DNA of 64,000 nt from an uncultured Verrucomicrobiales bacterium. GTDB lineage: Bacteria; Verrucomicrobiota; Verrucomicrobiia; Verrucomicrobiales; Akkermansiaceae. Both the position numbers and the translations under genes were made by a program. Of the stretch, positions 1-64,000 are shown in pieces. The stretch's first letter is position 1. The number at the start of each line of letters is the position of its first letter. The stretch lies in the NCBI GenBank assembly GCA_937928545.1, contig CALGJQ010000003.1, positions 1 to 64,000 on the forward strand, written 5' to 3'. The notes beneath the pieces are model-generated. The model was not told the origin of the DNA. It ran no database searches and was given only the letters and a program-made list of their open reading frames with translations.

Positions 1-16
1 AAAAACAACACCCCTC

Positions 17-51
17 AAAAATCCGCGCAGGTCCGCCCTCGCGGATTTTTT
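17..51. terminator. Rho-independent terminator of a gene left of the window
   Basis: AAAATCCGCG and CGCGGATTTT form a stem around a roughly 12-nt loop, followed by a T run on the plus strand and preceded by an A run, so it could act in both directions. It lies before priA and probably ends transcription of a gene outside the window. Confidence 0.7.
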
Positions 52-65
52 CGATCTCCCCCCTT

Positions 66-98
66 CACTATTCCGCATTCACCAATCACCATTCCCCC
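66..98 (+). repeat. Short low-complexity CAC/ATTC repeat before priA
   Basis: Degenerate copies of ATTC and CACCA units (CATTCACCAATCACCATTC) run right up to the GTG start of priA. The same kind of sequence precedes tspO near 63080-63140. It leaves no obvious Shine-Dalgarno sequence for priA. Confidence 0.45.
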
Positions 99-2351
99 GT
101 GCCCCTCTCCGCTAGCGTCCTCATCGATGGCCCCTCCGAGCTCGTCTTCGACTACGCCATCCCGGAAAACCTTAAAGTCCTCCCCGGCTGCCGCGTCCGC
201 ATCCCCCTCCGTAATCGCCCCGCCACCGGCACCGTCCTCCGCATCGAGGACAAGCCCCAAGGCGACTTCGCCCTCCGCTACCTCACCGACCTCGTCGATC
301 CAGAACCCCTCGTCACCGCCCCCCTCCTCAAACTCGCCGAATGGATCACCTCCTACTACGGCACCCCGCTCGAACAAGTCATCCGCTCCATCATCCCCTC
401 TTCCATCCGTGGCGAAAAAGGCTCCGCCAAAACCCGCCGCGCCGCCGTCCTCGAAAAGGCCCCCAGCGACGAAGAACTCGCCACCCTCGCCAAACGCGCC
501 AAGCGCCAACACCAAATCATCACCCTCCTCTCCGTTGCCACCGCACCCGTCCCCATCACCGAGCTCGGCGGCCCCTCCGCCTCCGCTTCGCTCAAAGCCC
601 TCTCCGAAAAAGGCTGGGTCAAAATCGTAGACCTCGAAGTCCGTCGCGACCCCGATGCCAACGAAACCTTCGTCCCCACCGAGCCCCTCACCCTCAACCA
701 CGAACAAGCCGAATGCCTCAAAGTGGTCCAAGCCTCACTCAACCTCCCCTCAACCTCCCCTCAACCAAGCCCCAATAACCCAATCACCCAATCACCCATC
801 CTCCTCCACGGCATCACCGGCTCCGGCAAAACCGAAGTCTACCTCCAAGCCACCAAAATCGCCCTCGACCTTGGAAAAAACATCATCATCCTCGTTCCCG
901 AAATCTCCCTCGCCCCCCAAACCGTCCAACGCTTCAAAGCCCGCTTCCACGAACTCGTCGACCAAATCGCCGTCCTTCACTCACACCTTTCACAAGGCGA
1001 ACGCTTTGACGAATGGCACCGCATCCGCTCCGGCAAAGCCCGCATCGTCATCGGGGCCCGCAGCGCCATCTTCGCTCCCGTCAAGGACCTCGGCCTCATC
1101 ATCGTCGATGAAGAACACGAACCCGCCTACAAACAAGAAAACCCACCCAAGTATCACGCCCGTGACCTCGCCGTCGTCCGCTGTCATCTCGAAAAATGCT
1201 CCGTCCTCCTCGGCTCCGCCACCCCCTCGCTCGAAACTTTCCAAAACACCCAACTCGGTAAATACCAACTCGTCAAACTCACCGAGCGCGCCGATGGAGC
1301 TTCCCTCCCCCTCACCCGCGTTGTCGATATGCGCATCGAGGCCAAGAAACACAAAGGGCGCGACGCCATCATCTCCGACATCCTTCGTACTTCCATTGAA
1401 AAACGCCTCGAAGCGAACGAACAAGTCATCGTCTTCCTCAACCGCCGCGGCTTCGCCCGCTCCCTCCAGTGCCCACCCTGCGGCCACGTCATCGAGTGCA
1501 ACCACTGCGCCATCCCCCTCACCTACCACCGCGCCGAAGAACGCCTCATCTGCCACATCTGCGGCCACCAAGCCGTCGTCCCCCGCACCTGCCCCAACTG
1601 CAACGATGCCGCAATTCGCCAACAAGGATACGGCACCGAAAAAGCCGAAATCATTCTCCGCAAGGTCTTCCCCACCGCCAAGATCGCGCGCCTCGACACC
1701 GACACCACCCGCCGAAAAAACGCTCTCCGCGACACCCTTCGCGACTTCCGTGCCAAAAAGATCAACATCCTCCTCGGCACCCAAATGATCGCCAAAGGCC
1801 TCGACTTCCCCAACGTCACACTCGTCGGCGTCCTCAATGCCGACCTCTCCCTCTACGCCCCCGACTTCCGCGCTGGTGAGCGCACCTTCCAGCTCCTCAC
1901 CCAAGTCGCCGGCCGCGCCGGTCGTGGAGACCTCGCCGGAGAAGTCATCATCCAAACCTCCACCCCCCACTCCCCCTCCATCCAATTTGCCCGTCACCAC
2001 GACTTCAACGGCTTCGTCGCCCAAGAACTCGATGTCCGCCAACAATTTCAATACCCGCCCTTCACCCACCTCGCCCTCCTCTTAGCGAGATCCTCCCACG
2101 AACGCCGCGCCGAATTCACCCTCCAAACCCTCCACCGCAAACTCGCCGAAAACCTCCCCGAAGGAGTCATCCTAGGCGACCCAATCCCCAGCCCCCTCAC
2201 CAAGTCCCACTCCCAATTCCGCTTCCAACTCCTCATGCGAGGCCCCAACCCCCGCGCCCTTTCCCATCACCTCAACAAAATCCTAAGAGCCACCCCCACC
2301 CCCGAAGACGTCATCGTCACCGCCGACCTAGACGCCTACGACCTCGGCTAA
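99..2351 (+). CDS. priA: Primosomal protein N' (replication restart helicase PriA)
   Basis: ATP-dependent 3'-5' helicase that reloads the replisome at stalled forks. It has Walker A GITGSGKT (about residues 238-245), a DEEH box near 336, the LGSATPS motif, a zinc-binding region with paired cysteines (CPPCGHVIECNHC and following pairs, about 458-505), and helicase motifs GTQMIAKGLDFP and QVAGRAGRG near 605. The length of 750 residues is normal for the family. The start is GTG at 99; an earlier in-frame start is not supported. Just before Walker A (about residues 214-233) is a Ser/Pro/Asn/Gln-rich linker encoded by CCTCAACC- and CCCAATCA-type repeats like those found between genes elsewhere in the window. 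Third codon positions are overwhelmingly C. Confidence 0.97.
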   Translation: MPLSASVLIDGPSELVFDYAIPENLKVLPGCRVRIPLRNRPATGTVLRIEDKPQGDFALRYLTDLVDPEPLVTAPLLKLAEWITSYYGTPLEQVIRSIIPSSIRGEKGSAKTRRAAVLEKAPSDEELATLAKRAKRQHQIITLLSVATAPVPITELGGPSASASLKALSEKGWVKIVDLEVRRDPDANETFVPTEPLTLNHEQAECLKVVQASLNLPSTSPQPSPNNPITQSPILLHGITGSGKTEVYLQATKIALDLGKNIIILVPEISLAPQTVQRFKARFHELVDQIAVLHSHLSQGERFDEWHRIRSGKARIVIGARSAIFAPVKDLGLIIVDEEHEPAYKQENPPKYHARDLAVVRCHLEKCSVLLGSATPSLETFQNTQLGKYQLVKLTERADGASLPLTRVVDMRIEAKKHKGRDAIISDILRTSIEKRLEANEQVIVFLNRRGFARSLQCPPCGHVIECNHCAIPLTYHRAEERLICHICGHQAVVPRTCPNCNDAAIRQQGYGTEKAEIILRKVFPTAKIARLDTDTTRRKNALRDTLRDFRAKKINILLGTQMIAKGLDFPNVTLVGVLNADLSLYAPDFRAGERTFQLLTQVAGRAGRGDLAGEVIIQTSTPHSPSIQFARHHDFNGFVAQELDVRQQFQYPPFTHLALLLARSSHERRAEFTLQTLHRKLAENLPEGVILGDPIPSPLTKSHSQFRFQLLMRGPNPRALSHHLNKILRATPTPEDVIVTADLDAYDLG

Positions 2352-2361
2352 AACCTCAAGG

Positions 2362-2420
2362 AGCGCGGGCGTCCCGCCCGTCTCCCCCGCCCGTATCCCC
2401 GCCCGTATCCCCGCTCCTAA
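2362..2420. repeat. GC-rich palindrome plus CCCGCCCGTATC tandem repeat
   Basis: GCGGGCGTCCCGCCCGT forms a hairpin and is followed by repeated CCCGCCCGTATC units, ending in CCTAACCAAGC, a motif that recurs in other intergenic spaces of this window. It looks like a REP-type dispersed element rather than a terminator, since no T run follows. Confidence 0.45.
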
Positions 2421-2475
2421 CCAAGCACCTCAATTTACATTTACCCCCAATTTTAATACTGTATATTCATATCAA

Positions 2476-2613
2476 ATGCGGCGTGTATTTTTCTTCATTC
2501 TCCAAATCACCATCGCCTTCGGCCACGGCGAACTCGGCGAACAGATCACCACGCCAGATCCACATGGAGGCGGTGTTTCCGTCGCTTACAATAGAATCGC
2601 ACCACGAGATTAA
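2476..2613 (+). CDS. Possible small secreted peptide or gene remnant (45 aa)
   Basis: An ATG opens a 45-codon frame with a short basic start and a hydrophobic stretch (RRVFFFILQITIAFG) like a signal peptide, then a Gly/His-rich tail. It lies alone in the 365-bp space between priA and the gene at 2717. I recognise no family. It may be the 5' remnant of a larger secreted protein, since the following 100 bp hold no further open frame that continues it convincingly. Composition is closer to average than priA. Confidence 0.25.
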   Translation: MRRVFFFILQITIAFGHGELGEQITTPDPHGGGVSVAYNRIAPRD

Positions 2614-2716
2614 GCATTCACGACACCGCAGACCTTACCGTCTCAAGAGACAAAAATCACACCCACCAAACTCAAGGAAAATGGCGAACCGCACGGCAGG
2701 AGCCGTGAAAACGACT

Positions 2717-3085
2717 CTAAACCTTCCCTAATTCGATCAAGAAATCTCGCCTCACCTTCCGGTCTTCAAGAGACTGAGAAATGTCCTCATTAATATCCCT
2801 TGCCTCCGCATCATACCCCTTCGAGTAATTAAACAGATGCTTCGGAAAATACTCCTCAAAGGCATCCCGCTCCTCATTCGTAAAGCGGCCCCATATTGCA
2901 AAATTGAGGGTCCTTGCGAGCTTCTGCTTCATCTTAAGCGTCAACTTTCGACCCATCGCCGCCCGCTGAACCTGCTTATGAGTCAGTTGCTCCGGCGAGA
3001 CCTCAACCATATCATGATGAGACAGTCCCCATTGCTCTAAGAGCGCAGCTAGAGGTTGAGGGCCGAAATCACGATCTTCGCTCAT
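2717..3085 (-). CDS. Conserved hypothetical protein, probable helix-turn-helix
   Basis: A 122-residue soluble, charged protein without signal peptide or membrane segment. Residues about 8-60 (LAALLEQWGLSHHDMVEV, then LTHKQVQRAAMGRKLT and LKMKQKLARTLN) have the spacing and polarity of a Cro/XRE-like helix-turn-helix, so DNA binding is an inference. It lies 9 bp downstream of the desaturase gene on the same strand and is likely cotranscribed with it. I do not recognise a named family; its role is unknown. Confidence 0.7.
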   Translation of the reverse strand: MSEDRDFGPQPLAALLEQWGLSHHDMVEVSPEQLTHKQVQRAAMGRKLTLKMKQKLARTLNFAIWGRFTNEERDAFEEYFPKHLFNYSKGYDAEARDINEDISQSLEDRKVRRDFLIELGKV

Positions 3086-3094
3086 AGTAGGTTT

Positions 3095-4321
3095 TTATGC
3101 CGAAACCGTGCGGAAATCACCAAGCTTACGAACAAGCTCTCGGGTCTCACGTTCCCAGCGCTTCAAGGTCTCCTTTGAAGCATCAATCGAATCAGAAACA
3201 GACGTTTCAAACTCATTTAAATTCTCTTTCAACTTATCCAGAAGCTCATTCACTCGGGCCAAGGCAGCCTCGCTAATCGAAGCCTCATCGACTTTTAACT
3301 CGGCCAACTTTGCTTCCGCTTTCCGCTCAGCCTCTTTCATCTCAGCTGCAACGATCTTGCTCGTCGGAACGCGGCGCAGGTCACTGACTAATCCCACCTT
3401 ATGAAGAGCCATAATTGACCACTTTGTAGGATCAAAGTTCCAAGGCTTCACTCCGTTCCGGTAATCGTGCTGAAACTCGTGATGGTAGTTGTGATACCCT
3501 TCACCGTAGGTCACGAGAGCCATGATCCAACTATCGCGAGCACTGCAACGGGTCGAGTAAGGCTGCTCACCAATACAGTGGCAAAGGGAGTTAATAAAGA
3601 AAGTCGACTGCTGAACAAGCACGACACGGAGCGCTCCAACCACGAGAACTCCAGCCAAGATTCCGGGCATTCCACCAATCGTGATGAACCCAACGATTGC
3701 TGGGAAAATTAAACCCGCGATAAAAGCGATCCAAACATAATAGCGATCTTGGAAACGAACCAAGGCGTCCTTACGAAGATCCTTCACATTGTCCATAGGC
3801 TGCTCGGCATCCAGTTTGAAAAGGATCCAACCGATGTGAGCCCAAAAGAACCCCTTGGTAATATCATAAGGGTCTTCATCGTGGTCAGTGTGCTTGTGGT
3901 GACGTCGATGGTCGGAGGCCCAATGGAGCACCGAATTCTCGAAAGCACAGGCTCCAAAGACCAAGGTAAAAAGACGCACCGGCCACTTCGCCTTGAACGA
4001 CAAATGAGAAAACAGACGGTGGTATCCCAGCGTAATACTAAGACCCGTCGAAATCATGTAAAAGGCAAAGAGGCTCCACATGATCCAGTTCATATCGTGG
4101 AAGAAGAGGAAAACGGGAGCAGCAATGACCCCGAGAAGGGTGATGACAAACAGGAATGAGGTATTCACCCAGTTAACTCGATGATAAGGAATATTGAGGT
4201 TCATTTTCAGAAATTTATTTGAGGGAAAGAGCTTTCCCGAGGTCATCCCCGGATCGGGTTCATGATATCGGTCTTTAGCAAAAAAGCGAGTGCCAAATTC
4301 CGACGCCGAATGAACGCTCAC
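3095..4321 (-). CDS. Membrane fatty acyl-CoA/acyl-lipid desaturase (delta-9 type)
   Basis: Di-iron membrane desaturase that introduces a cis double bond into acyl chains. The three histidine boxes are visible: HRLFSH, HRRHHKH and a C-terminal GEGYHNYHH; NxxHW context (VLHWASDHRRHH) and four hydrophobic segments fit the family. The GTG start at 4321 is favoured by an AAGGAGG just upstream; an ATG 39 codons later (4204) would give the more usual N-terminus. Beyond the catalytic domain (after about residue 310) is a charged Ala/Glu/Lys-rich helix of nearly 100 residues predicted as coiled coil, unusual for this family. The small gene at 2717 follows after 9 bp. Confidence 0.92.
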   Translation of the reverse strand: MSVHSASEFGTRFFAKDRYHEPDPGMTSGKLFPSNKFLKMNLNIPYHRVNWVNTSFLFVITLLGVIAAPVFLFFHDMNWIMWSLFAFYMISTGLSITLGYHRLFSHLSFKAKWPVRLFTLVFGACAFENSVLHWASDHRRHHKHTDHDEDPYDITKGFFWAHIGWILFKLDAEQPMDNVKDLRKDALVRFQDRYYVWIAFIAGLIFPAIVGFITIGGMPGILAGVLVVGALRVVLVQQSTFFINSLCHCIGEQPYSTRCSARDSWIMALVTYGEGYHNYHHEFQHDYRNGVKPWNFDPTKWSIMALHKVGLVSDLRRVPTSKIVAAEMKEAERKAEAKLAELKVDEASISEAALARVNELLDKLKENLNEFETSVSDSIDASKETLKRWERETRELVRKLGDFRTVSA

Positions 4322-4430
4322 AAAACCTCCTTTCTTTCAGAGAGAAACGTATTCACCAAATAAGAAAATAGACAATCCTCGCACTTTTTTGTCAGACACC
4401 TATTTGTCCTCCGTATCTAATCCTGAATAC

Positions 4431-5996
4431 ATGAAACATTTTTTCATCGCTACACTGGCCCTCATCTCTCCGCTTCTGGCTGATCATCCAGGAAAAGCCC
4501 CTTACGAACTCTACTGTGGAGCCTGTCATGCTCCGGACGGAAAAGGCATTAGCGGTGGACAGTTCCCCCCTCTCGCAAAAAGTGAATGGGTCTCGGGAAA
4601 ACCGGAACGCATCATCGAAATCGTGCTTCATGGCCTGCAAGGCGAAATCGAAGCAGCCGGCAAAAAATACAATCTCGCCATGCCTCCGCACAAAGACTCC
4701 CTCAAGGACGACCAAATCGCGGACATCATCAGCTACGTCCGGAACTCGTGGGGCAACAAAGGCTCTTCAGTCACGAAGGAGCAAATCGCCGCCATGAGAA
4801 AAGCCACCTCTAAGCGAGAGGTCATGTGGAAAGCTGATCAGCTTCTTAAAAAATACCCCATCGAAAAGCCCCCCGCTATCAACGACCTTCTTTCCTACAC
4901 TCATCTCGGACCATTCAAGACCCTTGCTGATCTTCGAAAGTCAAAAGCCGTAAACGCCGAGGAAGAAAAAAAAGGCCTCATCTCCCTCCAGCATGCCGCT
5001 CTCAAAAACGACAAACGCGACAACTACGGTCTCGTCTGGGAAGGCTGGCTCAATGTCCCTCGCGATGGCAAATACACCTTCCACTACGACACCGATGACG
5101 GAGGCGCCGTAAGCATCAACGGAAAAGAAATCATCACACGCGATCGCATCGGGCCCGCCGGCACCCCCACCAAAAAATCCATTCAACTCAAAAAAGGCCG
5201 CGCCGATATTAAAATCGAATACTACGAATTTAAGGGTCAAGAGCTCATCTCTCTCGCTTGGGAAGGACCCAAGATGAAGATGAAATCCCTCTCCGATACC
5301 AAATCGAAAGGCGGCAAAAAGGGAAGCAGCGCTCCTCCCATCCCCATCGTTGCCCCCGCCGGAGAAGCCACCATCTATCGCAACTTCATCGCCGGGACCG
5401 ATCCACGGGGCATCGGCGTCGGATATTCCGAAGGCGTCAACCTCGCCTTCAGCGCCGACTCCATGAGCCTCGACATGCTTTGGAAAGGAAAATTCATCGA
5501 CGGTGGTCGCCACTGGACCAACCGAGGCCAAGGCAACGAAGCTCCTGCCGGAGAGCAACTCGTCACCGTGAACCGCGGCCTCGCCTTTGCCATGCTCGAA
5601 AGCCAAACCACCGCTTGGCCAAAAGAAGCCGATGCAAAAATCAAGCCCGCCTTCAAAGGATATAGCCTCAACAAGCAGCAGCAACCCACCTTCAACTATC
5701 ACTTCGGCCCCGTCAAAGTCGCCGACTTCGCAGCCCCCACCGCCGAGGGCTTCACTCGCACTATCACCCTAGAGGTCCCCTCACCCGGTTCTTCAAATGA
5801 TGAACTCTATTTCCGAGCCCTCAGCGGAGGCAGCGTAAATAGCGGCAGCGAGCGAAGCTTCACATTCAACGACGACCTCCTCCTCAACGTCACCTCTTCC
5901 GAGCATCCCCCCTTCACCCGAGAGAATGAACTCCTCATCCCCATCCCCCTCACTCCGGGCACTCACAAAATCGAAATCTCATACACTTGGAAATAA
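4431..5996 (+). CDS. Secreted cytochrome c with PA14 domain
   Basis: The ATG at 4431 gives a clear signal peptide (KHFFIATLALISPLLA); an upstream in-frame start at 4389 would bury it. A monohaem cytochrome c domain with CGACH near residue 25-29 and a distal Met in AMPPHKDSL follows. A PA14-like beta domain with WLNVPRDGKYTF and DTDDGGAVSINGKEI lies at about residues 195-280, and a further beta-rich C-terminal region is of unknown type. The gene is 30 bp upstream of a PVC-type dehydrogenase, so the cytochrome may accept electrons from it in the periplasm; PA14 modules usually bind glycans. The exact substrate cannot be read from sequence. Confidence 0.85.
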   Translation: MKHFFIATLALISPLLADHPGKAPYELYCGACHAPDGKGISGGQFPPLAKSEWVSGKPERIIEIVLHGLQGEIEAAGKKYNLAMPPHKDSLKDDQIADIISYVRNSWGNKGSSVTKEQIAAMRKATSKREVMWKADQLLKKYPIEKPPAINDLLSYTHLGPFKTLADLRKSKAVNAEEEKKGLISLQHAALKNDKRDNYGLVWEGWLNVPRDGKYTFHYDTDDGGAVSINGKEIITRDRIGPAGTPTKKSIQLKKGRADIKIEYYEFKGQELISLAWEGPKMKMKSLSDTKSKGGKKGSSAPPIPIVAPAGEATIYRNFIAGTDPRGIGVGYSEGVNLAFSADSMSLDMLWKGKFIDGGRHWTNRGQGNEAPAGEQLVTVNRGLAFAMLESQTTAWPKEADAKIKPAFKGYSLNKQQQPTFNYHFGPVKVADFAAPTAEGFTRTITLEVPSPGSSNDELYFRALSGGSVNSGSERSFTFNDDLLLNVTSSEHPPFTRENELLIPIPLTPGTHKIEISYTWK

Positions 5997-6026
5997 TCCG
6001 GCAATCTCACCATACATTTTTAGACC

Positions 6027-7475
6027 ATGAAACACCTCCTTCTCTCCGCCGCCCTCGTTTCCACCGCGCTCGCCGACCCACAACAATCCGAATACTACCT
6101 TCGCGAAGAAATCCCCACTCCCGAAGGTGAAGTCCTCGAGCTCGGTGGCATTGCCATCATGCCCGGTAAAAAGGTCGCTGTCTCCTCTCGACGCGGTGAC
6201 GTCTGGGTCTGCGAAGGCGCTTACGAAAAAGACCTCTCCAAAGTCAAATGGACCCTCTTCGCCCGCGGCCTTCATGAGCCCCTCGGCATGTTTTACAAAG
6301 ACGGCTCCCTCTACCTCACCCAGCGTCCCGAGATCACCAAGCTCACCGACACCGATGGTGATGGCCGCGCCGACCAATTCGAAACCATCACCCAACACTG
6401 GGGCATCGATGGCAACTACCACGAGTATAACTTCGGCTCCGACCCAGACAAAGACGGCAACATCTGGGTCGTCCATTGCCTCACCGGATCCGGCGGAGCC
6501 AGCGACAAATCACCCTGGCGCGGCTGGTGCTATCGCTACGGTCTCGACGGCACCGCCATCGCCACCTGCCCCGGCATCCGCTCCCCAGGTGGCATCGGAT
6601 TTAACCAAGCAGGCGACGCCTTCTACACCGACAACCAAGGACTCTGGAACGGCTCCTCTTCTCTCAAGTGGCTCAAGCCCGGCGGCTTCATGGGCAATCC
6701 CACCGGGAATAAATACGTCAACCTCGTCGAAGGGATGGAAAATCCACCTGAACCCGAAACCGGCTCCCGCATGGTCGTCGAACACGACAAAGACAAGCGC
6801 ATCATCCCGCCCGCCATCATCCTCCCTCACGGAAAAGTCGGCCAGTCACCCACTGCCGTCATCTACGACTCCACCGAAGGGAAATTCGGCCCCTTCCAAG
6901 GCCAAGTCCTCGTCGGAGAACAAACCCACTCCCAAGTCCAACGCGTGCACCTCGAGAAAGTCAAAGGCTTCTACCAAGGTGCCGTTTGGAAATATCTCGA
7001 AGACTTCCGCTCCGGCATCGTCCCTGCTCGCATGGGTGAAGACGCCACCCTCTTCGTCGGTGGCACCAACCGCGGTTGGGCCGCACGTGGCGGAAAAACC
7101 TTCACCTTCGAACGCGTCCGCTGGACTGGTAAAACACCCTTCGAAATGCACGAAATGCACGCCAAGCCCGATGGCTTCGTCATCACCTTCACCGAGCCCA
7201 TCGATGAAGAGTCCGCAAAGAGCGTCGCCTCCTACCAAACCGGCGCATGGACCTACATCTACCAAAAAGGTTACGGCAGCCCCGAGGTCGACAAAGTCAC
7301 TCCCAAGATCGAATCCATCACCGTCGCTCCTGACAAAAAATCAGTCCACCTCAAGGTCTCCGGTCGCGTCCGTGGCCACGTCCACCACTTCAATCTCGCA
7401 GGAGTAAAGTCAGCCAAAGGCACCAACCTCTGGCACCCCGACGTCTACTACACCCTCAACGAGATTCCCGACTAA
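6027..7475 (+). CDS. Secreted PVC-type sorbosone/glucose dehydrogenase-like beta-propeller protein
   Basis: A signal peptide (KHLLLSAALVSTALA) is followed by a six-bladed propeller of the large planctomycete/verrucomicrobial membrane-bound-dehydrogenase family. Typical features are GGIAIMPGKKVAVSSRRGDVW, a calcium-binding-like TDTDGDGRAD loop near residue 110, a HEYNFGSDPDKDGNIW segment and IRSPGGIGFN. The C-terminal 120 residues look like a beta-sandwich. Family knowledge suggests PQQ- or metal-dependent oxidation of a sugar or polyol; the substrate is unknown. It is cotranscribed with the preceding cytochrome gene (30 bp gap) and ended by a bidirectional terminator. Confidence 0.8.
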   Translation: MKHLLLSAALVSTALADPQQSEYYLREEIPTPEGEVLELGGIAIMPGKKVAVSSRRGDVWVCEGAYEKDLSKVKWTLFARGLHEPLGMFYKDGSLYLTQRPEITKLTDTDGDGRADQFETITQHWGIDGNYHEYNFGSDPDKDGNIWVVHCLTGSGGASDKSPWRGWCYRYGLDGTAIATCPGIRSPGGIGFNQAGDAFYTDNQGLWNGSSSLKWLKPGGFMGNPTGNKYVNLVEGMENPPEPETGSRMVVEHDKDKRIIPPAIILPHGKVGQSPTAVIYDSTEGKFGPFQGQVLVGEQTHSQVQRVHLEKVKGFYQGAVWKYLEDFRSGIVPARMGEDATLFVGGTNRGWAARGGKTFTFERVRWTGKTPFEMHEMHAKPDGFVITFTEPIDEESAKSVASYQTGAWTYIYQKGYGSPEVDKVTPKIESITVAPDKKSVHLKVSGRVRGHVHHFNLAGVKSAKGTNLWHPDVYYTLNEIPD

Positions 7476-7498
7476 AAGAGAAGCTCTTCCCTCAAACG

Positions 7499-7534
7499 AA
7501 AAAGCCACCTTCTCACGAAGCGTGGCTTTTTTCT
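7499..7534. terminator. Bidirectional Rho-independent terminator
   Basis: AAAAGCCAC and GTGGCTTTT pair around a 13-nt loop with A and T runs on both sides. It separates the convergent dehydrogenase (plus) and ThuA (minus) genes and serves both. Confidence 0.85.
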
Positions 7535-8514
7535 TACTTCTTAAACTTCGCCTCCCGCTTCTCATCCACCTTCGCGGCCTTCACCTTTTGCCATTCCTCA
7601 AGCGTCGGCAGATCTAAAACCTTCATCTTTCCTGCGTCATAGCTATCCAAGTTCGCATTCAAATCCTCTTTCGTCAGCGACTTAGACTTCACCCCACCTT
7701 CCGGAACTTTCATCCCAGTCGTCCACACAATCGCATTCAAAACCACCGTCCGGAACCCATCGAGGGCCCAATTGCGATGATAATGCCCACCCGTAAAGCC
7801 CACTCCTCGCCCGCCGTTCGGACGCTCATAGCCCCACATCAAAGTCTGTTCTTTGTTCAAGCCATCCACACCATGCTTATTCCAAAGGTTAATATACCTC
7901 CGCATATTTTCCCGCGTCGGAGTCGCTCTTACCAAATCTAAAACGGACTCACGATCATTCACAAAGCGCATATTGTAATAAAACTCATCTAGGCAAGTCA
8001 CCGTCTCGGGAATCCCATTCCCAATTTCATGCTCCTGATCCACCTTCAGATCAGCAAGCCAGTGAGGATTCACCGACCACCCAGACTCCATCGCTCCACC
8101 AATCCATGGTTGATAATACTTCCTCCCCTGCTTCGCATTCGGATGCACCGCATAGTGCATAAAAGCCATCCCAACCCCCTTCTTCGCCAGCGTATCAAGA
8201 TACTTCCACTCACCACCAATACCGCTCACCCCGTCTGCAAAGATGAAAATCGCATCTGCATCGTCCAGAACCGACTTATCCTTCTTCCAATTCTCCCCCA
8301 CAACGACCGCCTCAACATCCAGACCACTCTCTTCATTCAACGCCCTCGCCAGCAATAAACACCCCGCCCGAAACTCGTGCTCGCCCGATGCGTGACTCCG
8401 GCTCCCCGCAATCAAAACGATCTTCTTTTTCTCCACCTCATCCTTCTTCGCGAGAATCACAAAGGGAAAAAACAAAGCCAGAACAAGGGGCAACAGAATA
8501 GCAACACGTTTCAT
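7534..8514 (-). CDS. Secreted ThuA-domain protein
   Basis: ThuA/trehalose-utilisation-like family, a class I glutamine-amidotransferase-like fold common in secreted carbohydrate loci of this phylum. The signal peptide is KRVAILLPLVLALFFPFVILA. The mature protein starts with KIVLIAGSRSHASGEHEF, the first strand and loop of the fold, and contains VGMAFMHYAVHP, WIGGAMESGW and RGVGFTGGHYHRNW, which match the conserved His and Gly segments of this group. It is 326 residues long. It converges on the dehydrogenase gene, so it is a separate transcription unit. Enzymatic activity of this family is unproven in general. Confidence 0.85.
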   Translation of the reverse strand: MKRVAILLPLVLALFFPFVILAKKDEVEKKKIVLIAGSRSHASGEHEFRAGCLLLARALNEESGLDVEAVVVGENWKKDKSVLDDADAIFIFADGVSGIGGEWKYLDTLAKKGVGMAFMHYAVHPNAKQGRKYYQPWIGGAMESGWSVNPHWLADLKVDQEHEIGNGIPETVTCLDEFYYNMRFVNDRESVLDLVRATPTRENMRRYINLWNKHGVDGLNKEQTLMWGYERPNGGRGVGFTGGHYHRNWALDGFRTVVLNAIVWTTGMKVPEGGVKSKSLTKEDLNANLDSYDAGKMKVLDLPTLEEWQKVKAAKVDEKREAKFKK

Positions 8515-8712
8515 AGGGCTGCTCTATATACGTCCATCAACAAAATTTTCTCAAGCTCGAAGAATCGCCCAGCTCATGAACATCTCCCCCCTTGAATCAT
8601 CAGACAAGCAAAGGCCTGAAACTTCAAAACGCAAAATCCAAGAAGAACTCATCATCAACCCATGAAATCTGCTTGATCCACGCGGCCAGACATCCAAGCT
8701 ATCGAAAGTCAT

Positions 8713-9486
8713 ATGAAAACACACACTCACTCCAAAAAACGCCGAGGCTTCACCCTCGTCGAACTCCTCGTCGTCATCGCCATCATTGCCGCCTTGGCCG
8801 GTCTTGCGATTGTTGGCGTTCGCGCCGGACTCCGCGCTGCTGACTCAGCCTCCACATCCGCGAACATGAAAGACATTTACAGCTCCCTCTCCGCCATCTC
8901 ATCAGAAGGAGTGAACACTGGACTTCACGCCCCCGGCACTCTTCCTCCCTACAAAGGAAACCTCCAAGACGGGCAAGAAGCCTCCTTCGTCTGGTGGGAC
9001 CTCGTCGCCGAAAAGATGGACCTCGCAGACCGCGATAGTGGTGGCTACCGCTGGGTCTCTGCCTACTCCGATACCAAACTCCAAAACCCACTTTCTAAGA
9101 AAGTCCTCGGAGAAGGTAAAACCACCTACGACTCACTCTACAATGACCCAGATCTCAGCCATGGCGGCTTCGCCTACAATGCCGAACTCGGCGGCGATGT
9201 CAGCTCAGACGCCCAAGACGAAAACGTCTTCAAAGTCCGCTCCGGCGCCGTTGAAGACTCGAACGACACCATCTACTTCGGAGAGGCTGACGACAATCAA
9301 GACACCGCCGGCTGGGTCTTCAAAAACATGGCAAATGCCCCTCAAGGAAACTACAAAGACAGCGTTCATTGCTGCATGGTAGGCGGAAACATCAAGCTCA
9401 TCCAAAACATCCACCTCAAGGAAAAACCCTCCTACGACTACTACACTCAGCATCAGGACAAAAACCACTCCAACAAACCTGACTAA
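8713..9486 (+). CDS. Type II secretion / type IV pilus-like pseudopilin
   Basis: It begins with a basic leader ending in RRG followed by the prepilin motif FTLVELLVVIAIIAALAG, so cleavage by prepilin peptidase is expected between G and F at about residue 13. The remaining 240 residues are soluble and contain WWDLVAEKM and a DxDxD-like acidic stretch; they resemble the many solitary pseudopilins of Verrucomicrobia. No secretion ATPase or prepilin peptidase is nearby, so it is an orphan in this window. It is followed by a strong terminator at 9514. Confidence 0.88.
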   Translation: MKTHTHSKKRRGFTLVELLVVIAIIAALAGLAIVGVRAGLRAADSASTSANMKDIYSSLSAISSEGVNTGLHAPGTLPPYKGNLQDGQEASFVWWDLVAEKMDLADRDSGGYRWVSAYSDTKLQNPLSKKVLGEGKTTYDSLYNDPDLSHGGFAYNAELGGDVSSDAQDENVFKVRSGAVEDSNDTIYFGEADDNQDTAGWVFKNMANAPQGNYKDSVHCCMVGGNIKLIQNIHLKEKPSYDYYTQHQDKNHSNKPD

Positions 9487-9513
9487 AACGCTCCCCCATC
9501 TCACAACCTTCTC

Positions 9514-9545
9514 AGAGGCGACCTTGAAAAGGTCGCCTCTCTTAT
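9514..9545 (+). terminator. Rho-independent terminator after the pseudopilin gene
   Basis: A 12-bp perfect stem, AGAGGCGACCTT with AAGGTCGCCTCT, encloses a 3-nt loop and is followed by CTTATT. It is long and GC-rich, with a weak T tract. Confidence 0.75.
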
Positions 9546-9850
9546 TACTGAATGACACCCGCTGCCCTCCCTAGGTGGGCCTGAATCATCATCACCATCT
9601 TCTCCATTATCATACTCAGCACCCCAAACCCCGAAGCGAAGCTTCGCAAGAAAAAGCGAATCGCCAACCGCTAAAAGCCCATCGCTAGGTCTCCCTCAAG
9701 CCACCCTACCCTCTCCACTACCCACGCCTCCCCAAAAATCCCTCCGCTGCTCCGCTGCTCTGCGTGAGACCCACCCCTCAACCACGCCCCCTCCAAAAAA
9801 AAACAAAATACTTTGTCACGATTTCCCCCTCCTTGTTAAGTAAGGGATAG
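9546..9850. repeat. Repeat-rich intergenic region upstream of the sigma factor
   Basis: This gene-free stretch holds a copy (about 9634-9692) of the right half of a dispersed element also seen at 11942-12082 and 17324-17460: a tip palindrome GCGAAGCTTCGC, then AAAAAGCG, TCGCCAACCGCTAAAAGCCC and ATCGCTAGGTCT. After it come low-complexity C-rich sequence and a CTCCGCTGCTCCGCTGCTCTG tandem-like run (about 9742-9762). A purine-rich AAGGGATAG lies just before the ATG at 9851. No open frame of note. Confidence 0.5.
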
Positions 9851-10366
9851 ATGGACTCCTCCACCGCCGAATTTACCCGCCAATGGACCGCCGCCCTGCC
9901 CAAGGTCGCCGCCTTCATCGGCTCCATGGTATTCGACATCACCGACCGCGACGACGTCCTCCAAGACTGCGCCGTCGCCGCCATGACCTCCTACGATCGC
10001 TACGATCCCGCCCGCCCCTTCCCCGCCTGGGTCATCGGCGTCGCCCGCAACCAAGTCCGCCTCTACCTCCGTCGTAAATCAAACGACCCACACACCTTCG
10101 ACGAAGACGCCCTCGACTCCCTCGTCGCAGCCTTCTCCCGCATCCGCCCTGAGCAGGAACAAAAACTCGCCCACCTCGAGCACTGTATCAACAAACTCGA
10201 CGACAAAGCCCGCCACCTCTGCGAGCTGCGCTACACCCACGACCTAAAACCAGCAGCCATCGCCAAACAACTCAACATCACCCCCAACACGACCGCCAAA
10301 TCCCTTCAACGCATTCGCGAACAACTCCGCGCCTGCCTCGACAAAACCTCCCTCTCCCCCTCATGA
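9851..10366 (+). CDS. ECF-type RNA polymerase sigma factor
   Basis: Region 2 is at about residues 20-80 (VFDITDRDDVLQDCAVAAM, then FPAWVIGVARNQVRLYLRR) and region 4 at about 115-165 (LDDKARHLCELRYTHDL, AIAKQLNITPNTTAKSLQR), the normal sigma-70 ECF layout. Length is 171 residues. The following FecR gene overlaps by 4 bp (ATGA), indicating translational coupling, so that protein is probably its membrane regulator. This is the sigma/FecR pair type repeatedly found next to DUF1549/DUF1553/DUF1501 genes in Planctomycetes and Verrucomicrobia. Confidence 0.93.
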   Translation: MDSSTAEFTRQWTAALPKVAAFIGSMVFDITDRDDVLQDCAVAAMTSYDRYDPARPFPAWVIGVARNQVRLYLRRKSNDPHTFDEDALDSLVAAFSRIRPEQEQKLAHLEHCINKLDDKARHLCELRYTHDLKPAAIAKQLNITPNTTAKSLQRIREQLRACLDKTSLSPS

Positions 10367-11925
10367 ACACCCGCCTCGACCAACTCATTCAAGGCCAACT
10401 TGACGGCACCCTCAACCGAGGCGAGATTGCAGAGTTAAACCAATTTCTCAAAAACGACCCTGCTCACGCTGATCGCTTTGCCGAAGCTGCCCTTCTACAC
10501 CACTCTCTCCAATCTGGCTTCCGGTCCGGAACCTTGATCACCCGCAACACACACGCAATTGCAAACGGCTCCGGCCGGAAGCCTCTTCTCTCGATCATAA
10601 AACCAGCCCTCCCTTGGGCCCTCGCCGCCGCGGCTGCCCTCGCCGCCATCATCACCCTCCGTCCCTCACCCACCCCAGAAGGCACTCCACTCGCCGCCGT
10701 CGAAAAACAAAACACCGGCTTTGCCATTCTCACCCATACCGTAAATCCATCTTGGACCGGCAACTCCCCCCTCCAAGGCGATCTCCTCCCCTCAGGCCCT
10801 CTCGAACTCAAGTCCGGCCTCGCTCAAATCGAATTCTTCTCCGGTGTCTCCCTCGTCGTCGAAGGTGATGCCGCCCTCGAAATCATCTCGCCCGACGAAA
10901 TGCGCCTCCTTCGGGGCAAGCTCCGCGCTCACGTCCCCCCTCCCGCCGTCGGATTCCAAATCCACACTCCACAAGGCACCGTCCTCGACCTCGGCACCGA
11001 GTTCGCCCTCGACGTCTCCTCTCAAAATTCCCAGCTCCACGTCATCGATGGAGAAGTCGAATGGCACGAGCAAAACTCCCCCAGCCAACTCCTCACCCAA
11101 GGCCAAGCCCTCCAACTCGGAAAGAACAAAACCTCCCCCATCCCCCTCAATACAACCCACTTCACCAGCTCCTCCCAGCTCGCCAAAAAAATCACCACTC
11201 AACAAAGCACCCGCTTCACCGCTTGGAAAAACCACAGCACCAAGCTCTCCTCCCAAGCCAACATCCTCGCCCACTTCTCCATGGCTCAGCTCGATCCATG
11301 GAAGCGAGAACTCCCCTCCACTAAATCCCCCGGCACCATCATCGGAGCGAAAGTCGTCCCCGGCCGCTGGCCTCAAAAACAAGCCCTCGACTTCTCCCCA
11401 AATGGCTCCCGTGTCCGCCTCAACATCCCCGGACAACACCAAGCACTCACCTACTCCACCTGGGCAAAAATCGATAGCCTCGACCGCCAATTCAACGCCC
11501 TCTTCCTCACCGATAACTACGGCCTCGGCGAACCCCACTGGCAGCTTCTCGCCGATGGCCGCCTCTTTTTCTCCGTTGGCCTCGGCAAAGGAAAACTCCA
11601 TCACATCTTCCACTCCCCACCCGTTTGGAATCACACCAAAACTGAGCAATGGCTCCACCTCGTCACCACCTACGATGTTGAGTCCCGCACCTGCACTCAC
11701 TATCTCAACGGAGAACAAATTAGCCAAGAAAGCGCCCCCTCAGAAAAAGGCGTTTCATCCCTCGTTATCAACAGCGCCCAAATCGGAAACTGGGGCCTCC
11801 CCACCCGCGAAGAACCCGACTTCGCCGTCCGAAACCTCAACGGCAGATTAGACGAATTCACCATCTTCAACTCCGCTCTCAGCTCACAAGAAGTCCAGTC
11901 CCTCTACCTCAGCGGAAAGCCATAG
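10363..11925 (+). CDS. FecR-type anti-sigma-like membrane protein with C-terminal LamG domain
   Basis: Residues 1-50 form a small soluble domain of the anti-sigma type (LDQLIQGQLDGTLNRGEIAEL). A single transmembrane helix at about 83-103 (LPWALAAAAALAAIITL) is followed by a periplasmic FecR domain (about 130-250; GPLELKSGLAQIEFFSGVS, TPQGTVLDLGTEFAL). A concanavalin-like LamG domain occupies about 345-515 (WAKIDSLDRQFNALFLTD, TYDVESRTCTHYLNG). The start overlaps the sigma gene. Expected role: hold the sigma factor at the membrane and release it when the periplasmic lectin-like part senses a ligand, probably a glycan; the ligand is inference. Confidence 0.9.
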   Translation: MNTRLDQLIQGQLDGTLNRGEIAELNQFLKNDPAHADRFAEAALLHHSLQSGFRSGTLITRNTHAIANGSGRKPLLSIIKPALPWALAAAAALAAIITLRPSPTPEGTPLAAVEKQNTGFAILTHTVNPSWTGNSPLQGDLLPSGPLELKSGLAQIEFFSGVSLVVEGDAALEIISPDEMRLLRGKLRAHVPPPAVGFQIHTPQGTVLDLGTEFALDVSSQNSQLHVIDGEVEWHEQNSPSQLLTQGQALQLGKNKTSPIPLNTTHFTSSSQLAKKITTQQSTRFTAWKNHSTKLSSQANILAHFSMAQLDPWKRELPSTKSPGTIIGAKVVPGRWPQKQALDFSPNGSRVRLNIPGQHQALTYSTWAKIDSLDRQFNALFLTDNYGLGEPHWQLLADGRLFFSVGLGKGKLHHIFHSPPVWNHTKTEQWLHLVTTYDVESRTCTHYLNGEQISQESAPSEKGVSSLVINSAQIGNWGLPTREEPDFAVRNLNGRLDEFTIFNSALSSQEVQSLYLSGKP

Positions 11926-11941
11926 AACTCTCTCTCATCAC

Positions 11942-12082
11942 AAGCCTTTCGAACCACTTAGCAATTAGCGTTTAGCCATTAGCTCTTAGCCCCCAACCCA
12001 AGCCGAAGGCTCGCAAAAAAAGCTAACCGCCAACCGCTAAAAACCAATCGCTAGGTCTCACAACCACCTTTCAACTTTCCTA
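11942..12082. repeat. Large imperfect palindromic element (copy B)
   Basis: The left arm 11957-11990 and right arm 12022-12055 pair over about 34 positions, many as G-T pairs, around a 31-nt loop that carries its own hairpin AGCCGAAGGCT. Flanks AAGCCTTTCGAACCAC and GGTCTCACAACCACCTT are shared with the copy at 17324-17460. It ends just before the ATG at 12088. Confidence 0.65.
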
Positions 12083-12087
12083 GCCAC

Positions 12088-14907
12088 ATGAAATCCCTCC
12101 TTCCACTCCTCCTCATCACTGTAGCTCACGCCTACACCCCCGACCAACAAGCCACCCTCAAAGCCCTCCCCATCATCTCCTCAAAATGCGCCGCCTGTCA
12201 CGGCGATGACCCAAAGGATATCGACGGCGAACTCAACCTCCTCTCTCGCCAAGGCTTCCTCGCCGGAGGCGAAACCATCAAAGACCTCCTCGTTCCCGGA
12301 TCACCCGAAAAGTCCTTCCTCATGACCGTCATCAAATGGGAGGACTCCGACTACGAAATGCCCCCCAAGGAAAACGACCGACTCACTCCGGAACAAATCA
12401 CCCACATCGAAACTTGGATCAAAAACGGAGCCCCGTGGCCCAGCGAAGAAACCCAAAAACAAATCCGCCTCGCCGAACGAGACAAAAAAGTCACCGAAGA
12501 CGGCATCATCGTCACCACCTCCGGCGGCCTCGGCGACGACTGGACCTACCGCCGCTACCAACCCGAAACCATCTGGGCCTTCCAACCCCTCACCAAACCA
12601 ACTCCCCCCTCAGCCGAAGGCAACCCCATCGACTCCTTCATCCACGCCAAGTTGGCCTCGAAAAAACACCAAGCCGCTCCCCGCGCTGAGCTTCGCACCC
12701 TCGTCCGCCGCGTCTCCTATGACATAATCGGCCTCCCTCCCACCCCCGAAGAATCACAACAATTCATCACCGCCGCCGAGCAAGACTTCGACACCGCTTA
12801 CGACCAACTCATCACCCGCCTCCTCGACTCCCCACACTACGGCGAACGCTGGGCCCAACACTGGCTCGATGTCGCCCGCTACGCCGACACCGGAGGCCTC
12901 TCTAACGACTACGAGCGCTCCAACGCCTGGCGCTACCGCGACTATGTCATTCGCGCCTTCAACCAAGACAAACCCTACAACCAATTCATCATGGAACAGG
13001 TCGCCGGAGACGAACTCGCCGACCAATCCCTCCGCGAACGTGTCAACGACGATGCCAAGTACGAAGAACTCCGTAGAAAAGGCCACTACTCCAAAACCGA
13101 GGCCGAACAACTCATCGCCTCCTCCTTCCTCCGCATGGGCCCTTGGGACCCCGCCATGGTAAAAGCCCCCGAAGCCCGCCAACAATACGTCGATGATGTC
13201 GTCAACGCCGTCGGCCAAACCTTCCTCTCCACCACCATGCGCTGCTTCAAGTGCCATGACCACAAATTCGATCCCCTTCCCACCAAAGACTACTACCGCA
13301 TGTATTCCGTCTTCGCCGGCACTCAACTCGCCGAGCGCCACGTCTCATGGCAAGACCACGACAACAAAATCAACTTCGAAGAAGAAAAAGCCCAAGTCGA
13401 AAAGCTCCATAAATTCGCCGACGTCGAGGCCAAACGCCTCCAGCAAAAAGTCGAAGAACACGCCCGCGCTTGGTATGAGAAAAACAAGCTTCCCTACAAA
13501 AATCTCAACGCCCGTAAAGACGACCCCGTTGACGAAAAACCACCTCGCCACGTCGGCCTCAACGAAACCGAAAAAGGCCAACTCAAAGTCCGCGAACAAG
13601 ACGAATGGATTTGGAAACGCCGCCGCGAACGCTTCCTCCCCATGGTCCAATCTGTCTACAACGGGCCCGATCCCAAATTTCTAAACGCCCGCAAACTCCG
13701 CGAACCCGAGAAAGTTAACAAAGACTGGAAACCCGACTCCCACATCCTCACCGGCGGCGCTCTCGAAGCCAAAGGAGACAAAGTCACCCCCGGCGTTCTC
13801 TCCGCCCTCGGCATCCCTGTCGAAGGAGCCTCAGAAGATGACCCCTACGCCACCCCACAAGACCTCAACGGCCGACGCCTCGCCCTCGCCAAGTGGATCG
13901 CCCATCCCGAAAACCCCCTCACGGCCCGCTCTCTCGTCAACCGCATCTGGCAATACCATTTCGGAAAAGCCCTCGCTGGAAACCCCAACAACTTCGGCGT
14001 CAAAGGTGCCCAACCGACCCACCCCAAACTCCTCGACTTCCTCGCCGCCGACTTCATCGAAAACGGCTGGAGCATCAAGCGCCTCCACCGCCAAATCCTC
14101 AGCTCAAAAACCTACCAGCAATCCGGCCAACACCCAGACCAATACAAACTGGCCCAAGAAGATCCCAATAACGACCTCTTCGCATACTTCCCAAACCGAC
14201 GCCTCACCGCCGAGGAACTCCGTGACTCCATGCTCCACATCACGGGCGAGCTCAACCCCGAAGCCGGAGGCCTCCCCGTCCGCCCTGAAATGAACATGGA
14301 AGTCGCCCTTCAACCGCGCATGATCCAATTCTCCATCGCCCCCACCTACCTCCCCAACAAAACCCCCGAGCAACGCAACCGCCGCTCCATCTACGCCTAT
14401 CGAGTTCGAGGCCTCGCTGATCCATTCCTTGAGACCTTTAACCAACCCAACCCCAATGACTCCTGCGAAGACCGCGACGCCGCCTCCGTCTCCCCGCAGG
14501 CCTTCACCTTGATGAATAGCGACCTCGTCACCGACCGCTCCATCGCCCTCGCCCTCCGTCTCGAAAAAGAATCCTCCGACCTCCCCTCCCAAATCAAACG
14601 AGCCTTTCTCCTCGTCTTTAACCGTGACCCCTCCGACCAAGAGACCCAAAAGCTCCAAACCTACGTCGAAGAAATGCGAAGCTACCATGCCGACAAGTCT
14701 CCCAAACCTCGTACTTATCCTACCGAGATCACCCGATCCTTAGTCGAGGAATTCTCCGGCCAACCCTTCGAATACCAAGAGATCCTCCCCGTCTTCAACA
14801 CCTACCAACCCGACCCCAACGCCGCCACCGTAGAACCCAAAACCAGAGCCCTAGGCGACCTAGCCCTCATCCTCTTCAACTCCCACGAATTCGTTTACTC
14901 ATACTAA
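12088..14907 (+). CDS. Secreted PSCyt1-DUF1549-DUF1553 protein
   Basis: Large exported cytochrome-like protein typical of Planctomycetes and Verrucomicrobia. The signal peptide is at residues 1-15. The PSCyt1 haem motif CAACH is at 34-38 with its distal region near EMPPKENDRL. DUF1549 spans about 190-400 (RRVSYDIIGLPPTPEE, HYGERWAQHWLDVARYADT), with a second CxxCH (CFKCHDHKFDP) near 386-390. A charged linker follows, then DUF1553 at about 590-900 (LVNRIWQYHFGKAL, NRRLTAEELRDSML). It is paired with the DUF1501 gene downstream. These pairs are linked by context with degradation of complex, often sulfated polysaccharides; biochemical function is unproven. Confidence 0.93.
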   Translation: MKSLLPLLLITVAHAYTPDQQATLKALPIISSKCAACHGDDPKDIDGELNLLSRQGFLAGGETIKDLLVPGSPEKSFLMTVIKWEDSDYEMPPKENDRLTPEQITHIETWIKNGAPWPSEETQKQIRLAERDKKVTEDGIIVTTSGGLGDDWTYRRYQPETIWAFQPLTKPTPPSAEGNPIDSFIHAKLASKKHQAAPRAELRTLVRRVSYDIIGLPPTPEESQQFITAAEQDFDTAYDQLITRLLDSPHYGERWAQHWLDVARYADTGGLSNDYERSNAWRYRDYVIRAFNQDKPYNQFIMEQVAGDELADQSLRERVNDDAKYEELRRKGHYSKTEAEQLIASSFLRMGPWDPAMVKAPEARQQYVDDVVNAVGQTFLSTTMRCFKCHDHKFDPLPTKDYYRMYSVFAGTQLAERHVSWQDHDNKINFEEEKAQVEKLHKFADVEAKRLQQKVEEHARAWYEKNKLPYKNLNARKDDPVDEKPPRHVGLNETEKGQLKVREQDEWIWKRRRERFLPMVQSVYNGPDPKFLNARKLREPEKVNKDWKPDSHILTGGALEAKGDKVTPGVLSALGIPVEGASEDDPYATPQDLNGRRLALAKWIAHPENPLTARSLVNRIWQYHFGKALAGNPNNFGVKGAQPTHPKLLDFLAADFIENGWSIKRLHRQILSSKTYQQSGQHPDQYKLAQEDPNNDLFAYFPNRRLTAEELRDSMLHITGELNPEAGGLPVRPEMNMEVALQPRMIQFSIAPTYLPNKTPEQRNRRSIYAYRVRGLADPFLETFNQPNPNDSCEDRDAASVSPQAFTLMNSDLVTDRSIALALRLEKESSDLPSQIKRAFLLVFNRDPSDQETQKLQTYVEEMRSYHADKSPKPRTYPTEITRSLVEEFSGQPFEYQEILPVFNTYQPDPNAATVEPKTRALGDLALILFNSHEFVYSY

Positions 14908-14927
14908 TCCCTCAACCAAGCTCTTCC

Positions 14928-15009
14928 GCCCCAAAGGGGCAAACCAACGTAGCCCAGGGCAACGCCCTGGGTCCCACCGGCCAAGAATCCAAAGCCCTGT
15001 AAGGGCGCT
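14928..15009. repeat. Triple-hairpin intergenic element
   Basis: Three palindromes lie in a row: GCCCCAAAGGGGC, GCCCAGGGCAACGCCCTGGG and GCCCTGTAAGGGC, joined by CAAACCAACGTA and CCACCGGCCAAGAATCCAAA. It starts after CCTCAACCAAGC, the motif shared with other repeats here, and ends 25 bp before the DUF1501 start. No T run, so it is more REP-like than a terminator. Confidence 0.6.
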
Positions 15010-15034
15010 CTAATCTCACTCCCTCCAAAACGCT

Positions 15035-16447
15035 ATGAAAAGCCCCATCTGCTCCCGCCCGCTCTCAAACGCTCACTCACGCCGCGAATTCCTCTACGGT
15101 CTCGGTGCTTCCATGGGCTCAGTCGCCTTCTCCAATCTCCTCGCCAACGAGACTTCCCCCCTCGCGCCCAAAAACCCTCTCAAACCACCCCGCGCGAAGA
15201 ACGTCATCATGCTCTTCATGGAAGGCGGCCCCGGCCACATGGATACCTTCGACCCCAAACCAAAGCTCACCGAGCTCCACAAAACAGAGTCCAAAAACGA
15301 CCGCGGCCTCGCCGCCGGCTCTTATCAATTCTACGTCGGCTCACCCTTCAAATTCAACAAAGTCGGCCATTCAGGAATGGAAATGTCCGACCAGTGGAAA
15401 TACATGGCTGATCCCGAAATCGCCGACGAACTTTGTAACTACCGCGGATGCCAAGCCGAGTCTCTCAACCACCCCGAGGCCCTCTTCCACATGAACACCG
15501 GTTCCCGTCTCGGCGCTGATCCCGCTCTCGGAGCTTGGGCCACCTACGGACTTGGATCCGAAAACCAAAACCTTCCCGGCTACGTCGTCATGACCGAAAT
15601 GGCCCTCCCTCAAGGTGGCTCCAAAAACTGGTCAAACGGCTTCCTCCCCGCCCACTACCAAGGCACCGCTCTCCGGCCCAAAGGCTCCCCCCTCCTCGAC
15701 CTCGAATCCCAACCTTACAAAAACCGCGCTCACCAACGCGCCGCTCTCGATCAACTCGCCTTCCTCAACGACCAACACGCCAAGCGCAATCCCCAACACG
15801 CTGACCTCGCCGCTCGCATGGAATCCTACGAACTCGCTTACCGCATGCAGATGGAAGTCCCCGACGTCATCGACCTTGAAGGCGAATCCGAAAAGACCCG
15901 CGAAATGTATGGCATGGACGAAAAGCACACCCACGACTTCGGCCGCCAATGCCTCATGGCCCGCCGCCTCGTCGAAAAAGGAGTCCGCTTCGTCCAAATC
16001 TTTGCCGGTGGTTGGGACAGCCACGACTACCTCGAACGCGGACATTCCTCCCGCATCGCCGCCGTCGACAAACCATGGGCCGCCCTCATCAAAGACCTCA
16101 AACAACGCGGCATGCTCGATGACACACTCGTCATCTGGAACGGCGAATTCGGCCGCACTCCCGACAACAACATGCGCGGTGGCGTTTACTCCATCGGTCG
16201 CGGCCACAACGCCGACGCCATGACCATCATGATGGCTGGAGGCGGCGTCAAAAAAGGAGCGATTGTCGGCGCAACCGATGACATCGGAGCCCAAGCCGTC
16301 GACTGCGTCCACCCCATCCGCGACTTCCACTGCACTCTCCTCCACCTCCTCGGCCTCGACGACAACAAGCTCACCTACTTCCACGCCGGCCGCTACAAAC
16401 AACTCTCCCAATTCGGCGGCGCAGTCATCCCCGAACTCCTAGCCTAA
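15035..16447 (+). CDS. DUF1501 protein with Tat signal
   Basis: The N-terminus carries a twin-arginine motif SRREFLYGLGASMG followed by a hydrophobic stretch, so folded export is expected. The rest is a DUF1501 (sulfatase/alkaline-phosphatase-like fold) domain: NVIMLFMEGGPGHMDTFDPK near residue 55, GWDSHDYLERGH near 327 and LVIWNGEFGRTPDNN near 368 carry the conserved Asp/His/Glu residues of the fold. It is 470 residues long and lies 127 bp after the DUF1549/DUF1553 gene, its usual partner. Probable co-exported partner in a periplasmic polysaccharide system; catalytic activity not demonstrated for the family. Confidence 0.92.
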   Translation: MKSPICSRPLSNAHSRREFLYGLGASMGSVAFSNLLANETSPLAPKNPLKPPRAKNVIMLFMEGGPGHMDTFDPKPKLTELHKTESKNDRGLAAGSYQFYVGSPFKFNKVGHSGMEMSDQWKYMADPEIADELCNYRGCQAESLNHPEALFHMNTGSRLGADPALGAWATYGLGSENQNLPGYVVMTEMALPQGGSKNWSNGFLPAHYQGTALRPKGSPLLDLESQPYKNRAHQRAALDQLAFLNDQHAKRNPQHADLAARMESYELAYRMQMEVPDVIDLEGESEKTREMYGMDEKHTHDFGRQCLMARRLVEKGVRFVQIFAGGWDSHDYLERGHSSRIAAVDKPWAALIKDLKQRGMLDDTLVIWNGEFGRTPDNNMRGGVYSIGRGHNADAMTIMMAGGGVKKGAIVGATDDIGAQAVDCVHPIRDFHCTLLHLLGLDDNKLTYFHAGRYKQLSQFGGAVIPELLA

Positions 16448-16620
16448 CAAGGCCCTCAACCGCGCTACGAAGCTTAGATCGCATGCCCCTTGGGTCATTT
16501 ATTAGTCTGAGTCAATCATTGCCCACGTTTCAGCTCTCAAATCCCCCTTTCTCCACTTGTAAATTTCAAACCCCAGTCCTAACGTCGCCTCATCACCGCC
16601 CAGCGGTGTCCACGTGAACC

Positions 16621-17307
16621 ATGAGTGCCTCTTCCTGCTCCCTGTGCGCCTTTGTCAAATCTTCGATTGGCCGTAAAATCATCGTCGCCCTCACCGGCTT
16701 GGCCTTGGTCCTTTTTCTTGCCGGTCACCTCTCCGGTAACCTCCTCATCTTCGCAGGTCAGGAAGCCTTCGACGAATACGCCGAATTCCTCCACACCTTC
16801 CTCCACGGCATGGGTGTCTGGATCGCTCGCATCGGCCTCCTCGTCTGCTTCGTCGTTCACATCTGGTTCACCATCCTCCTCACCAAGGCCAACAAAGCCG
16901 CCCGCCCCAAATACGCTCACGAAGCCACCGTGCAAGCCCCCAAATCATCACGCATCATGATCTGGAGCGGCCTCACCATCCTCGCCTTCGTCATCTTCCA
17001 CATCCTTCACTTCACCGTCCGCACCGATAGCGAACTCGCCACCCTCGGCGAAGAAAGCCCATGGAAAATGGTTATCCTTGGCTTTCAAAACCCTCTCGTC
17101 GTCCTCTTCTACCTCATCGCCATCACCCTCCTCTGCTCACACCTGAGCCACGGCGTCGCCTCCATTTTCCAAACCCTCGGCCTCCGCTCCAAAAAGACCG
17201 CCGGCCCCATCAAATTCATCTCAAAGGCCTACGCCCTCGTCATCTACCTCGGCTTCATCTCCATCCCTCTCGCCATCCTCCTCTTCGGGTTCGGCTGCGA
17301 AAAATAA
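16621..17307 (+). CDS. sdhC: Succinate dehydrogenase cytochrome b558 subunit
   Basis: Membrane anchor of complex II/fumarate reductase. Five hydrophobic helices are visible, with histidines placed as haem ligands in LAGHLSGN, VVHIW, FHILHF and CSHLSHG, the type-B di-haem arrangement. The length of 228 residues fits this single-anchor class, which needs no SdhD. It is first in sdhC-sdhA-(lipoprotein)-sdhB. An A-rich 168-bp spacer containing a dispersed palindromic element separates it from sdhA. Confidence 0.93.
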   Translation: MSASSCSLCAFVKSSIGRKIIVALTGLALVLFLAGHLSGNLLIFAGQEAFDEYAEFLHTFLHGMGVWIARIGLLVCFVVHIWFTILLTKANKAARPKYAHEATVQAPKSSRIMIWSGLTILAFVIFHILHFTVRTDSELATLGEESPWKMVILGFQNPLVVLFYLIAITLLCSHLSHGVASIFQTLGLRSKKTAGPIKFISKAYALVIYLGFISIPLAILLFGFGCEK

Positions 17308-17323
17308 AAAAGAAGATCTCAAA

Positions 17324-17460
17324 AAGCCATTCGAACCACCCAGCCATCAGCCTTTAGCACTTAGCTTTTAGTAAAAACAACCAAGCTAAAGGCTTGCAAA
17401 ATAAAGCCAACCGCTAATCGCCAACAAGCCAATCGCCAGGTCTTACAACCACCTTCCAAT
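17324..17460. repeat. Large imperfect palindromic element (copy C) in the sdhC-sdhA spacer
   Basis: It shares flanks (AAGCCATTCGAACCAC and GGTCTTACAACCACCTT) and the right-arm pattern GCCAACCGCTAATCGCCAAC with the copy at 11942-12082. The loop hairpin AAGCTAAAGGCTT keeps pairing although its sequence differs. It ends 15 bp before the sdhA start. Confidence 0.6.
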
Positions 17461-17474
17461 TTTCACATCGCATC

Positions 17475-19445
17475 ATGTCTCTCGATTCAAAAGTCCCCAA
17501 AGGCCCACTCGCCGACAAATGGACGTCCCACAAAATGGACTCCAAATTGATCAACCCTGCCAACAAGCGGAAATTTAAGATCATCGTCGTCGGCTCCGGT
17601 CTCGCCGGAGGTTCCGCCGCCGCCACTCTTTCCGAACTCGGCTATCAGGTCGACTGCTTCTGCTACCAAGACAGCCCGCGCCGCGCTCACTCTATCGCCG
17701 CCCAAGGTGGCATCAACGCCGCCAAGAACTACCAGAACGATGGCGACTCCGTTCACCGCCTCTTCTACGACACCATCAAAGGCGGCGACTTCCGCTCACG
17801 CGAAGCCAACGTCCACCGCCTCGCCGAAGTCTCCACCGAAATCATCGACCAATGCGTCGCCCAAGGTGTCCCCTTCGCTCGCGAATACGGCGGCCTTCTT
17901 GATAACCGCTCCTTCGGTGGTGCTCAAGTCAAGCGCACCTTCTACGCTCGCGGCCAAACCGGACAACAGCTCCTCATCGGCTGCTACCAAGCCCTCTCAA
18001 AAGAAATCGCCAAAGGCGGAGTCAAAATGCACTCCCGCACCGAGATGCTCGACCTCGTCGTCGTCGATGGAGAAGCCAAAGGCATCGTCGTCCGCAACCT
18101 CGTCACTGGCGAAGTCTCCTCCCACGCAGCCGACGCCGTCATCCTCGCCACTGGCGGATACGGAAACGTCTTCTACCTCTCCACCAATGCCATGGGCTGC
18201 AACGTCATGGCCGCCTTCCGCGCCCACAAACGCGGAGCCTACATGGCCAACCCTTGCTACACCCAGATCCACCCCACCTGCATTCCAGTAAGCGGCGACT
18301 ACCAGTCAAAGCTCACCCTCATGTCAGAGTCCCTTCGTAATGACGGACGTATCTGGGTCCCCAAATCCGCAGATGATGCCGCCGCGATTCGCGAAGGCAA
18401 AAAATCCGCCACCGACATCCCAGAAGACGAGCGCGACTACTACCTCGAGCGCAAGTATCCCTCCTTCGGTAACCTCTGCCCTCGCGACATCGCCTCCCGC
18501 GCCGCTAAAGAATGCTGCGACGAAGGACGCGGCGTCGCCCCCACCGGACTCGGAGTCTTCCTCGACTTCGCCGACGCCATCGCTCGCGACGGGGAAGACG
18601 CGATCCGCGCCCGCTACGGAAACCTCTTCCAAATGTATGAGAAGATCTCCGGCGACAACCCCTACAAGCAGCCCATGCAGATCTACCCTGCCGTGCACTA
18701 CACCATGGGTGGCCTTTGGGTCGACTACAACCTCATGTCCAACCTCCCCGGACTCCACGTCCTCGGAGAAGCCAACTTCTCAGACCACGGTGCCAATAGA
18801 CTGGGCGCCTCGGCCCTCATGCAGGGCTTGGCCGACGGATACTTCGTCATCCCCTCCACCATCGCGGTCTACCTCGCCAAGCAAACACCCGGAGCCGTCA
18901 CCACCGACCACCCCGAGTTCAAGAAAGTCGAAAACACCGTCAAAGACCGCCTCAAATCCCTCATGGAGATCAAAGGCAACAAGTCCGTCGACTCCTTCCA
19001 CCGCGAACTCGGACTCCTCGTCTGGGACAAATGCGGCATGGCCCGCGATAAAGAAGGCCTCGAATACGCCCTCAAGCGCATCCCCGAGATTCGCAACGAA
19101 TTCTGGACCAACGTCCGCATCCCCGGAAGCGCCAACGGCCTCAACGTCGAACTCGAAAAAGCCGGCCGCGTCGCCGACTTCATCGAATTCGCCGAAGTCC
19201 TCTGCCACGACGCCCTCGACCGTGAAGAATCCTGCGGAGGCCACTTCCGCTCCGAACACCAATTCTTCGAAAACGATCCCGAAGTCCAAGCCGGACAAAC
19301 CCAGCCAGGCGAAGCCAAACGCCACGACGACCAATACCAATACGTCGCGGCCTGGGAACACACCGAACCCGGCACCCCGCCCATCCTTCACAAAGAAGAA
19401 CTCGTCTACGAAGAAGTCCAACCTTCCATTCGATCTTATAAGTAA
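17475..19445 (+). CDS. sdhA: Succinate dehydrogenase/fumarate reductase flavoprotein subunit
   Basis: Oxidises succinate to fumarate with covalently bound FAD. The N-terminal Rossmann motif is [19 protein letters not shown] (about residues 37-55). The FAD-linking histidine lies in [18 protein letters not shown] near 75. The substrate-site segments HPTCIP and [10 protein letters not shown] (near 412) are present, as is [11 protein letters not shown]. At 656 residues it matches the type-B flavoproteins of Bacteroidetes, Chlamydiae and Verrucomicrobia. The stop at 19443 is 6 bp from the ATG of an unrelated lipoprotein gene at 19452, which separates it from sdhB. Confidence 0.96.
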
Positions 19446-19451
19446 GTATTG

Positions 19452-20225
19452 ATGAAAACTTTCTTATTTTTATTTATAGCGCTCTTTTCTGTATTTGGAG
19501 TGAGCTGCACTGTGTCAACGGACGGCACTAAAAAGGTTAAGTCGGGGGGCGGAAAAATTCTTTATATCCACACCCTTGGAGACCAAGTCCATCGTCGAGA
19601 TTTGGCAAATATCTTATTCGGAAAAGGAGAAGAAATAACGATGCCGGGGTTATCTTCTGAGATCCGAGGTAAGCAATTCGCATACCTGAAATCTCGTTTC
19701 CCAGGAAGAGTCACAAAGAGTTCTTTGCCCAAACTTCCTCCGAAAGATAATAGTTTCCTCAAATCGATGATCGAGGGCCAAGGACCTGTTCCCGAACAGT
19801 TACTACAATTTGGGAAAGCTCGCGCTGCAGACATCATTATCTTGGTTCAACCCGAAGGGGATACTCATGGAGCTACTGCGGCATCAAAAAATTTTAAAGG
19901 ATACTGGGAAGCATCTATCTCCGGAATCATTAAGAATAAATTGGCAGGAGCTTCCAATGAGGCAACTGAAATAATCGACGTTGCGACTGGCAAACGAATC
20001 TTCTCAGACTACCGAACAACGCTCGGATACAAAAAAGCGACTGGAAATCTATTCACTACGCCAGCTCCCGAAGAAGGAGTCGTCATTCCTAATCAGCAGT
20101 GGAACGACACTTTCGCATCCTATTCTCTTCAGGAAAAAAAGGCGGTAAGAGAAGCCATCGTCGCAGATGCATTACGCTTCTTCAAATGGTCTATCGAAGG
20201 ATCTAGCCTTTCACCCGAAGATTGA
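19452..20225 (+). CDS. Putative lipoprotein inserted between sdhA and sdhB
   Basis: The ATG at 19452 (a TTG lies one codon earlier) gives a lipoprotein signal peptide, [18 protein letters not shown], with the lipobox cysteine near residue 19. The mature part (about 235 residues) has one alpha/beta-like segment [13 protein letters not shown] and no transmembrane helix, so it is not an SdhD. I recognise no family. Codon use differs sharply from the flanking sdh genes: many A/T-ending codons (AAA, TCT, GGA, TTG) against almost uniform C-ending codons on either side. The simplest reading is a late insertion into the operon; a regulated accessory role for complex II is possible but unsupported. 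Confidence 0.75.
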
Positions 20226-20346
20226 TCGAGCAAAGCACGATGATCGACACACTGACCTTTTAGCTTCCGCACTTCGTTTTCTAGTTATTCTTTCTGTAAC
20301 CATTCATTCAGCCCTTCCGACCCATTTTAAACCACCGCCCGCTCCA

Positions 20347-21108
20347 ATGTCTTTACTCAACTTAACACTCAAAGTTTGGCGTCAAGAGAACGCCACTTCA
20401 GAAGGCCGTATCGAAACATACGAGGCCAAGGAAATCCCGACTTCGGCTTCCTTCCTCGAGATGATCGACATCGTCAACGAGCGCCTCATTAAAGACGGTG
20501 AAGACCCCATCCACTTCGACCACGATTGTCGCGAAGGCATCTGCGGCATGTGCTCCATGACCATCAATGGCGTCCCGCATTCCAAAGAACGCGGCATCAC
20601 CACTTGCCAACTTCACATGCGCAAATTCTCCGATGGCGAAACCATCTGGATCGAGCCCTTCCGCGCCAACGCCTTCCCCGTCGTCAAAGACCTCGTCACC
20701 GACCGATCCTCCTTCGACCGCATCATCGGCGCGGGCGGATACATCAGCGTCCGCACCGGCTCCGCGCCCGATGCCCACGCTATTCAAATTCCAAAACCAG
20801 ACGCCGACGCCGCCTTTGACGCCGCCGCCTGCATCGGCTGCGGAGCCTGCGTCGCCGCGTGTAAAAACGCCTCCGCCATGCTCTTCGTCTCCGCGAAAGC
20901 CTCCCATCTCAACCACCTCCCACAAGGACAAGCCGAGAAAGACCAACGCGTCCTCGGCATGGTCGGACAAATGGACGCAGAAGGCTTCGGCAACTGCACC
21001 AACCAATTCGAGTGCGAAGCCGTCTGCCCCAAAGAAATCAGCGCCGACCACATCGCCAAGCTCAACCGCGACTACCTCGCCGCCAGCGCCCGCGACTCCG
21101 TCTCTTAG
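20347..21108 (+). CDS. sdhB: Succinate dehydrogenase/fumarate reductase iron-sulfur subunit
   Basis: Electron-transfer subunit of complex II. The [2Fe-2S] ligands are in CREGICGMC with a fourth cysteine in GITTCQL. The ferredoxin-like half has [11 protein letters not shown] and [12 protein letters not shown] for the [4Fe-4S] and [3Fe-4S] clusters. The ATG at 20347 gives the normal 253-residue length; longer in-frame starts back to 20167 would overlap the lipoprotein gene and add a non-homologous leader. It follows the lipoprotein gene by 121 bp, enough room for its own promoter, and is ended by a strong terminator at 21125. Confidence 0.95.
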
Positions 21109-21124
21109 AAAAAATCAAACCCAC

Positions 21125-21158
21125 AAAACCGGGCCCCTAAAAAAGGCCCGGTTTTTTT
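21125..21158 (+). terminator. Rho-independent terminator of the sdh operon
   Basis: AAAACCGGGCC and GGCCCGGTTTT pair around a 9-nt loop and are followed by a run of seven T. Strong terminator 17 bp after the sdhB stop. Confidence 0.9.
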
Positions 21159-21187
21159 GCACCCACCCTCAGCCAAAGAATATGGAG

Positions 21188-21225
21188 AGCGGGCTTCCAG
21201 CCCGCTTCCCCTCAACCTCCCCCCA
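21188..21225. repeat. Palindrome AGCGGGC-GCCCGCT plus CCTCAACC motif
   Basis: AGCGGGC-TTCCA-GCCCGCT forms a 7-bp hairpin and is followed by CCCCTCAACCTCCCCCCAAC and CAAGCC. The same C-rich motif occurs inside priA (about 740-770) and in intergenic regions near 14910 and 63011. Confidence 0.5.
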
Positions 21226-21313
21226 ACCAAGCCACTTGTTCATTCTTCAATCATTCATTCGTCCATTCCCCTCCTCCTCAACCCAGCCTGAAAACTAGCA
21301 AACTTCAAGTCGC

Positions 21314-22144
21314 TCACTCGTCCATTGCAAAGTGTCTCGGCGCCTTCACCCCGCTCTCCCCTTCCAAAAACATCTCCGCTAACAAATACGGCCGCATCGC
21401 CTCCCGCACCCGCACCCTGAGCGTATTGCTCGACAGCCCGTAATCCATCTTCAGCGCTCGTCTCTGCACCGCATCCAGCTCCGGGTTCACCTTCAACTTC
21501 ACCACCACCCACTTCTCCCACGCCTGATCCACCGGCACCTCCACTTCTTTCCCCGGCCACTCCACCTCATCCATTCGCCCCATCACGAAATCGCGCCAAT
21601 CCTCATTCTCCAAACAAAAAGCCCGCACGTGCCAACGCCGCCCATCCCACCCAAAAGTGCGCGGCACCATCTCCCGCCAACTCGACCTTCCTGACTTCAC
21701 CGAAACATACTTCACCCGCACCCTCCGCAAGCCCTGCGCCGCTAAAACCATCACCCGCTCCACCCACGACTCACCATCTCTGACCGGCAAATTCACCGCT
21801 CCTAGTAAACCAGGCTTCTGCCCGTCCCACACCCGCTCACGCTGCCAACGATCTCCCACAATCTCCCCAAAAGCCAAGGTCAGCCCCTCCTCCAGAATCG
21901 GCTCGTGCAAGACACAGCTCATCTCCTGCGCCGCCTCATACCTCTTACGATTCGTGCTGTAAAAACAGGCCCCCTCATTCAGCTCAAAATACTTCTGCAA
22001 ATCCGACGTCGCCTGCGCGGCCGAGATCCCAAAGACCTCCATCAACTCCTTCCGCCCCACATAGCCCCGCCACCAAAGACGCAACTCCACACAACGCAGT
22101 CGCTCCCGCGCCGCCCAATTCATCTCATTCGTGGTATTTCCCAT
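21314..22144 (-). CDS. WYL-domain transcriptional regulator, BrxR/CapW-like
   Basis: The N-terminal winged-helix segment (about residues 10-50: RLRCVELRLWWRGYVGRKEL, MEVFGISAAQATSDL) resembles regulators of the BrxR/CapW type. It is followed by a WYL-like domain (about 120-195: VRVKYVSV, PRTFGWDGRRWHVRAFC, MGRMDEVEW) and a C-terminal helical extension (about 200-270). I chose ATG 22144; TTG 22162 is an alternative. BrxR/CapW proteins repress BREX or CBASS defence loci and respond to nucleic acid, but no defence gene is visible nearby. The gene is divergent from a SIMPL protein and the spacer holds an inverted repeat that could be its operator. Codons end mostly in G, opposite to plus-strand neighbours. 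Confidence 0.82.
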   Translation of the reverse strand: MGNTTNEMNWAARERLRCVELRLWWRGYVGRKELMEVFGISAAQATSDLQKYFELNEGACFYSTNRKRYEAAQEMSCVLHEPILEEGLTLAFGEIVGDRWQRERVWDGQKPGLLGAVNLPVRDGESWVERVMVLAAQGLRRVRVKYVSVKSGRSSWREMVPRTFGWDGRRWHVRAFCLENEDWRDFVMGRMDEVEWPGKEVEVPVDQAWEKWVVVKLKVNPELDAVQRRALKMDYGLSSNTLRVRVREAMRPYLLAEMFLEGESGVKAPRHFAMDE

Positions 22145-22198
22145 CGGTTCTTTGATAATCAACCTCGACTGACCATAATCTACTCCCTCAAAATCAAG

Positions 22199-22224
22199 GA
22201 GTCACGTTCAAAAACGTGTTACTC
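22199..22224. promoter_or_regulatory. Inverted repeat, candidate operator between divergent genes
   Basis: CACGTT-CAAA-AACGTG with outer GAGT and ACTC halves makes an interrupted 10-bp palindrome midway between the WYL regulator and the SIMPL gene. The position suits autoregulation by the regulator; this is inference. Confidence 0.4.
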
Positions 22225-22273
22225 GTCTTTTTAGCTTGTCTCGTTAATTAAGCCGAATCATCATCCCTCTCCC

Positions 22274-22918
22274 ATGCCCATCAAAACCCACCTCGAATAC
22301 GAGCACACACTCCTGATCGAACCAGATCTAGCCCTCATCTCCATCAATCTAGAACCACGAGCAAAAGACCACTCCACCGCCCACGAGCAGCTCAGTCTCC
22401 TCCTTGACACCCTTCACGGACATTTCAAAAACCTCGGCTTAGACTTTAGCACAGCCCGCCTCAAGGAATCCGAAAGCTCTCACGAAACCTACGGCAACAA
22501 AAAAGCCCCTGCTCACATCCACCGCGAGATCACCCTCAAGCTCCACGCCCCCAGCCCAGAACTCCTCCAAGCCCTTACCCAAGGCCTCCATGGGAAGAAC
22601 TGCGACCTCACCTACAAAGTCAGCTGGACCCTCCAAGATTCCGAACCCGCCCGCAACAAACTTCTCAAAGAAGCCCTCGAAGTCCTCAACTCCCGAGCCA
22701 CTCTCCTTGCCCCTACCGGCAAAGTCGCCCTCCTAGAACTCGACCTCGACCGCGCCGCCGCCCGCTTCAAACCCGCCTACCAAGAAAACGAAATCATGTT
22801 CTGCAAATCATCCACCGGACTCAGATTCGACGACGGCGACGACAACAAAGCCCCCTCCCTCAAACCAGAATCACTCCGCTTTACCGCCTCCATCGCCGCG
22901 ATCTACGAACTCTCCTAA
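22274..22918 (+). CDS. SIMPL (DUF541)-like domain protein
   Basis: 214 residues without a signal peptide. The pattern of strands and helices (LIEPDLALISINLE, REITLKLHAPSPELLQAL, LTYKVSWTL, ARNKLLKEALEVLNSRATLL) follows the SIMPL/DUF541 fold, in which two beta-alpha-beta modules pack together. Most SIMPL proteins are periplasmic, so the lack of an export signal is notable. Function of the family is poorly defined (oligomeric, stress-associated). Divergently oriented to the WYL regulator at 21314, which may control it. Confidence 0.6.
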   Translation: MPIKTHLEYEHTLLIEPDLALISINLEPRAKDHSTAHEQLSLLLDTLHGHFKNLGLDFSTARLKESESSHETYGNKKAPAHIHREITLKLHAPSPELLQALTQGLHGKNCDLTYKVSWTLQDSEPARNKLLKEALEVLNSRATLLAPTGKVALLELDLDRAAARFKPAYQENEIMFCKSSTGLRFDDGDDNKAPSLKPESLRFTASIAAIYELS

Positions 22919-22940
22919 GAAACCTTCACACCTCTCCAAA

Positions 22941-23025
22941 TTTGCTTGGCCAGCCCACTGGTTTTCCAAAAGCCCCGCATCCCTAAAAAGATCCGGAACC
23001 CCAGAAAACCAGTGGGTCCAGCAAA
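22941..23025. repeat. Long interrupted inverted repeat
   Basis: CCCACTGGTTTTC at 22954-22966 is perfectly complementary to GAAAACCAGTGGG at 23004-23016, and outer TTTGCT/AGCAAA halves extend the arms. The 37-nt centre is A/C-rich. There is no T run, so it is not a typical terminator of the SIMPL gene. Confidence 0.6.
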
Positions 23026-23148
23026 CCACCTTGAGATCGGCCATAGAGTGTGAGCTTTCGGCTACGGCATCACCGCCCAGCCCATAACTCATTGAAATAC
23101 AGGCATCCTAATTGCTTGTTTTTCTAAAAAATTTACATATTTAGGGGC

Positions 23149-26100
23149 ATGCGTTGTTTCCACCCTTCGGCGCTGTTAAAAACTTTTTTCGGGACTGGCT
23201 TGGCTAGGGCCCGAGTTTTTACAGCTTTCACTCTCGCTTTTACTGGATCTTCCACCGCGCTGGAAACGATCCAACTTCCTTCGAGTCAGACCATTTCCAA
23301 GGATGGTAAGACCCTCATTTTTGCCTGGGCTGGGGACCTCTGGACCTCGAACATCACGGGAGGAGAAGCGGAGCGCCTCACCTTCCATCCTGCGGCCGAT
23401 GAAAACCCTAAGATCTCGCGTGATGGGAAATCGGTCTTCTTTAATTCCGACCGCACCGGCTCGGATCAGGTTTTCCAGATCCCTCTGCAAGGCGGCACTC
23501 CCACCCAAATCACTTTTCATTCTGAAGGGAGCTTTCTCGAAGATGTCCACCCCTCCAGGGACCTCGTCCTCGTGAGTGGGCTCCGCGATCATGCTGGACG
23601 CCGACCCACTCGCTTGATCGAAAAATCCACGGACCCGAACCGCGATGAGAGAATCCTCTTCGATGCGGACGCTCGTGTCGGTCGCTACTCGCCCGATGGG
23701 AAAAAAATCCTCTTCGTCCGCAGTGGTACCAAGACCTATCGCAAAGGCTATCGCGGCCCTCAGGCCGCTCGCGTTTGGCTCTACGACTTTGAAAAAAAAT
23801 CCTTTAGCGAGCCGGTGAAAGACGAGAGCGGATGCCGCTATCCCCTCTGGGCGCCCGACGGGAAATCCTTTTACTACGTCACCAGTCGCTCCGGCGCCTT
23901 CAACATTTGGCAACACCGCTTTGGTCAAAAGCAAGACCGCCAGCTCACTCAGCATACAAACGATAGCGTCTTCGCCCCCACCCTTTCGGCCGATGGCTCG
24001 ACTCTTATCTATCGCCACCTCTTTGACCTCTATTCGCTCTCCACTCAGGATGACTCAAAGCCCTCCAAGATTCCGCTGTATCATCGCACCACCCTCGACC
24101 ATCCCGCGAGTGAATCACTCACCTTAAACTCCACCAAGGATGCCACGGTGACTGCAAGCGGACTAGAATGGGCCTTCGTAGCAGGTGGGGAAATTTGGGC
24201 GATGGACACGGTGCTCAAAGAAGCTCATCGACTCACCGAGTCACCCGCCTTGGAGTCCGACATCTACTTCACGGACAAGGGGAAGTATCTCTACTACCTA
24301 AAAGACAATGGCGTGAGCGCCAACTACTGGCGAATGTCCAAAGTCGACTCTGATGAATTTTGGTGGACTGCGACTCAATTCCAACAAGAGCCAGTCACCA
24401 AAGGAGATCAGGTTAAGTGGGGCTTCCAGCTCAGCCCCGATGAGAAGAAAATCTCCTACATCGAGTATCCCGGTGATCTTTGGATCGCAAAACCCGACGG
24501 CACAGAAGCCCGCAAGCTCATCGAGAGCGGCAGCAGCCCCTCCTACGTTTGGTCCCCTGACGGCAAACACATTTCCTATTCGCTTTCTGACGAAAACTAC
24601 AACAGCGACATCTACATCATCGCCACCGATGGCAAGAGTGACCCCGTCAACGTCTCCCGTCATCCCGATAGTGACTACGCCCCTCGTTGGTCACCGGATG
24701 GGAAAATTCTCGCCTTTGTCGGACGTCGCCACTCCACCAGCACCGACCTCTTCTTCGTCCACCTCAAGCGTGAAAGCTACTTCCGCAGTGATCGCGACTC
24801 ACGCATCGAGTCGGCTCGGAAAGCGATGCAAAAAGATCCTGCTTATAAAAAGGAGGCCAAAAAGAAAGAGGACTCAAAAGAGAAAAAAGAGGAAGGGATT
24901 GGCAAAAAGATCCTCAAGGGGCTCGGCATCGACCAAGGCAAAGACAAGGAAGAGCCCAAAAAGGAGAAAGAAAAGAAAGACACTCAACTCGACCTCCATG
25001 ACCTGTACAAACGGATTCAACGAATTCCTCTCAACGGCCTGAGCACGAGCCAGCTCCACTGGATGCCTGATTCCAAAAGCCTCACCTTCCAATCGGGCGG
25101 AAACATCTATCGGGTCTCGGCCAAAGCGGGAGCAAAACCGAGCGTGATGACCAAGGCCTCCGGTAGCATTATCCGCTATACTGAGAACGAGAAAATGTAT
25201 CTCGTCTCCGGAGGATCTCCCGCCTTTCTCTCCAAGGGGCGGCTCAGCAAATACTCCTTCAGCATTCCCTTCAATCGAGATCGCAAGCAACATCAACGCA
25301 TGGGATATCGCCAAGCTTGGCGGACCATCCGAGATCGTTTCTACGATCCGCGGCTGAACAACCGGGATTGGGAAGAAGTCCGGATGAAATATGAACTCGC
25401 AGCAGCGCAGGCCCCGAGCAAAGACAACTACGGTCGCGTCATGGCACTCATGCTCGGGGAACTCAACGCTTCTCACATGGGCTTTTACCCGAATCGTTTC
25501 CCGAAAGAATGGAGCTTCGATGAAGCCTGGCGCAGCTACACTCCGCACCTCGGAGTGAGACTGGATCAAGCGCGTCGCGTGACCTTCGTCCACCCAAACG
25601 GGCCTGCCGACCGACCCAAGAGTAAGTTGAACCTTGGGGACCTCCTTCTTAAAGTTGACGGCAAGGTCCTCCGCTCCAGTCACTCGCTTACCCAACTTCT
25701 CAATGGACGTCTCGATCGCGACATCATCCTCACGGTCCAAGGAGCAAAAGATGAAGAGGAGCGCGAAGTCACGATTCGTCCCATCAGCCATGGTCAGGCC
25801 CGCGCCTTAGCCAACACCGCCCGCCTTGATCAACGGAATGAAATGGTGAAGGACGCTACGGAAGGAAAGCTCGGCTACCTTCACGTTGCCCGCATGATGT
25901 GGGATGAATTTGAGAAATTCGAACACCACATTTATGAACGAGGCGCCGGGAAAGATGGGCTCATCATCGATGTCCGAGACAATGGCGGCGGCTTCACTTG
26001 CGATCACCTCCTCACCGTCCTTACTCAGCCACAGCACGCCTACACCGTGGGACGAAATGGCCGTATCGGTTATCCCCAAGACCGCACGGTCTACGCTAGC

Positions 26101-26478
26101 TGGACCAAGCCCATCGTGGTCCTTTGTAACGAGAACTCCTTCTCAAATGCCGAGATCTTTTCGCACGCCATCAAGACGCTCAAACGAGGAAAAGTCGTGG
26201 GAATCTCCACTGCTGGTGGCGTGATCTCGACTGGTTCCGCGACCATCCTAGACCTCGGGCGCATGCGGCTCCCCGGACGCGGATGGTTCCTCCCCCATAA
26301 TGGCGAAGACATGGAACTCTACGGAGCAGTGCCTGACATCATCATCGATGTGCAGCCCGGCGAACTTCCCCGCAGCAAAGACTCACAACTTGAGAAAGCG
26401 ATCGAGGTCTTGAATCAAGAAGTGAAAGAACGCAGTCAGAAAGTGACCCCTCCGGTCTATCGTTCGCAGCGGAAGTAA
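23149..26478 (+). CDS. Tricorn-like protease (beta-propeller, PDZ, S41 peptidase)
   Basis: 1109-residue exported protease. After an N-terminal hydrophobic leader (VFTAFTLAFTGSSTA) come TolB/WD40-like blades with repeated SPDGKKILFVRSG- and SADGSTLIY-type motifs (about 45-300 and 430-560). A Lys/Glu-rich insertion lies at about 560-610. A tricorn core domain, a PDZ domain at about 800-870 (HLGVRLDQARRVTFV, LNLGDLLLKVDGKVL) and a C-terminal S41 peptidase follow, with the nucleophile region CNENSFSNAEIFSHA near 993-1007. Tricorn proteases trim peptides released by other proteases. Codon use is much more balanced than in the upstream block. It stands alone; the region after it holds repeats and a copied 3' end. 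Confidence 0.93.
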   Translation: MRCFHPSALLKTFFGTGLARARVFTAFTLAFTGSSTALETIQLPSSQTISKDGKTLIFAWAGDLWTSNITGGEAERLTFHPAADENPKISRDGKSVFFNSDRTGSDQVFQIPLQGGTPTQITFHSEGSFLEDVHPSRDLVLVSGLRDHAGRRPTRLIEKSTDPNRDERILFDADARVGRYSPDGKKILFVRSGTKTYRKGYRGPQAARVWLYDFEKKSFSEPVKDESGCRYPLWAPDGKSFYYVTSRSGAFNIWQHRFGQKQDRQLTQHTNDSVFAPTLSADGSTLIYRHLFDLYSLSTQDDSKPSKIPLYHRTTLDHPASESLTLNSTKDATVTASGLEWAFVAGGEIWAMDTVLKEAHRLTESPALESDIYFTDKGKYLYYLKDNGVSANYWRMSKVDSDEFWWTATQFQQEPVTKGDQVKWGFQLSPDEKKISYIEYPGDLWIAKPDGTEARKLIESGSSPSYVWSPDGKHISYSLSDENYNSDIYIIATDGKSDPVNVSRHPDSDYAPRWSPDGKILAFVGRRHSTSTDLFFVHLKRESYFRSDRDSRIESARKAMQKDPAYKKEAKKKEDSKEKKEEGIGKKILKGLGIDQGKDKEEPKKEKEKKDTQLDLHDLYKRIQRIPLNGLSTSQLHWMPDSKSLTFQSGGNIYRVSAKAGAKPSVMTKASGSIIRYTENEKMYLVSGGSPAFLSKGRLSKYSFSIPFNRDRKQHQRMGYRQAWRTIRDRFYDPRLNNRDWEEVRMKYELAAAQAPSKDNYGRVMALMLGELNASHMGFYPNRFPKEWSFDEAWRSYTPHLGVRLDQARRVTFVHPNGPADRPKSKLNLGDLLLKVDGKVLRSSHSLTQLLNGRLDRDIILTVQGAKDEEEREVTIRPISHGQARALANTARLDQRNEMVKDATEGKLGYLHVARMMWDEFEKFEHHIYERGAGKDGLIIDVRDNGGGFTCDHLLTVLTQPQHAYTVGRNGRIGYPQDRTVYASWTKPIVVLCNENSFSNAEIFSHAIKTLKRGKVVGISTAGGVISTGSATILDLGRMRLPGRGWFLPHNGEDMELYGAVPDIIIDVQPGELPRSKDSQLEKAIEVLNQEVKERSQKVTPPVYRSQRK

Positions 26479-26486
26479 GAGCCACT

Positions 26487-26690
26487 CACGGAGCGGTGGC
26501 ATCTTGCCGCCGACCACTCGACTCGGTCTCCTTTCGAAGCGAACTCGGACTAAAGTCCAAGCTCCGCAGGTGGGCTTTACGGAGCTTGGACTTTAGTCCG
26601 AGTCTCTTACGAAAAAAAATTACTCCTCACGTCTACCGTTCGCAGCAGTAGGTGTTTTAACATCACGGAGCGGTGGCGTCTCGCTGTAAA
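26487..26690. repeat. REP-like cluster with 24-bp perfect inverted repeat and duplicated gene end
   Basis: Arms 26543-26566 and 26580-26603 are perfect 24-bp inverted repeats around 13 nt; each arm contains the smaller palindrome GGACT-TT-AGTCC. A related copy is at 62987-63014. CACGGAGCGGTGGC occurs at 26491-26504 and again near 26665-26678. Between them, 26616-26651 encodes a second copy of the last residues of the upstream protease (see findings). Confidence 0.7.
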
Positions 26691-26730
26691 AAAACGGCGC
26701 TCCATTTCTGGAACGCCGCTTTGAAAAAAC
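26687..26730 (-). terminator. Rho-independent terminator of the ExbBD/TPR operon
   Basis: Read on the minus strand, GCGGCGTTCC pairs with GGAGCGCCG and is followed by seven T. It lies just after the stop of the last gene of the minus-strand operon (26743). Confidence 0.8.
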
Positions 26731-26742
26731 AGAAAGTTCAAA

Positions 26743-27654
26743 TTAACCTTTCTTGGGCGGAAACTTGAGAAAAACCTTATACTTATCAGGAACTTTCTCC
26801 CCTGCCCCGAGGACTTTGTCCCAGAGCTTCAGAAGAGAAGTCGCCTCCTTGATCAGCGCGGCACCATTGGAATCATCGCTGTAATCTTCCGTAGGATAGA
26901 GCTTCATCGCCAACTGCACATCCTTATGATTCAGGAGAATCCGCAAGCAGTTCTCAGCTGACTTTCGGGTGATCTCTTCAGAGGCGGAGAAATCTGCCAC
27001 GAAGGCATTGTTATAAGCGATCAAGGCATCAGACCACTTCTCCATCCCCTCAAGCGCGAGGCCATGGCAGTAAGCGATTTGCGCGCGGAGGCTCCCGGGA
27101 AGTTTCCGAGTGCGCCACTTGTCATCGCTCGCGATGGAATCGAGACGCGGCCATGCTTTCCCCCGCACGGTATCCCAAAAGACGCTATACAGTTCATATT
27201 GCACCTTATGGTTTTCCTGAAGGAGGTTACCGGCTTGAAAAGTCGCGACCTTAGCATTGAGCGCCTCGAGATCTTCTAAACGGCGGAAGCACTCAAGTTG
27301 ATAGAAGCCTGCAAGCGTAGATGGATTGCCGGGGATTTCATCCACTTTACTATAAGCCTTTTCCACTGCGGCAAACTTGGTGGCGGCATCTTTGTAGTTG
27401 CGGCTTTTGTAGAGTTCTAGGGCTTCGGTGAATTCCGGAGGCTGCACGAAGTAAACGGTCGCATTACTACGACTCTGTTTACGGCTCACGGTCGATTTTT
27501 CCGTTTCGCGCCAGAGGAAGTTCGTCTTGTCAGCCGCGATCATGAGACCATTAAAGGTGTCTTTTTCAGTGATGACGAGAATACGAGGCTCAGCAGCGAA
27601 GAGAGAACTCAGCGAGCTGGAGAGAACAAGGGCGGAGGTGAGAATATTTTTCAT
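26743..27654 (-). CDS. Secreted TPR-like protein, last gene of the ExbBD operon
   Basis: Signal peptide KNILTSALVLSSSLSSLFA. The mature protein has a short beta region (PRILVITEKDTFNGLMIA) and then helical pairs with TPR character (EALELYKSRNYKDAATKFAA, QIAYCHGLALEGMEKWSDAL, IAYNNAFVADF). 303 residues. It lies 39 bp downstream of the 1000-residue TPR protein and is probably cotranscribed with it and the ExbB/ExbD genes. It likely works in the periplasm with them, perhaps as a second partner of the complex; this is inferred from order only. Confidence 0.75.
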   Translation of the reverse strand: MKNILTSALVLSSSLSSLFAAEPRILVITEKDTFNGLMIAADKTNFLWRETEKSTVSRKQSRSNATVYFVQPPEFTEALELYKSRNYKDAATKFAAVEKAYSKVDEIPGNPSTLAGFYQLECFRRLEDLEALNAKVATFQAGNLLQENHKVQYELYSVFWDTVRGKAWPRLDSIASDDKWRTRKLPGSLRAQIAYCHGLALEGMEKWSDALIAYNNAFVADFSASEEITRKSAENCLRILLNHKDVQLAMKLYPTEDYSDDSNGAALIKEATSLLKLWDKVLGAGEKVPDKYKVFLKFPPKKG

Positions 27655-27693
27655 GTCTGTGATTTCAGTTTGTTATTTGTCTTCTCGGTCGTC

Positions 27694-30600
27694 TTATTTC
27701 TTCTCCTCTTCCACGACTGTGGTGGTTTCGGAGTTTGCTTCGTATTCCTCCATCAGCTCAGCGACTTCATCACGAAGTGCGCGCTCGTCTGTGGTGGCCT
27801 TGTTGGCAGCATTTTCGGTGAGCTTGATGTATTCATAACCTTTTTCGTAGGCAAACTGCTTATCGCTCTTACCGCTCTTGTTCGTTCCCCCTCGGGACCA
27901 AAGGATTTCCATCCAGCGCTTCATCGCAGGAGCTGAGTAGCGAATCGCTCCCATACTGGAACTCCAAATTGCTTGGTAAGAAACGAGCGCATCATCAACT
28001 CGACCGGCCTTGTCGTGAGCAGCTCCGAGGAGCATGCGAGCCTGAACCTTGTATTGGCGATACTTCTGGTTGTTGATGTATTCAGTCGCCGCCGCAACGG
28101 CCTTATCATACTGACCAGAGTCGGCGTAGATCGAGGCGGTGAGGTAAGAAGCCTCTTCTTTCTCAGATTGCTCATCAGAGTCATCAATCACGCGCTTGAG
28201 CAGCGTGATCGCTTCATCTTTCTGAGCTCGGGTGCCCCTGGCATTCACATCAGCGAGTCCAAAGATCGCGGCAAACTTATGGGACTGATCACTGGTGCGA
28301 CCCAGCGCTTCCTTGTAGTAAATCCGAGCCATCTCAGGCTGGGAGGTATTCTTACGAATGAAGTTTCCAACCTTTACGAGGATGAAGTTGGAAAGATCCG
28401 CGGGCTTGAAGTCGTCACGGAGCTCTTTGAAGAGAACATCAATGCGAGCCTTGGCATCACGCGCGGTGCTTTCGTTCTTCTCTTTATCCGCCGTGGAGAG
28501 AACACCTTCAAAGACATCGATAATCGCGATTCGTAAAAGCGCTCGGGTCGCCATGTCGCGGGAGTCGATACGCGGGAAGGCGTAGTAATGATCCTTCAAT
28601 TGATCAGGACTATGATCGACGAGGTATTCATCGGTGTAAGAACCAATTGCTTCTTCCAAACCGGGAGTGCCGGGAATCTTAGAGAGATCAGCGATCACTC
28701 CTTGGAGACGTTCGAGAGCCTCATCGATTTTTCCGACCTTGCGCATTCCGGGGATTCCCGCAACTGCGACCTTGGCCTTGAAGGGTGAGTCAGCACCATA
28801 CTTGTCCCAGAACTTCGTGTAGTACGGAACGGCTTCCTCGACACGAGGATTCTCTTCTTTGCCGATTTTTTCCTTACCGATCAAAGCGGTGAGATAGAAG
28901 AGACACTCACCAGAAACGAGGTCGTTTTTCTTCTGCTCGGAGAGCGCGAGAGCTTTAAGGTAGTATTCCTCTGCCTCGGCTGGCTTCTTAAGACCTTCGA
29001 GGACGTTCCCTTTCAAGGCGAGGGCTTGCTCCATTACCGAAACGCCGGGGAACTCGGTCTCAACGCGAGTGACCTGAGTGTAGGCATCTTCTAACTCGTT
29101 CTCTGCATAGTGACAGTTGGCACGGTCGAAGAGGGCGAAGGGGAAGTAGAGGTTCGTCTTAGGATCAGGATATTCTTTCAGGAAAGCATCGAGAAGGCCG
29201 GCCGACTTCGTCCATTCTTGAAGACGGGAGTAGTTTGCGGCGTGGAAATATGAGGCGGCTTGCACGCGAAGTTTATCAGCATCTTTGCTCTTCTTGTAAG
29301 TGGCGACGTATTGATCAAGGAGACCCTGCGCGTCGACAAACTGGGCGAGGTAATGCTTACTTCCACCGAGAACAAAGAGGCAGATATCGTGCTGCTTCGA
29401 GGGCTTGGTGAGGGTTGGCAACATGGGCTCGGCGACTTCGACACATTTGTCATACTCTCCATTGAAGAAGAGGCTGGTCAACATCATGCGGCGGACTTCG
29501 GGAACATGCTTACTCTCAGGGAAGTCCTTCAAGAAGATGCTGCCGTATCGCTCCGTGGTGAAGACTTCACCAATGATGGCTGAGGTGCGAACGAGGTTGT
29601 AGAGATTCGTTTCACGACGCGGAGTGACTTTTCCATCAAGGAAGATTTTGGCATTCGGGAAGTAGAGTTCGAGTTGCTCGTAGACTGCGAAGGCTCCACG
29701 GGTGTTTCCGTTTTCTTCGTGAAGAACGGCGGTATTCAAATAAGCGTAGACCTCATTGACCTTACCAAGCTTATCGGCTTTCTCGAGATCGGTGAGACTT
29801 TGACTCAGGTCTGCTTTTTTCACAACCATCGATCCATCACGGATGGTGCGCTCATGCTTACCGACCATGGCGAGGCGAGCCTGGATATCATCAATCGCGG
29901 CAACGGTGCTGGGAACGAGGGCATAAAGCTCGAAGGTCGAGCGGATCATCTCGGCGGAGCGCGCATCTTGAGCGAGCTTCATGAAAAGAGGAGAGAACTC
30001 GTGGGCTTCGAAGGGCTCGAGCTTGATGTGAGCGCGATTCTTGGCGAGGAAGTCGAGAAGAGCATTCTCGTCTTTCTTTTCGATCACGGCGGCAACCATG
30101 ACATTGAAGGCGGCCATGATTCCCTTGTTGGGAGTTGGGAAAGAGACTTTTCCTTTGATTGCGGTTTCAAGGTAGCCGTTGCCCTCTGAGACCTTCTTCA
30201 ACTTGTAGTGGTTGATCGCCATGTTGATATAGAAGACTCCTTTTTCGTAGCGGTCGCGGTTTGGGTCGCGCTCCGCGAGGAACTTTTTATACATGCGAAT
30301 GGAAACAGCCCATTCTTCGGCGCCCTTCGCGGCGTGACCCCACATGAGGAGAGCCTTTTTATTATACATGTTGTTGGAAGGAGCCTGCCCTTCCTTGGGC
30401 TTCACGTTTTTGTATTTGGTGTAGCACTTTTCGAACGACTTCATGGCGTCGTCATACATTCCAAGCTTCACTTCGCAGTAACCGCGATGATACCAGAACC
30501 AACCGAAACGAGGGCCGAAGAGTTGGAGGGCGCGCTTGTCGAAAGTATTCGTTGCTCGGGTGAGAACGGCGTGAGCTTCAGGCCATTTCCCGGCCTTCAT

Positions 30601-30720
30601 ATTATTAAGGGACTCCTTGTGCATGTCGGCGAGAGCCTGAGCGTGCACCGGAGCGCAAAAGGCGCAGAGCGCAAGTAGGACGATGCCAAAGGAGCGGCGG
30701 ATCGAGGTGATTGATTTCAT
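27694..30720 (-). CDS. Large secreted tetratricopeptide-repeat protein
   Basis: The ATG at 30720 is chosen because it starts a clear signal peptide (RRSFGIVLLALCAFCAPVHA); longer frames to 30783 put a Pro-rich leader before it. The remaining about 980 residues are nearly all helical with recurrent TPR-like pairs (GWFWYHRGYCEVKLGMYDDA, FYINMAINHYKLKKVSEGN, LYFPFALFDRANCHYAENEL). The C-terminus is very acidic/basic (VVEEEKK). It is encoded directly after ExbB, ExbD and ExbD. In Verrucomicrobia and Planctomycetes such TPR proteins often take the place of TonB beside ExbBD, so it is probably the periplasmic effector or scaffold of the motor; its target is unknown. Confidence 0.82.
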   Translation of the reverse strand: MKSITSIRRSFGIVLLALCAFCAPVHAQALADMHKESLNNMKAGKWPEAHAVLTRATNTFDKRALQLFGPRFGWFWYHRGYCEVKLGMYDDAMKSFEKCYTKYKNVKPKEGQAPSNNMYNKKALLMWGHAAKGAEEWAVSIRMYKKFLAERDPNRDRYEKGVFYINMAINHYKLKKVSEGNGYLETAIKGKVSFPTPNKGIMAAFNVMVAAVIEKKDENALLDFLAKNRAHIKLEPFEAHEFSPLFMKLAQDARSAEMIRSTFELYALVPSTVAAIDDIQARLAMVGKHERTIRDGSMVVKKADLSQSLTDLEKADKLGKVNEVYAYLNTAVLHEENGNTRGAFAVYEQLELYFPNAKIFLDGKVTPRRETNLYNLVRTSAIIGEVFTTERYGSIFLKDFPESKHVPEVRRMMLTSLFFNGEYDKCVEVAEPMLPTLTKPSKQHDICLFVLGGSKHYLAQFVDAQGLLDQYVATYKKSKDADKLRVQAASYFHAANYSRLQEWTKSAGLLDAFLKEYPDPKTNLYFPFALFDRANCHYAENELEDAYTQVTRVETEFPGVSVMEQALALKGNVLEGLKKPAEAEEYYLKALALSEQKKNDLVSGECLFYLTALIGKEKIGKEENPRVEEAVPYYTKFWDKYGADSPFKAKVAVAGIPGMRKVGKIDEALERLQGVIADLSKIPGTPGLEEAIGSYTDEYLVDHSPDQLKDHYYAFPRIDSRDMATRALLRIAIIDVFEGVLSTADKEKNESTARDAKARIDVLFKELRDDFKPADLSNFILVKVGNFIRKNTSQPEMARIYYKEALGRTSDQSHKFAAIFGLADVNARGTRAQKDEAITLLKRVIDDSDEQSEKEEASYLTASIYADSGQYDKAVAAATEYINNQKYRQYKVQARMLLGAAHDKAGRVDDALVSYQAIWSSSMGAIRYSAPAMKRWMEILWSRGGTNKSGKSDKQFAYEKGYEYIKLTENAANKATTDERALRDEVAELMEEYEANSETTTVVEEEKK

Positions 30721-30858
30721 GTTTTGGTGTGGAGGTGTTTGTTTTTCAGAAAAGAAAGGCTGAGGGCTTGGCCAGCCCATCAACCTTTCCGGTTAAGTGT
30801 TGAGACGATTTTAAGGAGTGATTTCTTAGGCTTTTCGACTGAAGAAATCCCGATGACT

Positions 30859-31332
30859 TTAGCCCTCGGAGTCGTTAATATCGGTGAAGGTAATTTCCGT
30901 AATACCGGCACCCGCGAGAGCATTGAGAACATCAATGACTCTTTGTTGGACCGCATCACCTGCGACGCGAATCTGAACAAGAGCCTTCTGACTCGAGGTA
31001 TCCGCGACACTTTTATGAAGTTCGAGACGCGGAGTGAGGTTCGTTAACTCACGAGCATCGGAATCCGACTCGATCAGCTCGACCACTCCGGTCTCTCCTT
31101 TGAGGGAGATATTGCCATTCCCCTCAAGGAGAATGAGCATGGGAGCGAGATCTGGTGGTGTTTCCGAAGGTGAAGTGGAGGGCAGCGAGGTGCTTAGCTC
31201 CTGCTCTTTCTTGACAATCTGGGAGGTGACCAAGAAGTAGATGAGGAGGAGGAAACAGACATCAATCAGAGAAGAGATGTCCAAACCTGGTTCATCTTCC
31301 TCGGGTGCCTGCATTTTCTTGTGACGAGCCAT
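30859..31332 (-). CDS. exbD: ExbD/TolR-family biopolymer transport protein (second copy)
   Basis: 157 residues with a short cytoplasmic N-terminus, one transmembrane helix at about 24-37 (VCFLLLIYFLVTS) preceded by the proton-relay aspartate in SSLIDVC (D24), and a periplasmic domain ending in ALAGAGITEITFTD, typical of ExbD. It differs markedly from the other ExbD gene 33 bp upstream, so the two are not recent duplicates and may form a heteromeric stator with the ExbB protein. The following TPR gene starts 138 bp downstream. Confidence 0.9.
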   Translation of the reverse strand: MARHKKMQAPEEDEPGLDISSLIDVCFLLLIYFLVTSQIVKKEQELSTSLPSTSPSETPPDLAPMLILLEGNGNISLKGETGVVELIESDSDARELTNLTPRLELHKSVADTSSQKALVQIRVAGDAVQQRVIDVLNALAGAGITEITFTDINDSEG

Positions 31333-31365
31333 GAGATAGTTCTATTTATGAAAGTTAACGGAGGA

Positions 31366-31815
31366 TTATTCCTTGTTGTAGGCACCGTAGGCTAGCTGAT
31401 CAACTCCAGCGATGGCGCCGGCTTTGATGGCCCGCTGGCAGTATTTAAATTCAGCACGCTTGTCAGCACGGATGTGAAGGACCGGGGTGTTACCCACCGC
31501 CTTAATCTTGTCCTTCTCTTCTTCGATATACTCGGCAAGAAGTTCCTTATTCTCGAAAGTGAGATTGGTGTCTTCGGCGAGGAAGAGACCGTCTTCGCGG
31601 ATATTCACGACGATCTTTCCGTGGACGGACTTCGCAGGTCGGCCATTACTGGCGATTGGCGGCTGAACGTCTTGGTCGATTTTGATCGTCCTAGGATTGG
31701 AGACAACAAGGAAGAAGAGGAGGAGCAGGAAGACCATGTCAATCATGGGTGACATGTCCATTTCGGCGCTTTCGCCTTCTTCTTTGTTTACGGCGCGTAA
31801 TCTATTGGAAGCCAT
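31366..31815 (-). CDS. exbD: ExbD/TolR-family biopolymer transport protein (first copy)
   Basis: 149 residues, single transmembrane helix at about 27-39 (MVFLLLLFFLVVS) with the conserved aspartate in SPMIDMVF (D26), and a periplasmic domain with VLHIRADKRAEFKYCQRAIK, the classical ExbD C-terminal signature. It lies 66 bp downstream of the ExbB-type gene and 33 bp upstream of another ExbD. Together with ExbB it should convert proton flow into movement of the periplasmic partner. Confidence 0.93.
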   Translation of the reverse strand: MASNRLRAVNKEEGESAEMDMSPMIDMVFLLLLFFLVVSNPRTIKIDQDVQPPIASNGRPAKSVHGKIVVNIREDGLFLAEDTNLTFENKELLAEYIEEEKDKIKAVGNTPVLHIRADKRAEFKYCQRAIKAGAIAGVDQLAYGAYNKE

Positions 31816-31881
31816 TGGATTCTTTAGGTGCTTTGAGGTTCAACGAGGGAGGGAAGGACGGAGCCCTTCCCCTCCGATGGG

Positions 31882-32670
31882 TTAAACGGCAATCCCTTCA
31901 GGAATCTTAGCAAGATGTGCATCCGCATTCACAGTTTGAATCGATGCGTTGATGAGATTCTCAGCAGTTCCGTGACAATCAGCAACGAGGGCATTGAAGC
32001 GGTTCTTGAAGAAGAAGTAGGCGAAGAGAGAAAGGATCGCGACGACCAGTCCCCACATCGTGGTGAGAAGAGCGATCGAAATGTCACCCGCAAGAGCGGA
32101 GGGATCTGCTCCGGCGTTTTCACCCAAAGTGGCAAACGCGGCGATCATACCAAAAACGGTTCCGAAGAGACCCATCATTGGAGCGGCTTGAGCTACGAGA
32201 GAGAGAAGAGAGATGAAGGTCATCTGCTTGCGGGTCTCATTAATCGAGAAGTCCGCGATGGCGTCCTCGACGTGGTCACGGCCGAGGTCCTCGGGGCGGG
32301 TCGCGTCGATGTTGGGAAGAGAGTAAGCCATCATACGTCCGAGGTAGGAAGGATGAGAAGCAGAGAGCTCAATCGCGGAGCGCACACGGCAATTCGTCAT
32401 GTGATCGAGGAGAGCTGCTTTGAGGTCATCGGGAGCGAACTTCGCCTTGGTGAGGTTCATAAAGTTAAAGACCGTCAAACTAATCAAGGAAAGGAGACCA
32501 ACGGCCACAATGAAGATGGTGAGTGGTCCGCCTTCGAGAAGGTATTTATCGAGAGCGTTTTTTTCACTAGCGGTTGTTTCCTGCGCGAAGGCTGGGGTAG
32601 CGGCTAGAAGTGAAAAGGCGCTACATACGAACAATCCTTTAGCGGTGTGGAACTTGGAACTGAGTGTCAT
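31882..32670 (-). CDS. exbB: MotA/TolQ/ExbB-family proton channel protein
   Basis: 262 residues. An N-terminal signal-like segment (GLFVCSAFSLLAATPAFA) precedes the first transmembrane helix (about 46-68), then a cytoplasmic loop and two further helices near 150-210 with the family signature SLVAQAAPMMGLFGTVFGMI and LLTTMWGLVVAILSLFAYFF. First gene of the operon exbB-exbD-exbD-TPR-TPR on the minus strand. It forms the proton channel of the motor. No TonB, TonB-dependent receptor, TolB or Pal gene is in the window, so the load is probably the TPR proteins. Confidence 0.93.
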   Translation of the reverse strand: MTLSSKFHTAKGLFVCSAFSLLAATPAFAQETTASEKNALDKYLLEGGPLTIFIVAVGLLSLISLTVFNFMNLTKAKFAPDDLKAALLDHMTNCRVRSAIELSASHPSYLGRMMAYSLPNIDATRPEDLGRDHVEDAIADFSINETRKQMTFISLLSLVAQAAPMMGLFGTVFGMIAAFATLGENAGADPSALAGDISIALLTTMWGLVVAILSLFAYFFFKNRFNALVADCHGTAENLINASIQTVNADAHLAKIPEGIAV

Positions 32671-32828
32671 GATTGGTTTTTAGGTGTCTGTTTAGTGCGA
32701 GACTGGCGGGCATTCTCAAAAGTGGAAACGATGAGTAAAGGAAGATTTCTCGATTCGGGCAAATTTAGTGAAAGAAGTCAGTCTTGACATAAGAACTCCC
32801 CCACCATTCCGAAGCTTAGAAGAGACTT

Positions 32829-33479
32829 TCACTTCTTGGTTTGAACAGCTGTTTTTCGCCTTGGGAACAAGGTCTTACAGATTTCGCAGACCATCCCATC
32901 GCACCCCCTCGCAGAGCAGTATTCGCGACCATAAAAGATGATCTGGAGATGCAGCTTATTCCAGTGCTCGCGGGGGAAGAGATTCTTTAAGTCTTCTTCA
33001 GTTCGTTGCACACTTTTGCCATTGGTGAGCTTCCAACGCTGGGCGAGACGATGGATGTGAGTATCCACCGGAAAGGCCGGAACGCCAAAAGCCTGAGCAA
33101 CGACTACCGAGGCCGTCTTGTGACCCACTCCGGGGAGCTCTTCTAAAGCTGCTAAATCATTCGGAACCTCCCCTCCGTGCTTCGCGACGAGGATCTCCGA
33201 TAAGCCCTGAATGGCGGTCGCTTTACGCGGGGCCAAGCCACAAGGGCGAACGATGGCGTCGATTTCAGCAACACTCAAATGACGCATCTTCTCGGCCGAA
33301 TCGGCGAGTTTAAAAAGCGCTGGGGTCACGATATTGACGCGAACGTCGGTGCATTGCGCAGAGAGAAGAACCGCGACTAGGAGCGTGAAGGGATTGCTGT
33401 GATCCAGAGGGACGGGCGTCTCAGGATAGAGTTCTTCGAGCCGTTTGAGGACATAATCAGCACGTTCTTGCTTCAGCAT
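32829..33479 (-). CDS. nth: Endonuclease III (DNA glycosylase/AP lyase)
   Basis: Removes oxidised pyrimidines in base excision repair. The helix-hairpin-helix LPGVGHKTASVVV carries the catalytic lysine (K121) and VDTHIHRL carries the catalytic aspartate (D139). The length of 216 residues is normal. The C-terminal iron-sulfur region is unusual: cysteines at 187, 192, 197 and 200 (YCSARGCDGMVCEIC) rather than the standard C-x6-C-x2-C-x5-C spacing, so the cluster is altered or lost. It stands alone between the ExbB operon and a 3D-domain lipoprotein gene. Confidence 0.92.
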   Translation of the reverse strand: MLKQERADYVLKRLEELYPETPVPLDHSNPFTLLVAVLLSAQCTDVRVNIVTPALFKLADSAEKMRHLSVAEIDAIVRPCGLAPRKATAIQGLSEILVAKHGGEVPNDLAALEELPGVGHKTASVVVAQAFGVPAFPVDTHIHRLAQRWKLTNGKSVQRTEEDLKNLFPREHWNKLHLQIIFYGREYCSARGCDGMVCEICKTLFPRRKTAVQTKK

Positions 33480-33514
33480 GCCTATCCCTGACTGATTGAG
33501 GACTTGGGGAAAAT

Positions 33515-33550
33515 AAAAAACCGGCCTCTTTGTGGAAAGAAGCCGGCTTT
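33515..33550 (-). terminator. Rho-independent terminator after the 3D-domain lipoprotein gene
   Basis: On the minus strand CCGGCTTCTTT pairs with AAAGAGGCCGG (one mismatch) around a 4-nt loop and is followed by six T. Confidence 0.8.
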
Positions 33551-33568
33551 GAAAGGAGGAAAAACGAT

Positions 33569-34264
33569 TTAGCGACTCGCAAACTTTTTAGTTTGGCCGG
33601 AATCAACCTTAGCCTTGGCGGCGTAATACATCTTACGGGTGTGTGAGTATTTCTTGCGACCACCCAAAATCTTAAGGGTCCGATCCCAATCACCCCACTG
33701 AATCACGGAGATTTCAGTTTTGCGAGTTCCCCAGCGGCGCATGGACCTGAGAGTAGGATGGTAAATATCAACAGTGTTGGTGCCCACGAGAGCAGAGCCG
33801 TAGTCATCGACGATGTAGGTATGAGGGAGCCCCTTCACCTTGAATTTGGTTCCAACGGGATAGCGAGACCAATCGGCGGCGGCACTGCGAACGCTTCCAT
33901 ATTTCAGGTTGGTGCCAATGGCATTCTTTCTCCCGTGGGCTCCGGGCTCATTCTCTTGGTGTGAGTAGGCCGTGGTGCGGACGTAACGTTGGCGATCGGC
34001 AAGCGAGTATGTCGGCATGCCATGTTTATCTTTGGAAAGCTTCGCACCAATTGCGATTGCCTCTTGAGAAGCTGGAACGGGAAGAAAGCCGTTGGAACTC
34101 TTCGCTTTCGAGAACGAGCTGGGAGTGGAGACGAGCTTAGACTTGGTTTTGCCGCTAGCGTGGATTCCGTTAGCTTTCGATTTAAAGGTCGAGGTTTCAA
34201 GCTCTCCGCAGCTGGAGAGAATGAAAAGACTGCAAAGTATACTGAACATTGGGAGGAGTTTCAT
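33569..34264 (-). CDS. 3D-domain lipoprotein
   Basis: The ATG at 34264 opens a lipoprotein signal KLLPMFSILCSLFILSSC (lipobox LSSC). After a Ser/Lys-rich linker the C-terminal half is a 3D domain of the MltA/Rpf-like double-psi barrel type: VRTTAYSHQENEPGA, VGTKFKVKGLPHTYIVDDYG and NTVDIYHP carry the three conserved aspartates. Proteins with this domain act on or bind peptidoglycan, often as lytic transglycosylases. 231 residues. A single-gene unit with its own terminator at 33515. Confidence 0.85.
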   Translation of the reverse strand: MKLLPMFSILCSLFILSSCGELETSTFKSKANGIHASGKTKSKLVSTPSSFSKAKSSNGFLPVPASQEAIAIGAKLSKDKHGMPTYSLADRQRYVRTTAYSHQENEPGAHGRKNAIGTNLKYGSVRSAAADWSRYPVGTKFKVKGLPHTYIVDDYGSALVGTNTVDIYHPTLRSMRRWGTRKTEISVIQWGDWDRTLKILGGRKKYSHTRKMYYAAKAKVDSGQTKKFASR

Positions 34265-34402
34265 GGGTCGGTTTGCGTAAGGCTCATTGCTTCGCACAGC
34301 GATTCCGTGCGACGAAATAAGGCTACTTGTCTAGGGCTTTTCGGAAAATACTCAAACTGATTTTGTAACGGCAAAGTTGAATATTTATGATCAAAGAACA
34401 AA

Positions 34403-34432
34403 AAAAACGGCGATCCGAAGACCGCCGTTTTT
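34403..34432 (-). terminator. Rho-independent terminator after the MFS gene
   Basis: AAAAACGGCG and CGCCGTTTTT pair around a short loop, with A and T runs on both sides; on the minus strand it follows the MFS transporter stop at 34461. Confidence 0.85.
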
Positions 34433-34460
34433 GCTGAATTTTAGCGAAACAACTTAACCA

Positions 34461-36032
34461 TTAATGATCTGCAGCCTGAACTGCTTTGTAACCTCCTCTG
34501 CTCTTGAAGTAGAAGACAAGTGCAAGGAAAGCGATCAACATGAAGACAGGAAGAACAGCGATCCGAGCGAGAGCTTTCTGCTCTGAAGGTTTTTCGACTT
34601 CTTCGACCTTTGCCTGTTGCTCTTCCGGCAAGGTTTTGACCTTTTCATGATCAATCGCTTGATAAGAACCGAGGATGTAGTTGTCGGTCTTAGAAATCTC
34701 TTCGTAGACACCGGGAACAGCCTTTTCAATCTCAGCCTGAGTCGTTTTAGCAGTCTGAGCCCCGATCCAAGGACCACCGATAATTCCGACAGTCAACATA
34801 CCGATGCCAGCGATCGCATTAAGCGTAAGCGCTCCTCCCTTCGGAAACTGCTCAGCAACAACTCCCAACATTGTTGGCCAAAAGAAGGTCTTTCCGACGG
34901 CATAAAGTCCAGCTGCTGCAAAAATGACAACCAAGCCTTGCGCACTAGAGAGCCAAAACAGACCAATCACCGCCAAAGTGGCACAGATCGAGAGAAGGCC
35001 AAGAGGTCCAAACTTATTAATGATCGGCCCCGCAAAGAAACGAAGTCCACACATGATCGCCGAGGTGTAGATCAAAACCCACAGACCATTAAAACCTTCT
35101 GCCATCAGAGGAGCCTGCATTAAGCCAGTAATGGCTTCATCGGTTCCAAGCTCGGTCGTAGCAAGGGGCATCATGATCAAGCAGAGGAAGATGAGGAGCG
35201 GACGTCCAAGACTCTTACAATAGATTCCGTAAGCGGCAACTGATGCCACAATCGCAATGACAGTAATTGCAGTAGTCCACCAGGCGAAGATCTGCTCAAG
35301 CTGCATAAAGACGAGACCAAAAGCGATCAACGCCCCGATAATTCCAAATTCAGCAAGCATCTCACGATAACTCACACCAGACGCAACACGCTCGTTGACT
35401 GGGAATTTCACTTTAATAAGCATCACAAGATAAACGACAGCTGGAAGAGCGATCATGTAAACCAAAACACGCCAATCAGCAGCAACCTGAGAACCAAGCG
35501 CAAGAGTAATAAGTCCACCAATCACCAAGCCACCGGGCCAGCCCGCGTGAAGAATGTTGAGCCACTTTGTTTTGTCCTTACTAAACATGGTGGCGACAAC
35601 CGGATTGATAAAGGCTTCAACGGTGCCGTTTCCAAGCCCGAGAATGATGGAACCTGCTACGAGGTAATTGTAGGCAGAAGCTTGGGCTGTTTTTAGTGCT
35701 TCGCCGGTCAGAGCTTCGCCTCCGGGGTTGATGACTGAATAAGCCATAAGAGCTAAAACTGCGTAGAGGCAGTAGCAGACAAAACTGAAGATCATTGCGA
35801 TCCGGTAACCAATCTTGTCGATGACAAGACTGAATACGATGATTGAGATCGCGAAGGGCCAAATTCCATGTCCAAAGAGAACCTTGGATTGCACTCCATC
35901 CAGCCCGAAAGCAGCGGGCCAGAGAGATGGGTCATTCACAAGGAAGGCCCTTGTGATGAATGCGAATGCCGTCGTGATCAGCGCGATAAAACAGCCCCAA
36001 AAAAGAGCCATGCTAGGTTTTTCGTTACTCAT
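34461..36032 (-). CDS. Major facilitator superfamily transporter
   Basis: 523 residues with about twelve hydrophobic helices, in two groups with N- and C-terminal halves (ALFWGCFIALITTAFAFITR, VVIFAAAGLYAVGKTFFWP). The helix GSIILGLGNGTVEAFINPVV and the loop HAGWPGGLVIGG resemble sugar or nucleoside MFS carriers of this phylum. A long periplasmic or cytoplasmic loop near residues 440-480 is Lys/Glu-rich. The substrate is not evident. Codons are less C-rich than in the first 20 kb. It is bounded by terminators on both sides, so it is monocistronic. Confidence 0.88.
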   Translation of the reverse strand: MSNEKPSMALFWGCFIALITTAFAFITRAFLVNDPSLWPAAFGLDGVQSKVLFGHGIWPFAISIIVFSLVIDKIGYRIAMIFSFVCYCLYAVLALMAYSVINPGGEALTGEALKTAQASAYNYLVAGSIILGLGNGTVEAFINPVVATMFSKDKTKWLNILHAGWPGGLVIGGLITLALGSQVAADWRVLVYMIALPAVVYLVMLIKVKFPVNERVASGVSYREMLAEFGIIGALIAFGLVFMQLEQIFAWWTTAITVIAIVASVAAYGIYCKSLGRPLLIFLCLIMMPLATTELGTDEAITGLMQAPLMAEGFNGLWVLIYTSAIMCGLRFFAGPIINKFGPLGLLSICATLAVIGLFWLSSAQGLVVIFAAAGLYAVGKTFFWPTMLGVVAEQFPKGGALTLNAIAGIGMLTVGIIGGPWIGAQTAKTTQAEIEKAVPGVYEEISKTDNYILGSYQAIDHEKVKTLPEEQQAKVEEVEKPSEQKALARIAVLPVFMLIAFLALVFYFKSRGGYKAVQAADH

Positions 36033-36368
36033 AAGTCAATGTGTTACCCTGTTGGGCTGGTCGGAAGACTATGCAAGTGAGCTAATCTACGGCAAGCTCA
36101 TAGGTCATTTTCTTGCTGATCATGAGTTAAATCAAAAAGGCAGGATCGTGAGATCCTGCCCTTTTCTTTTGAAATCCCACCGTCCGATGGATTTATTTCT
36201 TATTTTCGAACAGTGTTTAAATTTAGTCAGACCCTATTGAGCCTGACCGGGTCACCGAGGCGACCTTTTTGTACTTCTTGCGAAGCTGGATGGTTCGTAG
36301 GTGTATATTTATGAACCGGATGAAAGAATGACCGCTTTCTGAACGTGCGACAAGCTGAAAAGAATTCT
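36033..36368. other. 336-bp intergenic region between cimA and the MFS gene
   Basis: It contains the terminator at 36136-36170 and otherwise AT-richer sequence with no recognised gene. A short minus-strand frame at 36223-36423 runs into cimA and has no support. Promoter elements for the MFS gene may lie at 36033-36130 but none is clear. Confidence 0.5.
36136..36170 (-). terminator. Bidirectional Rho-independent terminator between cimA and the MFS gene
   Basis: GGCAGGATC-GTGA-GATCCTGCC is a perfect 9-bp stem with a 4-nt loop, with A-rich and T-rich flanks on either side. On the minus strand it closes the cimA transcript. Confidence 0.85.
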
Positions 36369-37943
36369 TTATGATCTTCTTTTCTGAAGAAATAGATCCA
36401 AGCCATCGGTCAAAGCGATCCAACTCGCTTCAATAATGCTGTCAGAAACCCCAACAGTTCCCCAGGTCGTCTCGCCATCGGTATGAGCAATCAGAACCCG
36501 AGTTTTCGCGGCGGTCGCCTCTTCGCCATCGATGATCCGGACCTTGTAGTCGATCAATTGAACCTTTTCCAATTCAGGAAAGATCGGCTGAAGAGCCTTA
36601 CGCAAAGCACCATCGAGAGCATTCACAACTCCGTGTCCTTGAGAAACGGTAAAGGCTGATTCCTCGCCCACATCAAGCTTCACCGAAGCCTCGCAAACAG
36701 GCTTTTGCCCATCTTTGAACTGTCGGAAAGAACATTGATATTCATCAAGCTCCCAGAATTGAGTAGCTTGATCGAGAGTCCGGCGGATCAAAAGCTCCAG
36801 CGAACCACCGGCTGCCTCGAAAGAATAGCCTGCCTGCTCGAGTTCCTTCACCTCACTCAGGATCGCTTTTGCTTCCGCGCTCCCCTTTTCAAGTTTCAGC
36901 CCCATCTGCTCGGCCTTCATCAAAATGTTCGACTGACCCGAAAGCTCACTCACCAGAATCTGCTGCGAATTCCCAACCTCCTCTGGACGGATGTGTTCGT
37001 AAGTCCGCGCCAGTTTCTGAACCGCATTTACATGCATCCCCCCCTTATGGGCAAATGCGGTGCGCCCCACAAATGCCGCGCGGGCAAAATGAGGATTGTT
37101 CGAAACATCATCCACGAAGAAAGAAAGGTCCTTCATCTTAGAAACATCATCGACCGCCTTCAGGCCCATCTTGAGTTCAAGAATCGGGATCACTGACGTG
37201 AGATTACAATTTCCCGTCCGCTCGCCGTAGCCATTGATGGTGCCTTGGACCTGGGTCGCGCCGGCTTCGACCGAAGCAACCGCATTAGCCACCCCAAGCT
37301 CGCAATCGTTATGAGTATGAATCCCCAAAGGAACCTCAGGAAAAGCCTCGATGACGACTCGGCTCATCTCAGCAATCTCAGCCGGAAGACAGCCGCCATT
37401 GGTATCGCAAAGAACCAACCAATCTGCGCCCCCTTCCACCGCAGCCTTCAAAGTCGCCATTGCATGCTCGGGGCCATCCTTGTAGCCATCGAAAAAATGC
37501 TCGGCATCGTAAACCACCTCACGCCCCGCCTCCTTCAAATAGCGGCAGGTGTCGCGAATCATCGCTTGATTTTCCTCAGCAGTGGTGCGGAGAACCTCAG
37601 TGACTTGCAGCTCCCAGCTCTTACCAAAAATCGTGATCACGGGCGTGCCCGCATCGATCAAAAGCTGGACCTGTGGATCATCCTCTACCGCAAGATCAGC
37701 CCGACGTGTAGACCCAAAGGCCGCGATCTTCGCATGCTTCCACGTCTCTTTCGCCGCCGCTTTGAAAAACTCAATATCCTTCGGGTTCGACCCCGGCCAC
37801 CCCCCTTCGATGTAGTCCACCCCAAATTCATCGAGCCGCTTCGCAATTCGAATCTTATCCAATCCAGAAAGTGAAAATCCCTCGCCCTGAGTTCCATCCC
37901 GCAGGGTGGTGTCATAGATGCTGACTCGTGCTTGCTCGCTCAT
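36369..37943 (-). CDS. cimA: (R)-citramalate synthase
   Basis: Condenses pyruvate and acetyl-CoA to citramalate, the threonine-independent entry to isoleucine. The HMGL-like TIM barrel starts with YDTTLRDGTQGEG (about residues 10-22). Metal-binding HTHNDCELGVANA and NGYGERTGNCNL follow, then AHKGGMHVNAV, and the C-terminal LeuA dimer/regulatory domain (about 400-520; SVKLDVGEESAFTVSQGHG). The ATG at 37943 gives 524 residues, the usual length of the long citramalate synthase class; earlier in-frame codons add an unrelated leader. It has no leucine-pathway neighbours here. Confidence 0.93.
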   Translation of the reverse strand: MSEQARVSIYDTTLRDGTQGEGFSLSGLDKIRIAKRLDEFGVDYIEGGWPGSNPKDIEFFKAAAKETWKHAKIAAFGSTRRADLAVEDDPQVQLLIDAGTPVITIFGKSWELQVTEVLRTTAEENQAMIRDTCRYLKEAGREVVYDAEHFFDGYKDGPEHAMATLKAAVEGGADWLVLCDTNGGCLPAEIAEMSRVVIEAFPEVPLGIHTHNDCELGVANAVASVEAGATQVQGTINGYGERTGNCNLTSVIPILELKMGLKAVDDVSKMKDLSFFVDDVSNNPHFARAAFVGRTAFAHKGGMHVNAVQKLARTYEHIRPEEVGNSQQILVSELSGQSNILMKAEQMGLKLEKGSAEAKAILSEVKELEQAGYSFEAAGGSLELLIRRTLDQATQFWELDEYQCSFRQFKDGQKPVCEASVKLDVGEESAFTVSQGHGVVNALDGALRKALQPIFPELEKVQLIDYKVRIIDGEEATAAKTRVLIAHTDGETTWGTVGVSDSIIEASWIALTDGLDLFLQKRRS

Positions 37944-38064
37944 CGTGTTTCTTTGGAAAAATCGCGGACTGTCACCAATCAACGAAGGGGGAGAAAAATG
38001 CCGTGATCCCACCCATGTGGCAAGAGTGAAGGCAGCTAGATTCAGGAAATGGGCACCCTCAACC

Positions 38065-38089
38065 TGATAAAAGCTATCATTGATATCAA
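38065..38089 (+). promoter_or_regulatory. Palindromic operator-like site before the FitA remnant
   Basis: The 10-bp perfect palindrome TTGATATCAA (38080-38089) is preceded by TGATA-AAAGC-TATCA, all within 35 bp of the antitoxin start. RHH antitoxins of the FitA type autoregulate through such repeats. Confidence 0.4.
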
Positions 38090-38098
38090 AGTGATCCC

Positions 38099-38232
38099 AT
38101 GGCCCAGCTCTTTGTCAGAAAAATCGAAAGCAAGATCGTCTTGCACTTCTTAAAAGCCTTGCGGCTGCAAGCGGTCGCTCTGTCGAAGAAGAACATCGGC
38201 TCATCCTGCGTGAAGCCCTCAACCACGCATAG
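38099..38232 (+). pseudogene. FitA/VapB-type ribbon-helix-helix antitoxin, frameshifted
   Basis: The start MAQLFVRKIESKIV is a good FitA-type N-terminus, but the frame then degenerates. If one base is added near 38140 the sequence continues as LALLKSLAAASGRSVEEEH and RLILREALNHA to a TAG at 38230, matching the two helices of FitA antitoxins. So a single-base deletion has broken the gene. No PIN toxin follows; the next 60 bp are repeat-like (GGCGGAGTCCCGCC) and then the DAO gene ends. Likely a relic of a lost toxin-antitoxin pair; a sequencing error is the alternative. Confidence 0.75.
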
Positions 38233-38293
38233 CAACACGGAGTGGCGGAGTCCCGCCGCCTTCACATTATGCGACCATAAAGCACAGGGTGAC

Positions 38294-39169
38294 TCAGATC
38301 CTCTCCACCATCTCCAAGCCTACCCGAGGCGCATAGATCACACCCTTTGAACCCAAGCCATTGACCATCCACCCTTTCCCGTCCTGATTCAGAAGCACTG
38401 GCTGACTCCGATTGATAATCGGACGAACCCCAGCAACGTGATCGGTGACTTCGTAATCACAAGCGGTGAAGGATTGGAGCAAGGCCTCGACCTTGGCGCG
38501 GCCCTCGGCGGTGGAACCGGAAGTGACATCATCCCATTCGTAAGTTGCGCCCACGCGGTAGTGCTCTTTTCCAATCGGGATCACCCAACCGTTCCGAGTA
38601 AGAATACGTCGCTCATTCCATTCCGGAACCTTCACGGTAAGCATCTCCCCTTTGGCACTGCGATGAACAATATTTGCAAAATCTTCTCGCAGTAAACCCG
38701 CCGCGCCAGCGCACCAGATTTGCGAGCCGCCCTTCGGGAGATCAGACCACTCACCTCCTCCTTTTAAAAAGGCCTCCTTGGCGGCGTCTAAAAAAGCAGG
38801 GCAATCAAGCCAGCCTCCGCCTTTCCAAGTGACTCCTTCGTCATCGACCTTCTCAATCCACGCTTCGAGTTGATCCCGCTTACTGATGAATTTTGCGTGG
38901 TCTTTTTCATCGCGCCACAATCGCATGATAGGAACATGCTGGAAGAGGTCCTTTCCCAATTCTTCATAAAAAGGAAGAGCCACCGACCAAGCATCTGCCA
39001 CCTCCCAACTCGGCTCGAAGTTCCGTCCCGCGACCGGATTGACCAAGCCCGCTGCGACGTGGGAGCTCCCCGCTTGACCATCATCAATGACACGCACCGA
39101 GTGACCAGCGCGTTGGAGTTGGAGCGCGACACAGGCTCCCGCAATTCCGAAGCCGATGACTTCCACCAT
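38294..39169 (-). CDS. FAD-dependent oxidoreductase (DAO family)
   Basis: 291-residue D-amino-acid-oxidase-like flavoprotein. The N-terminal FAD motif is VIGFGIAGACVALQLQRAGH, then SSHVAAGLVNPVAGRNF. The C-terminal part has HVAGVRPIINRSQPVL and NGLGSKGVIYAP, the usual flavin-contacting GSKG loop. No export signal, so cytoplasmic. It resembles the glycine-oxidase/MnmC2-like subgroup; the substrate is not evident. It lies 4 bp downstream of purT and is cotranscribed with it. Confidence 0.85.
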   Translation of the reverse strand: MVEVIGFGIAGACVALQLQRAGHSVRVIDDGQAGSSHVAAGLVNPVAGRNFEPSWEVADAWSVALPFYEELGKDLFQHVPIMRLWRDEKDHAKFISKRDQLEAWIEKVDDEGVTWKGGGWLDCPAFLDAAKEAFLKGGGEWSDLPKGGSQIWCAGAAGLLREDFANIVHRSAKGEMLTVKVPEWNERRILTRNGWVIPIGKEHYRVGATYEWDDVTSGSTAEGRAKVEALLQSFTACDYEVTDHVAGVRPIINRSQPVLLNQDGKGWMVNGLGSKGVIYAPRVGLEMVERI

Positions 39170-39173
39170 AGTT

Positions 39174-40358
39174 TTAAAGGTGGGTATCGAGAGCTGAAAT
39201 CACCCCTCGGGCTTTCGCACGGGCGGTCTCGATATCCGCGCCTCGACCTAGCCCAACTGCCATGCGCCGTTTCCCCGCAACTTCGGGTTTCCCAAAGAGC
39301 CGGAGTTGGGTGTCGGGCTCGGCGAGGGCCTGATCGAGATTAGAAAAGCTGACCTTTGCCGAATGCCCCTCCACGACGTGTGCGCAGGAAGCCGCAGGGC
39401 CGTGAGTTTTAATATTCGGAATTGGCAGACCCAGAATGGCACGGGCATGGAGAGCGAATTGACTCAGGTCTTGCGAGATCATCGTAACCATTCCGGTATC
39501 ATGCGGACGGGGGGAGACTTCGGAGAAAATGACCTCATCACCTTTCACAAAAAGCTCCACTCCGAAGACGCCACGCCCGCCGAGGTTTTCGGTGACTTTG
39601 GCGGCCATTTCTTGCGCACTTTTTAGCGCGGCATCGCTCATCGGCTGAGGTTGCCAAGACTCGCGGTAGTCGCCATCAAGCTGAATGTGACCGATGGGAT
39701 CGCAGAAGGAAGTCCCGCCAACATGGCGAACTGTGAGCAAGGTGATTTCATAATCAAAATCAACAAAACCCTCAACGATCACCTTGCCTGCCCCAGCGCG
39801 CCCGCCGGCCTGAGCATACTCCCACGCCGGAAGAACATCAGCTTCCATCCTGAGTGTGCTTTGTCCTTTTCCGGACGAAGACATAATGGGCTTCACCACA
39901 CAAGGCAGCCCTATTTCAGCAATCGCCACCTCGTATTCTGCCAGCGTCCCCGCGAAGCGATAAGGCGAGCTCAGGCAGCCCAATTCCTCGGCCGCCATCC
40001 GGCGAATCCCCTCGCGATTCATCGTCAACTGAGTCGCCCGAGCCGTTGGGATAATGGTAGCAATACCCTCCGCTTCAATTTCGGCGAGCGTGTCAGTCGC
40101 GATGGCCTCAACCTCCGGAACCACGAGGTCCGGCTGCTCTTTTTCAATCACTCGGCGCAGCTCCGCGCCATCCAGCATTGAAAAAACATAGGCCCGATCC
40201 GCAACCTGCATCGCAGGAGCATTTTCGTAAGCATCACAAGCGATCACCTCCACCCCATATCGCTGAAGTTCAATGACCACTTCTTTTCCAAGCTCACCAG
40301 AGCCGCAAAGAAGTACTTTTTTCGCCGTCGCCGTGAAGGGAGTTCCTATCGTCGCCAT
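39174..40358 (-). CDS. purT: Formate-dependent phosphoribosylglycinamide formyltransferase
   Basis: ATP-grasp enzyme that uses formate and ATP for the third step of purine synthesis. Features: N-terminal [34 protein letters not shown], the ATP-grasp lid [14 protein letters not shown], and metal-binding [20 protein letters not shown] with HDTGMVT. 394 residues, normal for PurT. It is followed after 4 bp by the DAO-type gene. Confidence 0.96.
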
Positions 40359-40405
40359 GCCGAGATTGAAACCTAGCGAGGAGGATCTGAAAAGCGGGAA
40401 GGCTT

Positions 40406-40842
40406 TTAAAGAACAAGAGTCTTGAGATCCAAGGCTTCAGCGAGCGCGTTTTGACGTCCATCGAAGCTGAAAAACTCTTCAGCTCCCACCTCAATCGTCA
40501 AAGCAAGGTGGAAAATATCGAGGGTCCGACACAGGTGCTGGGAGGCTTTTTGCCGAGCCAGCGATTTGGCCCGCGACCAAACCGCATCCCAAGAAACCTC
40601 CGCCAGCCAATAAACCCCATGGACTTCACGGTGCATCTTCAGAGCTGCGTATCCTTGATCGGCCTGCGCGCGCGAGGTCTGACCACGGCGAACTGGACTT
40701 GATGGAAGGGAGTCCAATCGAAACGGACTTTCGCCTGTGCCATCTGGGCCTCAGCTTTCGGAGTATTACTGTCGGTGAGATAAAGACTCAAAAGAAAACT
40801 GGTCTCTGCGTAAACGAGATCATCCTTCATCATCGAGTCCAC
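40406..40842 (-). pseudogene. PIN-domain (VapC-like) toxin, broken by a CG-tract slippage
   Basis: Two overlapping minus-strand frames together make one PIN protein: the first gives DLVYAETSFLLSLYLTD and TPFHQVQFA, the second gives [35 protein letters not shown]. Acidic residues of the active site (E in YAETS, D in RTLD, D in SFDGRQ) are present. The frames join if two bases are removed from the alternating GC tract at 40666-40674, so a CG dinucleotide expansion explains the break. No antitoxin gene is next to it. Start GTG 40842 or ATG 40833. Confidence 0.75.
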
Positions 40843-40903
40843 AGAGATAATGGACTTTGTTACCGCTAAACGACAGGACGCACATTGCTTAATAAGTTAA
40901 TGT

Positions 40904-42577
40904 TCACTCCTCTACCGCGTAACAGCCGAGGACAGCGGTGACCATCGCTTGCCCGCTTGTGACCTCGTCGTGGAAGATATGGTGGACCCCTTCCTCCTGA
41001 AGTTGCTCCACCCCATTCGCAAACTTCGCCCGAGCATAGGTCACAATCCCCGGATTAAAACTCCGAGCCGCCCTGACCCCCTCGATTGCTAGCAAAGGTT
41101 CCGGAAAGGTGAAGGCAATGGCACGCGCCGTTTCAACTCGCGCGAGAGACATCGTTTGAGGATTCGTGGCATCCGCATAAAGCACCTGTACCCCGCGCCG
41201 ATGAAGATCGCGAACCGTGGCCGCATTCATCTCAATCACGACCACCGGAACTGAAAGTCGATCCATCGCCTCATGCAGCGCCATCCCCACTGGCCCATAT
41301 CCACAGATCACAACATGGTCACTCAGAGCCTCAACCTTCGCCCCCTCCTTCAATTCACCACTCGCCTCACGCTGCTGAAAGACGGGCCATTTTTCCATCA
41401 CCTTAGAAGCTGGCGACGCAGCCCGCATGAGAGTCGGAACAAGAGCCATCGAAATCGCAGTGCAGGCCAAAAGGATCTGTTCAACCTCTGGCGCGATCCC
41501 ACCGAGATCCGAAGCCCTGCCCAGAAGCACGAGCGAAAACTCACCACTACTCGCCAGAGCCGCACCTGCGACAAGAGCTTGCCGAAGCCGCAAGCCAAGA
41601 CGCCTCGCAATAAATGCAATCACGACTCCCTTCACCGCCAAAATACCCAGGACCCCCAAACCGATCACCCACCACGATTCCAAGACTGCTTGCAGATCAA
41701 TCAGCAAACCAACCGAGACAAAAAACACCGTCAAAAAGAGATCCTTAAACGGAAGAACATCCGCGAGAACCTTGTGAGAATAAATCGACTCACTCACCAC
41801 CAAACCACCCGCGAAAGCCCCGAGCGCGAGACTTAAGCCAAACCAATTCGCCCCCCAAGCAATGATCGCACAAAGCCCGACCACCGTGACCGTAAAGAGC
41901 TCGCGACTCCGAGAACTCGCCACCGCGTGAAGAAGATGAGGAACCACATAGATGCTCAAGAACCAACACGAAGCGAGGAAGATCACCCCCTTCCCCAAAG
42001 CCAGCAAAATAGGAGCCACCCCACCAGCGCCCTCTCCCACCAACGAGGGCAAAACGACCATGAAAATGATCACCGCAAGGTCTTGAAAAATCGCCATCCC
42101 AAGCGCGAGACGCGCACCCGGAGAATCCGGCTGCCCCATATCTTGAAACGACTTTATACTCACCGCGGTCGAAGAAAGAGCCATCGCAAAACCCACCACC
42201 AAAAGCCCTGCTCCACTCAAACCAAAGCCCCAACCCACGGCCATCCCAATCAAAGTGGTCACCAACATCTGCGCTCCACCACCACCGATCACGATTCTTT
42301 TGAGATGAAAAAGCTCCCGCAAAGAGAACTCGATCCCCAAAGTAAACATCAACAGCACCACCCCAAGCTCCGCCAACATCTCAATCGCTTCACCTGACGA
42401 CTCCCCTAGCAGCGCCGTCGCACCCGTATTCGCCAACATGACCCCACACAGAAAATACCCAACGAGCAAAGACTGCCGCGCCTTCACCAGAAGGAGCGAA
42501 ACCACAATCACGCTCCCCAGCACCATCCCAAGGAGAGCCACAACAGGAGCGACCTCATTGGAAGCAGCTAAGATCAT
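40904..42577 (-). CDS. Kef-type cation:proton antiporter with RCK domain
   Basis: About twelve transmembrane helices (residues 1-385) of the CPA2/KefB type, with the motifs FTLGIEFS and ALSSTAVSIKSFQD, then a cytoplasmic NAD-binding RCK_N domain from about residue 415 (VVICGYGPVGMALHEAM). Mediates K+ or Na+ exchange for protons, gated by nucleotide. The ATG at 42577 gives 557 residues; an upstream in-frame start at 42634 adds 19 residues. Coding strand is G-rich. Ends 62 bp before the broken PIN gene. Confidence 0.92.
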   Translation of the reverse strand: MILAASNEVAPVVALLGMVLGSVIVVSLLLVKARQSLLVGYFLCGVMLANTGATALLGESSGEAIEMLAELGVVLLMFTLGIEFSLRELFHLKRIVIGGGGAQMLVTTLIGMAVGWGFGLSGAGLLVVGFAMALSSTAVSIKSFQDMGQPDSPGARLALGMAIFQDLAVIIFMVVLPSLVGEGAGGVAPILLALGKGVIFLASCWFLSIYVVPHLLHAVASSRSRELFTVTVVGLCAIIAWGANWFGLSLALGAFAGGLVVSESIYSHKVLADVLPFKDLFLTVFFVSVGLLIDLQAVLESWWVIGLGVLGILAVKGVVIAFIARRLGLRLRQALVAGAALASSGEFSLVLLGRASDLGGIAPEVEQILLACTAISMALVPTLMRAASPASKVMEKWPVFQQREASGELKEGAKVEALSDHVVICGYGPVGMALHEAMDRLSVPVVVIEMNAATVRDLHRRGVQVLYADATNPQTMSLARVETARAIAFTFPEPLLAIEGVRAARSFNPGIVTYARAKFANGVEQLQEEGVHHIFHDEVTSGQAMVTAVLGCYAVEE

Positions 42578-42678
42578 CTTCCGCCAGCCTAGGGAAATTT
42601 TGAAGGCATTCCAAGTGCCACCCCGAAAAACCACAAGCTTGCCCTCATCTCACAAGCCCGTATCATCTTCCTTATCTC

Positions 42679-43353
42679 ATGAAACTCATTCTCGCTCTCA
42701 CCGTCGCCCTGAGCTCAATCCTCGGAGCCTTCGACATTCCCAAAGGGTCCTACAATCTCGCGCAGCTTGAAGAGGCCCAAAAAAGTGCCGCAAAAGCCAA
42801 ACAACCCGTCGCTTTCGTCATCACCGAGAAAAAGGGAATCGCCACCTGAGTGGCTTGCCCCGGAGCCGTCAGTGTGTCGGCTAGCAAAGCAGTTCTCTCC
42901 TTCTCGAAAAGCATCGTCGTTGACGTCTCCGAAACCGTTGGCCTCCCCGACCTCATTAAAAATTCTTACCGCACCGGTGGCGCTTCCATCCCCATCGTGA
43001 TCCTTGTCGATCCGAACATCGAAAAAATCTACGGCCGCTTCGATCACCCCGCGATGAAGAGCCAAAAATACGGCACCATCTTCAAAGAAGTGAAGGACAG
43101 CATCTCAAAAGCCAAGTCCGCCGGAACCTTCGCCACTGGCGGAAAAGCGCCCGTCATGATCAAGGTCGAAGACAGCAAGATGGAAACTTGGAAGAGCGCA
43201 GCAGGCACCGAAATCAAAGCAAAGCTCGTCGGCATCGAAGACGACTCCACTTATGTTTTTGAAACCGAAGCCGGCAAAACCTTCCGAGCAACGAGCGCAC
43301 AACTCGACAAAGAAAGCGTGGCAAAAGCTCGTAAAGCTGCCGGGCTAAAGTAA
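42679..43353 (+). CDS. Candidate secreted selenoprotein: thioredoxin-like domain plus SHD1-like domain, in-frame TGA
   Basis: One frame of 225 codons runs from ATG 42679 to the stop at 43351, broken only by TGA at codon 57 (42847-42849). It has a signal peptide (KLILALTVALSSILG), a thioredoxin-like segment (AKQPVAFVITEKKGIAT-TGA-VACPG, then SASKAVLSFSKSIVVD and ASIPIVILVDPN) and a C-terminal SHD1-like domain at about 170-220 (METWKSAAGTEIKAKLVG). TGA plus VAC makes a UxxC pattern where thioredoxins have CxxC. A 38-nt hairpin starts 3 nt after TGA and has bacterial SECIS features. Codon use is even on both sides of TGA, as expected of one intact gene. A nonsense mutation in a Cys or Trp codon is the alternative. 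Just 13 bp upstream of a CAP lipoprotein gene. Confidence 0.72.
42853..42890 (+). promoter_or_regulatory. Candidate bacterial SECIS hairpin
   Basis: Lower stem 42853-42858 with 42884-42890 (six pairs, one bulged A); internal loop CCCGG opposite A; upper stem 42864-42871 with 42875-42882 (AGCCG-T-CA with TG-T-CGGCT, one U-U mismatch); apical loop GTG. The loop G begins 22 nt after the TGA, inside the 16-37 nt window known for bacterial SECIS elements, with G in the first loop position as required. Confidence 0.65.
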
Positions 43354-43366
43354 TCTTAATCCCCAA

Positions 43367-43933
43367 ATGAGTAGTAACATTCTTCCCAGCATCGCGGGTA
43401 GCCTTCTTCTTTCCCTTCTCGCATCCTGCGGAGGTGGCGGAGGAAGCGTAGACCCAAATCAGGCCATCAAACCAAAGAGCAGTTCCCGAGATGGTGGGTC
43501 CGCAAAAGAGAAGGTCGTCGCCGCTCTCGCCCGCGGCCACTCCAAGCAAAAACGAAGCTCTCTCGTTTGGGATTCCCGCCTCGCAAACGCTGCCCGTGCT
43601 CGCGCCAGAGACATGGCAACCCGAGGATACCTAAACCATGTGGATCCCGATGGTTATGGCCCCAATGAATACATCACGAGAGCGGGCTACCGACTCCCAC
43701 TTCAATGGACCGCTTTTAAGGACGCAAACAACGTCGAGTCCTACGTCGCCGGCCTCAGCGATCCCGAAGCGTCCTTTAGGTGGTGGATGAATTCAAAAAA
43801 ACACGTCACCCACCTCCTTGGCTTCACCGACTTCTACGCTGACCAAACCCGCTTTGGAGTAGGTCACGTCCATCTTCCAAATTCCCCCCTAAGGCACTAC
43901 TGGGTCTTTCTCAGTGCTCCGCCTGAGAAGTGA
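43367..43933 (+). CDS. CAP-domain (SCP-like) lipoprotein
   Basis: Lipoprotein signal ending LLLSLLASC followed by a Gly-rich stretch, then a CAP domain: LVWDSRLANAARARARDMAT, YLNHVDPDGYGPNEY and WWMNSKKHVTHLL keep the His/Glu pattern of the cavity (H in LNHVDP, H in KKHVTHLL). 188 residues. It starts 13 bp after the candidate selenoprotein gene and is likely cotranscribed. CAP proteins bind lipids or peptidoglycan fragments; function here unknown. A second CAP lipoprotein lies at 47371. Confidence 0.85.
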   Translation: MSSNILPSIAGSLLLSLLASCGGGGGSVDPNQAIKPKSSSRDGGSAKEKVVAALARGHSKQKRSSLVWDSRLANAARARARDMATRGYLNHVDPDGYGPNEYITRAGYRLPLQWTAFKDANNVESYVAGLSDPEASFRWWMNSKKHVTHLLGFTDFYADQTRFGVGHVHLPNSPLRHYWVFLSAPPEK

Positions 43934-43950
43934 TCTAGCGCTACGAAAAA

Positions 43951-43977
43951 AACACGGAAGGTCACCCTCCCGTGTTC
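43951..43977. terminator. Bidirectional terminator between convergent genes
   Basis: AACACGG-A-AGG and CCT-C-CCGTGTT pair around TCAC with one mismatch; an A run on the left gives a T run for the minus strand. Separates the CAP lipoprotein and the cupredoxin. Confidence 0.75.
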
Positions 43978-43996
43978 TTACAAATTTCGTCCTAGC

Positions 43997-44560
43997 CTAC
44001 CTCACCGTCATAACCCCACGCATGATCGTTGCGTGACCTGGGAAAGTACAGATGAAAGGGTAGTCACCAGCTTCGCTTGGAGCAGCGAAGTCAAGATCTT
44101 CAATCTGTCCCTTCTCAAGCAACTTAGTCGCGTAGAGAATATCGTCCGACTCAGGAAGAAACTGCTTCTTAAAACCATCCGCCCCCAATGCGATCGCTGC
44201 AGCCGCCACCGCGTCCGCAGCTCCTGGCTTCGTAATCACAAGATTGTGAGGCATGAAATCTGGATTCACAAAAGTGAGCTTCACCTTCTTACCCGCCTTC
44301 ACTTCGAACGACTCCACATCGAACTGAATCTTCTCCACGATCGCATTCACACGCACCGTCGTCAGCTCAGGAGTATCCGATTGAATTCCACCTTTGATGA
44401 TCTTCATCTCTTCCTCCACTTCAATCTCTTGCTGACCCTTCGCTGGGTCCGCAGGACCCCACCAATGTTTGACCATTTCCGCACCTTTGACCACATGGGG
44501 GTCGGCGGATTTTAAGACGAGCTCTAGCTCGGCACCCCTTCGAGCAAACCAATCGTTCAT
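43997..44560 (-). CDS. Cupredoxin (azurin/plastocyanin-like) domain protein, probably 5'-truncated
   Basis: The C-terminal 110 residues form a type-1 copper domain: KVKLTFVNPDFMPHNLVIT with the first His ligand, and FICTFPGHATIMRGVM with Cys, His and Met ligands. No signal peptide is present even though such domains work in the periplasm, and the first 60 residues look like the tail of a larger protein; in this phylum the domain usually sits at the C-terminus of long haem/dehydrogenase proteins. It begins 10 bp after the YjhG-type gene. Possibly a fragment left by a deletion, expressed or not. Confidence 0.75.
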   Translation of the reverse strand: MNDWFARRGAELELVLKSADPHVVKGAEMVKHWWGPADPAKGQQEIEVEEEMKIIKGGIQSDTPELTTVRVNAIVEKIQFDVESFEVKAGKKVKLTFVNPDFMPHNLVITKPGAADAVAAAAIALGADGFKKQFLPESDDILYATKLLEKGQIEDLDFAAPSEAGDYPFICTFPGHATIMRGVMTVR

Positions 44561-44570
44561 TCACCACCCC

Positions 44571-46463
44571 CTACTTCCTCAACCCCTCCCCAACCGCATC
44601 CGCATCATAAACACAGCCACCCCAGCTCCCCCCACTCGCATTCTGCAACGCCGCCCACAATCTTGTATCATCCGGCAGATCCGGATGCACCCGCACCTCC
44701 GGATGTAACTCCCGCCCCATCAACTCCCCAAAATCCCCAAGAAAATCAATCGCTCCCTCCAACGAAACCGTATCAATCCTCACCCTCACCGCATCCCCAT
44801 CCCGCAACTTCCCAATCGGCCCACCCGCCAACGCCTCCGGACTCACATGCCCAATACAAGCCCCCGTCGAAACTCCGCTAAACCTCCCATCAGTCACCAA
44901 AGCCACTTCCTTCCCCACCGCACAATACTTCAAGGCCGACGTCACCTGATACGTCTCCGGCATCCCCGCCCCCATCGGCCCGATCCCCGCCAAAATCATC
45001 ACATCCCCCGCCCGGATCCGATCATCCCCCTGTGACTTCACCGCCGTGATTGCCGCCGCCTCACTCCCAAAGACCCGCGCCTTCCCCTCGATCAAATAAA
45101 TCCCCTCCTCATCAATCATTTCCGGATCAATCGCCGTGCTCTTCACCACACTCCCCTCCGGGGCCAGATTCCCCACCGGAAAAGTCACCGTACTCGGCAA
45201 GCCCGCACTCCTCTCCCGAATCACCTCATCTGGATCAATCCCATCCAGCTCATAAAGCCGCTCCCGAACCAATTTCCTCCGCTCGCTCTTCTCCCACCAC
45301 TCCAGATTCTCACCCAAAGTCATCCCGCTCACCGTCTTCACATCCAAGTTCAGCACATCTCGTACTTTCAACATCGCCTCCGGCACCCCACCCGTCAAAA
45401 ACACCTGCACCGTCGCAAAGCCCTTCGGCCCATTCGGCAACGCATCCACAATCCGAGGCACCAGTTTATTCGCCGCCTGCCAATCCGACACCGTCGGCCG
45501 CCTCAAGCCCGCCGCATGCGCAATCGCCGGCAAATGCAAAATCAAATTCGTCGATCCCCCAAAGGCCGCATGCATCACCATCGCATTATGCAGCGCCTCC
45601 TCCGTCAAAACCTCCCGCAGCGGATACTCCATCTGCATCGCCGCCCGCCCACTCCGCGTCGCCATATCTTTCCAAATCTGCGCCCCACTCGGACACAGCG
45701 CGCTATGTGGCAAACTCATTCCCAGTGCCTCCCCCATCACCTGACTTGACGCCGCCGTCCCCAAAAACTGACACCCCCCACCCGGACTCGCACAAGCCCG
45801 ACAAGCTGTCGCCGCCGCCTCCCCCAACGATACCTCCCCATGCGCATACCGCGCCCCCAGCGACTGCACCTTCCCCAAATCCTCCGTCTCCTCACTCAAC
45901 AAACTCACCCCACCCGGCACCAGCACCCCCGGCAAATTCCCACACCCCGCCAGCGCCATCATCATCGCCGGCAGCCCTTTATCACAAGTCGCCACCCCCA
46001 CCACCCCCTTCGCGGTCGGCAGCGACCGAATCAACCGACGCAAGACCATCGCCGCATCATTCCGAAACGGCAACGAATCCATCATCCCCTTCGTCCCCTG
46101 CGTCCGACCATCGCACGGATCACTACAAAACGCCGCAAAAGGAACCCCCTCCAACCTCGCCACCTCATTCGCCACCGCCTCCATCAGCAAGCCAACCTCC
46201 CAATGCCCCGAATGATACCCCAGCGCCGTCGGCGTCCCATCCGGCTGCCGGATCCCCCCCTGCGTCGACAAAATCAAAATCTCCTTCTTCCCCCACCCCG
46301 CCGCCTTCCAACCCATCCCCACATTCTGCATCCACCCAAAAAGATCCCCACTATTTCCCTTCGTCAAATCATCCCCCGAAATCGGCAACTCCCCCTCCGT
46401 CCCCTCGGCCCGCGTCACCACCTCATCGATCCCCTCATCCCCCGATTCTAAAACATCCTTCAT
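44571..46463 (-). CDS. yjhG: Sugar-acid dehydratase of the YjhG/YagF (IlvD/Edd) family, probable D-xylonate dehydratase
   Basis: Iron-sulfur dehydratase of 630 residues that closely tracks the YjhG/YagF subfamily: [88 protein letters not shown] and [20 protein letters not shown]. Known members turn D-xylonate or D-galactonate-type acids into 2-keto-3-deoxy acids. Its start overlaps the FAH-family gene by 4 bp (ATGA), suggesting a two-step pentonate pathway. Coding strand is G-rich (GGG, GTG, ACG codons), giving the reverse of the C-ending codons in plus-strand genes. Confidence 0.93.
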
Positions 46464-47305
46464 GACACCACGTTTTCTAAAGTTCCAATTCCCTCAATCT
46501 CAATCTCCACCACATCCCCACTCCTCAGCGTAAAGTCCGTCCCCGGCACCACCCCCGTCCCCGTCATCAACATCGCCCCCTTCGGAAAATCGATCTCCCG
46601 ATAAAGCGCCTCCACCAACTCCTCCAGCCCCCGCTTCAGCTGCGTCAAATCCGTCGCATCATCAAACATCACCTCACCCCCCCGCGTAATCTTCAACTTA
46701 ATAAAGGCATCCTCCTTCAAAGCCCCCCTCCCCAACAGCAAACAAGGCCCCACCGCACAGCTCCCATTATAAACCTTCGCCTGCGGTAGATAGAGCGGGT
46801 TCTCTCCCTCGATCGACCTCGAACTCACATCGTTCCCGATCGTGAACCCAAAAATCTCCCCACCTGCATTCACCGCCAGCGTCAACTCCGGCTCCGGCAC
46901 ATCCCAGCTCGAATCCTCCCGCACTCGGATCTCTCCACCATGCCCCACCGCCCGATACCCCATCGACTTGAAAAACAACTCCGGCCGATCCGCCTCATAA
47001 ACCAAATCATAAAACAAATCCCCACCCGCCTTTTCTGACTCCTCCATCCGCGCCGACTTCGACCGCAGATACGTCACCCCCGCCGCCCAAATCTCCGTGT
47101 CCCCCGGAACCGGAGCCAAAACCCCCTCAGTCCTACTCGCCCCGTCAATCCCACTTCCCTCAGCGAAAGCCTTCTCCAAAATCCCCTCAATTTCCCCCAG
47201 CCCAGCCTGAAAGAGTCGCTCCAAAAGTCCATTCTCTACCGCATGACCATCACCGTCTTTTTCCAGTATTAAGCCGCTTTCGAGACAGTATAGTTTCATT
47301 CCCAT
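46460..47305 (-). CDS. Fumarylacetoacetate-hydrolase-family protein, likely 2-keto-3-deoxy-acid dehydratase
   Basis: FAH fold with [33 protein letters not shown] and [16 protein letters not shown]-family enzymes of the Weimberg-type pathway remove water from 2-keto-3-deoxy-pentonate to give 2-oxoglutarate semialdehyde; the overlap with a YjhG-type dehydratase supports that role here, though other FAH activities remain possible. The start at 47305 has GGAG seven bases upstream; ATG 47299 is the alternative. First gene of the pair. Confidence 0.85.
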
Positions 47306-47370
47306 ACCCTGACTCCCACTCCTTCCCACCAAAAGCTGAAAGTCACCAAGCTCGCGACTCCTTCTCCCCC

Positions 47371-47883
47371 CTACCTCCCACGTCCATTCGAGAGCAGACC
47401 TACCACGAAATACCGCCCATCCGCCGGCAACCGCGTTTCGACTCCCATGATTTTTCGGTCCTTGTTCAAAATCGCTTTCCGATGAGCCGGACTATTCAAC
47501 CAGCCTGTGATTGTCCGCTGGGGCACTGCAGAGAGATCTCCAGCATAACCCACCATCACCACTTCTGAAAGGACCTGGTATTTCTCTTTGGTCGCTTGAG
47601 AGGCACGCTGTTTGAAATTTGCGTGGGCCATCTCACGAGTTGGCTTCCGCTTGGAGGGATGAACATTCCGCATCAAAAAATTACCATGACCGATCGCCAA
47701 ACGTCGAAGTCCCGCATCCGGAACCACCGTGCCGAGCCCTCGTTTCACTCGCTCTTGATTTACGGCCTGAAGGACCCGCGAACTCATGGCATTTTCCTCT
47801 GCACGAGGTGAAGTCCCACCGCAGGAGCTAAGAGTAAAAACCCCTACCATAAGAAGGCTAGCTTGGAGAAAAAATCGTTTCAT
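47371..47883 (-). CDS. CAP-domain (SCP-like) lipoprotein
   Basis: Signal peptide with lipobox TLSSC, then a 140-residue CAP domain: VLQAVNQERVKRGLGTVVPD, LRRLAIGHGNFLM, WLNSPAHRKAIL and YFVVGLLSNG. Conserved His in IGHGNF and PAHRKAI. Located between the pentonate genes and a PH-domain membrane protein; 170 residues. Role unknown; related in type but not close in sequence to the lipoprotein at 43367. Confidence 0.85.
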   Translation of the reverse strand: MKRFFLQASLLMVGVFTLSSCGGTSPRAEENAMSSRVLQAVNQERVKRGLGTVVPDAGLRRLAIGHGNFLMRNVHPSKRKPTREMAHANFKQRASQATKEKYQVLSEVVMVGYAGDLSAVPQRTITGWLNSPAHRKAILNKDRKIMGVETRLPADGRYFVVGLLSNGRGR

Positions 47884-47895
47884 ATGATGAGCCGC

Positions 47896-48417
47896 TTACA
47901 ATTCCCCTTCAAACTCCATATCGTCCGAGTCACCGCCTTCAAAGTCGACCTCACGAACTCTCTTCTTATCACGAAGAAGTTCAACTTGCTTACGGAGCTT
48001 TTCGCGAATCTCGATTCCATTACGCACCGCCCGAATCTCGATCGTCGGAAGCGAGCGATCCGATGTCGTCAGAACGATATTGGACAGGCCAAAAACCCGC
48101 AGCCAAAACGGCTTCTCTAATCGAGTGTCTTTCACCCGATAGAGTTCCACTTCATTGATTTCTTGATTCAAAATCCCCTCATAAATCCGCATCCTCTCAC
48201 TCGTAAATTCATAAACCATCAACTTCGTCCCAAGATAGAGCCACGCGGCGTAGAAAAACGGCACCAAGGCCAGCAAGGCCACCCAAGCCGGTAAATCAGT
48301 GCCAAAGGTGACCCACAAAATTGCGAGCGTCACCAGAAGAGCAATGACAAGAGGCCAAAAGTTAACAATCTGATGAGAGCGTCCTTTCCAGACAACATTT
48401 TCTTCTTCAGTAGGCAT
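47896..48417 (-). CDS. Membrane protein with bacterial PH domain
   Basis: Two transmembrane helices near residues 20-37 and 44-62 (LVIALLVTLAILWVTFG, WVALLALVPFFYAAWLYLG) are followed by a bPH2-type domain (YEFTSERMRIYEGILNQEIN, ELYRVKDTRLEKPFWLRVFG, NIVLTTSDRSLPTIEIRAV). An acidic tail follows. The ATG at 48417 is used since it gives a normal start to the domain. Members of this family (YdbS/YdbT-like) have uncharacterised membrane roles. Confidence 0.85.
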   Translation of the reverse strand: MPTEEENVVWKGRSHQIVNFWPLVIALLVTLAILWVTFGTDLPAWVALLALVPFFYAAWLYLGTKLMVYEFTSERMRIYEGILNQEINEVELYRVKDTRLEKPFWLRVFGLSNIVLTTSDRSLPTIEIRAVRNGIEIREKLRKQVELLRDKKRVREVDFEGGDSDDMEFEGEL

Positions 48418-48471
48418 GGTATGAAAATGCCGTCTCAGCACACATTCGGCAAGTGCAGAACCGAGCCCCAA

Positions 48472-49203
48472 TTATAATAGCCCACTGCTAGCCACCGCTT
48501 CCTTGATCACCGCTTGATGGCAAGCGATCCGCTTCTCTAGGCTTCCACTACTCGGCGTCTCAAAAGTCAACGAGAGCGGACAGCCCAGCTTTGCGAGAAA
48601 GATCGCCTCCGGCCAGCCCTCGGGTAAATCAGGATGCTCAGAATGATAAATCCAGCCCAACTCAGTCACCTCATGATCATCCACCACCCTTTCCGGCTCG
48701 GGCTGAAAATGCGGAGAAGCCGCGTTCAAGATCGCCCGGTAGAACGATCCCTCATCACGCAAATTGATCTCATAAAAATAGAAACCACTGCTCTCCCAAT
48801 CTTCATGCAGCGAAAGAAAAAGCTGAGGAGTCTCCTGCTTTTTTAACCAGTCAATATGCGCACACACCTCCTCTGACTGACAGAGACAGTAATCACGATT
48901 AAGGTCGATCCCCGTCGCACTTTCACGAAGCTTAGCCTCCGAGCCAGTCGGATTAAGGAGGGGGCAAATCAACCAGCGAAAACGGTCGTCAAAAAAGCCC
49001 TCTCTCAGTAATCCTAACAAAGCCTGAGGCCCCGCCGGCTCATCGCCATGGATCCCAGCCGAGAGATAAAGGCAAGGCTTCGACGAATCTCCCTTATTCG
49101 AAGCAAGCACCGGATACCCGCCAACCTCCACCAAGGTTTTGCTTTGAAAGCCCCTCGCCACGGCCTCCTTCTGCCACTCGCGGAGAAAAGCGTGCCAGTC
49201 CAT
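48472..49203 (-). CDS. M14-like deacylase (succinylglutamate desuccinylase/aspartoacylase family)
   Basis: Zinc carboxypeptidase fold: the metal motif GIHGDEPAG (His, Glu), NRDY, the second His in LSLHEDWESSG, and the catalytic Glu region LTFETPSSGSLEKR. 243 residues, soluble. The ATG at 49203 lies 2 bp after the stop of the ThuA gene, so the two form an operon. It removes an acyl or amino-acid group from an unknown substrate. Confidence 0.85.
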   Translation of the reverse strand: MDWHAFLREWQKEAVARGFQSKTLVEVGGYPVLASNKGDSSKPCLYLSAGIHGDEPAGPQALLGLLREGFFDDRFRWLICPLLNPTGSEAKLRESATGIDLNRDYCLCQSEEVCAHIDWLKKQETPQLFLSLHEDWESSGFYFYEINLRDEGSFYRAILNAASPHFQPEPERVVDDHEVTELGWIYHSEHPDLPEGWPEAIFLAKLGCPLSLTFETPSSGSLEKRIACHQAVIKEAVASSGLL

Positions 49204-49205
49204 CA

Positions 49206-50258
49206 CTACTTCTTCATTGGACGGAATTCCCATTTCGGAGACCCCTTTGGCTCAGGGGCAACTGGAGTTTTCCCAAGCCCAAAGTCTTCCGCTACCAACG
49301 CACGCTCTTTCCAGATCTTGGCATTCTTACCATTCCAAAATCCAAAGAAGCTCGGATAGAAGGGATCCACATAAGAGACCTCAGCCTTCTCAGGAACTTC
49401 TAAATCCAAAAGATGATAAGCACCATTCACGATCAAACGACGAAGGTCATCACTCACAAAATCCACCGAAGCACCCATCGTTGTGCAGAGCGCACGGCCC
49501 GTCTGATCTCCTTCAGGAGCCTTGTAAGTATGCAACCAAGCAAGAGCCATCATGGGATCATTCTTAGCACCCTCGACATTTTTAGAATCAGGAGCCAAAG
49601 AATCGGTCACCGCACCTCGAAGAAGAATGGTGTCTTTATCGGTGAGATGCTTCACCCCATAGACATCACTAGGGCCAAAAATATCCTTCACCGAGTTCAA
49701 AATCGGATGACTCTCGCGGCCTGTTTCGATAACCGCCCGAGCACCTTCACCTTTGTGTCGACCATGGTGATTCACCCATTGCTCTCCTAAAATCCTAAGC
49801 CCCCAATCTTTGGCCTTAATATCCCCCATCGTTTCCCCTCCATTAAAAGCATGAGTCGCGGTGCGAAAACCAATGACCGGCTTACCCGCATTTAGGTAGC
49901 CCCCCAGATGCTGAATCGTCTCAGGAGTATACTCTCTCATCCGAGTCCCGATAATCATCAAGTCAGCAGAATCCAGCTTTTCCCATCCTCGCACGCCCTT
50001 GGCATTGTTTGGATCAATGTAAGCTCCATCTTCGCTCCAAGAAAAAAGCACCGTGGTATTGAACCCATGATGATTTGATAAAATTTTTGCCAGCATCGGC
50101 ATGCTCTCCTCAGAGCGATACTCCTCATCACCGGAAACCAGCACAATGTGTTTCCCCTTACCTGGACCTTCCTTACCCTCAAATGAGAGCCATTTCTCCT
50201 GAGCCCCTGCAGTCACAATTGTGACGCAAGCCAACGCGAGTCCGAACATTCGTTTCAT
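49206..50258 (-). CDS. Secreted ThuA-domain protein
   Basis: Signal peptide KRMFGLALACVTIVTAGAQ, then a ThuA fold: GKHIVLVSGDEEYRSEESMP, SADLMIIGTRMREYTPETIQ, GKPVIGFRTATHAFN and ALAWLHTYK. Family His/Gly residues are present in GRALCTTMGASVDF. 350 residues. It starts an operon with the M14-like gene. ThuA proteins are common beside secreted carbohydrate-processing systems in this phylum; activity undefined. Not closely similar in sequence to the ThuA protein at 7534. Confidence 0.87.
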   Translation of the reverse strand: MKRMFGLALACVTIVTAGAQEKWLSFEGKEGPGKGKHIVLVSGDEEYRSEESMPMLAKILSNHHGFNTTVLFSWSEDGAYIDPNNAKGVRGWEKLDSADLMIIGTRMREYTPETIQHLGGYLNAGKPVIGFRTATHAFNGGETMGDIKAKDWGLRILGEQWVNHHGRHKGEGARAVIETGRESHPILNSVKDIFGPSDVYGVKHLTDKDTILLRGAVTDSLAPDSKNVEGAKNDPMMALAWLHTYKAPEGDQTGRALCTTMGASVDFVSDDLRRLIVNGAYHLLDLEVPEKAEVSYVDPFYPSFFGFWNGKNAKIWKERALVAEDFGLGKTPVAPEPKGSPKWEFRPMKK

Positions 50259-50341
50259 CTCTGCTATTAAGGAGTGAATTGCTCATCTGGAAAGAACGAA
50301 AAGCACTCTGATTCTTTCTAAATTTGCGATATCCTCCCACC

Positions 50342-51721
50342 ATGTTCATTCTCCGCCTTCTGCTGTTTTTACCATTTCTCCTTTCGGCAGAGACCTTCCC
50401 CTTAGTCTTTCACAAGGCGCCGACCCCTCTTTCACCTGAAGCCACCATCGAAGACTGGCCCCGCTTCTTTGGCCCACGAGACAACTGCACCAGCAACGAA
50501 GGCCCCCTTCTCAAAACCTTCCCCGCCGAAGGCCCGTCCCCTGTCTTCGAACTTGCTCGCGGCGATTCCTACAGCTCGCCCATTTTAGTCGACGGCAAAC
50601 TTCTCCACTTTCATGCCCTCGACTCAAAAGAAACTCTCGATTGCCATGACGCCGAAACCGGCAAACGACTCTGGACCTTCAACTACCCCATCAAATACCG
50701 CGACCGCTACGGCTTCTCATCCGGCCCACGTTCCAGCCCAGTCGTTCACCTGGATCGCATCTACCTCATCGGAGTCACCGCGATGCTCCACTGCCTAGAC
50801 CTCAAAACTGGGAAACCCCTCTGGAAACGTGACCTCATGAAAGAGTTCCAAATTCCGCAATACTTCTTTGGCTATGGCCCAAATCCGGTCGTCCACGGAA
50901 AGCACCTCATCATGAACATCGGAGGAAGGGAGAACAAAACCAGCGGCACCTGCGTCGCAGCCTTTCATCTGAACGACGGAACCACCGCTTGGAAACATGA
51001 AGACCAATGGGGTGCTTCCTATGCCTCTCCCATCGTTACGAAGCTTCACGGCCAAGACGTCGCCCTCGTTCTCGCTGCTGGAGAATCAAAACCTCCACAG
51101 GGTGGGCTCCTCGCGCTCGACCCTAAAACCGGAAAACTCCATTCCCGCTTTCCATGGAGAGCAGACATTTATGAATCAGTCCTCGCCTCCACCCCGCTCA
51201 CCCTTCCTAACAATCAGGTCTTCATTTCTGAGTGCTATGAGCTCGGCGGGGTCCTCCTTCAATTTAATGAAAATTTGCAGCCCACTCCTCTTTGGAAGAA
51301 TCGACTATTTGGCATGCACATGATGATTCCTCTCATCGCAAAAAATCACCTCTACGGATTTGCTGGCCGAAACATCCCTGACACCGAATTAAAGTCGCTT
51401 CATATTCCAAGCGGAAAATTGATATGGCAAAATGAAATGAGGTGGAAAGAAGAGGAGCGAGTCACTGGCCTCTTTCGAGCGTCTTTCCTAAAAACGGAGG
51501 ACCGAACTTTTGCTCTCGGAGAGGATGGAAGTTTCTTAGAATTGCAGCTCACTCCACAAAAGCCAATTACTTTGCAGCGAACTCGATTCTTTTACGCGAG
51601 GGAAACTTGGACCCCTCCAGTCATCCACCGAGGGTTACTTTATATTGCACAAAACTCCAGAGGCTTTGATGGCAGCGTAAAAAGGCTCGTTTGCTATGAT
51701 CTTCGCGCAAAGGAAAAGTAG
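50342..51721 (+). CDS. Secreted PQQ-like beta-propeller protein
   Basis: Signal peptide FILRLLLFLPFLLSA. Repeated propeller blades of the PQQ-binding-like type: DAETGKRLWTFNYP, LKTGKPLWKRDLM, LDPKTGKLHSRFPW, IPSGKLIWQNEMRW, with WPRFFGPRDNCT near the N-terminus. 460 residues. Such proteins are common in Planctomycetes and Verrucomicrobia near polysaccharide and ThuA genes; PQQ binding itself cannot be shown from sequence. ATG 50342 is preferred over 50324 because it begins the signal peptide. Confidence 0.87.
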   Translation: MFILRLLLFLPFLLSAETFPLVFHKAPTPLSPEATIEDWPRFFGPRDNCTSNEGPLLKTFPAEGPSPVFELARGDSYSSPILVDGKLLHFHALDSKETLDCHDAETGKRLWTFNYPIKYRDRYGFSSGPRSSPVVHLDRIYLIGVTAMLHCLDLKTGKPLWKRDLMKEFQIPQYFFGYGPNPVVHGKHLIMNIGGRENKTSGTCVAAFHLNDGTTAWKHEDQWGASYASPIVTKLHGQDVALVLAAGESKPPQGGLLALDPKTGKLHSRFPWRADIYESVLASTPLTLPNNQVFISECYELGGVLLQFNENLQPTPLWKNRLFGMHMMIPLIAKNHLYGFAGRNIPDTELKSLHIPSGKLIWQNEMRWKEEERVTGLFRASFLKTEDRTFALGEDGSFLELQLTPQKPITLQRTRFFYARETWTPPVIHRGLLYIAQNSRGFDGSVKRLVCYDLRAKEK

Positions 51722-51787
51722 AAAATTTTCTATTCCTCTCTTTCAAAAAGAGATTGACGCTAAGTCCACAAATCCTAATGGTCGCAC

Positions 51788-52096
51788 ATGGCCAAAGCAA
51801 AAAAGAAAGCAAAGCGATATAGCGCTGCGCAAAAAAAAGAGATCCTCGACTTCATCAACAAAGAAGGTCGAGGCGGACAAACCAAAGCCGTCACTAAGTT
51901 CAAAGTGACTGCTGCTACTATCGCCTCCTGGAGACGAAAAGAAGGCGGCATTCCCATCGGGTCAAAAGGATCAGGTGGTTCCAAGGAACTTCGTGCGATC
52001 GAAGAACTTGCGTCCCTCTTGAAAGAGATTTCGGCAACTGAAGCCCATCTCGCCAAGCTTAAGAAGTCCTACAAAAAGGCAAAAGCGAAACTTTAA
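51788..52096 (+). CDS. Small Lys-rich HTH protein, transposase-orfA-like
   Basis: 102 residues, strongly basic. The helix-turn-helix part (RYSAAQKKEILDFINKEG, then KAVTKFKVTAATIASWRRK) resembles the DNA-binding domain of IS3-type orfA transposases, followed by a Gly-rich hinge and a helical Lys-rich tail. No transposase catalytic gene or terminal repeats are next to it, so it is more likely a domesticated nucleoid or regulatory protein. It has its own terminator at 52139. Confidence 0.75.
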   Translation: MAKAKKKAKRYSAAQKKEILDFINKEGRGGQTKAVTKFKVTAATIASWRRKEGGIPIGSKGSGGSKELRAIEELASLLKEISATEAHLAKLKKSYKKAKAKL

Positions 52097-52138
52097 AGCC
52101 ACCACACACACAGGCAACACACACTACACCCACTCGTT

Positions 52139-52171
52139 TAAGAGCTCCACAATGATGGGGCTCTTTTTTTG
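52139..52171 (+). terminator. Rho-independent terminator after the HTH gene
   Basis: AAGAGCTCC pairs with GGGGCTCTT (one mismatch) around an 8-nt loop and is followed by seven T. Confidence 0.8.
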
Positions 52172-52189
52172 TCTCGAAACCAAAAAACC

Positions 52190-53182
52190 TCAGCCACCCA
52201 AGTAGCTCATTTCCGCCTTCGACTTCTTTACCTCTCCCCTCTCTTCTGAGTATCGATCTTCCCTCTTCGACCAAAGCCCCCTGATAAACTCAACAAGCTC
52301 TTCATCGCTTTCCACCGATCTTAAGCACTCGCGTAAATCTTGCCCTTCCCCCGCAAACAAACAGGTGAAGACCTTCCCTTCTGCCGAAACCCGCAATCGC
52401 GAACAATCCCCACAAAAGGGCTGACTGACCGAAGAGATAATCCCAAATTCTCCCTCTCCATCTGAAAAGCGCCAGCGCTTCGCCACCTCACCCGGATAAG
52501 AAGCCGGCACCACTTCTGCCGGATAAGCCTCAGTCACTCGATCCAAAATTTCACGAGCCGTCATCACTTGAGAGGTATCCCAGCCATTGGTCTCGCCCAC
52601 GTCCATGAATTCAATAAAACGAAGAGTCACCCCTGCCTCTCGGCTCCAACGAGTCATCGGGAGAATCTCCTGATCATTCACCCCTTTCTGAACCACCATG
52701 TTCACCTTCACTAGCAGGCCAAATTTCTGAGCGCTCTCGATTCCTAAAAGAACCCTCTCTAACTTCGCGCCCACCCCATTCATCTCCGCAAAAACTTTTT
52801 CATCCAACGCATCCAAACTCACCGTCACTCGGTCCAAGCCTGCCTTCGCCAAACCTTCGGCATGGTGATTCAGCAAAATCCCATTCGTGGTCATCGCCAG
52901 ATCCTCAACTCCGGGCACCGCGGCGATCATCGCAACCAAATCAGCCACCCCACGTCGCAAAAGCGGCTCACCACCCGTCAATCGCACCTTCGTCACCCCC
53001 AACTCCACTCCCGCTCGCACCGTTCGGATCATTTCCCCGAAAGTCAAAATCTCCTCACGAGGCAAAAATTGATAACCCGGTCCAAACACCTCAACCGGCA
53101 TACAATAACGACAACGAAAGTTGCAGCGATCAGTCAGCGAAAGCCGCAGATCACGAAGAGGTCGTTGCAATCGATCTAGCAC
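52190..53182 (-). CDS. moaA: GTP 3',8-cyclase (molybdenum cofactor biosynthesis MoaA)
   Basis: Radical-SAM enzyme of the first step of molybdopterin synthesis. The N-terminal SAM cluster is CNFRCRYC, followed by VRLTGGEPLLR; the C-terminal cluster has FCGDCSRLRV and TCLFAG, and the chain ends in the catalytic GG. I use GTG 53182, which gives the family-typical start LDRLQRPLRDLRLS; a further upstream in-frame start (53302) would overlap lpxK and add 40 unrelated residues. No other moa or mob genes are in the window. Cotranscribed with lpxK. Confidence 0.92.
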   Translation of the reverse strand: MLDRLQRPLRDLRLSLTDRCNFRCRYCMPVEVFGPGYQFLPREEILTFGEMIRTVRAGVELGVTKVRLTGGEPLLRRGVADLVAMIAAVPGVEDLAMTTNGILLNHHAEGLAKAGLDRVTVSLDALDEKVFAEMNGVGAKLERVLLGIESAQKFGLLVKVNMVVQKGVNDQEILPMTRWSREAGVTLRFIEFMDVGETNGWDTSQVMTAREILDRVTEAYPAEVVPASYPGEVAKRWRFSDGEGEFGIISSVSQPFCGDCSRLRVSAEGKVFTCLFAGEGQDLRECLRSVESDEELVEFIRGLWSKREDRYSEERGEVKKSKAEMSYLGG

Positions 53183-53219
53183 GAGGGGAATGTTCCGTCT
53201 CTTTCGAAAAATACCAGCG

Positions 53220-54437
53220 CTAAGCCGACTCCATTTTACGAATTCTTTCCTCGGTCCAATCCTCAGGCTCCCGCTCCACTCTTTGACAAATCCGCTCCAC
53301 ACAACGCTCCCACACTTCCTCGCCTTCTAAAATTTTCACTTCGATTCGAAGGTAATAGATCGGAATATTCATTTCTTCTGGCAGAGGAAAGCGCACCGCA
53401 TCCTTCTCCGTCGTCACAATCATATCGACTCCACGCGTAATACAACGGTGCATAAAGGGCGCGATATCCTCCGCGCTAAAAGCGTGATGATCCGCAAAGG
53501 TGGTATGGAACAAAACGTTCCCTCCCAGCTCCTTCAGGAGACTGTCGAAACTCTTCGGCTGAGCAATCCCTGAAATCGCTCCGATGTATTTCCCCTCCAA
53601 GGCTTCTAACCGCAAAACCTCATCATGAAACACTCCCTGCAAATGCTTCGGACCATGCGTGCACTGTAAAATTTCGGCCTCTTTGTTGTGCTTGCGAATC
53701 TTCTTCACCAATGAATCAAGCGGCTGCCCATCACACTTCGTTAAGAAAATATAGTCGGCTCGGCAAAGGTTCGCGGGAGGTTCCCGCAGCGTTCCACGAG
53801 GCAAAATATAGCCATTCCCATAAGGCGCATTTTGATCAACGAGAACCACATCGATCGAATGATCCAGATCGAGATACTGCAAACCATCATCAAGGAGCAA
53901 GGTATCCACCCCCAATTCCTTCACCGCAAAGCGACCACCTCTCACCCGGTCACGATCCACCACCACCGCCACCCCAGGGAGATTCTTCGCCAACATATAA
54001 GGCTCATCTCCCGCGTAATTCGCCTTTAAAAGAACCTTCTTACCATCACTCACAATCTTCGGTGGGCTCGTAATGACCTCCCCTGATTCCGGATTCTGCC
54101 ACTTCTGAGGCTCCTTCAAATCCTTGCTCTTATACCCGCGACTCAAAATCGCCACCTTACGCCCGCGCTCCGTAAGCTCTCTCGCAAAGCGCTCCACCAC
54201 TGGCGTCTTACCGGTTCCTCCAACCGTGATATTCCCGATACTGACGACCATCGTCCCCAGATTCGCCTGCGGCTTCCAGCCTTTCCGAAACAGTCGAAGC
54301 CGAACTTTCACCCCCAAGCGATAGAGCCACGAAAGCCCTCTCAGTAAAATACGCATGAGCGCAGGCCCGAGACCACGGGCACGCCCGAAAATCACATCGG
54401 TCGCCCACTTCTCAAGTTCACTTTTATCCCCCGCCAT
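53220..54437 (-). CDS. lpxK: Tetraacyldisaccharide 4'-kinase (lipid A synthesis)
   Basis: Phosphorylates the 4' position of the lipid A precursor. The Walker [19 protein letters not shown] lies at about residues 66-83, with the LSRGYKSK motif and [21 protein letters not shown] following. 405 residues, with a membrane-associated N-terminal helix (about 20-45). Its presence implies an LPS outer membrane. It lies 15 bp after a small His-rich protein gene and upstream of moaA. Confidence 0.95.
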
Positions 54438-54452
54438 CGCTACTTAAGGCCT

Positions 54453-54986
54453 CTACTTCTTCTTTTTATGATCGTGGTCGTGATCGTGATCGTGACTATG
54501 ATCACAAGTGCAAGCATACTCGAGGAAGTCACAGGTCGGGCAATCACTCATGTCTACGTTGAACTTGATACGCGGCGCCGCTTTGCCCTTACTGTCTTTG
54601 AACATCAACATGATCGGGACCATTTTTCCCTCGGGAAGTTTCTCATTAGAAACAAAGCCGTGCTTGGTCTTCTCGAAAGTGAATTTAGTCGGAGCAGACA
54701 ACTTCCCGCCCACCGCTTTCAAGGTCGCCCCGTCTTCGATCGCTTTCCCTTCATCATTCACGAAGGTAATCTGCACTTTGCGATCCTTCGTGATGAAAAA
54801 TTCAGCATGCGGAACGATCTCGTGAAGGATCCGACCTCCGTTTGGAGCCTTGATCGCCTCAACGTGATCAACGTGTCCTTTCACGTCTTTACCACCTTTA
54901 TCGTGGTCATGATCATGTTTTTCACCCTTCTCGTCTGCAAAAACGAGGGGCATGGCTAGGGCTGATATGAGGAGCAATTTTTTCAT
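54453..54986 (-). CDS. Secreted His-rich metal-binding protein
   Basis: Signal peptide KKLLLISALAMPLVFA. Two histidine/aspartate clusters, EKHDHDHDKGGKDVKGHVDH near the N-terminus and CDHSHDHDHDHDHKKK at the C-terminus, with four cysteines in SDCPTCDFLEYACTC just before the latter. The central 100 residues look like a beta-sandwich (VQITFVNDEGKAIEDGATLK). It is the last gene of the RND efflux group (25 bp after the pump gene), so it probably buffers or hands over metal in the periplasm. 177 residues. Confidence 0.8.
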   Translation of the reverse strand: MKKLLLISALAMPLVFADEKGEKHDHDHDKGGKDVKGHVDHVEAIKAPNGGRILHEIVPHAEFFITKDRKVQITFVNDEGKAIEDGATLKAVGGKLSAPTKFTFEKTKHGFVSNEKLPEGKMVPIMLMFKDSKGKAAPRIKFNVDMSDCPTCDFLEYACTCDHSHDHDHDHDHKKKK

Positions 54987-55011
54987 AAGAATTTATTTTG
55001 TTCGTTAAGCG

Positions 55012-58000
55012 TTAGCCTGCGGCAGGAGCGCCTACTCGCAGAGCTTTTTCTGATGATTTCTTCCCAAAAGTCCAGAAAACTGCAGGGGTCACCAAAAGTC
55101 CAAAAAGAGTCGATGTCACTAAACCTCCGACGATCACGAGAGCCACGGGATTCAATATTTCTTTCCCCGGAGCGACCGAAGGATCACCCGCTTCTACGAA
55201 TGGAAGGAAGCCCAGATCCATCGTGAGCGGCAGAAGCGCAATCCCCGCCGAGATCGCGGTCATCAGCACTGGGACCAGCCGCTCAAGCGTTCCACGCACC
55301 ACCATTTCTTTGGTGAAACTCTCCCCCTCGTGCTTCATCAAATGCAGGTAATGAGAGAGCATCATGATGGAATTGCGCGCTGAAATCCCCGCAATCGCAA
55401 TGAATCCAACCAAGGTTGCGATGGACACATTGTCCAAATCCAAACGGGTCAGGAGAATGCCCCCGCTCAAAGCGATCGGCACATCAATGAGCACTTGGAA
55501 GGTGAAATTCGCGCTCTTGAAGTAGCTAAAGAGGAGAAAGGCCACGACCACAAAAAGGATGACGGAGGTCTTTAAAATCTGATCCGTCGCTTGCGATTGC
55601 GCCAGATAATCACCCTCATACGAAACCGCATATCCGGCGGGCAACTCGAGTTCCTCCTTCACTTTCGTTTTTAATTCATCAACCAACTCCACCAAATTTT
55701 GCGAAGTCGGATTGATCGAAACCACGAAGCGCCGCTGCGTGTTCTCACGCATGATATTGTTCGGGCCACTCGCTTGACGAATATGAGCGAGGTCCCGCAG
55801 CGGAACTTGAATCCCCGACTGCGTGTCGAGATAGAGATCCCCTAACCGCTCAGGGCTAGATCGCCATTCTTCCGGTAGCCGGAGCACGAGGTCATAGGTC
55901 CGCTGACCGTCGAAGACTTCAGTCATGATCTCACCACCGATCAGGCTCGCAAGCTCATCGTTCAATTTCCCCGGTGTCAGTCCATAAACGGGCAGACGAG
56001 TGGGATCGGGCTCAATCCGCAGCTGCGGGATTGATGACTGGGCTTCGGGACGTGCTTCCTCGAGACCCTCGATACGACGCGCGATCTCCGTGACCTCCTG
56101 GCCTAGCTTACTCAGCATCTCGAGATCTGGCCCCGTGATCTTAATCGCGATCTTCGCTGGAACCCCCGAAAGCATATGCCCAATCCGGTCTCCCAACGGC
56201 GAACTCATCGCCGAGAAAGTGCCGGGGATACTCTTCATCGCTTCACTCAAATCTTTCAGAACCTCGGCCTTTGGTCGCTCAAGGTGTTCCTCAAATTCCA
56301 CCTCAAATTCCACGGTCGAAACCGGCACGATGTGGTCACCATTCTCAGCCCGCCCCGCGCGATAAGAGACATGCGTCACCTCGGGAATTTCTTTGATCAA
56401 ATCCATCGCGGTGTGGCTGATTTGCTTCATCTTTTTTAGCGAAGTCCCCGGGCTTGCCGCCGTCGCGATCACCGTGGTGGGCTCACGAAATGAGGGGAGG
56501 AAATTCTTCCCCATCTCAGGATAAACCAAGACACCCGCTGCCACCAACCCCGCCGCCAACGCCATCACCACGAAGGGTTGAGCAAGAGCAGGACGGAGGA
56601 TGATCTTTTCAAAGAAACCCTTGATCAAAACGAGGATGAATCCATCACGATGCACCCTATCTGGCTTCGGCTTAAGAAGAAAAGAGGCAAGCACCGGAAT
56701 CACGGTGAGCGAGACCAAGAAGGAAGCCGCCATACTAATGATCGTGGCGTATGCAATGGGAGCAAAGAGACGCCCCTCAACTCCCGAAAGCGAAAGAAGC
56801 GGGACGAACACCAGAATGATCAAAATGGTCGCGTAAAGAATGGAGGAGCGGATCTCCGAAGACGCTGCCGCAATCACAGGGAGCCTCGGCTTGTTTGGAT
56901 TTTCGCGGAGTCGACGGAAGACGTTTTCCACATCCACGATCGCGTCATCGACCACCATCCCGATCGCAACCGCGAAGCCACCGAGGGTCATTGAATTAAT
57001 CCCGAGATCGAAGAAGGAAAAGACAAGGATCGAGATTGCTAGCGAGAGAGGAATCGCCGTCAAGGTGATGAGCGTGATTCTAAAATTCAGCAGAAAAAGA
57101 AAGAGGACCAGCGCCACCATGATCCCTCCATGCAAAAGAGCATCTTTCAGGTTCGTCAAAGAGAGATTAATGTAGTCGGCTTGACGATAAGCCACCTGCA
57201 GCTCGACTCCTTCCGGCACGGTCTCACGAAGTTCCGCGAGGGCACTTTCCAGTTGATCCGTAAGATCGAGAGTATCGTATCCCGGAGCCTTAGTGATGGA
57301 GAGGATAACCGCGGGATGCCCCTCGGCTCCAGCATCTCCGCGCATCGGCTCGGTATCCCAGATCACCTGGGCCACATCCTTAATCCTAAGCGGGCGGGAA
57401 CCATCGTGACGGACCGTTGTCATCGCGATCCGATTCAGATCGGTGGTCATGGAGAGATTCCGCACCATGATTTCTTGAGACTCTCCTTCGATATATCCTC
57501 CAGTGGTATTCCTCACCGCTTCCTTCGCCGCAGTACGAAGTTCGTCGTAGCTCACCCCCAGCGCGAGCATGCGCTCAGGATCCGGCTGGACTTGGATTTG
57601 GCGAATCCCCCCACCCATCGGCAGGACTTCCGCAATCCCCGCAATCGATTGCAAGCGACGACCCACCACCCAATCGGCTTGGGTTCGTAGATCCTGCGGG
57701 CTCGTTTCCTCAGAAGGATCAAGGATCGCCACGAGCATGATATTCCCCATCAGGGAAGTGGCCGGAGTCATGTAAGGTGTCACCCCCTCCGGCAATTCAA
57801 TCGCGCTCAAGCGTTCCTGCACAAACTGCCGTGCTTGGTAGATTTCGGTCCCCCAATCGAACTCTACAAAAGTAACGCTCAACCCGATATCGCTGGTAGT
57901 TCGCAAGCGATTGAGACCATTCACCCCCATCAAGCCCTGCTCTATGGGGATCGTAACCCGAGTCTCCACTTCCTCTGGCGAGAGGCCCGGCGCCTCGGTC

Positions 58001-58149
58001 AGAATAATAACGGTGGGCTTGGTGAGATCAGGGAGAACATCGACTGGCAAGCTCTTCACCCGGCTGTATCCCAGCGCGAGCACGATGAGGGCGAGCCCCA
58101 TAATGAGGGCCCGCTGCGCGAGGGAAAATTGGATGAGCTTATTTAACAT
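55012..58149 (-). CDS. Heavy-metal efflux RND transporter (CzcA/CusA family)
   Basis: 1045-residue inner-membrane pump with the standard two-fold arrangement: helix at the N-terminus, a large periplasmic loop, the proton-relay helix IGMVVDDAIVDVENVFRRL near residue 400, a second periplasmic loop and six further helices. The relay signature VDDAIVDVEN differs from typical CzcA (Zn/Co/Cd) and CusA (Cu/Ag) forms, so the metal is uncertain. Its start overlaps the end of the adaptor gene by one base, so translation is coupled. Works with the adaptor (58149) and TolC-like protein (59246). Confidence 0.93.
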   Translation of the reverse strand: MLNKLIQFSLAQRALIMGLALIVLALGYSRVKSLPVDVLPDLTKPTVIILTEAPGLSPEEVETRVTIPIEQGLMGVNGLNRLRTTSDIGLSVTFVEFDWGTEIYQARQFVQERLSAIELPEGVTPYMTPATSLMGNIMLVAILDPSEETSPQDLRTQADWVVGRRLQSIAGIAEVLPMGGGIRQIQVQPDPERMLALGVSYDELRTAAKEAVRNTTGGYIEGESQEIMVRNLSMTTDLNRIAMTTVRHDGSRPLRIKDVAQVIWDTEPMRGDAGAEGHPAVILSITKAPGYDTLDLTDQLESALAELRETVPEGVELQVAYRQADYINLSLTNLKDALLHGGIMVALVLFLFLLNFRITLITLTAIPLSLAISILVFSFFDLGINSMTLGGFAVAIGMVVDDAIVDVENVFRRLRENPNKPRLPVIAAASSEIRSSILYATILIILVFVPLLSLSGVEGRLFAPIAYATIISMAASFLVSLTVIPVLASFLLKPKPDRVHRDGFILVLIKGFFEKIILRPALAQPFVVMALAAGLVAAGVLVYPEMGKNFLPSFREPTTVIATAASPGTSLKKMKQISHTAMDLIKEIPEVTHVSYRAGRAENGDHIVPVSTVEFEVEFEEHLERPKAEVLKDLSEAMKSIPGTFSAMSSPLGDRIGHMLSGVPAKIAIKITGPDLEMLSKLGQEVTEIARRIEGLEEARPEAQSSIPQLRIEPDPTRLPVYGLTPGKLNDELASLIGGEIMTEVFDGQRTYDLVLRLPEEWRSSPERLGDLYLDTQSGIQVPLRDLAHIRQASGPNNIMRENTQRRFVVSINPTSQNLVELVDELKTKVKEELELPAGYAVSYEGDYLAQSQATDQILKTSVILFVVVAFLLFSYFKSANFTFQVLIDVPIALSGGILLTRLDLDNVSIATLVGFIAIAGISARNSIMMLSHYLHLMKHEGESFTKEMVVRGTLERLVPVLMTAISAGIALLPLTMDLGFLPFVEAGDPSVAPGKEILNPVALVIVGGLVTSTLFGLLVTPAVFWTFGKKSSEKALRVGAPAAG

Positions 58150-59249
58150 CAGAGTGTTTTGCGAAGCTGACGCTCAAGCGAGAATTGACGAAATCCGGAA
58201 AGAATGAGCAGCACTCCGAGAATCGCGCAGATGATGACGAGGAAGCGGTTGACCGGACCTGCATCATGATCGTGAGCATGCTCCCCATCACTGGCCGCGG
58301 CCTTCTCTTGATCATCTGTAATCTCACTTCCATCTTCGTTGTGCTCGTGACCGTGAGCCGCATCCAGCACCTCCTTCAGCGAAAGATTTCCCCCTCCCGC
58401 AAAGCCGAGGAGATAAGCCCCTTTCGTCACGACATCGACCCCTTCGTAGAGCCCCTCTTTGATTTCAATAAAGCGATCGTTCGCCTCGCCAGTCACGACA
58501 GGCGCTTTGATAAAAGAATTGGGCAAATCAAAATCCTGCACGTAAACCACCCGATTCGTCAGATCCCCTTGCACCGCTTCAATCGGGACGACCGTAACGG
58601 CTTCACGCACCTTCGTGATGATGGAAAATTCAGACCGCATTCCCGGCCGAAGTTTATCATCCGTATTTTGAATCAAGAAAATGGCATCAAAGGTTCCCGA
58701 AGACGGATCGGCTTCAGTTCCAAATCGAATCAACTCGCCCTCAATCGTCTCGCCCTTCAAAGCCGGAATTTGAATTCTCGCCTTCGTCCCAATCTCAACT
58801 TTCCCTGCTTCCTGCTGAGGGATCCGCGCTACCGCCCAGAGCTCCGTTAAATCTAAAATATCGAGGAGTTCTTTAGAAGGATCAACCGGCTCGCCCAACC
58901 GCACATGACTCTCCGCCACAATCCCTGAAGCGGGAGCATTGAGCGTGATCACCGGCCCTCCAGGCTGGCGACTTTCCACCTCCACCAGCGCCTCTCCTTC
59001 CGTCACCTGATCGCCGGCGATCACTTTCAGGTCAACAACTCTCCCCGGAATTCGGCTGGAAACGACACTGTGATTGCTCGGAATTTCTTGCAAGGCCCCG
59101 ATCGCAAAGAAGGTGCTTTCAAAGCTCATCTCAGTGGCCGTGAAGGTCTCGATTCCGAGGTTCTTCATCGAAGTCGCATTGAGATTCACCCGCTCTTCCT
59201 CAGCAGAAAGAACAGCAAGCGAGGCTAAAATGGTAAGAGCAATTTTCAT
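58149..59249 (-). CDS. RND efflux periplasmic adaptor with C-terminal His-rich segment and membrane anchor
   Basis: HlyD-like membrane-fusion protein: signal peptide (KIALTILASLAVLSA), barrel-sandwich half motifs (RIPGRVVDLKVIAGDQV, LNAPASGIVAESHVRLGEPV) and a beta-barrel domain (LRPGMRSEFSI). Unlike most family members it has no lipobox and carries a C-terminal extension of about 60 residues: AHGHEHNEDGSE, GEHAHDHDAG, then a transmembrane helix near 336-358 (FLVIICAILGVLLILSGF). It may bind metal near the membrane before handing it to the pump. 366 residues; overlaps both neighbours. Confidence 0.9.
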   Translation of the reverse strand: MKIALTILASLAVLSAEEERVNLNATSMKNLGIETFTATEMSFESTFFAIGALQEIPSNHSVVSSRIPGRVVDLKVIAGDQVTEGEALVEVESRQPGGPVITLNAPASGIVAESHVRLGEPVDPSKELLDILDLTELWAVARIPQQEAGKVEIGTKARIQIPALKGETIEGELIRFGTEADPSSGTFDAIFLIQNTDDKLRPGMRSEFSIITKVREAVTVVPIEAVQGDLTNRVVYVQDFDLPNSFIKAPVVTGEANDRFIEIKEGLYEGVDVVTKGAYLLGFAGGGNLSLKEVLDAAHGHEHNEDGSEITDDQEKAAASDGEHAHDHDAGPVNRFLVIICAILGVLLILSGFRQFSLERQLRKTL

Positions 59250-60544
59250 TGAGACGTGGCGGTGAGATAGTTGGCGTGGGCGAGATGGAAGTCGCGAACG
59301 GCTTCGAGATAAGTCATCTCCAAAGCGAGCTTTTGCTCTTTGGCGAGAAGCACATCACGCAGAGCCGCCTGCCCATTCGCACGGGCTTGCTCGGTCGCTT
59401 TGATCTGTTGGTCAGCAAGCGGGAGGAGGCGAGATTTGATCTGCTCAGAGAGAGCCTGCCACTCCTTCATCTCAGCATAAGCGGCATGCGCCTCGGCATT
59501 CGCCATCTGCTCCAGCGCCAGCGAACCGATCGCGAGACGCGCGGCACGCGCTTCCGAAGCAATGACATTTCCAGCCGCAGCCGGATTGTCGCCGAGAGGA
59601 ATTTTAAACCGAAAACCCAAGACCCGCTCAGACTCGAATCCATTCGGGGCATCTTCAGCCCGCCCCAATCCGGCGTAGATCCCAGCTTCGATATCTTCAA
59701 CCCGAGTGGAGCGCGCCAAGTCCGCACCCGTGCTCGCACTCCGCGCTCTCAGTCGAGCCGCTTCAAGATCTGGTCGACGGTAGCGAGTGACATTCATCAT
59801 CGGCATTTCAGGTTCCGCAAGTTCCCCCGTCACCGTGATCTTCCCATCCGGCTTCATTCCTAAAAGTGGACGGAGTTTAGCAATCGCGAGAACTTCCTTG
59901 ATCTCGATCTGCTTCACCTGGTTGCGCAAGCGAGTGGCTTCTAATAATGCCACGCCAGCATCGAGCACCGAAGCCTCGCCCTTCGCCGCCGCCTTCTCAG
60001 TAAACTCACTCAGACTCATGGCGTTTTCTTCCTGGACCGAAATGAGAGCCTTTTTTTGACGGAGTGCCAAAATTTCAACTAAAGACAAGCGCGCCTTCCC
60101 AATCAAAAGACGCTCGGCATCTCGCACTTCCGCTTGCGCTGCTTGGATCAAAATCTCAGACACACGTTTCTCAATCAGGAGACGATTCGTGCGGGGAAAT
60201 TTCTTTGAAACTCCCACCGTGAGCATAAAATCATGAAAGCGGCGATTCGTCTCAAAGCCCACCTCCACCTCCGGATTGCTAGCAAGCCCTGAGCTCTTTA
60301 GCTTCCCTCGCGCTTCGCTCATCAACTGTCGAGCCGCCGCTAAACTAAGATTCGTTTCGCGAACCTGAGCCGGAAGGCTTTCGAGTGAAACCTCCAACTC
60401 CTTCGGCGAAGTCGGAATACCGGTTTTCAAAGCAGTTTCGACCACCTCGAGCGGGCGGACTTGCACAATTGGAACTTCGGTCAGCACGTCATCCGCGCAG
60501 GACACAAACATAAGAGGAGTAAATAATAAGAGAGATCGTTTCAT
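59246..60544 (-). CDS. TolC-family outer-membrane efflux protein
   Basis: Lipoprotein signal (lipobox FVSC near residue 16), then long amphipathic helices with TolC pattern in two repeats (LSLAAARQLMSEARGKLKSS near 66, DLEAARLRARSASTGADLA near 265). 432 residues, normal for CusC-like outer-membrane partners. It is the first gene of the pump operon proper and overlaps the adaptor gene by 4 bp. The His-rich protein gene at 60646 lies upstream. Confidence 0.92.
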   Translation of the reverse strand: MKRSLLLFTPLMFVSCADDVLTEVPIVQVRPLEVVETALKTGIPTSPKELEVSLESLPAQVRETNLSLAAARQLMSEARGKLKSSGLASNPEVEVGFETNRRFHDFMLTVGVSKKFPRTNRLLIEKRVSEILIQAAQAEVRDAERLLIGKARLSLVEILALRQKKALISVQEENAMSLSEFTEKAAAKGEASVLDAGVALLEATRLRNQVKQIEIKEVLAIAKLRPLLGMKPDGKITVTGELAEPEMPMMNVTRYRRPDLEAARLRARSASTGADLARSTRVEDIEAGIYAGLGRAEDAPNGFESERVLGFRFKIPLGDNPAAAGNVIASEARAARLAIGSLALEQMANAEAHAAYAEMKEWQALSEQIKSRLLPLADQQIKATEQARANGQAALRDVLLAKEQKLALEMTYLEAVRDFHLAHANYLTATSQ

Positions 60545-60645
60545 GGCTCAAAGAGGCCGGAGTTAAAAAAAGAGGGAGACCCATTCTAGGTCGCACAACG
60601 AAAGAAGGCTCAAAGCGGAGAATACCGCTGAGCATGAAACAGGAA

Positions 60646-61053
60646 TCAGACCCTCAAGGCCGCATCGCGCCGGAAAATCGGCACCTTAGGCGGAGGCGGA
60701 TTGATCAGCTTGAGCGTATACACAAAAATTGACCCTTTCAGAAGAACAGGTCGGAAGTTCCGATCAAAATCTTCCAGCACAAGCTCCACGGGCGACTCAA
60801 CCATCGGAAGCGGGCTCCATTGAAAATCACCCGGATCAAGCGTCAAAAATTCATGCTCTTCTTCGCAAGGCACCTCAGCCAAATCATCATGGTGATCACA
60901 ATCATGATGGCAGTCAGTTTCGACAAAGTGCTCGCCCACAAAAACCTCACCTTCAGCCGAACAATACCCAAGCACCGGCGAATGCAGCCCAATGACCAAA
61001 GCCATGACTGTGAGAAAAAAAGAAGCTGTGATCTTCCTTACCACTTCTCGCAA
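60646..61053 (-). CDS. Secreted His/Asp/Cys-rich protein upstream of the efflux operon
   Basis: N-terminal hydrophobic signal (ITASFFLTVMALVIGLHSPV). A metal-binding-like cluster ETDCHHDCDHHDDLAEVPC lies near residues 46-64, followed by about 70 residues ending in a Pro-rich stretch (INPPPPKVP). Small proteins of this type are often found at the head of heavy-metal RND operons and may sense or bind the metal. Function inferred from position only. 135 residues. Confidence 0.7.
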   Translation of the reverse strand: MREVVRKITASFFLTVMALVIGLHSPVLGYCSAEGEVFVGEHFVETDCHHDCDHHDDLAEVPCEEEHEFLTLDPGDFQWSPLPMVESPVELVLEDFDRNFRPVLLKGSIFVYTLKLINPPPPKVPIFRRDAALRV

Positions 61054-61142
61054 TCTACCAGAGTGATGAAATCAGTCAACCCGCAGAATAGAGCGCCAAA
61101 ATCCCAGTTGCACCTTTCAATATCCCCGACAAACTTCCGCCC

Positions 61143-61742
61143 ATGACTTTCTGCATGGAGAACCTCTCACCCGGTGATCGATACCGCATTTTAGCCTCCT
61201 TGGTCACCCCTCGCCCCATCGCTTGGGTCACGACGCAAGATTCCGACGGCACCCTCAACGCCGCCCCCTTTTCCTTCTTCAACGTCTTCGGCTCAAATCC
61301 TCCCATCGTCGCCTTCGCTCCTGGCAACAAAGACCGCCACACCCCCAAGGACACTGCTCGCAACATCCGCGAGAACCAAGAATTCGTCGTCCACATGGTC
61401 GATGAACCTCTCGGCCAAATCATGGTCGACACCTCCGCCACCCTTCCGCACGGCCAAAGCGAACTCCAGAACACCGAACTCACCACCCTTCCCTCTCAGA
61501 AAATCAAGGTCCCTCGCATCGCCGAAGCCCCCGTTGCTCTCGAATGCACCGAGCACTCCACCCTCGAAATCGGAGCCAATCGCCTCGTCATCGGGATCGT
61601 CCACTACGTCCACGTCCGCGATGGCCTCATGGACGAAAAAGGCTACCTCCAGGAATCCTCGTACTTCCCTCTTGCCCGAATGGCCTCTCCCGACTGGTAC
61701 GCCCGCACCCGCGACCAATTCGAAATCCCAAGACCAGACTAA
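61143..61742 (+). CDS. Flavin reductase-like FMN-binding protein
   Basis: FMN-binding split-barrel family: YRILASLVTPRPIAWVTTQD near residue 14, then NAAPFSFFNVFGSNPPIVAF with the conserved PF.FF motif, and TARNIRENQEFVVHMV. 199 residues, cytoplasmic. Members reduce flavins or act as oxidoreductases of unknown substrate. ATG 61143 is used; ATG 61155 is also possible. It is divergent from the His-rich gene at 60646. Confidence 0.88.
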   Translation: MTFCMENLSPGDRYRILASLVTPRPIAWVTTQDSDGTLNAAPFSFFNVFGSNPPIVAFAPGNKDRHTPKDTARNIRENQEFVVHMVDEPLGQIMVDTSATLPHGQSELQNTELTTLPSQKIKVPRIAEAPVALECTEHSTLEIGANRLVIGIVHYVHVRDGLMDEKGYLQESSYFPLARMASPDWYARTRDQFEIPRPD

Positions 61743-61826
61743 ATAAAATAGAGAGCGAGAATAAGACCCCCTTTCTCCATCAACCCAGCCTTCCTTCTTA
61801 AGCTCTCCCACCTGAGCCCTAACATC

Positions 61827-62054
61827 ATGCTTTCATATGAAACAGCCGGCTCGCCGGCAGATCAGCCTTTTATCTTTCTTCACGCCCTCGCCTTGTCCAG
61901 CCCGCGCGATGACCTCCATCCAGAATCCGTCGCATCCACCATTGCCAACTCCCTCCCTAACTCTCAACTTACCTCCCTTCCCCCTCGCCATCAGGAACCA
62001 GAAGCCTACCAATAACCACTCAACCAACTCATCAACACCTTCCTAAACCCATGA
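61827..62054 (+). pseudogene. Remnant alpha/beta hydrolase with internal deletion and premature stop
   Basis: The frame starts MLSYETAGSPADQPFIFLHA, the beta-strand and oxyanion-side loop of an alpha/beta hydrolase, and then jumps directly to what looks like the C-terminal part (ESVASTIANSLPNSQLTSLP, then EPEAYQ). TAA at codon 63 stops it, but the same frame goes on as PLNQLINTFLNP to a TGA that overlaps the ATG of the next gene by 4 bp (ATGA). So about two-thirds of a hydrolase gene has been lost and the leftover carries a nonsense codon. Confidence 0.65.
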
Positions 62055-62911
62055 TCACGAAACGCATCACCACCGAGCAAATCCTCGCCAAGCTCAAAGC
62101 CAAGGTCGACGCCCGCATCCCCATCATGATCTCCTCTGCGGGATCCGGCCTCGTCGCTAAACTCCAAGAAGCCGCCGGCTCCGACTGCATCAACACCTTC
62201 TCCGGAGCCCGCCTCCGCTCAAACGGAATGGGCACCATGGCCATGATGTGGCCCATCCTTGACTCCAATAAGCAGACCCTTAATTACACCCGCGAAGACA
62301 TCATGCCCGCCCTTGAAGGAAAGTCCTTCGTCTGCGCCTGCCTCAATGCCAACGACCCCCTCAAAGACATGCGCATGGTCCTCCAAGAGTGCAAAGACAT
62401 GGGCGTCAACTCCGTCTCCAACATTGGCCCATCCATCTCCTACATCGACCATGACTCTGAGATCTTTAAAGTCATGACCTCCGCTGGCATCACCCTCCAG
62501 AACGAGATCGACATGCTCATCCTCGCCAAAGAAGAAATGGACATGGTCTCCGTCGGACTGGCCTTCACCGAAGAAGACTCCTACGCCATCTGTGAGCAAG
62601 CCAAACCCCACATCTTCTGCTACCACGCTGGAACCACCAAAGGCGGAATCAAAGGCTACGACAACGGCATGACCATCGAGGAAACTGCCGAGCAAACTGA
62701 AAAAGTTTATCAAAAGTGCCGCGAGCTCAGCCCCGACACCATCCTCGTCGCCCACGGCGCCGCCATGGAAACTCCATCCGATGCCCAATACATGCTCAAC
62801 CACACCAGCGGCCACGGCTTCTGGACCGGTTCCTCCACCGAGCGCCTCCCCATCGAACGCGCCGTAACCGCCGCCGCCGGAGAATTCCGAAGCCTCAGCT
62901 TCGACAAGTAA
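62051..62911 (+). CDS. Phosphoenolpyruvate-hydrolase-family TIM-barrel protein
   Basis: 286-residue TIM barrel of the family that also forms the C-terminal part of plant Tm-1 resistance proteins: IPIMISSAGSGLVAKLQEAA, CACLNANDPLKDMRMVLQEC and VNSVSNIGPSISYID, then HIFCYHAGTTKGGIKG. Members are usually adjacent to or fused with a Tm-1/UPF0261 ATP-binding domain, which is not in this window. Its start overlaps the hydrolase remnant, indicating former translational coupling. Biochemical reaction unknown. Confidence 0.85.
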   Translation: MITKRITTEQILAKLKAKVDARIPIMISSAGSGLVAKLQEAAGSDCINTFSGARLRSNGMGTMAMMWPILDSNKQTLNYTREDIMPALEGKSFVCACLNANDPLKDMRMVLQECKDMGVNSVSNIGPSISYIDHDSEIFKVMTSAGITLQNEIDMLILAKEEMDMVSVGLAFTEEDSYAICEQAKPHIFCYHAGTTKGGIKGYDNGMTIEETAEQTEKVYQKCRELSPDTILVAHGAAMETPSDAQYMLNHTSGHGFWTGSSTERLPIERAVTAAAGEFRSLSFDK

Positions 62912-62986
62912 CCGCCATTCAAAACCGAACCTTCCAAAGCCCGCAGCCCCAAACGGCCACGGGCTTTTCCATACCCCCAACCAAGC

Positions 62987-63130
62987 TACGGAGCTTGGGC
63001 TTTAGCCCGAGTCCCCCTCAACCAAGCCCTCCAAAACCTTTTTCAAAGCTCCCCCCTCCACCTTCCACCTTCCCCCTCCACCATTCACCATTCACCACTC
63101 ACCACTCACCACTCACCATTCCAGCATTCC
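62987..63130. repeat. REP-like palindrome and tandem repeats upstream of tspO
   Basis: 62987-63014 repeats the palindrome of 26578-26605 with two compensatory changes (GGGCT-TT-AGCCC in place of GGACT-TT-AGTCC). Then come CCTCAACCAAGCC (63009-63029), CACCATTCACCATTCACCAC units (about 63079-63120) and three copies of ATTCCAGC (63118-63141) ending just before the ATG at 63143. It is not CRISPR: units are 7-10 bp and there are no spacers. Confidence 0.6.
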
Positions 63131-63142
63131 AGCATTCCAGCC

Positions 63143-63610
63143 ATGACCTCTCTCCCCGCAAAAATCATCCTCTCCTCCCTAACCATGCTCCTCCTCGGCG
63201 GCCTCGGCAGCTTCCTCACCTCCAGTTCCATCCCCAACTGGTTCTCCTCCCTCAACCACCCACCCGGTCGACCACCCAACTGGCTCTTCGGCCCCGTCTG
63301 GACCACCCTCTACCTCATGATCGGCACCAGCTTCGCCCTCATCTGGCACCAAAAAAACCTCGGAAAAAACCGCCTCACCTTCCTCTTCTCCACCCAACTC
63401 ATCCTCAATCTCCTCTGGACCCCCATCTTCTTCCGCGCCCACCAAATCACCCTCGCCTTGGTCGTCATCATCCTCATGTGGCTCACCATCCTCCTCACCA
63501 TCCAAGCCTTCTCAAAAGTCTCAAAACCCGCCGCCTCCCTCCTCATCCCCTACCTCATCTGGGTCACCTTCGCCACCTACCTCAACGCCGGCTACGCCTT
63601 CCTCAACTAG
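63143..63610 (+). CDS. tspO: TspO/MBR-family membrane protein
   Basis: Five transmembrane helices in 155 residues, with family signature residues W in NWFSSLNHPPGRPPNWLFGP, the WTTLYLMIGTSFALIWHQK helix and NLLWTPIFF. TspO proteins bind porphyrins and act in tetrapyrrole-related signalling or transport. The gene stands alone behind a repeat-rich spacer. Codons are strongly C-ending. Confidence 0.92.
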   Translation: MTSLPAKIILSSLTMLLLGGLGSFLTSSSIPNWFSSLNHPPGRPPNWLFGPVWTTLYLMIGTSFALIWHQKNLGKNRLTFLFSTQLILNLLWTPIFFRAHQITLALVVIILMWLTILLTIQAFSKVSKPAASLLIPYLIWVTFATYLNAGYAFLN

Positions 63611-63689
63611 TTCGCCGCTTTTTAAAAGCAGGTTTCTTTTGAAAGCTTCTCCCAAGAACCCGAGCTTCTGCTATAGTAAACGCCTCCCC

Positions 63690-64000
63690 ATGAAAACCTT
63701 CATCCTTCTCCTGCTCCTCACCGGACCATCCTTCGCTCAATCACTCATCGAGCAGACAAGAAAAGCCCCCATCCCTCAGCTCGATCCAGTCTACCAAAAA
63801 GGAAATGACATCGGCCGCGTCGGAGACCGCCCCACCGGAACCTGCCGCCGCCTCGTCCAACGCACTCTCATTCCCGGAGAACCCCTCCCGCACTACGGCT
63901 CCATCCTCACCTTCGACGACCAACTCGTCGGACGAAGCAGCACCGACTCCAGCGCTTTAGAAATCGCCGCAGACCTCAAAGCCCTCAACACCAGCGCCAT
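63690..64000 (+). CDS. Secreted protein, cut by the window end
   Basis: ATG 63690 opens a signal peptide (KTFILLLLLTGPSFA) followed by at least 88 residues with no recognised motif (RVGDRPTGTCRRLVQRTLIP, HYGSILTFDDQLVG). The frame is open at position 64000, so the protein is longer. Family unknown. Confidence 0.6.
   Translation, partial: MKTFILLLLLTGPSFAQSLIEQTRKAPIPQLDPVYQKGNDIGRVGDRPTGTCRRLVQRTLIPGEPLPHYGSILTFDDQLVGRSSTDSSALEIAADLKALNTSA

Follow-up and report, generated by a model that had tools for sequence, protein, structure and literature searches.

Whether a TGA within an otherwise open frame is a stop, an error or a codon for selenocysteine (Sec) is the question raised by one locus in the DNA of an uncultured Verrucomicrobiales bacterium. 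The window, by which we mean the whole stretch of 64,000 nucleotides analysed, holds a frame that runs from an ATG at 42679 to a TAA at 43351-43353, with a TGA at 42847-42849 as its single internal stop. The residues around codon 57 read IAT-U-VAC, a UxxC motif. An earlier note, made from the letters alone, had described one frame with one internal TGA, the same residues, and a coding character alike on both sides of it, and had proposed a candidate new selenoprotein family of the thioredoxin-SHD1 type; its coordinates are exact, and the comparisons below bear the proposal out. On these comparisons, we put the probability that UGA57 is recoded as Sec at about 0.93. The coding features are as follows.

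42679..43353, + strand: predicted selenoprotein gene, 224 residues including Sec57, then a TAA stop (frame check; 11 same-genus orthologues)
42847..42849, + strand: in-frame TGA, codon 57, read as Sec57 (kept across homologues)
42856..42858, + strand: codon of Cys60, the putative resolving Cys in U-V-A-C (C60 in at least 90% of 38 family members)

A conserved TGA and the Sec machinery

The GC content per codon position is 0.57/0.38/0.62 before the TGA and 0.53/0.44/0.63 after it, and pN/pS among 11 orthologues is 0.29 before the TGA, 0.31 after it in the thioredoxin part, and 0.37 in the C-terminal domain. Since base composition and purifying selection are similar on either side, 42679-43353 is one gene. 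The search for homologues covered 97 genomes from the family to which the window's genome belongs, and almost all relatives are metagenome-assembled genomes (MAGs). Codon 57 is a TGA in each of the 11 genomes of the window's genus, counting the window's own (62-74% identity), and a TGA stands at the aligned place in 20/20 named loci found by a scan of named genome records (MAG loci titled Akkermansiaceae, Verrucomicrobiales, Verrucomicrobiota or "bacterium"; the twentieth is L110), a set that overlaps with the first since several named loci are the same genomes. Identity among these same-genus genomes and named loci is only 60-84%. The retention of the TGA in 11/11 orthologues shows that it is due neither to chance nor to sequencing error.

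The window's genome, a draft assembly of 3.98 Mb in 75 contigs, encodes the complete set of genes for Sec insertion that the earlier note had asked for. SelA (480 bits), SelB (319 bits) and SelD (381 bits) score above their curated cut-offs, and tRNA-Sec (59.2 bits) scores above the Rfam cut-off, with the anticodon given as TCA by ARAGORN; selA, selB, tRNA-Sec and selD lie on four different contigs. SelD is often itself a Sec protein, and here too its gene (G000:C13:27449-28378, L050) has an in-frame TGA, in SCGGU. It is listed among prokaryotic selenoproteins (PMC13188914). C-terminal pieces of selA are also found at G000:C5:11411-11764 (L048, L049), on the strand of the intact selA and some 1.5 kb away from it, and are perhaps a decayed duplicate.

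The form of the codon follows the presence of this machinery. All 34 genomes with the TGA form are among the 47 of 97 that are selB-positive (SelB above the cut-off), whereas the 11 genomes whose only homologues are non-TGA forms are all selB-negative (Fisher 1e-10, computed on related genomes with kinship uncorrected). In 10 of these 11 the aligned residue is Cys, in the motifs CPKC, CPLC, CPRC, CPLA, CPKT and CPKV, the last three of which are without the second Cys; the selB-negative homologue in G015 is divergent and is without Cys at the aligned place. Trp is found at the Sec position neither in the homologues of these 11 genomes nor in the 38-member alignment, in which identity goes down to 21%, U/C57 is invariant and C60 is nearly so. 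The earlier note had held that Trp or other residues with no Cys at this position, or a genome without selA, selB, selC and selD, would speak against Sec; what was found is the reverse in both respects. A UGA kept at one position, Cys in Sec-less organisms and the presence of selA, selB, selC and selD together form the pattern of a bacterial selenoprotein, and these sequence comparisons support 42679-43353 as a member of a new selenoprotein family.

An unrooted tree of 83 members has Cys forms at two or more distinct positions; the clade that includes the window protein comprises 34 rows, every one of them a Sec form. Two flagged TGAs were rejected as Sec sites: in G019 it is the gene's own terminal TGA and the aligned residue is Cys, and in G015 it is not at the Sec position. 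Members of one genus without selB above the cut-off (g3: G028, G165, G092; L063, L108, L109) carry a short Cys form of the thioredoxin domain with CPLA, lacking both SHD1 and the resolving Cys.

Three readings of the TGA other than Sec have to be weighed. A nonsense mutation in a pseudogene, or a TGG or TGC misread through a sequencing or assembly error, might be suspected in a draft assembly of this kind, but the same codon is TGA in every same-genus orthologue, the 20 named loci come from many projects and are thus independent genomes that refute it, and purifying selection is similar before and after the TGA; the chance of such an artefact is negligible. Decoding of UGA as Trp or another amino acid under an alternative code would fit a genome with a UGA-reading tRNA, but both ARAGORN and Rfam call that tRNA a tRNA-Sec, and in other homologues Cys, but in no case Trp, occupies the aligned position. 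Moreover, several orthologues terminate with TGA, so TGA also serves as a stop, and a reassigned code hardly deserves any weight. Finally, the locus could encode two proteins, a 56-residue peptide ending at the TGA and a second product restarting at the adjacent GTG at 42850. Such a GTG directly follows the TGA here and in 9/11 same-genus orthologues, but GTC and GTA take its place in the remaining two, relatives have CCG, GGA, GCC or GAC, and the break, falling at the active site, would split the thioredoxin domain, which makes a restart very improbable. Recoding of UGA57 as Sec is the reading that we retain.

A SECIS-type hairpin downstream of the TGA

The candidate SECIS element after UGA57 is placed as follows.

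42859..42888, + strand: region of the SECIS-type hairpin, with a paired core at 42864-42882 and AGUGU as the apical loop at 42871-42875, 21 nt past the TGA

A hairpin can form directly 3' of the TGA in every close relative. At seven proposed pairs, 48 two-sided compensatory cells were counted, compared with 15.6+/-3.4 after shuffling and no more than 13 when the pairing was slid; the 44 sequences used for this count were selected for having AGU, and the loop was therefore judged on a survey of 69 UGA sites instead. In that survey, the loop starts with AGU at 61/69 sites at fixed spacing, which is 21 nt from the TGA in the UVAC and UPTC types and 18 nt, one codon shorter, in the UGPC type. Loops that start with GGU instead were seen in L099, L101 (CGGUCUG) and L106 (GGUAC). 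Among the 11 orthologues, codon heterogeneity is 0.107 in the hairpin versus 0.419 outside it (p = 1e-4), and Ser65 is encoded by AGT in 11/11, although AGT makes up just 26/196 Ser codons.

The bSECIS model sets the loop at 3-9 nt, its first two positions containing G, the stem at 4-16 bp, the spacing at 16-37 nt and the MFE at no more than -7.5 (PMC13188914). The window's hairpin conforms to it, with the loop AGUGU, the 21 nt spacing and an energy of -9.6 kcal/mol. This energy is not extreme, as synonymous recodings reach -13.8, and the model is permissive, since besides 53/66 UGA sites it also accepts 5/13 Cys sites and 41% of the synonymously recoded sequences. Because the folding-energy test is weak for single sequences, the SECIS call rests on comparison, which makes a convincing case for a predicted SECIS element after the TGA at 42847-42849. 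The hairpin that the earlier note had wanted checked is thus upheld as a conserved and covarying structure, but the folding energy of the single sequence is unremarkable. An Rfam scan of the region gave nothing beyond a chance snoRNA match. A SECIS model built for the family (R1) and run on the window's own genome matched significantly only the three family members; none of its next-best hits was a convincing gene with an in-frame TGA, and it did not detect the hairpin of selD. R1 is therefore specific to this family and is not a general finder of selenoproteomes.

Domains and likely role of the product

Three parts can be distinguished in the predicted protein, together with one conserved residue.

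42679..42729, + strand: residues 1-17, MKLILALTVALSSILGA, probably an N-terminal signal for export (judged by eye from the sequence pattern)
42748..43128, + strand: thioredoxin-fold domain, about residues 24-150 (AlphaFold2, Foldseek, relatives' Thioredoxin_7/9 matches)
42991..42993, + strand: Pro105 in IPIVILV, by position the counterpart of the cis-Pro loop of thioredoxins (conserved in at least 90% of the 38 members; the model has a strand at 106-110)
43156..43350, + strand: SHD1 (SLA1 homology domain 1)-type SH3-like domain, about residues 160-224 (Pfam in relatives, 2hbp fold match)

The N-termini are similarly hydrophobic throughout alignment A1, and the model has a low-confidence helix at residues 3-14; the product is probably exported. 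The AlphaFold2 model (pLDDT 85.8) consists of a thioredoxin fold followed by an all-beta domain. A helix begins right after the UxxC, and the beta-UxxC-alpha arrangement with a following Pro loop is that of a thioredoxin fold. Foldseek matched the thioredoxin part to ERp18, DsbH, thioredoxins and disulfide isomerases, modestly so, with a best E of 2e-3. Relatives match Pfam Thioredoxin_7/9, and the window protein itself stays below the cut-offs of Thioredoxin_7 and Thioredoxin_9 (14 and 13.7 bits versus 27 and 25). The models thus support the thioredoxin fold that the earlier note had read from the sequence, in a protein that is not filed in Thioredoxin_7/9.

A C-terminal SHD1 domain is likewise supported by models. 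SHD1 (PF03983) is matched by 9/38 family members, the best at 1.1e-8; the modelled domain superposes on 2hbp with a TMt of 0.74 and an rmsd of 1.5 A, and the family profile matches 2hbp with an E of 0.0026. The assignment made in the earlier note therefore holds for the family, but Pfam is blind to the window protein, which alone has no SHD1 match above the cut-off. A PDB sequence search with this single protein found nothing.

UGA57 is most probably decoded as Sec by tRNA-Sec and SelB, steered by the SECIS hairpin inside the coding sequence. Sec57, at the N-terminus of the active-site helix, would then be the selenolate that attacks a disulfide, and Cys60 would resolve the intermediate as a selenenylsulfide. 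Re-reduction might come from a membrane electron donor, and SHD1 might be a binding module that brings a substrate or partner outside the cytoplasm. The likeliest role, favoured by somewhat better than even odds, is that of an extracytoplasmic selenol/thiol-disulfide reductase or isomerase, at work in the periplasm or on the surface of the cell. Alternatively, Sec may be inserted into a peroxidase or an oxidase-type, disulfide-forming enzyme. Sec is common in peroxidases, and some relatives are without the resolving Cys (CPLA, UGST, UGPA), but the window protein has the complete UxxC and the fold matches are thioredoxin, ERp18 and disulfide isomerases rather than peroxiredoxins; roughly one chance in four seems a just estimate for such an enzyme, and a reductase or isomerase is preferred.

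Relation to known selenoproteins, paralogues and gene neighbourhood

A 2026 inventory lists 119 prokaryotic selenoprotein families, and an SHD1 protein is absent from it (PMC13188914). None of the NCBIfam models matches the family of the window protein, and a search of the open-access literature on selenoproteins and SHD1 returned one unrelated paper and no earlier report of the family. UxxC selenoproteins with a thioredoxin fold are well known as a kind (Trx, Trx-like, DsbA-like and thiol-disulfide isomerase-like; PMC13188914), and the window family shares with them the UxxC at the active site, a bacterial SECIS after the UGA, and Cys homologues. In contrast to them, it has an SHD1 fusion and does not belong to them at the sequence level. 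Thus, the kind is familiar, whereas the family and its architecture appear to be new.

The nearest family by description is GOS_C (NF045500), with a thioredoxin-like fold, UxxC and an occurrence in marine metagenomes; no SHD1 is noted in its paper (PMC2398784, PMC13188914), and 0/38 family members match its model at E <= 0.1. The Trx7/PDZ selenoprotein (NF041199) similarly combines Sec, a Thioredoxin_7-type domain and an extra interaction domain, but it has CxxU and PDZ where the window family has UxxC and SHD1, and two of 38 members alone reach its model, at an E of about 0.07. The closest solved folds to the thioredoxin part, of ERp18/AGR and DsbH/YphP type (1sen, 7tkv, 3fhk), differ in that they are Cys-type, without SHD1 and of low identity, with a Foldseek E of only about 2e-3. 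The SHD1 of yeast Sla1 (2hbp) superposes on the C-terminal domain, but Sla1 is a eukaryotic cytosolic adaptor.

A UxxC thioredoxin fold joined to SHD1 would be a new domain architecture for a selenoprotein family, and it occurs in Verrucomicrobiota, a phylum unnamed in the prokaryotic selenoprotein surveys compared. Sampling covered the class Verrucomicrobiia, where the few strong matches came almost exclusively from the order to which the window belongs. Because standard annotation takes the TGA for a stop, genes of this family would be broken up or missed by it. The rigid AGU loop offers material for how bacterial SECIS elements are read, and the Sec/Cys pairs in closely related genera, together with double-Sec paralogues, offer test material for the retention versus loss of Sec in bacteria.

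The window's genome has three family members, the window gene and two paralogues. One paralogue (G000:C11:130405-131247, L055) has a single Sec, in STUGPC, and the same AGU-loop hairpin. The other (G000:C25:4665-5369, L090) has two TGAs, in DTULSGSUGST, with the second Sec at the usual place and the resolving Cys lost. Its orthologue in a second species (L153, G065; 61% identity) keeps both TGAs, in DTULSIGUGST, and a member from another family (L091, G114) has two Sec in UGNUGPA. From these motifs, a diselenide active site is possible in the double-Sec paralogues. A broader reading, which we offer tentatively and at somewhat less than even odds, is that of an exported selenoprotein superfamily specific to Verrucomicrobiales, in which some branches may have swapped the resolving Cys for a second Sec upstream (ULSGSU, ULSIGU, UGNU), giving a diselenide active site, and in which SHD1 may tether the enzyme to extracytoplasmic partners. 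In several genomes, two Sec-type members lie close together in tandem (L056, G022:C51; L062, G052:C2; L099; L101).

Upstream of the window gene and divergent from it lies a gene for a Kef-like Na+/H+ exchanger with a TrkA-N domain, which adjoins the selenoprotein gene in many relatives. A CAP-domain gene starts 13 nt past the selenoprotein stop; a conserved operon of the two was considered and rejected, since the CAP gene is missing from many related loci. No match was found in the plasmid sequences searched. Two CAP (SCP/PR1-like) proteins, with N-termini that look lipoprotein-like by eye, are encoded within 5 kb in the window, at 43367-43933 and 47371-47883.
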